A DNA stretch of 33,406 bases, taken from contig JARLIV010000275.1 of NCBI GenBank assembly GCA_031291555.1, positions 1 to 33,406 on the forward strand, written 5' to 3'. This document shows positions 1 to 33,406 of the stretch, piece after piece. The DNA is from Methylovirgula sp. (GTDB lineage: Bacteria; Pseudomonadota; Alphaproteobacteria; Rhizobiales; Beijerinckiaceae). Position 1 is the stretch's first letter. Each line of letters opens with the position of its first letter. Under the pieces are notes generated by a model. The model ran no database searches. It was not told the origin of the DNA and saw only the letters and a program-made list of their open reading frames with translations. The translations under genes were made by a program, and so were the position numbers.

Positions 1-1408
<1,408 letters not shown>

Positions 1409-1587
1409 CTTGCTCCTCGCAGGTTAGTTTGCGCGGGACGCCGCCTGCGTCCCCGAAACGTTGCGCGGGCCCAAAGGTCCGCAGGGTGTTTCGCGCCCTT
1501 CCTCTTCAAAAAGCGTCACCGACCAGCCGGAAGTGGAACGGCTGAACGGCCCCGAAGCAAGCCTCGGAGCCGTCCGATCGGGAAAAC

Positions 1588-1608
1588 GGAATCGCGGGAG
1601 GCGATTCC
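1588..1608 (-). promoter_or_regulatory. Hairpin between rplL and rpoB (candidate attenuator or processing site)
   Basis: Perfect 8-bp inverted repeat ggaatcgc-gggag-gcgattcc just after the rplL stop; on the minus strand it is followed by GTTTTCCC. Confidence 0.45.
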
Positions 1609-1616
1609 GCCAGAAC

Positions 1617-1997
1617 TCACTTGAGCTCGACCTTGGCGCCGACCTTCTCGAGGGTCGCCTTGATCTTTTCGGCCTCTTCCTTGGTCGCGCCTTCCTTGAC
1701 CGGCTTCGGCGCGCCTTCGACGAGATCCTTGGCTTCCTTCAGGCCCAGGCCGGTAACGGCGCGGACTTCCTTGATGACCTCGATCTTCTTCTCGCCGACG
1801 GCAGCCAGGACGACCGTGAACTCGGTCTTCTCCTCGACCGGAGCGGCCGCGGCACCGCCAGCAGCCGGGCCAGCGGCAACGGCGACCGCCGCAGCGGCGG
1901 AGACGCCCCACTTGGCTTCAAGCAGCTTGGCGAGTTCGGCCGCCTCGAGCACCGTCAGGCTCGAAAGGTCGTCGACGATTTTTTCCAGATTGGCCAT
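1617..1997 (-). CDS. rplL: 50S ribosomal protein L7/L12
   Basis: [38 protein letters not shown]...[44 protein letters not shown]. Confidence 0.98.
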
Positions 1998-2051
1998 TTG
2001 ATGTCTTCCTTCGAAATTGGTCGTGAATTGCTGAAAGTCTGGGGCGCGCCG

Positions 2052-2567
2052 TCAGGCTGCGTCCTTGTTCGCATAGGCTGAAACGACGCGTGCAAGCTTG
2101 GCGGCCGGCGCGGTCGAAAGCTGGGCGAGCTTCGTCGCCGGCGCCTGGATGAGGCCGACGAGCTTGGCCCGCAATTCGTCCAGAGACGGCAGAGTCGCGA
2201 GCGACTTGATCGCCTCGGGATTGAGCGCGGTTTTTCCCATCGCGCCGCCGAGGATGACGAGCTTCTCGTTCTCCTTGGCGAAGCCGACGGCAACCTTGGC
2301 CGCCGCCACTGGGTCTTGCGAATAAGCAAGCAGCGTTGGACCCTTCAGCAGGCTCGCGATCGAGGCTGCATCGGTTCCTTCCAGGGCGATCTTGGCAAGG
2401 CGGTTCTTGGCGACTTGAACCGCGGCGCCCGCATCGCGCATCTGCTTGCGCAGAGCTTGCATCTGGGCCACCGTCAAGCCGGAATAATGCGCCACCACCA
2501 CAACCGACGTCTCGCGAAAGACCTCGTTCAGAGCGGTGACAGCGGCTTTCTTTTCAGCTCTGTCCAC
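2052..2567 (-). CDS. rplJ: 50S ribosomal protein L10
   Basis: [48 protein letters not shown]...; GTG start at 2567 is preferred over the longer ORF start at 2624. Confidence 0.95.
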
Positions 2568-2971
2568 AATACTCTCTCTGTCTCGCGGGCAATTTCTGCC
2601 CGCTGGTTGCGTCAGCCGGCTCATCGCACGGCGCTACGCCTGTCCTCCGGAACGCTCCGCGCCCCGGACAGAGGGATTCGACCAAAATCAAAGGCTGCAG
2701 GAACTGCCGCACCTGCGCTTCGTATTCCGCTCTGACCCCGTCTATGCTGGCCTCCGCCGCGCGCCGCCGGGAACCGGAAACGCGCCTTGAACATTAAGCC
2801 TTTGCGGGTCAGCCCCGCGCGGGCACCGGCAGTCTCGGACAGGACATGGCCGGATTGAGCCGAGCCACGGCCGAAGCCAAGCCCGGTTCACCGGCCAATC
2901 CGCCGCGTCCTTCCACACCGTTGAGGCGATGCCCCTGGCGGCATTTCGAGACACGGAAGCTAAATGGGTTC

Positions 2972-2998
2972 GGGGTTGCGGCCTTCGCCGACAACCCC
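2972..2998 (-). promoter_or_regulatory. Hairpin in the rplA-rplJ intergenic leader (candidate L10-type leader element)
   Basis: Inverted repeat GGGGTTG(T)CGGC-GAAG-GCCGCAACCCC on the minus strand within the ~528-nt untranslated gap upstream of rplJ. Confidence 0.35.
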
Positions 2999-3006
2999 GG
3001 TCTATC

Positions 3007-3035
3007 TATTTAACGGCAAGCATCGAAGATGCCAA
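3007..3035 (-). promoter_or_regulatory. Candidate sigma70-type promoter for rplJL-rpoBC
   Basis: Minus strand TTGGCA - 17 nt - TAAATA, in the long rplA-rplJ gap. The -10 match is weak. Confidence 0.3.
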
Positions 3036-3095
3036 GGGCTGATTCAGTTTTTTTTCGACTTGTCAAGGCGGGCCCGAAGACCCTCCCCGGCCCTC

Positions 3096-3791
3096 TTACA
3101 CGCGCACTGTGGCGGGATCGACCTTGACCCCCGGCCCCATCGTCGAAGAAATGGCAACACGTTGAATATAGGTGCCTTTCGCGCCCTGGGGCTTGGCCTT
3201 GTTCACGGCGTCGACGAAGGCCGCGATGTTCTCGACAAGCTTGGCCTCGTCAAACGAAGCCTTGCCGACGCTGCCTTGAACGATGCCGGCCTTCTCCACA
3301 CGAAATTCGACGGCGCCGCCCTTCGAGGCCTTCACCGCCGCGGCGACATCCATCGTCACGGTGCCGACCTTCGGGTTCGGCATCAGGCCGCGCGGGCCCA
3401 GCACCTTGCCGAGACGGCCGACGAGCGGCATCAGGTCCGGGGTGGCGATGCAGCGGTCGAAGTCGATCTTGCCGCCCTGCACTTCGGCGACGAGATCCTC
3501 GGCCCCGACGACATCGGCGCCGGCGGCCTTGGCCTCGTCAGCCTTGGCACCGCGGGCGAAAACCGCGACCCGCAGGGTGCGGCCCGTGCCGTTCGGCAGG
3601 TTGACGACGCCGCGGACCATCTGGTCGGCGTGCTTGGGATCGACGCCGAGATTCATCGCGATTTCGACCGTCTCGTCGAACTTGGTGTTCGCCCGTTCCT
3701 TGACGAGCTTCACCGCCTCGGCGATCGGATAGAGCTTGGTACGCTCGATGCCCTCACGGGTCTTGATGACGCGCTTTCCGATATGGCTCAT
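3096..3791 (-). CDS. rplA: 50S ribosomal protein L1
   Basis: [81 protein letters not shown]... Confidence 0.98.
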
Positions 3792-3795
3792 GGCT

Positions 3796-4224
3796 TCACC
3801 CCACCACTTCGAGGCCGATCGAACGGGCCGAGCCCTCGATCATCTTGGCGGCGGCTTCGACCGTCGCGCAGTTGAGGTCGGGCAGCTTCTTGGCCGCGAT
3901 CTCGTTGATCTGCGCCCGCGTTACTTGCCCGACAAAGCCGCGACCTGTGGTCTTTGCGCCCGTGGTGATGCCAGCCGCCTTCTTCAGAAAATAGGCAACC
4001 GGCGGCAGCTTCATCTCGAAGGTGAAGGAGCGGTCCTGATAGGCGGTGATGACGACGGGGATCGGCGTCCCCTTCTCCATCTGCGCGGTCTTCGCGTTGA
4101 AGGCCTTGCAGAATTCCATGATATTGAGGCCGCGCTGACCGAGCGCCGGACCGATCGGCGGCGACGGATTGGCGGCGCCGGCCGGCACCTGCAATTTGAT
4201 GTAGCCGGCAACTTTCTTTGCCAT
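3796..4224 (-). CDS. rplK: 50S ribosomal protein L11
   Basis: [46 protein letters not shown]... Confidence 0.98.
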
Positions 4225-4380
4225 TTCAATCTCCTACAAGCCGAACTTCACAGCCCGGTTTATTGTGGATCGTGGTGCGAAAGGAACTCCCGGCGGCAAA
4301 CCGGGCCTTTCTCCCACAGCGGAAGGGCGACGCTTTAGGGCATCGCCCGATACGGCGCAAGCGCCGAAATTTTCTCCTCG

Positions 4381-4410
4381 CGTCATTGCGAGCGAAGCGA
4401 AGCAATGACG
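4381..4410. repeat. REP-like dispersed palindrome of alphaproteobacterial type
   Basis: cgtcattgc-gagcgaagcgaa-gcaatgacg, 9-bp perfect stem. Spurious translations across it give SLRAKRSND, HCFASLAMT and VIASLRSQ, well-known artefacts of this repeat class. Confidence 0.75.
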
Positions 4411-4434
4411 AGAAGAAACCAAAGCGGACGAGGC

Positions 4435-4965
4435 TTAAACCTTCTCGACCTGCGAATATTCGAGTTCGACCGGGGTCGCACGGCCAAAGATCGAGACCGC
4501 GACCTTGACGCGTGAGCGCGCCTCGTCGACCTCCTCGACCGTGCCATTGAACGAGGCGAACGGCCCATCGGCGACGCGCACCGTCTCGCCGATCTCATAC
4601 GAGATCGAGGACTTCGGCCGCTCAACACCCTCGGCGACCTGGCCCTTGATCCGGTCCGCCTCGGCGTCGGAAATGGGCATCGGCTTCTTGTCGGCGCCGA
4701 GGAAGCCCGTCACTTTGGGCGTGTTCTTGATGAGGTGATAGACATCGTCCGTCAGGTCGCATTTGACGAGCACGTAGCCGGGGAAGAATTTCCGCTCCGA
4801 GCTCACCTTGCGGCCCTTGCGCACCTCGACGACCTGCTCGGTCGGCACGAGGATTTCCTCGAACTTGTCGGCGAGATTGCGCTGCGCCGCCTGCTCGCGG
4901 ATCGATTCGGCGACCTTCTTCTCAAAATTGGAATAGGCGTGGACGATGTACCAGCGCATGCTCAT
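4435..4965 (-). CDS. nusG: Transcription termination/antitermination protein NusG
   Basis: [71 protein letters not shown]...; start trimmed from the 4992 ORF start. Confidence 0.97.
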
Positions 4966-5001
4966 GACGAATCCGGAAAGCTCCAAAATCAACGCCGCGG
5001 T

Positions 5002-5193
5002 TTAATGTCCGACATTCAGGACGAAGCGGACGACCAGCTGCAGAACCTCATCGACGGCGAGGAAAAACAGGCTCGCCAGTATGACCATCAAAATGACGAG
5101 GCCGGTCGTGATCATCGTCTCGCGCCGAGTCGGCCAAGTGACCTTGGTGGCCTCCTGACGGACTTCCTGAATGAATTGCAACGGATCGGCCAT
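5002..5193 (-). CDS. secE: Preprotein translocase subunit SecE
   Basis: MADPLQFIQEVRQEATKVTWPTRRETMITTGLVILMVILASLFFLAVDEVLQLVVRFVLNVGH; adjacent to nusG. Confidence 0.96.
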   Translation of the reverse strand: MADPLQFIQEVRQEATKVTWPTRRETMITTGLVILMVILASLFFLAVDEVLQLVVRFVLNVGH

Positions 5194-5399
5194 TGTCGCT
5201 CAACCACCCGATTTACTGGAATTTTTTCGCCTGATTCGCCGCTCGAGGGCGCAAGCGGGCCGCGGCTGCTATACCCGCAGGCGGGTCAGGCTAAAAAAGT
5301 CGCGGCGCGGAGCCAGCCGGCCACGCGCCACATGTTTGCTATATAGTGCAGGCTGCGGGCAAGGCCAAGCGAATTCTCGCGCCCACCCCGGCCCGGCGC

Positions 5400-6434
5400 T
5401 CAGATCGCGTAATCCTCCTCGAAGGAATGGGTGTTGCGGAGCCGGACGAAGACGCGGTCTTCGACCTTCAACGCCAGGTCGCGGTAGGCCTGGGTCGTAA
5501 GCTCCGCGTCGATCGGCCTCTGGTCTTCGAGCCCGATGAGCTCGACATTGACCGCCGCGCCGGCAAAGCCGACATGGGTCACCCTCGCCGCGATCGACCC
5601 GCTGCCACCGGCGCGCGAGATTTCGATATCATGCGGCCGCACGAAGGTGACGGCTTGCTCTTCCCCCGCCGCCAGCTCGCGCGCGGCCGCTGCGCGGCCG
5701 TGGAACAGGTTGTAATTGCCCAGGAAGCGGAAGACGAACGGATTCGCCGGGTGTTCGTAGACTTTCTCCGGCGAATCAAATTGCTCGATACCGCCAGCGT
5801 TCATCACCGCCACGCGATCAGCGACTTCGAGCGCCTCCTCCTGGTCATGCGTCACGAAGATCGTCGTGACCTTGATCGTATTGTGCAATTTGCGCAGCCA
5901 GCGGCGCAGTTCACGCCGCACGGTGGCATCGAGCGCGCCGAACGGTTCGTCGAGCAAAAGCACTTGCGGCTCAACCGCCAGAGCGCGGGCGAGTGCGACG
6001 CGCTGGCGCTGGCCGCCGGAAAGCTGGGATGGATAGCGCTGAGCGAAATTGCTGAGCTGGACGAGCGACAAAAGCTCCTCGACCTTCGCCTTGATCTGGG
6101 CGTTCGACGGGCGCTGACGCCAGGGCTTGGCGCGAAGGCCGAAGGCGATGTTCTCGAATACGCTCATCTGCTTGAACAGAGCGTAGTGCTGGAAGACAAA
6201 GCCGATCTTGCGCTGGCCGAGGTCGGTATCGGAGACATCGACGCCGTCGAAGAGCACCTGGCCGCCGGGGTCGGCCGCCTCAATGCCGGCGATGATGCGC
6301 AGAAGCGTCGTCTTGCCGGAACCGCTCGGCCCCAAGAGCGCGACGAGCTCGCCCGACTCGACCTTAAGGTTCACGCCCTTCAGCGCTTGGAACGAGCCGT
6401 AGCTCTTGCTGATCTGACGAACTTCGATGCTCAT
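5400..6434 (-). CDS. cysA: Sulfate ABC transporter ATP-binding protein CysA
   Basis: [23 protein letters not shown]...[18 protein letters not shown]...[47 protein letters not shown]; follows cysT/cysW. Confidence 0.95.
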
Positions 6435-7479
6435 CGAGCTTCACCTCATTGACGGCAGAGGCAGCGGTCGCGGCCGCCTCAGCCTGTTTGGTCTTGAACT
6501 CAACCGCGGCCTTGATGACCAGGGTGACGACGGCCAGCAGGGCGAGCAGTGTCGAGACGGCGAAGGCCCCCTGCATATTATAGCCATCCCAAAGCTTCTC
6601 GACCCGGAGTGGAATCGTGTCGTTGGAATCGATGTGGCCGGAGACGACCGAGACCGCGCCGAACTCGCCGAAGGTGCGCGCGGTGCACAGGATCGCCCCA
6701 TAGAGCAGGCCCCAGCGGATGTTCGGCACCGTCACCTTCCAGAATGTGCGCCAGCCGCTAGCGCCGAGCGAGAGCGCGGCCAGCTCCTCGTCCGAGCCCT
6801 GGGTATCCATCAGCGGGATCAGCGAGCGCGCAACGAAGGGAAAGGTGACAAAGGCCGTCGCGATCACGATCGCCAAGGGCGTGAAGATGATGCCGGTATA
6901 GCTATTGGCGAAGGTGAACGGCCACCAATGGCCGGAAAATCCCTGCCAGGTCAGCGATGTCGGGTCCGGCCACGTCACGTTCGTTCCCCAGTCGCCGAAA
7001 ATGCCGCCGCGGCCGAACCAAAGCACGAAAATAAGGCCGGCGATGACAGGCGAGATCGAGAACGGCAGGTCAATCAAGCTCAGCAGCAGTACCCGGCCGC
7101 GAAAGCGGAATTTGGTAATCGCCCAGGCGGCGGCGAGGCCGAAGACGATGTTGAGCGGCACGACGATGGCGGCAACGCCGCAGCTCATGCGGATCGCGCT
7201 CCACGTGCGTTCCGCCTGATCGGTCGCGGCAAGCAGCCGGTGTTTCTCAAAAAAAGTCAGGTGCGTGGCGGGGCCGGGCGGCGGCGGAAAGAAAACGTGC
7301 CAATAAGCGGCAAACCCGTTCGCCAAGGCCTGGGTGAAGACATTGGCGACGGGCAGGACGATGAACAAGGCCAGAAACAGAACCGCCACGGCCACCAGCA
7401 GGCGCCCGACAAGCGAGCGCTTCGCCTTGGGCGCCGCCGCCGGCTTCACTGCCGTTTGAAGAATTGATGCGCTGGACAT
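6364..7479 (-). CDS. cysW: Sulfate ABC transporter permease CysW
   Basis: Binding-protein-dependent permease with [53 protein letters not shown]; start MSSASILQ at 7479. Confidence 0.93.
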
Positions 7480-7487
7480 GGATCGCC

Positions 7488-8393
7488 CTACACCGCCGCT
7501 TGCGACCGGCGCCGCGACCAATGTTCGATGCCGTTGATGCCGAGCAGAGTCAGCAGCGAGAACAACAGCAAAACGACGCCGATCGCAGTTGCCTGCGCCG
7601 GTTCGAATTCATCGAGCTTGATGACGATCTGCAGCGGTACGATCTGCGACTTGCCGGGAATATTGCTGGCGATGAAAATCACCGAGCCGTATTCGCCGAT
7701 AGCCCGGGCGAAGGCGAGCGCGACGCCGCTGAGCCAGGCCGGAAAAATCTCCGGGAAGATCACCCGCCGGAAGGTCAGAAGACCATTGGCGCCCAGACTA
7801 TAGGCGGCCTGCTCATATTCCGGATCCCATTCCTGCAGCACCGGCTGCACCGAGCGCACGACGAACGGCAGACCGACGAAGATAAGCACGATGACGATGC
7901 CGGTATTGGTGTTGCTGAAGGGAAAGTTGAGCCAAGCGAGCGCACCGTCCGGCAGCGGATTGGGATGGCCAAAACGGCCGGCAAGCCCATTGAGGAAAGC
8001 CGTTGCATGGTCGCCGAAGCCGCCGATCCACCCATCGGTGAGATAGAGGTTGGAAAAGGTGATGCCCGCAACGGCCGTCGGCAGCGCGAAGGGGAAATCG
8101 ATCAGCGCATCGAAGAGGCGCCGGCCGGGGAAAGGCTCGCGCACCAGGACCCAGGCGACGATCAGGCCGAAGACGCCGTTGATGACCGCCGCCAGCACCG
8201 AGGCGCCGAGCGTAAGCCGATAGGCGGCGACGACGACCGGATCGGTGATTGTCGCGACGAACTGCGCCCACGAAAGCTGCGCCGTCTTCAAGACCAAACC
8301 CGCGAGCGGGATAAGGACCAAAAGCGAGAGATAGAAAAGCGTATAGCCGAGTGTCAGCCGAAACCCGGGAATGACCTTGCCCACACCAGCCAT
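7488..8393 (-). CDS. cysT: Sulfate ABC transporter permease CysT (CysU)
   Basis: FRLTLGYTLFYLSLLVLIPLAGLVLKTAQLSW...EQAAYSLGANGLLTFRRVIFPEIFPAWLSGVALAFARAIGEYGSVIFIASNIPGKSQIVPLQIVIKLDEF. Confidence 0.94.
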   Translation of the reverse strand: MAGVGKVIPGFRLTLGYTLFYLSLLVLIPLAGLVLKTAQLSWAQFVATITDPVVVAAYRLTLGASVLAAVINGVFGLIVAWVLVREPFPGRRLFDALIDFPFALPTAVAGITFSNLYLTDGWIGGFGDHATAFLNGLAGRFGHPNPLPDGALAWLNFPFSNTNTGIVIVLIFVGLPFVVRSVQPVLQEWDPEYEQAAYSLGANGLLTFRRVIFPEIFPAWLSGVALAFARAIGEYGSVIFIASNIPGKSQIVPLQIVIKLDEFEPAQATAIGVVLLLFSLLTLLGINGIEHWSRRRSQAAV

Positions 8394-8444
8394 TTCGAAC
8401 TCTCGCGAGAGGCGCGCCCGAGGCCGCCGTTACCCGAACGCTTT

Positions 8445-9545
8445 CTATTTCGTCGGCTTATATATCTGATCGAACACCCCGCCATCGGCAAAGAAGGTCT
8501 TCTGCGCGCGTGGCCAGCCGCCAAAGGTCTGGTCCACGGTGAAGAGCTTCACCGGCGGGAAGGTGCTGCTATACTTCTTATACACCTCGACGTCGCGCGG
8601 CCGATAATGCCATTGCGCGATGATGTCCTGCGCCTCCGGCGAGTAGAGGTATTGGAGATAGGCCGTGGCGACGGCGCGCGTACCCTTCTTATCGACGACG
8701 GTGTCAACGACCGCGACCGGCGGCTCGCCGAGCACGCTCACCGTCGGATAGATGATTTCGAACTTGTCTTTGCCGAATTCGTCGCTGGCAAGATAAAGCT
8801 CGTTCTCCCAATTCAAGAGCACATCGCCGATGCCCTTCTGGGCGAAAGTGACCGTCGCGCCGCGCGCGCCGGTGTCGAGAACCGGGACATGCTTGTAGAA
8901 CTCGGTAATCGCCGCCAGAGCCGCGGCGTTCTTGTAGGCCGGAAAATCTTTTGCCGTCTTGCCGTCGGCGATCGAGGCCGCGAGGCCTTCCTTCGTCGAA
9001 AGGTCATAGGTCTTGGCTCCGGCGGTGGCGCCCCAGAGACCGAGGAAGGCCCAGCGCCCTGCCCCGCTGACCTTCGGATTGGGGGCGATAATCTGAACGC
9101 CGGGGCGCAGCAGATCCCTCCAGTCGTGGATGTGCTTCGGATTACCCTTGCGCACCAGGAAAGCGACCGTCGACGTATAAGGCGCGGAATTATAGCGGAA
9201 CCTATCCTGCCAGCCGGGCTTGACGAGCCCTGCCTTCCGGATCGCGTCGATATCCCAGGCCACGCCGAGGGTTACGACATCCGCCTGGAGTCCATTGACG
9301 ACCGAGGCCGCTTGCTTGCCGGAGCCGCCATGCGACTGCTCGATCGTGACCTTGGTGCTGGCCTTCTTCAAATAATCGGCCGCGAAGGCATCGTTGATCG
9401 CCTCGTAAAGCTCGCGTGTCGGATCATAAGATACATTGAGCAAAGTAACAGGCTGACCGCCTTCGGCAGATTTCCAGCTGCCGGCCGCCAGGGCGATGCC
9501 CGCAAAACCGATGGCGAGCACCGTCTTAAATCCGGAAATGCGCAT
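8445..9545 (-). CDS. Sulfate ABC transporter substrate-binding protein
   Basis: MRISGFKTVLAIGFAGIALAAGSW (signal peptide) ... TLLNVSYDPTRELYEAINDAFAADYLKKASTKVTIEQSHGGSGKQAASVVNGLQADVVTLGVAWDIDAI; upstream of cysTWA. Sbp versus CysP not resolved. Confidence 0.94.
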   Translation of the reverse strand: MRISGFKTVLAIGFAGIALAAGSWKSAEGGQPVTLLNVSYDPTRELYEAINDAFAADYLKKASTKVTIEQSHGGSGKQAASVVNGLQADVVTLGVAWDIDAIRKAGLVKPGWQDRFRYNSAPYTSTVAFLVRKGNPKHIHDWRDLLRPGVQIIAPNPKVSGAGRWAFLGLWGATAGAKTYDLSTKEGLAASIADGKTAKDFPAYKNAAALAAITEFYKHVPVLDTGARGATVTFAQKGIGDVLLNWENELYLASDEFGKDKFEIIYPTVSVLGEPPVAVVDTVVDKKGTRAVATAYLQYLYSPEAQDIIAQWHYRPRDVEVYKKYSSTFPPVKLFTVDQTFGGWPRAQKTFFADGGVFDQIYKPTK

Positions 9546-9702
9546 AAAACCCCCTTCAAAGGACGTCAAATCGGCCACCGATCGCCGCGATCACGGCTTC
9601 GGGGAGCGCCAAAGAAGCGGCTTTATAGAATGAAGTCAACTATTAAGACTATAATTTTTATATACAATTAAATCTTGGAAGGAATATAAGGCGTTAGCCG
9701 GG

Positions 9703-10632
9703 TTAGTCCGGTGAACATCCCCTCACTTGCTCTCCTCGTTGGCAAACGATCATGGCGTCCCGGATCTGGTTGCCGATGTCGACCATCGAGCCCGGGCTGT
9801 GCGGCAGCAGAATCACCTTCGCGCCGGATTGGATGCCAATCTCCCGGATCGTGTCGAAATATTGCGTCATCAGCAGCGTGCGCAGCACTTCGGCGGGCGA
9901 TGTCTGGGCCGCCGAGGCGAGGCTCGCCACAGAATCATTGAGGCCGGCGACGATGGCCTTGCGCTGATCGGCGATGCCTTTTCCCTGCAGCGCCTTCGAC
10001 TCTGCCTCGGCCTCTGCCGCCTTGACCGCCAGAATCTTGTTGGCCTCGGCCTTGGCCTGGGCGGCGAGCTGGAGGCGCGACTGCGCCTGGATCTCGTTCA
10101 TTGCGGCGACGACGGCGCTGTCAGGTTGCACGTCGACGACGAGCGAGCTTACGATTTCGAAGCCGTATTGCTGCATCAATTGCGACAGATGCTGCGTTAC
10201 CGCCTGAGCGACATCGTCTTTCCGCTCAAAAACCTCATCGAGCGTCATGGCCGGAATTTTCGAGCGCGCGACGTCAAGCACATAGGCCTGGATCTGTGCC
10301 TTGGCATCCGACAGCGTGTAATATGCCTCGCGCTCCCGGCCCGCGACGACGCGGTAATTGACGGCGATATTGACCTTCACGAAAACATTGTCCTTGGTCT
10401 TCGTATCGGCCGTAATGGTGTTCTGTTCGATCTTCAGCGACAGGATCGCCGCCAGCCGGTCGATATAGGGGAATTTGAGGTGCAGGCCGGGCTGGACGAC
10501 GCGGTGGAACCTGCCGAACCGCTCGATGATTCCCGCATGCGCCTGCTGGATCGTGAAGATCGATCGCAGGATCGGGATGAACACGATGAAGGCGAAGACG
10601 AGCAGCAGGACGCCGAAAATTTCTTCGATCAT
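9703..10632 (-). CDS. SPFH/band 7 domain membrane protein (stomatin-like)
   Basis: N-terminal TM then SIFTIQQAHAGIIERFGRFHRVVQPGLHLKFPYIDRLAAILSLKIEQNTI...AEANKILAVKAAEAEAESKALQGKGIADQRKAIVAGL. Confidence 0.93.
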   Translation of the reverse strand: MIEEIFGVLLLVFAFIVFIPILRSIFTIQQAHAGIIERFGRFHRVVQPGLHLKFPYIDRLAAILSLKIEQNTITADTKTKDNVFVKVNIAVNYRVVAGREREAYYTLSDAKAQIQAYVLDVARSKIPAMTLDEVFERKDDVAQAVTQHLSQLMQQYGFEIVSSLVVDVQPDSAVVAAMNEIQAQSRLQLAAQAKAEANKILAVKAAEAEAESKALQGKGIADQRKAIVAGLNDSVASLASAAQTSPAEVLRTLLMTQYFDTIREIGIQSGAKVILLPHSPGSMVDIGNQIRDAMIVCQRGEQVRGCSPD

Positions 10633-10662
10633 AACGTCTCCCCTTCGGCCGGCGGTCCGGCC

Positions 10663-11097
10663 TCAAAATTTATAGGCCACCAATATCGCGCCGAACGCCA
10701 TGAGAGCGACGCCCAGCCAATTCGCCAAGGTGAGCTTTTCACCCAGAAATATGACACCAAAAAGCGCGACAAGAACGACGCTCAGCTTGTCGATCGGCGC
10801 GACCTTGGCGGCCTCGCCGAGCTGGAGCGCGCGAAAATAGCAAAGCCAGGAGGCGCCGGTCGCCAGCGCCGAAAACGCAAGGAAAAGCAGGCTGCGGGCG
10901 GAGATAGAATTCAGCGGCTGCCATTGCCGCGCCGCGCTGACGACGGCGAGAGTCAGAAGCAGCACGAAAGCCGTCCGGATCAAAGTCGCAAAATTCGAAT
11001 TGATATTCTCAACACCAAGCTTGGCGAGGATCGCCGTCAGCGCGGCGAAAAAAGCCGAAAGCCCGGCCCAAACCTGCCACGAAAAGGCTGATTGCAT
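10663..11097 (-). CDS. EamA-family transporter, single-domain
   Basis: 144 aa, four hydrophobic segments; SALATGASWLCYFRALQLGEAAKVAPIDKLSVVLVALFGVIFLGEKLTLANWLGVALMAFGAILVAYKF. Confidence 0.9.
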   Translation of the reverse strand: MQSAFSWQVWAGLSAFFAALTAILAKLGVENINSNFATLIRTAFVLLLTLAVVSAARQWQPLNSISARSLLFLAFSALATGASWLCYFRALQLGEAAKVAPIDKLSVVLVALFGVIFLGEKLTLANWLGVALMAFGAILVAYKF

Positions 11098-11191
11098 CGT
11101 TCTCCCCCGTCAACGCGACGATTGCCGATCATGCGTTGGCAACACAGCTACGGCTGGCCGGCAGACGCCCGAACAACCGGGCCAAGACCGC

Positions 11192-12508
11192 TCACTTTTC
11201 CCGAAAAGCCAGCCTCATCGCGTCGAACACCGGCTCGACAAGAAATCCGAGGACGGTGCGTTCGCCGGTCGAAAAGATCACTTCCGCCGGCATACCAGCG
11301 CGCAGATGCCCCTTCATTTCGGCGGGAATGTCCGTATGGGAGAGCGCGATCTGCGCAAGAAAATAAGGCTGGCGCGTTGTCTCGTCGATCAGCCGATCCC
11401 GCGATATGGTCCCCACCTTTCCCAATATCACCGGAGTGCTCCGGGAATGGAAGGAGGGAAAGCGCACCTCGGCGACCATGTCGTCGCGGATATTGTCCAC
11501 GTCCACCGGCTGAACCTTCGCCTCGACGATCATTTGATCGTCCTGGGGTGCGATTTCCAGTAGGACATCGCCCGGCCGCAGCACCTGGCCGACGGTCGTC
11601 ACCTTCAGGTTTTGTACGGTTCCCGAGCGCGGCGCGAGGAGGATCGTGCGATGCAGCGAATCCGAAGCTACGCGCAAGCGGTCCGCGGCATCCGAAACCT
11701 TTTCGCGTACGCCCTCCAGCGAGGAGGCGACATCCTCCTCAAATTTCTGCTGCTGGGTCCGGATCTGAAGTTCAATGTCGGCAATGCTGTCGGCCGCCTT
11801 GGCCTTGTCGACATTATTACGCCCGAGAACGCCTTCAAGCCGTGCCTGCTCGCTTTCGAGCGCATCCCTGCGCGACTTTTCGACAAGTCCCCGCTCGGCC
11901 AGCGCGTTTATATCGACAAGCTCGTCGGAGATGAGAGCGAGCTGCTTCTCGGCCGCGGCGCGCTCGACCTTCAATCCTTCGATCTCGTCCCTCAGGATCG
12001 CCTCGCGATTCCGAAGAATCGAGGTTTGGTCATCGAGCGAAGCCCGCCGCTGCGCGAAGGTGGCGCGCTGATCCTCCAGAATCTGACTGACGCTTTGGAT
12101 ATTGCCGCGACCCAAAAGGTCCTGGGGAAAGGCGATCTGCGGCGCCCGATCGCGTTCGGCGAGCAGACGCGCCGCCTCTGCCCGCAGCGAATCGAACTGG
12201 TTTTGCAGAATATCGAGTTCGGCCTTCGCTTGCGTGTCGTCGAGACGGAAGAGGACGTCTCCCTTGCGGACCTCGGCGCCCTCTCGCGTATCGATCTCCC
12301 GGACGATGCCCCCCTCAAGATGCTGCACAAGCTGAAGACGCGTTTCATCCGCCACCGCACCCGCCGCCACGACAGCGCTGTCGATCTCGGACCACGCAGC
12401 CCAGGCGCCGACACCACCAAAGCAGGTCAGCACGACAATGTAGCCAAGCAGGGCGATCGGCTTGTAATTGCTTGAGTAGGGAGAAGGTTTGAGCATCGCT
12501 GATCGCAA
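11192..12508 (-). CDS. HlyD-family type I secretion periplasmic adaptor
   Basis: ALLGYIVVLTCFGGVGAWAAWSEIDSAVVAAGAVADETRLQLVQHLEGGIVREIDTREGAEVRKGDVLFRLDDTQAKAELDIL; next to a PrtD-type ABC exporter. Confidence 0.93.
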   Translation of the reverse strand: MRSAMLKPSPYSSNYKPIALLGYIVVLTCFGGVGAWAAWSEIDSAVVAAGAVADETRLQLVQHLEGGIVREIDTREGAEVRKGDVLFRLDDTQAKAELDILQNQFDSLRAEAARLLAERDRAPQIAFPQDLLGRGNIQSVSQILEDQRATFAQRRASLDDQTSILRNREAILRDEIEGLKVERAAAEKQLALISDELVDINALAERGLVEKSRRDALESEQARLEGVLGRNNVDKAKAADSIADIELQIRTQQQKFEEDVASSLEGVREKVSDAADRLRVASDSLHRTILLAPRSGTVQNLKVTTVGQVLRPGDVLLEIAPQDDQMIVEAKVQPVDVDNIRDDMVAEVRFPSFHSRSTPVILGKVGTISRDRLIDETTRQPYFLAQIALSHTDIPAEMKGHLRAGMPAEVIFSTGERTVLGFLVEPVFDAMRLAFREK

Positions 12509-12525
12509 TTCGCGAGGTGAAGGAA

Positions 12526-14292
12526 TCAGGCGGCCGACACGGGTTGCACCCTGCCGCGGCCGGTATCCGGGATGGCCACGACGCGGTTTTCGAGAAGCGC
12601 ATTCACGATCTGCTCACGCGGGCCCACGGCGTGAATTCGCCCGGCGTGCATAACTGCGATAAAATCGGCGAGCGAAAGAATATTCTGCTTGTGGCTGACG
12701 ATCACGACGCTGCGGCCGACCCGCTTCAGCGTCGCGATCGCCTGCAGAAGTGCCCTTTCGCCAAGAGAATCCAGGCTCGAATCCGGCTCGTCGAGCACGA
12801 CGAACGCCGGCAATCCGTAAAGCGCGCGGGCAAGCCCGATCAATTGCCGCTGACCGCCTGAGAGCGCATGCCCGCCCTCCCCGATCTGCGTATTATAGCC
12901 GTCGGCGAGCTGCTGGATCATTTCGTGCACACCGGCGATCTCCGCAGCGGCGATAATTTCCTTGGCGTCCGCATCCGGGGCAAAGCGCGAGATATTCTCG
13001 CCGACGGTTCCGGGGAAGAGTTCGACGTCCTGAGGAAGATAGCCGATGTTGTGGCCGAGATCGTCCGGATTCCAGTGGCTGAGTTCGGAACCGTCCAGCC
13101 GCACGGTTCCCGACGAGGGTGGCCAAACGCCAGTCATCACACGCAGAAGACTGGACTTGCCGGCGGCGCTCGGACCAACGAGGCCGAAAACGGCCCCGGC
13201 GGGAATGTCTAGCGTGACGTTGCTCAGGATCGGCGTGTGACGGCCGGGGGCATGCGCGCCGACGTTCTCAAACGTGATGCGACCGCGCGGATCGGGCAGC
13301 TTCAGAACGGCAGGCGCAGGAGGCGCATGTTGCAGCAGGCCGGTAAGGCGCCGGCGCGCTTCCCGCGTCGCGGTGAACTGCTTCCACTGGCCGATCGCGA
13401 TCTCGACCGGACTGAGCGCCTTGCCGACGATGATCGATGCCGCGATCATCATGCCCGGCGTCACCTGCCGCTGGATCACCAGATAGGCGCCAAGACCTAG
13501 GACAAGGCTCTGCAGGAACATCCGGGTGAAGCGCGTTGCGGAAATGACGACGCTGCTGTGGTCGCTCGCCAAGGATTGCCAATTCAGCGCGGCTTCGTGG
13601 TCCCCGGCCCAGCGCAGGCGCAGGCTCTCGGTCATGCCCATCGCCTGCAGAACTTCCGCATTCCGGAAGGTGCTGATCGCCCGAGTGGTCGCAACATGAG
13701 CGCTGCGCGAGGCCTGATCAAGAGAGCGCCGTGTCAGCCATTCGTTGGCGGCGGCGAGCGAAAAGGTGATGAGGCCCGCCGCGACGGCCAGAATGCCATA
13801 GAGCGGATTGAGGAAGAAAGCCGCGGCCAAATAGATCGGAACCCAGGGGATATCGCAACAGGCGAGAAGACCGGAACCCGTGTAGAATTCGCGGATCGTG
13901 TCGATGTCCTTGAGGCATTGGGCGTGGCGCGCCGAGGGCTGCAGGACACTCGCCTTTTGTACGGCGCGGAAGACATCCGCGCGAGCCGTCTGGTCGAACA
14001 GGACCCCCGACCTTATGAGCAGCTTGGCACGCAAGGCTTCGAGTGTGGCTGTCGTCGCGTAGATGAAACCGACGATCAGCGTCAGAGCTACGAGCGTGGC
14101 GAGATTCCGGCTCGTCAGCACGCGATCGTAAACCTGCAGCATGTAGATCGGCCCCGCGAGGCCGAAGAGATTGATGAAGAAGCCGAAGATAATCGCCGTC
14201 AGAAAGGCGGGCCGCGTCGCCCGCATCGCCAACTGGAGGGCATTGGCCCCGTCGTGGGGCTCGTCGCGCTGAATTTTTCCGTGGTACGTCAT
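12526..14292 (-). CDS. Type I secretion system permease/ATPase (PrtD-like)
   Basis: GLAGPIYMLQVYDRVLTSRNLATLVALT; Walker A GPSAAGKSS, signature LSGGQRQ, Walker B FVVLDEPDSSLD. Confidence 0.94.
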   Translation of the reverse strand: MTYHGKIQRDEPHDGANALQLAMRATRPAFLTAIIFGFFINLFGLAGPIYMLQVYDRVLTSRNLATLVALTLIVGFIYATTATLEALRAKLLIRSGVLFDQTARADVFRAVQKASVLQPSARHAQCLKDIDTIREFYTGSGLLACCDIPWVPIYLAAAFFLNPLYGILAVAAGLITFSLAAANEWLTRRSLDQASRSAHVATTRAISTFRNAEVLQAMGMTESLRLRWAGDHEAALNWQSLASDHSSVVISATRFTRMFLQSLVLGLGAYLVIQRQVTPGMMIAASIIVGKALSPVEIAIGQWKQFTATREARRRLTGLLQHAPPAPAVLKLPDPRGRITFENVGAHAPGRHTPILSNVTLDIPAGAVFGLVGPSAAGKSSLLRVMTGVWPPSSGTVRLDGSELSHWNPDDLGHNIGYLPQDVELFPGTVGENISRFAPDADAKEIIAAAEIAGVHEMIQQLADGYNTQIGEGGHALSGGQRQLIGLARALYGLPAFVVLDEPDSSLDSLGERALLQAIATLKRVGRSVVIVSHKQNILSLADFIAVMHAGRIHAVGPREQIVNALLENRVVAIPDTGRGRVQPVSAA

Positions 14293-14455
14293 GGTCTCCG
14301 CCGACGTCTTGAATCGCGATCCGACGCTTGCTCACGCCCCGAACCAAACGCTCGGCTGTCCGAACCGATACTCGATTCTCCTGCGCAGGCAGAAGAGGCA
14401 CGATCGATGACGCTTACAGGGAGAACGCTTTGAGGGCCGCACCAAGCGAACGCGG

Positions 14456-15538
14456 TTACGCCAGTGCGGCACCCGCTGACGTCAGATGATAGCCCAAAGC
14501 TGCGACTTCGAGCAGATCGTCCGCAGAAAGCGTGTTCTTATACCCTGGCCAGGCAAAGGCGTTGAAGGGATCCTCGCCCGAGGACAGCGTGCCGGCCTGA
14601 GAGACCGACGAATACGAGGCCCAGTCGGCGATATCGCCGCCATATTTCGCGGCATTGTTGAAATTGCCCTCATGCGTCACGCCGCCGTTGGCGGAGAAGT
14701 ACCCTCCGTTTGCAGAGAGCGAGAGCACATTCGGCGAACTGTAGTTGAAGAGATCCAGCGGCGTGTATGTCTTGACTCCATTGTAGGTCACGGTTCCTTC
14801 CATCGCGACCCGCCCCATGACTTCGGTGATCTCGTGCTCCGCAACCGCCTGGAGGCTGAACTGCGTGCCGGATGTACTCATTGAGCTGTAATTCCAGGAA
14901 TAGCCCGTTCCGCTCAATGTGCTGAAGCCGATGTAGCCATCGACGGATGTGGTGCTGCCGCTGGTGCCGCTGATCAGGCCGAGCGCCTTCGCCTCCGCGC
15001 TGGTGACGAAGAACTGTCCGTTCGTCGGCTCGTTCGAAGCCGTGAACGTATAGCCGTCATTCGCGAGCGCATGCGTGACCGTCGAATAATTCGTCAGATA
15101 GCCGTAGCTTTCACTCTCGCCGAGGGCGCTGGGGGACAGAGAAGAGCCCGCGATCTCGCTCCAGCCGACGTTAATATAAACGATGTCCGTCGACGAGGCG
15201 GTGTAGTCGGAAACCAGGGTCTGCGCAGCCGCGATGACCGCTGATGTGAACCCGGACGGCGCATTGGCGACGGACTTGTCCCAGACAAGTTCAATCTCGA
15301 GCTTGCTCCCTGTCGCGCTCACCAGTGTCGGCGCGGGGGTCGCAGGTGCAGACGAGGTGGTATGAGAGTTGCTCGAACCAAAGGGGCCGTGCGATATCAG
15401 ACTCACCGGCGAAAGAGCGCCGGAATCATTCATCAGCAATTCCTGGCCAAGACCATGATTGGCGCTACCGGACGACAACGGCAGCACGCCAGCACCATGT
15501 CCATCGAGGTAGGAATGATCCAGAAACGGGAATGTCAT
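14456..15538 (-). CDS. Putative metalloprotease, likely type I secretion substrate (resembles NF038122-type proteins)
   Basis: 360 aa, Ser/Thr/Gly/Asn-rich, no N-terminal signal peptide; AVAEHEITEVMGRVAMEG motif; C-terminal DLLEVAALGYHLTSAGAALA; immediately upstream of the exporter genes on the same strand. Confidence 0.65.
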   Translation of the reverse strand: MTFPFLDHSYLDGHGAGVLPLSSGSANHGLGQELLMNDSGALSPVSLISHGPFGSSNSHTTSSAPATPAPTLVSATGSKLEIELVWDKSVANAPSGFTSAVIAAAQTLVSDYTASSTDIVYINVGWSEIAGSSLSPSALGESESYGYLTNYSTVTHALANDGYTFTASNEPTNGQFFVTSAEAKALGLISGTSGSTTSVDGYIGFSTLSGTGYSWNYSSMSTSGTQFSLQAVAEHEITEVMGRVAMEGTVTYNGVKTYTPLDLFNYSSPNVLSLSANGGYFSANGGVTHEGNFNNAAKYGGDIADWASYSSVSQAGTLSSGEDPFNAFAWPGYKNTLSADDLLEVAALGYHLTSAGAALA

Positions 15539-16002
15539 CTCGTTGGCTCCTGGCGCGATAACTGCTCAAGCATGAGCCGGGGCCGCAAAACGGCGGCGGT
15601 TTCGCGAATCTAAAACGCATCCTCTAAATTTTGCTCGCGTTCTTGTCAGTTGACAAGCGTAGGACCGCTCCGAGCCGTACGACACACGACATTGGTTAAA
15701 ATAGCTTTTCTGTCAGGCTTCCAATCAGTCTGATCAATTGCTGAATCGATTTACCTCAGCACGCCTTCGAGCGGCGAAGCGGGCCAAGACGCCCAGCTAT
15801 GGAATGGCATTCACCAGCCTTGAAGACGAACGCGAGAGGAGATGTTCAACGAACCAGCCTTCGTCCGTCCACCGGCGCAGGCATTAACCCGAATTTTACT
15901 CACATCCGAACTGCAACCTTGAATTTAATTCTCCTTCATATCTCACCCAAGACAATCCCGGCTCAAACAGATTTTCAAAATGCGTTTTCAAGCCGGTGGA
16001 AT

Positions 16003-17262
16003 ATGAGAGAATTTTTAGCACGCGCCGCGGTGGGGCCGCTCCCGCAAACCTTTGTCTTCCCCATTCACGTGCCTTGGACACGACTCGCCAAACTCGGCGG
16101 CGCGGCGGCCATTCTCGCCATCGGCACTTATGCGGTCTTGTCCGATCAATTCGCGATCGTTTCCGACAATGCTGTCGTTTCCGCATATACGATTTCACTG
16201 CGCACCCCAATTGACGGCCTTGTCGGCGGAAAGCCGATGAAAATCGGAGATCTTGTTCAGCGCAGTTCGCTCATCGCGACAGTTACCAACGACCGCGTCG
16301 ACGATCAGCACCTTGTCGATCTGCGCGCGCATCTTGCGCGGGCGCGCGCCGAACTCGCGGCCGTGTCGGCCGAAATGGAAGGCCTCAAAAGTCTCAGCGC
16401 GATCTTACAACAGCGGGCTGATGAGTATAAAGCGGCGAGCACCGCCCGGCTGCGCGGCTCCGTGACGGAGGCGCTGGATCTACTGGTTGCGCTGAACTAT
16501 CGCCGTGATGAAGCCAAACAAACGCTCGACCGCAGCTCGTCCCTGGCGGAACGCGGCTTTGCGTCGACAGCCGATCTCGATCGGGCAAAGGCCAATTTTG
16601 GGTCTCTGTTCAGCCAGGCGGCGGCGCAAAGCGGCCGGCTCGCCTCGCTCGAAGCGCAATTGGCGGCGATCAAGAACGGCATTGTGACCGAACCCGGCTC
16701 GACCGACGTCGCATATTCGCAACAGCGCGAGGATGAAATCGCCATCCGGATTCAGGATTTGATGCAACAGCGTCAGTTCATCGTCTCGGATGTCAACGAA
16801 ACCGCTACGCGTCTGGCAGAAGAGGAAGCCCAGGTCGCCAAGCTGCGCACGGCAACCACGCTCGCCCCGACCTCTGGCATGATCTGGAAAGTCAGCGCCT
16901 CGCCAGGCGAGCGTATCAACGCCGGCGAGCCGATCGCCGAGGTTGTCGATTGCGCCGCTGCTTTCATCATCGCGGATGTACCGCAGACGCGCGTGCCCGA
17001 TATCGAGGTCGGAAGCAAAGCCGAGTTCCTGATCTCGGGAGAGACTGCGAAAAGATATGGCCACGTTGTCTCCGTCACCAGTGACGCAACTGACGGAGAC
17101 CATAATCTCGCGGCCATGCCCTTCGAAGAAAGAGGCGCCACAGCAACCGTGCGCATTCAGATCGACGGCGACAAAGGGTGCTTTGTCGGCCGCAGGGCGC
17201 GCATTGTGCTCCCCTCGGACGGGCCAGGCCTCCTCACCCGCCTAATCAATTATCTGCCGTGA
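16003..17262 (+). CDS. HlyD-like periplasmic adaptor/membrane fusion protein partnered with a glycosyltransferase
   Basis: MREFLARAAVGPLPQTFVFPIHVPWTRLAKLGGAAAILAIGTYAVLSDQFAIVSDNAVVSAYTISLRTPIDGLV...ATTLAPTSGMIWKVSASPGERINAGEPIAEVVDC; one TM, coiled-coil, lipoyl-like halves. Internal start at 16003 preferred over 15799. Confidence 0.82.
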   Translation: MREFLARAAVGPLPQTFVFPIHVPWTRLAKLGGAAAILAIGTYAVLSDQFAIVSDNAVVSAYTISLRTPIDGLVGGKPMKIGDLVQRSSLIATVTNDRVDDQHLVDLRAHLARARAELAAVSAEMEGLKSLSAILQQRADEYKAASTARLRGSVTEALDLLVALNYRRDEAKQTLDRSSSLAERGFASTADLDRAKANFGSLFSQAAAQSGRLASLEAQLAAIKNGIVTEPGSTDVAYSQQREDEIAIRIQDLMQQRQFIVSDVNETATRLAEEEAQVAKLRTATTLAPTSGMIWKVSASPGERINAGEPIAEVVDCAAAFIIADVPQTRVPDIEVGSKAEFLISGETAKRYGHVVSVTSDATDGDHNLAAMPFEERGATATVRIQIDGDKGCFVGRRARIVLPSDGPGLLTRLINYLP

Positions 17263-19205
17263 ACCCGGGTCTCAGCGCCTTCGGCCCACTGCTCCTCAGC
17301 GTCGGCCTTGTTGCCCTCCTTGTCCAGTTCGGGCGTGGACAAGGCGGACTCGTGCGCGCGCTCTTTTCCGCGTTGTGCATAGCGCTCGCCGCGCGCTACG
17401 TCTGGTGGCGTTTTGAATATTCGCTACCCGCGAACCAGAATATCTATCAGCAGGCTTGGGCTTGGATGTTTTTCGCCTTCGAGACCATGTCGATTTGCAG
17501 TTCGACGAGCGTCATCTTGTTCATGTCGCGTCGGGGCGGAAGGACGCCACCCGCACAAATTCCTCCACAGATCGCCTACGCTCCCGTCGATGTCTTTATC
17601 GCGACCTATAACGAACCCTATAATATTCTTGAGCGAACGATCGTCGGAGCCAAAGCAATTGAGCATCCTGACCTGCGGGTGTGGATTCTCGACGATGGCG
17701 CGCGTGATTGGGTCCGGGAGCTCGCCGACGATCTCGGCATCCATTACATCCGGCGCGTGAAAGGCGCGCATGCGAAGGCCGGGAATATCAACAACGGCTT
17801 GCGCCACGCCTTGGCGGCGGGGCGCCGGCCGGACTTCATCCTGGTCCTCGACGCGGACTTCGTTCCCTATCGCAATATCCTCAAACGGACGCTCGGATTA
17901 TTCGCCGAGCCGGATGTCGGAATCGTCCAGACGCCACAGCATTTTTTCAACCCTGATCCGATCCAGAACAACCTCGCGCTGACCCGCGTCTGGCCGGACG
18001 AGCAACGCTTCTTCTTCAACACATTGCTCGCCAGCAAAGACGCCTGGGGCGCGGCCTTCTGCTGCGGAACTTCCGCAGTGTTTCGCGTTGATGCGCTCGT
18101 CGCCGCGGGCGGCATGGCGACGGAAACGGTGACAGAGGATATGCTCACCTCCTTCAAGTTCGGCGAACACGGATATAGCACGATATTTCTCAACGAAATG
18201 CTGAGCATGGGCCTCGCGCCAGAAGGCTTGAGCAGCTATGTCTCGCAGCGCTCGCGCTGGTGCCTTGGCGCGATCCAGCAAATCTACACGCGATGGTCGT
18301 TTGCCGGCCCGGCAAAGATCAACCTTATCAACCGCCTCTCGTCGCTCGATGGCGTGCTTTACTGGATGAGCAACGCGCCGTTCAAGCTGCTGATGATCAC
18401 CGCGCCGCTTGTCTATTGGTGGACACAAACGGCAGTCATCTCGAGCACGCTGGAAACCCTCCTCAATTATCTCGCGCCGTTCGTCGCTTGCTCCATCCTG
18501 TTCATGGGCTTTTATGCTCACAAGCGCATTATTCCGGTCATGACCGATGTAACCCAATTGCTGACGAGTTTCTCGATGGTTGCGACGGTCGCCGTCGCCA
18601 TCGTCAAGCCATGGGGGCATCCGTTCAAGGTCACGGCCAAGGGAATCTCGGCTGACCGCGTCGTCGTGCAATGGCGATATCTGCTCGTGTTCGCGGCGAT
18701 CGCGCTAGGGACCGTAGCGGGAATCATGCGCAATACCGCGCAATTCTCGCCGCTCTACGGCACGGATGGCTATGGCGTGAACGTCTTCTGGAGCATCTTC
18801 AATATCGCCGTCCTCGTCGTTGCCTGCGCGGTTTGCGTCGAGGCTCCGCGCCGGCGAATTGAGGAACGGTTCAATTCCGGCGAGGCGGCGATGGTGCGGC
18901 TCGCCAACGGCTTGCAAGTGCCCTGCGTTGTACGCGACATCTCGCTCGGAGGCGCAAATCTCGCCATCGGCTTCGGCCGCCTGCGCGCTGAGGACCAGGG
19001 ATGCCTCGTGCTTTCGAATGGAATCGAAGCGCCTTTTGCGCAGGTCCGTCAGGCGCAGAGCGGCATCGCAGTCCGATTCCGCCTTGATAAGGAAACGCGG
19101 CGGCAGCTTATCGCCCGGCTCTTCACTGGCGGCTACGCCAACGAAGTGCAACAGATCAAGTTAGGGCGCTTATTCGGCAGCGTAGTTAGGAGATTGGCGG
19201 CCTGA
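17259..19205 (+). CDS. BcsA-like family 2 glycosyltransferase with C-terminal PilZ domain
   Basis: DDGARDW, DADFVP, FCCGTSAVFR, TEDMLTSF, QRSRWCLG, gating-loop-like FKVTAKG, and PilZ motifs RIEER (RxxxR) and DISLGG (D/NxSxxG). GTG start overlaps the upstream stop (GTGA). Confidence 0.92.
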   Translation: MNPGLSAFGPLLLSVGLVALLVQFGRGQGGLVRALFSALCIALAARYVWWRFEYSLPANQNIYQQAWAWMFFAFETMSICSSTSVILFMSRRGGRTPPAQIPPQIAYAPVDVFIATYNEPYNILERTIVGAKAIEHPDLRVWILDDGARDWVRELADDLGIHYIRRVKGAHAKAGNINNGLRHALAAGRRPDFILVLDADFVPYRNILKRTLGLFAEPDVGIVQTPQHFFNPDPIQNNLALTRVWPDEQRFFFNTLLASKDAWGAAFCCGTSAVFRVDALVAAGGMATETVTEDMLTSFKFGEHGYSTIFLNEMLSMGLAPEGLSSYVSQRSRWCLGAIQQIYTRWSFAGPAKINLINRLSSLDGVLYWMSNAPFKLLMITAPLVYWWTQTAVISSTLETLLNYLAPFVACSILFMGFYAHKRIIPVMTDVTQLLTSFSMVATVAVAIVKPWGHPFKVTAKGISADRVVVQWRYLLVFAAIALGTVAGIMRNTAQFSPLYGTDGYGVNVFWSIFNIAVLVVACAVCVEAPRRRIEERFNSGEAAMVRLANGLQVPCVVRDISLGGANLAIGFGRLRAEDQGCLVLSNGIEAPFAQVRQAQSGIAVRFRLDKETRRQLIARLFTGGYANEVQQIKLGRLFGSVVRRLAA

Positions 19206-19493
19206 CCTTCTGGCGGACGCCTGCCTGAAGGCTGTCTTGAGCCACATGGCCGAAACGTCGTCGAACCCATCCCAGACCGCCGTATCCTTGCAAGCGAGAA
19301 TGAGAAGCTGTTCGTCGGACTGCATATGTGGCGCGAGCTTCGTTTTGATCTGCTGAGGCTTAAGGGAGCTTCTGATGAGCCAGGTCGGCTCGCCACAGTG
19401 CCACCAGGCATCGCTGAGCGCTTTGACGCTTTCGCAAAAGCTCTCGTACACGTGCTTCGAACGGAGCTTACATACGATGATGTAAATTTCCAT
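19170..19493 (-). CDS. Small Cas2-like/SinR-like family protein
   Basis: MEIYIIVCKLRSKHVYESFCESVKALSDAWWHCGEPTWLIRSSLKPQQIKTKLAPHMQSDEQLLILACKDTAVWDGF...SAMWLKTAF matches the recalled pattern M.IYII.YDL....Y..L..AIK..G.WWHYLESTWLV.T.L....I...L.PH.D..D.LLV. Convergent, 36-bp overlap with the upstream gene 3' end. Confidence 0.6.
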   Translation of the reverse strand: MEIYIIVCKLRSKHVYESFCESVKALSDAWWHCGEPTWLIRSSLKPQQIKTKLAPHMQSDEQLLILACKDTAVWDGFDDVSAMWLKTAFRQASARRSGRQSPNYAAE

Positions 19494-19850
19494 CTCAAAT
19501 CTCATTATTAAGAAAAAGCCGCGCAGAAGCGCCGAAGCCAGCCTCGCCGATAACTGACCTACGCTAAGGAGAAAGACTGAATAAAAGATTATTCTCGGCT
19601 GCCCCGTTTTGACCGCTCGGAGCCGCGAGGCCGCCCCAAATTTCCGATCGCTCCTCCCCTCGTTTTGACGCAAACGCTAAAGCGTTAGTTAAGGAAACAT
19701 CGGGATTTCATGACAGGTTGCGGCTCGGCTCTTGATCCGCGTCAACCGCCCTTAAGATGCGCGCCTTATCGTTCGAACAATGGCGAGCACGTTTCCCGTT
19801 CTCCAAAAGGCTGCGGGCTCGCATGGCAGCACGCCGAAGGAGAGATCTCG

Positions 19851-20966
19851 ATGGGTTCGACAGCGAATCTGTTTTCTAAAATTGCCCGCGGCAGTACCGC
19901 CGCCGTGCTGGCCGCGACCCTCACATGGGGCACGTATGCGCGGGCCTGCACCAGCTTTATCATCCGCACCCAGACCGGCGGCATCGTCTACGGGCGCACG
20001 ATGGAATTTGGCTTCGAGTTGAAGTCCGCCGCCATTCTCATTCCACGCCATTTCGCGCTGACCTCCAGCGGCCCTGACGACAAGCCGGGCGCCCTGAAAT
20101 GGACGAGCAAATATGCCACCGTCGGACTCAATGGCCTTGGAGACCCGATCCTGGTCGACGGGTTGAACGAGAAAGGACTCGCCGGCGGCATACTCTATTT
20201 CCCCGGTTATGCGGGCTATGCCGACGCGGCCAAGACAGACCCTGCCAAATCCCTCGCGCCCTGGGATTTCCTGACCTGGGCCCTGACCAATTTCGCGACC
20301 GTCGCCGAGGTCAAGGCGGCTCTCTCCGAGATCGCGGTCGTCGGAATCAAGGAAATCCATCTCGGCATCGCGCCGCCGGTACATTACACCTTGCACGACG
20401 CCTCCGGCGCATCGCTGGTGATCGAACCCATCGACGGGACGCTGAAGGTCTATGACAATCCCTTCGGCGTCATGACCAATTCGCCGCCCTTCGACTGGCA
20501 AGTGACGAACCTGCGGAACTACGTCAAGATCTCGCCGGTCAATGCGCCGCCGCTGCATATCGACGGGCAAACGGTGGCCTCATTCGGCCAGGGCTCCGGC
20601 CTGCTCGGCATCCCCGGCGACCCGACGCCGCCCTCGCGCTTCGTCCGTGTTCTAGGCTATGCGGCCTCAGTGGAGCGGCAGCCGGACGGCATTGCCAGCG
20701 TGCGCGCCGCCGAACACATCCTCAATAATTTCGATATTCCCAGGGGCTGGATTCGTCCGGGCACCGGCGATGAAGGCGAGTGGGAGTTCACCCAATGGTC
20801 GGCGGTCGCCGATCTCACCAACCGTGTCTATTACGTCAAAACCTACGACGATCAGGTTTTGCGCAGCATCGACCTGAAGAGCCTGAACCTCGATGCGCCG
20901 GCCATCCTCTCAGCACCGCTGGTGCCACGCCCCGAAGCGCCGGCACTGACCTTCGCCAAGCCGTGA
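19851..20966 (+). CDS. Secreted linear amide C-N hydrolase (choloylglycine hydrolase/penicillin V acylase family)
   Basis: Signal peptide ending ...YARA followed by CTSFIIRTQTGGIVYGRTMEFGFEL (Cys nucleophile after cleavage), MTNSPPFDWQ and PPSRFVR. Confidence 0.92.
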   Translation: MGSTANLFSKIARGSTAAVLAATLTWGTYARACTSFIIRTQTGGIVYGRTMEFGFELKSAAILIPRHFALTSSGPDDKPGALKWTSKYATVGLNGLGDPILVDGLNEKGLAGGILYFPGYAGYADAAKTDPAKSLAPWDFLTWALTNFATVAEVKAALSEIAVVGIKEIHLGIAPPVHYTLHDASGASLVIEPIDGTLKVYDNPFGVMTNSPPFDWQVTNLRNYVKISPVNAPPLHIDGQTVASFGQGSGLLGIPGDPTPPSRFVRVLGYAASVERQPDGIASVRAAEHILNNFDIPRGWIRPGTGDEGEWEFTQWSAVADLTNRVYYVKTYDDQVLRSIDLKSLNLDAPAILSAPLVPRPEAPALTFAKP

Positions 20967-21141
20967 CGACGCTCGGATAAACCACCGCCCTCGTCCGGCG
21001 CTGGCCGGACGAGGCGCGGCCGGCGCACCATCGACCTGACCTTCAATTCCCTTGGGGGTTAAACTCTCCTATCGGCCGTCTTTGCCATACGAATACATTG
21101 GAATTTGTGTGGCGCTGGCGTCCCAATGGCGCGATTGTGTT

Positions 21142-23325
21142 TCAGCTTAACTTCAATGCATCGCTATCGATCGGCAGCTTGCGCAAGCGCTTTCCAGTCG
21201 CCGCGAAAATCGCATTAATGATGGCGGGCGCGGCAGGTGGCGTGCCCGGCTCGCCCATGCCGCCCGGCGCTTCGTGGTTCTTGATCAGATAGACCTCAAT
21301 GACCGGCGCCTCATTCATCCGCAGCGCCTGATAGCTATCGAAGTTGTTCTGTTGAACACGGCCGTTCTCGATGGTGATCTCGCCGTAGAGCGCTGCGGTC
21401 GCGCCATAGATGATACCGCCTTCGATCTGCGCTTTCACTGTATCCGGATTGACCACCTCGCCGCAGTCCACCGCGCAGACCACGCGCTTTATCTTCACGC
21501 TGCCGTCTTTCTCGACGGCGACTTCGGCGATCTGAGCGATATAGGTTCCGAAGCCGAAGACGAGGGCGACGCCGCGGCCGGAGCGCGGAGGCAGCACCTT
21601 GCCCCAATCCGCTTTCTCCGCGGCAAGATCGAGTACCGCGCGAGCGCGCGGCGCTTTGTCCAGCAGAGCGCGGCGATAGGCAACAGGATCCTTGCCGGCG
21701 GTCGCGGCAAGCTCGTCAACGAAACCTTCGACGATGAACGCGTTGTGGGTCACGCCGACCCCGCGCCACCAGCCGACCACGAGGCCGGGCGGCGGCTCTT
21801 GCCGGACATAGTCGACGAGCACGTTGGGGAAGGCATAAGGCCCGCTGGCGCCGTCGACGATATCTATATCTATGCCGTTCCTGAACGCCGGCGGCGCCCA
21901 GCGCGACAGGATCGATGGGCCTCCCACCCGGTGGTGAAAGGCGACCGGCGCGCCGCTCGCCTCCAAGCCGGCACGCAGGCGACTGAGATAATAGGGCCGA
22001 TAGATGTCGTGATGGATATCTTCTTCGCGCGTCCAGACGACCTTCACCGGGCCGTCGACCTGCTGAGCAATGCGAACCGCCTGAGTCACGAAATCGACTT
22101 CAAGGCGCCGGCCAAAGCCGCCGCCGAGGAGATGATTGTGAACGACAATCTTGTCCAGCGGCAGGCCGGTGACCGCCGCAGCCGTGGCCTGCGCGCGGGC
22201 GAGCACCTGACTGCCAACCCAGATGTCACAGCCGTCCTTGCGCACGTGAACCGTGCAGTTGATCGGTTCCATGGTCGTGTGGGCGAGCAGCGGCTCCCGA
22301 TAGACCGCCTCGACGGTCTTGGCCGCGCTGGCGATCGCCTTGTCCACATCGCCCGCGCGCGCCGCGACAACGCCGGGCATCTGCGTGGCTTTGTCAAGTT
22401 GATCGGCAATATCCCGCGTCGTGAGCTTGGCGTTCAAACCCTCGTCCCACGTGAGGACGAGTGCCGCGAGACCCTTCTTCGCAGCACCCATATGATCGGC
22501 GACAACAGCGACGGCATTATCAAGCCGCACGATCTGCCGGACGCCGTTCACGGCCTTGGCCTTGCTTTCGTCGACGCTGCCGAGCTTGCCGCCGAACACC
22601 GGACAGGCCATCACGGTCGCGATCTTCATGCCGGGCACGCGCGTGTCGATGCCGTATTTCGCAGTTCCATTGACCTTGGGCGGCGTATCGAGCCGCTTCG
22701 CCGGCGTTCCAATCAGCTTGAAGTCTTTCGGATCCTTTAGGGCGACTTGTGCCGGCACCGGCAATTTGGCGGCTTCGGCGGCGAGATCGCCGTAATCAAG
22801 CTTGCGCCCACTCGGCGTGTGGATGACTTGCCCCGCCTCGGCACGACAGGTCGCCGGATCGGCGCCCCAACTTTGCGCAGCCGCCGTCACCAGCATCGTG
22901 CGCGCCGTGGCGCCGGCTTCGCGCAGCGGCTTCCAAAATCCCCGCACCGAAGTCGAGCCGCCCGTCACCTGGAAGCCGATCAAGGGATTGGCGTAAAGCT
23001 TGTTATCCGGCGGCGCGTGCTCGACGTGGACTTGATTCAGCGGCGCTTCGAGTTCCTCGGCAATGAGCATGGGCATCGAGGTGTAGGTGCCTTGGCCCAT
23101 CTCCACCTGGCACACAATCAGCGCGATCTTTCCATCATTGTCGATGCGAATGAAAGCATCCGGCGCGAATTCTCCGACCGTTTCCGCCGCGGCGGGTTGA
23201 GCCAGAGTAAAACTTAAAAGCAGTCCACCGCCCGCGGCGGCGCCTGCCTTGATGAAGGTTCTACGCGACAAGCGAGATGAAGATTCGTTGTTTCCACCGT
23301 TGCCCGCCAATTGATCGATCAGCAT
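21142..23325 (-). CDS. Molybdopterin-binding subunit of an IorB-type aldehyde/isoquinoline oxidoreductase
   Basis: Tat-like signal SRLSRRTFIKAGAAAGGGLLL; GQGTYTSMPMLIAEELEAPLNQVHVEHAPPD; GGGFGRRLEVDFV; GGMGEPGTPPAAPAIINAI. Confidence 0.93.
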   Translation of the reverse strand: MLIDQLAGNGGNNESSSRLSRRTFIKAGAAAGGGLLLSFTLAQPAAAETVGEFAPDAFIRIDNDGKIALIVCQVEMGQGTYTSMPMLIAEELEAPLNQVHVEHAPPDNKLYANPLIGFQVTGGSTSVRGFWKPLREAGATARTMLVTAAAQSWGADPATCRAEAGQVIHTPSGRKLDYGDLAAEAAKLPVPAQVALKDPKDFKLIGTPAKRLDTPPKVNGTAKYGIDTRVPGMKIATVMACPVFGGKLGSVDESKAKAVNGVRQIVRLDNAVAVVADHMGAAKKGLAALVLTWDEGLNAKLTTRDIADQLDKATQMPGVVAARAGDVDKAIASAAKTVEAVYREPLLAHTTMEPINCTVHVRKDGCDIWVGSQVLARAQATAAAVTGLPLDKIVVHNHLLGGGFGRRLEVDFVTQAVRIAQQVDGPVKVVWTREEDIHHDIYRPYYLSRLRAGLEASGAPVAFHHRVGGPSILSRWAPPAFRNGIDIDIVDGASGPYAFPNVLVDYVRQEPPPGLVVGWWRGVGVTHNAFIVEGFVDELAATAGKDPVAYRRALLDKAPRARAVLDLAAEKADWGKVLPPRSGRGVALVFGFGTYIAQIAEVAVEKDGSVKIKRVVCAVDCGEVVNPDTVKAQIEGGIIYGATAALYGEITIENGRVQQNNFDSYQALRMNEAPVIEVYLIKNHEAPGGMGEPGTPPAAPAIINAIFAATGKRLRKLPIDSDALKLS

Positions 23326-23337
23326 ATCAAGCCTCCA

Positions 23338-23808
23338 TCAATTCGCGTCAGTGAGCTGCTGCGCGGCATGCTTGATCGCTGCGCGAATCCGGCCATAAGT
23401 ACCGCAGCGGCAGATATTTCCCGACATCGCGGCGTCGATGTCGGAATCGCTCGGATGCGCATTGCTCGCGAGCAAGGCCGTCGCCGACATGATCTGACCC
23501 GATTGGCAATAGCCGCACTGGACGACTTCGAGATCGAGCCAAGCTTTCTGAATCTTCTGGCCGGCGGCCGTCTCGCCAATCGCTTCGATCGTCGTGATCG
23601 CGCTTTTCCCGACGATGCTCACAGGCGTGATGCAGGATCTGATGGGGTTGCCATCAAGATGCACCGTGCAGGCGCCGCACAAAGCCATGCCACAGCCGAA
23701 TTTCGTGCCGGTCATGCCCAGCACATCGCGAAGGACCCATAAAAGAGGCGTATCGTCGTCAACGTCGGCCTGGTGATCGGTGCCGTTGATCTTGAGCGTG
23801 AAGGTCAT
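23338..23808 (-). CDS. (2Fe-2S)-binding subunit, IorA-type
   Basis: [48 protein letters not shown]; adjacent to the IorB-like gene. Confidence 0.95.
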
Positions 23809-24145
23809 GCGCGCCTCCTTATCCTTGGCGAGACACAGCCGGCCTCGGAGTCATCGTATGGGTTGGACGCGTTGCGGCGCAATAGTGCGGTTCGCGTGGC
23901 TCGTCATGCAAAAAAATATGGAGTCGCGCGCGTCGTAAACAAAGCTATGTCGTGCGGTGAATAGCATCGGCGCGCTTCGCGCGCGGGGGACGGCTGCGGC
24001 GATCGCTGTTCAACGACCGTCACGAAAGCGGCAAGCAATTTACGCCGCCGCATTCAATTCTTTTTGAAGTTTTGGTCAGAACACGCTCGATAATTCTCCC
24101 AAGACCCATATCATGGGAATGTCGTCTTCAACGTGAGACCGGAAC

Positions 24146-25165
24146 ATGGTCGTTTCAGATGCAGATATTCTGAGCGCCGCGCAGAGGTGGTTCGAAAAGG
24201 GAAATGGCGTAGCGCTTGCGACCGTTGTCGAGACCTGGGGTGCGGCGCCGCGCCCTGTCGGAAGCCATCTCGTTGTCGCGTCTGACGGAGCCTTTTTGGG
24301 TTCCGTGTCAGGCGGCTGCGTCGAGGCCGAGGTAATTGAAGAGGCATTGGATGCCATCAAAACCGGCACCCCGCGACTTCTCGAATTCGGCGTCGCGGAC
24401 GAGACAGCGTGGCGCGCTGGTCTTTCCTGCGGCGGCCGGATCAATGTCTATGTCGAGCGAATCGATGCGGGGCAAAGAGACCTGCTTGCGGCGCTGGGCG
24501 CCGAACGCGACAGCCGCCGCGCCGCGATCCTGCTTACCGATTTGAAGAGCGGCGCGAAGCGACTGCTCCGTGCCGAAAATCTGTCTCAGGATTTCTTCCG
24601 CGCCGAGCTTGAGACGCGGCTCAGGCTTGGGCGCAGCGGTCTTCTCACCGGAGGCAATATCTTTGCACTCGCACAAGTGCCGCAGATCCGTTTGCTCATC
24701 CTCGGCGCAAGTCATATCGCGCAGGCTTTGGCGGTGATGACGCGTGTCCTCGATTTCGAGACAATCATCATCGATCCCCGCGGCGCCTTCGCGACGCCTG
24801 AGCGGTTTCCTGGATGCGCGGTGATTGCGGAATGGCCGCAAGACGCTCTGCCCAGGCTGGGGCTCGACCCCTATACGGCAGTTGCTCTGCTCGCCCATGA
24901 ACCGCGCATCGATGATCCCTCGATCAGCGCCGCGCTCACGGCGCGCTGCTTTTACATAGGAGCGCTCGGCTCACGCAAGACGCACACGAAGCGATTGGAC
25001 CGCCTGCGGGCCGCCGGCATTGCCGAGTGCGACCTTGCCCGCATCCACGCTCCGATCGGCATCGATATCGGCGCGCTGAGCCCAGGCGAAATCGCCGTCT
25101 CCATCCTCGCCGAACTCATCGCTGCGCGGAGTCAAAAGGCGTCGCGTTCCGAGCAAGCTGCGTGA
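24146..25165 (+). CDS. XdhC-family molybdenum cofactor maturation protein
   Basis: ALATVVETWGAAPRPVGSHLVVASDGAFLGSVSGGCVEAEVIEEA ... YIGALGSRKTHTKRLDRLRAAGI. Confidence 0.92.
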   Translation: MVVSDADILSAAQRWFEKGNGVALATVVETWGAAPRPVGSHLVVASDGAFLGSVSGGCVEAEVIEEALDAIKTGTPRLLEFGVADETAWRAGLSCGGRINVYVERIDAGQRDLLAALGAERDSRRAAILLTDLKSGAKRLLRAENLSQDFFRAELETRLRLGRSGLLTGGNIFALAQVPQIRLLILGASHIAQALAVMTRVLDFETIIIDPRGAFATPERFPGCAVIAEWPQDALPRLGLDPYTAVALLAHEPRIDDPSISAALTARCFYIGALGSRKTHTKRLDRLRAAGIAECDLARIHAPIGIDIGALSPGEIAVSILAELIAARSQKASRSEQAA

Positions 25166-25758
25166 GCCGGATCGCGGCGATCATTCTGGCTGCCGGCCGA
25201 TCGACGAGGTTCGGCGAAACACCAAAGGTCTTGGCCGCGCTCGACGGCGAACCTCTCGTGCGGCACGTCGCCGAGGCGGCTTTGGCTTCGCGCGCCCGCC
25301 CCGTGCTCGTCGTCGTCGGCCCTGCCGCAGAAAGGGTCCGCGCGGCGCTCAATGATCTCGAAGTCGAAATCGTTCCTGCCGCCGATTTCGAGAAAGGTCT
25401 GTCGCATTCGCTGCGCGCTGGCCTCGCCAGCGTGCCACAGGAGGCCGATGGCGCGGTCGTCTTACTCGCCGATATGCCGCGGGTGTCACCCAAGCTCATC
25501 GATCACTTGATCGACTCCTTCGCGGCTGCGGAGCAGCCGAGCGCCGTCGTTCCGGTCTACCGCAACCGGCGCGGCAACCCTGTCGTGCTCGGTCGCAAGC
25601 TTTTCGCCGCAGCCTCAGCACTCGAAGGCGATGTCGGCGCGCGCGCGATTCTCGGCCCCGATGCAATTTTATGCCTCGTCGATGACGAAGCTGTGAGTGC
25701 CGATATCGACACGCAAGAAGATTTGCGGCGGTTGAGCACGCTGGCGCGGGGTTCTTAG
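25162..25758 (+). CDS. MocA-like nucleotidyltransferase (molybdenum cofactor cytidylyltransferase family)
   Basis: VSRIAAIILAAGRSTRFGETPKVLAALDGEPLVRHVAEAAL ... ADMPRVSPKLIDHLI ... NRRGNPVVLGRKLF; GTG start overlapping the xdhC-like stop. Confidence 0.9.
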   Translation: MSRIAAIILAAGRSTRFGETPKVLAALDGEPLVRHVAEAALASRARPVLVVVGPAAERVRAALNDLEVEIVPAADFEKGLSHSLRAGLASVPQEADGAVVLLADMPRVSPKLIDHLIDSFAAAEQPSAVVPVYRNRRGNPVVLGRKLFAAASALEGDVGARAILGPDAILCLVDDEAVSADIDTQEDLRRLSTLARGS

Positions 25759-25805
25759 CCAGTGCCGCAGTTCAGAGACAGCTGCACAGCCGCCCCACGC
25801 CGGTC

Positions 25806-26546
25806 TCAAAACCTGTAGTTGATGCCCGCCCGGACGAGATCGGAATTCGAGTGGATGCTCGTGCTGACATCGAACGCCGCATAAGGACCGGTCGATGTGT
25901 TGAGGTGATAGGTCTGGTCGCCGAACCAGGCGTGCAAATATTCGAGCTTCACGCTCCAATGTTCGGCAAAAGCCCATTCCGCGCCAGCGCCGACGACGCC
26001 ACCGACCTGCGTCGCACTGCCGGAACGCAGCGTATCATTGCTATGAATCAAGCGCGTATCGGTGATGTTCGCCTCGGTGAAGCCGACGCCGCCCGTCGCA
26101 TAGAGAAGAACTTGCCCAATCGCGTAGCCGACGCGGCCACGAACAGTCGCGAGCCAATTCTGCCTGGCGGTAAGCAACGAAGCGACGGGACCGTTTTGCG
26201 GATCGGGAACCGTGCTTCCCTTGATTCCGGTCCAGTCAAAATCGCCTTCACCGCCAAGGACGAGGCTGCCAAACTGCCAATTATACCCCAGCTGGCCGCC
26301 AGCGATCGCGCCATTGGAATTGACGCTGTTGCCAGCGTACGGAATGGAGGAGGAACCTGGCGGCGTGATGAAGACGGTGCCCGAACTGCCTTGCGTCCAA
26401 CCGTAGCCGCCATTCGCACCAATATAAAATCCACTCCAGGTGAAAGGCGGCGGCGCGTAAACGGGTGGCGCCTTGACGTTCGGCAGATCGGCGGCAAGGG
26501 CGGCCGTGGATGAGCATAACAAGGCAGCGATCGCAAGAAATCTCAT
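25806..26546 (-). CDS. Outer membrane beta-barrel protein (porin-like family)
   Basis: MRFLAIAALLCSSTAALAADLPNVKAPPVYAPPPFTWSGFYIGANGGYGWTQG ... FAEHWSVKLEYLHAWFGDQ ... LVRAGINYRF (C-terminal Phe). Confidence 0.93.
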   Translation of the reverse strand: MRFLAIAALLCSSTAALAADLPNVKAPPVYAPPPFTWSGFYIGANGGYGWTQGSSGTVFITPPGSSSIPYAGNSVNSNGAIAGGQLGYNWQFGSLVLGGEGDFDWTGIKGSTVPDPQNGPVASLLTARQNWLATVRGRVGYAIGQVLLYATGGVGFTEANITDTRLIHSNDTLRSGSATQVGGVVGAGAEWAFAEHWSVKLEYLHAWFGDQTYHLNTSTGPYAAFDVSTSIHSNSDLVRAGINYRF

Positions 26547-26689
26547 CGTTCCCCCCAGGAATTCCGCTCCCGGGGTGATTTGATCGCGATCTTCAGCCTG
26601 AGTCTGTGACAAAACGGAAACAGGCCGCAATTTTCTAACGACGCAGATCCCGGGGGCGCGAGCCGTGCAGTCGCTCACCGGCCGCGTCG

Positions 26690-26980
26690 TCAATAACAAG
26701 AGCGAACGCGTACAACGACGAAGCCGTAGCCGTCCCATTTCTGCTCGGGCTCAATCCAACACTTTGTCCCATATGGCCCGCGTCCCGCATATCCAAAGTA
26801 TCCCGAGACATAGGGCGTTGGTGGCGGCGGAGGCCCGTCGTAAGGCGTGGTTCGGGCCGCGAGAGCAGCCGTCGTGCCGAAAATGACTCCGCCAGGGAAG
26901 ATGAAATCATCAGCAGCGGCAGAACTCACCACGCCCGCGGAGATCGATGCAAATGCCATAAGCGCAACTTTAAGCTTCAT
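26690..26980 (-). CDS. Small secreted protein of unknown function, proline-rich segment
   Basis: MKLKVALMAFASISAGVVSSAAADD signal peptide; PYDGPPPPPTPYVSGYFGYAGRGPYGTKCWIEPEQKWDGYGFVVVRVRSCY. Confidence 0.6.
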   Translation of the reverse strand: MKLKVALMAFASISAGVVSSAAADDFIFPGGVIFGTTAALAARTTPYDGPPPPPTPYVSGYFGYAGRGPYGTKCWIEPEQKWDGYGFVVVRVRSCY

Positions 26981-27433
26981 CCGGGCCTCGGAGAGATGTC
27001 GCGTTCCTCTTGGCCCGGATTATAGAATTCCAAGATAATTTGGCTACAAACGAGGCCGCTAAATAACATTTTAGGCGCCTGCGCCCCGTTTCGATTGCCT
27101 GCTCAGCGGAGCTGACGGACCAATCGGCCCCGCAATCAAAATCGCTTTTGAATTTATTGCTGCGATGCGCTGCAGAATAGCGCCCCGCCCTGCGCACCGA
27201 ACTCTGCGAGCATGTTCTCGGCTTGTCAGGTGACCGCGACAACGCCGTGCGATTATGAAACCCCCGAGTGAATTCTGAAAGATGGAACGGCGCCCGGCCT
27301 TTACCCTCCAGCCGCCGAATTGATCTGCGTGAGCACATTGCCTGTGTTGATGACCGGCCGCGGGCGGATCGTCTGTTCACGACTTAAGCCGCCCACGGCG
27401 TCAAGTCACCCGATTATGGAAAGGAAGCTGATT

Positions 27434-27883
27434 ATGAAATTTCCGATTAAAGCGGCATTGGCGATTACGCTCGCTCTCTGCCCGGCCATCGCGAATGCGA
27501 CGACTCACAAGATATTTGCCATGACGCACAGTGGCAGAAAGATCAGCCTCGATGTCGAAAACATGAATGGGCATATGATGGCGCTCGTGCCCATGGAAAC
27601 GGCGCCAGACTATCTGCACCAAATGATCTTCGAAGTCATGCCAGAGAATGGCGAGGCTGTCCGATTGATGGCGGTCGATATTAACGGTCACACGATGTTT
27701 ATGGTGCCCAGCGATCGGATGCCTGATTTTCTGCACCAATCGATCTTCCGCGTCATGACACATAGCGGTAAGGAGATGACGCTGACCGCCACCACCGTCA
27801 ACGGGCACATGATGCTCCTGGTACCTGCAGACGAAGCCTCCGATTACCTTCAACAATTGCTTTCGCGGGTCGACATACCGTAG
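27434..27883 (+). CDS. Secreted Met/His-rich protein with three internal repeats, unknown function
   Basis: MKFPIKAALAITLALCPAIANA signal peptide, then three ~40-aa repeats carrying NGH-x-M-x-x-VP...D(Y/F)L(H/Q)Q; GGAAAGGAAG-like RBS upstream. Confidence 0.7.
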   Translation: MKFPIKAALAITLALCPAIANATTHKIFAMTHSGRKISLDVENMNGHMMALVPMETAPDYLHQMIFEVMPENGEAVRLMAVDINGHTMFMVPSDRMPDFLHQSIFRVMTHSGKEMTLTATTVNGHMMLLVPADEASDYLQQLLSRVDIP

Positions 27884-27931
27884 CCGATTCCTTGGCACTT
27901 TGCCGACCGGCACGACAATTAAAGGCAGAGC

Positions 27932-27963
27932 AATCGCGCCGGCCTTTTTGGCACGGCGCGATT
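27932..27963. terminator. Candidate transcription terminator hairpin downstream of the Met/His-rich gene
   Basis: Perfect 10-bp inverted repeat aatcgcgccg-(12 nt)-cggcgcgatt; weak T-rich tail. Confidence 0.45.
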
Positions 27964-28631
27964 TGATTATGTACTGCAGCCGCGCCTACGACGCCGTCAG
28001 CCGCTCTTCGATCCGGCCCAATTTCCATGCGGCGGGTGTGCCGATCTCTTAAGGAAGGGCATTGGGGAAGAACCGCGCAACCCCTTCGCCATAGGCTTGC
28101 ATGTCGACGCAAGCGCCATTCACCGCCACGATTCCGGCGATTGCCTTGGCAACTAGCGCGACAGGCGCGCCAACGTGTCGCTGCTAGCTTTTGCAGCGAT
28201 GAGCGCCACAGGAAAGGGCGCCACTCGCCCTCGTCTTCGATGCAGGGCGAATAAATTCACCCCCGCCCTCGCCCCATTGGTCCCGTCCCATCGGGACGCA
28301 TACTGTTGAAAACATGCATCGCCGACTTTCCAGGCTTTCGAAGGCTGAAAGTATCTGCGCGATCATTGTTGGCTAGCTCAGCGCCGGGAGCCAGTTTAAG
28401 GCCGGAATGCGCCTGAAAACTCGGGAATTACGTTGGCCCGGGCGCCGCCGCCGGCGGTGTTCACACAGCTATCACAATGATAATCTGCATTTTAAGCTCC
28501 TCGCTGCGGCGCTGGCGCTGTGGAGCATCGGCTTTTAGCCAAAAGCAACAATACTTTTTACCTTCAACAATTTACAGAAGATTCGCTTCGATTCGAAGCT
28601 GCTACATTTTCCTGGACGGACGAAGATACGC

Positions 28632-31547
28632 ATGATGGTCAGCCCGAAAAGGCCGTTACTGCCCGAGTATGATCCGGCGGCCAGTTACGTAGGTGATCGC
28701 TACGCGTTCGACGAGTTTCGTCTCTGGCCGGCCAGTCGCGTCCTGACCCGCAATAATGTGCCAGTGCAGCTCGGGGCACGCGCCCTCGACATTCTTATTG
28801 CTCTTGTTGAGCGCGCTGGCCAGGTGGTCGGCAAGACGGAGCTCTTCGCCCTCGTTTGGCCGAATAGGTCCATCGAAGAGAGTAATCTCAGGGTCCATAT
28901 CGCGGCGCTGCGCAAGGCGCTGGGTGACGGGCGATCGGCGACCCGGTTTATTACAAGCGTCCCTGGACGCGGCTACACGTTCGTAGCAGAGGTCGTCCAC
29001 ATCCCACGCCAGGATGAAAAGAAGGAACAGCGGGTAGCTCCCCTCGCTTCCCTTGACCACGCGGGCTTTCCCGCCGCTCTCACGCCACTTTTTGGCCGTG
29101 ACGAGGTTGTTGCTGAAATCGCCGATCAGCTTCCGCGGAAGCGTCTGGTGACGATTACCGGAGCCGGCGGCATCGGAAAGACCGCCGTTGCTCTGGCCGT
29201 CGCCATGCGAGCTGCTAATTCCTATCGCGATGGGTTGCAAATTATCGATCTGGCTCCCTTGGCGCACCCTTCCTTACTTGCCGCGCATCTCGCATCCCTG
29301 CTCCGGTTGCCGGCCGTCAACGAAGAAGAGTCCCTGCCAAAAATTCTGGCGCATTTGCGGCCGCGGGCACAGCTGATCGTGCTCGACAATTGCGAACATG
29401 TTATCGGCGCAGCAAGTGAAATTGCCGAGGCCATTTTGGCGCATGCGCCTGACATTCGCCTTCTGGCGACAAGCCGCGAGCCTTTGCGCTCGGCAGGCGA
29501 GTGGGTCCAACGGCTGACGCCTCTTGCGGTTCCTCCGTCGGCACCGACGCTGAATGCTACGGAGGCCATGCGCTTTGCGGCGGTGCAGCTCTTTGTCGAA
29601 CGATTGCGCGCATGGGACGGTTCGTTCGTGCTGGCTGATAGCGACGCGCAGGTGATCGCCGAGATCTGCGCGCATCTTGACGGGCTGCCGCTCGCCATCG
29701 AGCTTGCCGCGACGCGCGTCCCGCTCTTTGGATTGCGCGGTCTCGCCGACCGTCTCGGCGATCGCTTCAAAATCTTGACCAAGGGCCGTCGCACAGCCGT
29801 CGCGCGGCATCAGACTTTGGGCGCAATGATCGATTGGAGCTACCAGGGCCTGAGCGAGGAGGAAAAGACGGTCTGGCGCCGTCTAAGCATCTTTCCAAGT
29901 TTTTTCACCCTTCAAGCGGCTGACGCGATTGTCAATGACAAGTCGGGCGACGCCATCGGCACGGTTGATGCTCTGGACGATCTGCTGCAAAAGTCGTTGA
30001 TCGTCTCCGATTCGAGCAATGGCGAAACCCGCTATCGCCTGCTTGAGTCGCTTCGGCTCTACGCCTTCACCGAGCTCCTGGAGAACCAGGAGGCCGAATA
30101 TATGAGACGCCGGCATGCGCAATATTGGTATGAACGCTCCGTCGGATCGGGCGACACTTGGCTTGAAGTGCCCAAGGCCGAATGGCTCGTAAGGCACGGC
30201 GGCGATGTCGCTGATCTGCGCGCCGCGCTCGATTGGGCGTTTGCGCCGGGTGGAGACCCAGCGCTTGGCATCCGGATCGTCGCAGCCTCCGCGCCGTTTT
30301 GGTTCAAGATGTTGTTGCTGCCGGAGCTGCGGCGTTACCTGGAGCGCGCCATTCCACTCTCCGAGGGGATGACGGAAATCGAAGACGCCGAGCGTATTCG
30401 CCTGCATATCGCGCTCGGTCAGGCTATGATCTGGTCCAAGGGTTGGGGCGCCGAGGAAGTGAAGGCTGCTTTTAGCCGTGCAAGGGAGCTTGCGACTGCA
30501 GCGAGCAATGCCGACGAACGCTTCCAGATTTTCTACGGCCTCACGCTCAGCAGTCTCCTGCGCGGTGAACTGCGATTGGCGCGGCAAACCGCCGAAATAT
30601 TTTTGCGCGAAGCGACGGCTGAAGGCCGCGCGGCAGAAGCTGCGGTCGCCAATCGCAATCTAGGTCTAACATGCTTCTTTCAAGGCGAAATCACAAAGGC
30701 GCAAGCATGTCTTGAAGAGGGGCTGAGAATTTACGATCCAAAGGCCGGGCGGGATTCCATGGTTCACTTCGCACAGGATCACCGCGCTGTCGCGGCTGCC
30801 TTTCTCGCTAAAGCTAATTGGGTGCTTGGCGAAGTCGGGCGGGCGCGTGAGCTGATTGAAGGGGCGATCACGCGTGCGACCGAAGCCGAGCATATGCCAA
30901 CCCTGGCCAACGTTTATCTCTTCAGGGCCTACATCGAAATGCTCCGTGGCGACGCCGAAGCTGTACTTAGTTCTGCCGAAACGGTCATCGAAATTTGTCG
31001 GGAGCATGGGCTCGCGCATTCTCTTGCGTACGGAGAAACTTTCCTCGCTTGGGCGCGCGCTCGGCTCGCCGATGGCCGAACCCGAGCAACAATGCTCGGC
31101 GACGCATTGGTCGCACTCAGCAGTTCAGGAAACGGGCTGCTCCGGCCGATTTTCCGTGGCTTGCTTGCTGAGCTTGAAGCTGAAGAGCGAGGCTTTGAAG
31201 ACGCCTTACGACGCATCGATGAAGCTTTGGCGTTTGCAGCCACATCGGGAGAACACTGGACCGACGCTGTCTTGTACCGTATCCGTGGCGAGCTTTTATT
31301 GAAGTTCGGTGCGACGGCCTCGGCGGCGGAAGAAGCCTTCCGCACTGCTATCGACATCGCGCGGCAGCAGAAAGCGAGGAGTTTTGAACTGGCGGCGGCG
31401 GTCCCATTGGCGAAGCTTTATCAGAGCATAAACCGCCCTGGCGACGCGCATGCGCTGCTGGCATCAGCACTCCAAGGCTTTTCGCCGACGCCGGAATTTC
31501 CAAAAATTGCCGAGGCGCAGGCGCTTCTTAATGCGCTTGCGCCGTAA
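28632..31547 (+). CDS. Winged-helix (OmpR-type) transcriptional regulator with STAND/NB-ARC-like ATPase and TPR-like C-terminus
   Basis: FDEFRLWPASRVLTRNNVPVQLGARALDILIALVERAGQVVGKTELFALVWPNRSIEESNLRVHIAALRKALGDG...FITSVPGRGYTFVAEV; TPLFGRDEVV; ITGAGGIGKTAVA; LIVLDNCEHV; LATSREPLR; alpha-helical repeats after ~aa 500. Confidence 0.93.
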   Translation: MMVSPKRPLLPEYDPAASYVGDRYAFDEFRLWPASRVLTRNNVPVQLGARALDILIALVERAGQVVGKTELFALVWPNRSIEESNLRVHIAALRKALGDGRSATRFITSVPGRGYTFVAEVVHIPRQDEKKEQRVAPLASLDHAGFPAALTPLFGRDEVVAEIADQLPRKRLVTITGAGGIGKTAVALAVAMRAANSYRDGLQIIDLAPLAHPSLLAAHLASLLRLPAVNEEESLPKILAHLRPRAQLIVLDNCEHVIGAASEIAEAILAHAPDIRLLATSREPLRSAGEWVQRLTPLAVPPSAPTLNATEAMRFAAVQLFVERLRAWDGSFVLADSDAQVIAEICAHLDGLPLAIELAATRVPLFGLRGLADRLGDRFKILTKGRRTAVARHQTLGAMIDWSYQGLSEEEKTVWRRLSIFPSFFTLQAADAIVNDKSGDAIGTVDALDDLLQKSLIVSDSSNGETRYRLLESLRLYAFTELLENQEAEYMRRRHAQYWYERSVGSGDTWLEVPKAEWLVRHGGDVADLRAALDWAFAPGGDPALGIRIVAASAPFWFKMLLLPELRRYLERAIPLSEGMTEIEDAERIRLHIALGQAMIWSKGWGAEEVKAAFSRARELATAASNADERFQIFYGLTLSSLLRGELRLARQTAEIFLREATAEGRAAEAAVANRNLGLTCFFQGEITKAQACLEEGLRIYDPKAGRDSMVHFAQDHRAVAAAFLAKANWVLGEVGRARELIEGAITRATEAEHMPTLANVYLFRAYIEMLRGDAEAVLSSAETVIEICREHGLAHSLAYGETFLAWARARLADGRTRATMLGDALVALSSSGNGLLRPIFRGLLAELEAEERGFEDALRRIDEALAFAATSGEHWTDAVLYRIRGELLLKFGATASAAEEAFRTAIDIARQQKARSFELAAAVPLAKLYQSINRPGDAHALLASALQGFSPTPEFPKIAEAQALLNALAP

Positions 31548-31570
31548 CACGTTAGTAGCTTGCAAGGCGT

Positions 31571-31680
31571 CTTAAGCGGCTTAGCTTGGCGCGCTTGTGC
31601 CGTCATAGCGGCCGAACGGGAAGCGCGGGATCTCCTCGGCCGCGTGTACGGGCGTCTCCCAGAAGGCTTCACAACGCGCC
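31571..31680 (+). pseudogene. Remnant of the C-terminal TPR tail of a cyclase/AfsR-type protein, frameshifted
   Basis: One frame reads LKRLSLARLCRHSGRTGSA, then an adjacent frame EARDLLGRVYGRLPEGFTT; together they match the familiar tail SLARLWRDQGKR.EARDLLAPVYGWFTEGFDT. Confidence 0.6.
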
Positions 31681-31888
31681 CCCCACGCGGCAAACAGACT
31701 CGGATAATAATTAAGCGGGTGACCGCTCCTCCGTTGGCCTGCACGAAAAGGCGTGCTGGGGCGATCATCGCCGTGCTTTCGCGAAAGTCGGATGGCGGCC
31801 TTGAAAGACTTCGCGGAGCCTACTTCGCAAATTGGCCGCGGGTCTGAACGGACAGACTATCCGTTCGGATTGCCGGGAGATGAAGACC

Positions 31889-32362
31889 ATGTCAGAGCGT
31901 CGGCCGCCGTTTCCGCCATTTACCCTCGAAACCGCTATTCAGAAAGTTCGGGGAGCCGAGGATGGATGGAATACCTGCAATCCTGCGCGGGTCGCTTTAG
32001 CCTATTCCATCGACAGCCATTGGCGAAACCGGTCTGAATTTGTCGAGGGGCGCGCCGCGATCATCGCCTTTTTAACCAGAAAATGGGCGCGCGAACTCGA
32101 CTACAGACTGATCAAGGAGCTCTGGGCTTTTACGGGAAATCGCATCGCCGTGCGGTTCGCCTACGAATGGCGTGATGATTCCAATAATTGGTATCGCTCC
32201 TACGGCAACGAGAACTGGGAATTCGATGCGGAGGGCCTGATGCTGCGCCGCTTCGCCTGTATCAACGATCTGCCGATCAAGGAAACTGAGCGGAAGTTTC
32301 ATTGGGACCGCTCGGGTCCGCGTCCGATCGATCACCCTGGATTATCGGACCTCGGGCTTTGA
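31889..32362 (+). CDS. DUF1348/NTF2-like family protein
   Basis: [113 protein letters not shown]. Start could be 31880. Confidence 0.9.
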
Positions 32363-32571
32363 AGCATATCTACGTAGCGCCCTCCGCTCTGGATTCGGCA
32401 GGTTGAAGCGGCAGCCTGCACCCCCGCGGCCGATCAAAAGCGCCTCGCCGAAAACGCCATGGACCTATTAGGTCGAAGCCGCAACAGCCCATAGACGGAA
32501 ACTGTCCAACGCCCTGACCAGGAAGTATCAAATTATCGCAAGTTGCTGATTTATATAAATAAAAAATGGAG

Positions 32572-32647
32572 TGGCAGGAGAGGAGGGGCTCGAACCCCCA
32601 ACCCCCGGTTTTGGAGACCGGTGCTCTACCAATTGAGCTACACTCCT
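32572..32647 (-). tRNA. tRNA-Trp (anticodon CCA)
   Basis: Minus strand AGGAGTGTAGCTCAATTGGTAGAGCACCGGTCTCCAAAACCGGGGGTTGGGGGTTCGAGCCCCTCCTCTCCTGCCA; cloverleaf, GGTTCGAGCC T-arm, encoded CCA. Confidence 0.97.
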
Positions 32648-32789
32648 AGCGGCCCCGTATTAGCCGCAGGCGGGCCTGCAAAGCAAGCGACTCCTGGCGC
32701 GATCGCAGCGTTCACTTGTCGCCGGGTGCACTGTCAAAACCGGGCGGCGCGCCTATAATCCCGGCAAAGCAATCTGCCGGAGAGTCCTG

Positions 32790-33233
32790 ATGGCCGGACC
32801 CACTGACCGCGCACGCGCGCTGCTTGTGCTCGCAACCCTAGCCTGCAGCAGCCTCAGCGTCGCGGCGCTGGCTCAAAGCGCGGGTTCGCTTGCGCCCGAT
32901 GCCAAAACTCAGCATGCCCTCGACAATGACATGGCCGACACGGTGCAAGACCCGCGCATAACCGCCGCGCAAAAATCCGGCACGGGCACTTGGAAATGGG
33001 CCGTCCCGCCGGTAAAAATGAACGGCGCCTTCGATGACCACGATCCGATCGGCCTCGTGGCTGGCAAGCTGATTCCCGCCGACTGCTCGATCAACTGGAT
33101 CAGCCCCGACACCCACAAGCTTTATTGCTTCACCTCGGCTACCTCGCTCGTCTACTTCCTCGACGCGCCGCAGAACTACCTGGCGCAGGCGGAAAAGAGC
33201 TGGCAGACGCTAAAGGGCAAGCCCGCGAGCTAA
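32790..33233 (+). CDS. Secreted hypothetical protein
   Basis: Signal peptide MAGPTDRARALLVLATLACSSLSVAALAQS; DPIGLVAGKLIPADCSINWISPDTHKLYCFTSATSLVYFLDAPQNYL; RBS CGGAGAG upstream. Confidence 0.8.
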   Translation: MAGPTDRARALLVLATLACSSLSVAALAQSAGSLAPDAKTQHALDNDMADTVQDPRITAAQKSGTGTWKWAVPPVKMNGAFDDHDPIGLVAGKLIPADCSINWISPDTHKLYCFTSATSLVYFLDAPQNYLAQAEKSWQTLKGKPAS

Positions 33234-33236
33234 CAA

Positions 33237-33406
33237 TTAGACCGGCTCGACCCAGACAGCGGTGCCGTAGGCCAAAACCTCGGTGATCCCGTCGGTGATT
33301 TCATTGGCGTCATAGCGCATAGCGACAACCGCATTGGCGCCGCCCTGGCGCGCGTGCTCGCACATATTGTCGAAAGCCTCCTGCCGGGCGGTCTCCGCCA
33401 GATGAA
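33237..33406 (-). CDS. YbjQ-family (UPF0145) protein, C-terminal part (truncated by window edge)
   Basis: Minus-strand reading ...[53 protein letters not shown]; open to the window edge. Confidence 0.85.

Follow-up and report, generated by a model that had tools for sequence, protein, structure and literature searches.

The two overlapping genes at positions 16003–19205 of the window (the whole 33,406-nucleotide stretch of Methylovirgula sp. DNA analysed here) probably encode a c-di-GMP-gated synthase-exporter of a linear β-glucan, a reading from sequence and structural modelling to which we assign a probability of roughly 0.7. The points counted in its favor are the match to the BcsA fold, the conservation of Glu322 and Arg533, the adjacent adaptor, its docking signature, the OEP and GGDEF domains of the genome, and the GH8 genes beside three relatives. 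Those counted against it are the sub-threshold Pfam PilZ match, the lack of a recurrent TolC gene, the unmatched linkage residues, and the lack of both a GH8 match in the assembly and a close relative in the genus-mates searched.

In the proposed mechanism, UDP-glucose would be polymerised by the synthase, which would also drive the growing chain across the inner membrane. Without c-di-GMP, Arg533 would hold Glu322, as Arg580 holds Glu371 in the latch of R. sphaeroides BcsA (PMC5567048), and c-di-GMP would free this latch. The adaptor would take the chain and dock on one of the TolC-family proteins of the genome, replacing BcsB and BcsC. If this reading is correct, a single HlyD-coupled family descended from a PilZ-bearing ancestor would make mixed-linkage glucan, curdlan and a further polymer. 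It would then be possible to test directly by what means BgsA, which lacks PilZ motifs, binds c-di-GMP, and through which channel of the envelope these glucans leave the cell in the absence of BcsB and BcsC.

Gene pair and host genome

Both open reading frames are real and lie where the initial annotation had placed them, with the start codon of the synthase and the stop codon of the adaptor sharing positions 17259–17262 (Table 1). The same −4 overlap recurs in many relatives.

Table 1. Features of the adaptor–synthase locus, numbered by position in the window.
Feature	Position	Strand	Details and basis
HlyD-family periplasmic adaptor (membrane fusion protein)	16003..17262	+	419 aa, ATG 16003 to TGA 17262; Pfam HlyD_3, E 1.2e-16
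GTGA overlap of synthase start codon and adaptor stop codon	17259..17262	+	sequence
Predicted GT2 β-glucan synthase, BcsA-like fold and C-terminal PilZ domain	17259..19205	+	648 aa, GTG start; TIGR03030 score, AlphaFold, Foldseek, tree
Synthase tail beyond the final membrane helix (residues 528–648)	18840..19202	+	predicted six-stranded barrel (538–607) and two helices (611–622, 635–647)
RxxxR of the PilZ domain (R533–R537)	18855..18869	+	sequence motif
DISLGG, DxSxxG motif of the PilZ domain (residues 560–565)	18936..18953	+	sequence motif

The host assembly contains 2.42 Mb in 278 contigs and is 88% complete. The absence of bcsB, originally noted for the neighbourhood, extends to the whole assembly, in which a search for BcsB (PF03170) gave no match while the control search did find BcsB in E. 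coli; a GH8 was likewise not found, and at 88% completeness neither absence is proof. No second close BcsA-like synthase was detected in the genome, which contains two remote GT2 matches only. Ten matches to OEP (TolC-family) domains are distributed over five contigs, and six GGDEF domains score over the cut-off. The contig fits the genome, since a dehydrogenase in the neighbourhood is 81% identical to that of a genus-mate; among the genes compared with one genus-mate, the nearby matches were a molybdenum dehydrogenase and FeS genes only. An Rfam scan and scans for promoters and terminators gave nothing exceeding chance. Elsewhere in the window, a type I secretion ABC transporter and a HlyD adaptor (positions 11192–15538, − strand) are found beside an NF038122-family metalloprotease, which may be a substrate for secretion, and a 971-residue protein (positions 28632–31547, + strand) contains an OmpR-type DNA-binding domain, an NTPase domain and TPR-like repeats.

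The synthase and its C-terminal domain

The synthase contains Pfam GT2 domains and displays the BcsA motifs DD (residues 145–146), DxD (D198/D200), TED (292–294), QxxRW (QRSRW, 330–334) and FxVTxK (gating loop FKVTAKG, from residue 456), together with PilZ. The initial annotation had described a full BcsA-type motif set; every motif that it listed is present, but FCCGT (residues 267–271) is not a motif of BcsA. The canonical BcsAs compared here have FFCGS instead, with phenylalanine at the position of the first cysteine and serine at that of the threonine in 9 of 9, whereas the first cysteine is found in 126 of 130 HlyD-type synthases. The score against NCBIfam TIGR03030 (CelA) is 391 bits, far under the curated cut-off of 699.

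The AlphaFold model of the synthase (pLDDT 92.8) was compared over the whole chain with c-di-GMP-bound BcsA using Foldseek, and is highly similar to it (TMq 0.90 for 9b8v and 0.89 for 4p00). Its tail combines the RxxxR and D/NxS/AxxG motifs of PilZ c-di-GMP receptors with a predicted six-stranded barrel. The Pfam PilZ match is sub-threshold (E 9.3e-4, 19.9 bits vs 22.5), yet the motifs and the predicted fold support the domain, in agreement with the original assignment. Arg533 and Glu322 are the counterparts of the two latch residues of R. sphaeroides BcsA, and are conserved in 96/130 and 128/130 HlyD-type synthases, respectively.

It is improbable that the PilZ domain is present yet does not bind c-di-GMP, leaving the synthase constitutive or otherwise regulated. 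The low Pfam score and the loss of the motifs in related clades, some of them beside a cache-domain gene, are consistent with such an arrangement; however, this synthase and 69 of the best 80 named relatives (the top by similarity, so that such fractions are not unbiased) keep the two motifs intact, and these stand out in the alignment against an otherwise variable tail.

Phylogeny and polymer linkage

A tree of 58 rows, calculated with the tail columns left out, separates the HlyD-type synthases from BcsA with 100/100 support. Within the HlyD-type group are a BgsA clade, a CrdS clade, the clade of the window synthase (100/100) and a large remaining clade; S. meliloti BgsA was recognised by R535/R536 at the published positions, and CrdS by an exact match of ten published residues in two loci (L119 and L120). 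The window synthase is outside the BgsA clade, the CrdS clade and proteobacterial BcsA. The phylogeny against BcsA, BgsA and CrdS that had been proposed beforehand thus does not place the glycosyltransferase inside canonical cellulose BcsA (100/100), which agrees with the earlier suggestion of a polysaccharide that is possibly not cellulose, although the polymer itself is named by homology only. A survey of these synthases left proteobacterial clade 4 without known function (PMC6821405).

Canonical BcsA-BcsB shares the fold, catalytic motifs, gating loop and PilZ domain with the window synthase, and differs in its BcsB/BcsC partners, an insertion after the DD motif of BcsA, the FFCGS motif and its distinct clade. 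The combination of a PilZ-bearing synthase with a HlyD protein is not new and has already been described: cyanobacterial XcsA-XcsB (e.g. Thermosynechococcus Tll0007/Tlr0903) pairs a PilZ-bearing BcsA-like synthase with a HlyD-like adaptor, has no BcsB, is reported to make cellulose, and has a proposed TolC partner (PMC12430437). Most alphaproteobacterial relatives also combine both. Judged by the published description, the window pair has the composition of this XcsA-XcsB-TolC type, a PilZ synthase and a HlyD adaptor without BcsB; the described systems differ in being cyanobacterial and in their reported cellulose product.

To assess the polymer, nine positions were compared that have been singled out as distinguishing cellulose from curdlan synthases, or that neighbor such positions (PMC6821405). 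A different set of residues occupies them in BcsA, in CrdS, in BgsA and in the window clade, that of the window synthase being Q227, Q249, F253, K260, D364, Y368, W369, D430 and Q433. The finding speaks against a plain cellulose synthase, without naming the product; because the set matches neither BcsA, CrdS nor BgsA, “glucan” is used by homology only. A plain cellulose synthase in which the HlyD adaptor replaces BcsB, as proposed for XcsA-XcsB, is accordingly rather unlikely. The shared PilZ and HlyD architecture (PMC12430437), the full BcsA-like fold and the GH8 genes beside three relatives would suit it, but the synthase separates at 100/100 from the BcsA rows of the tree, which are proteobacterial, and has Q227, Q249, K260 and Q433 in place of the H, N, L and E of BcsA.

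A mixed-linkage (1,3;1,4) or a (1,3) β-glucan, like those of the nearest characterised relatives BgsA and CrdS, is a serious possibility at somewhat under even odds. The window synthase groups with these enzymes rather than with BcsA, shares Q227, Q249 and F253 with both and K260 with CrdS, and its two-gene layout is that of bgsBA. On the other hand, it is outside both clades, and D364, D430 and Q433 at its channel entrance take the place of the CrdS residues H374 and H442 (at the positions of D364 and Q433) and of the P/S/G residues of BgsA. The GH8 genes beside three relatives give a hint of β-1,4 bonds, and the polymer is, judging by sequence, probably a β-glucan with β-1,4 bonds.

The likeness to S. 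meliloti BgsB-BgsA extends to the HlyD-family gene directly upstream, which overlaps the BcsA-like GT2 gene, to the arginine and leucine of the docking signature in BgsB, and to the synthase tail, which is of similar length and has the end helices in common. Y633, G635 and R656 of BgsA, which are required for activity (PMC5567048), correspond to F622, G624 and R645. BgsA differs in lacking RxxxR and DxSxxG, in its clade and in its channel-entrance residues. The Agrobacterium CrdA-CrdS-CrdC (curdlan) system also has a HlyD-family gene upstream of the synthase, whereas CrdS lacks the PilZ motifs, has H374/W422/H442 and is followed by a third gene. In the Agrobacterium plasmid loci L119 (2303–7236) and L120, the HlyD-family gene is at the crdA position, so that an adaptor of this kind may serve curdlan as well.

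The tree requires seven or more changes in the state of the PilZ motifs, six of these inside the HlyD group by our reading. The site seems to have been lost several times, BgsA and CrdS being among the cases. Counting changes alone cannot separate gain from loss; loss explains the pattern more simply, since most of the BcsA outgroup carries PilZ and intact motifs are found in the rows adjoining BgsA and CrdS (L014, on a long branch, and L075).

The tail of BgsA was found in a 2017 study to bind c-di-GMP, with no PilZ (PMC5567048), in line with the statement of the initial annotation that BgsA lacks this domain. Two BgsA-type loci were identified (L114, 3905–5899; L165, 3001–4992), the L165 synthase being 65% identical to BgsA. 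Its chain matches BcsA with a TMq of 0.84–0.88, and its tail is predicted as a six-stranded barrel with strands in register with the window PilZ domain, a prediction biased by the PilZ-bearing rows in its alignment. SLSLDK of BgsA aligns with DISLGG of the window synthase. The two binding residues of BgsA, R599 and H615, are located in a stretch that is absent from the PilZ-bearing rows of the alignment, and are not clearly kept in L165. The full BgsA tail gives a strong profile match (98.6%), which is carried by the C-terminal helix; for the barrel part alone, three other motif-less groups match at 96–97%. That the BgsA barrel could be recognised as PilZ from its sequence alone was rejected, the barrel part scoring 17.0 where shuffled controls reached up to 16.0. 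As a hypothesis from the models, the “novel c-di-GMP domain” of BgsA may be a remodelled PilZ domain. In a wider reading, to which we give somewhat under even odds, the pair could represent a large uncharacterised class, controlled by c-di-GMP, with HlyD-TolC export of a non-cellulose β-glucan, and its intact PilZ tail would mark both the BgsA domain and the orphan tail of CrdS as remodelled PilZ domains.

The adaptor and the distribution of the pair

The adaptor is a HlyD_3 protein with one hydrophobic N-terminal segment (residues ~28–53), as expected for the one-TM partner originally described. It contains the docking signature R177-x3-L181-x3-G185-x2-S188, and among 68 aligned adaptors R177 is conserved in 67, L181 in 64, G185 in 61 and S/T188 in 49. 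The RxxxLxxxxxxS/T signature has been shown to bind TolC in HlyD, AcrA and MacA, and its mutation abolishes TolC binding in HlyD (PMC3391258). With the arginine and leucine so widely conserved, the suggested role as a periplasmic conduit is plausible. Cys317 and Cys393 are 97% conserved in the same adaptors, and a disulfide between them is possible. Among the neighbor genes of the relatives' loci, no recurrent TolC gene was found.

In a sample of 120 relatives, a match was found in 37 genomes, which split into a group at 33–41% identity, mostly with a neighboring adaptor, and canonical BcsAs at ~30% without one. Within the same taxonomic order, 17 of 248 other sampled genomes gave a match at E 1e-95. 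In the similarity-ranked set of 80 named relatives, the adaptor is directly upstream in 79 and 464 bases off in the remaining one. The pair is a widespread, largely uncharacterised variant of a known design, and is not unique. The nearest relatives (46–64% identity) are mainly from Acetobacteraceae and other alphaproteobacterial assemblies, and no close relative of the synthase was found in the genus-mates searched, a distribution that suggests acquisition by transfer; the synthase may be a recent acquisition or strain-specific.

Three relatives have a GH8 gene next to the pair; in L048 (2641–6857, Komagataeibacter sp. FXV3), which belongs to the window's clade, GH8, HlyD and synthase genes are in a row. 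A gene for a cache-domain protein recurs near the pair (L118, 6875–7981; L121, 6456–7679; and nine other loci), mostly where the synthase lacks the PilZ motifs, and is convergent in L115, L118 and L121; its product is a possible alternative regulator of the synthase. Such synthases are also found on two IMG/VR “viral” contigs (L033 and L165), which are probably host or mobile-element DNA.
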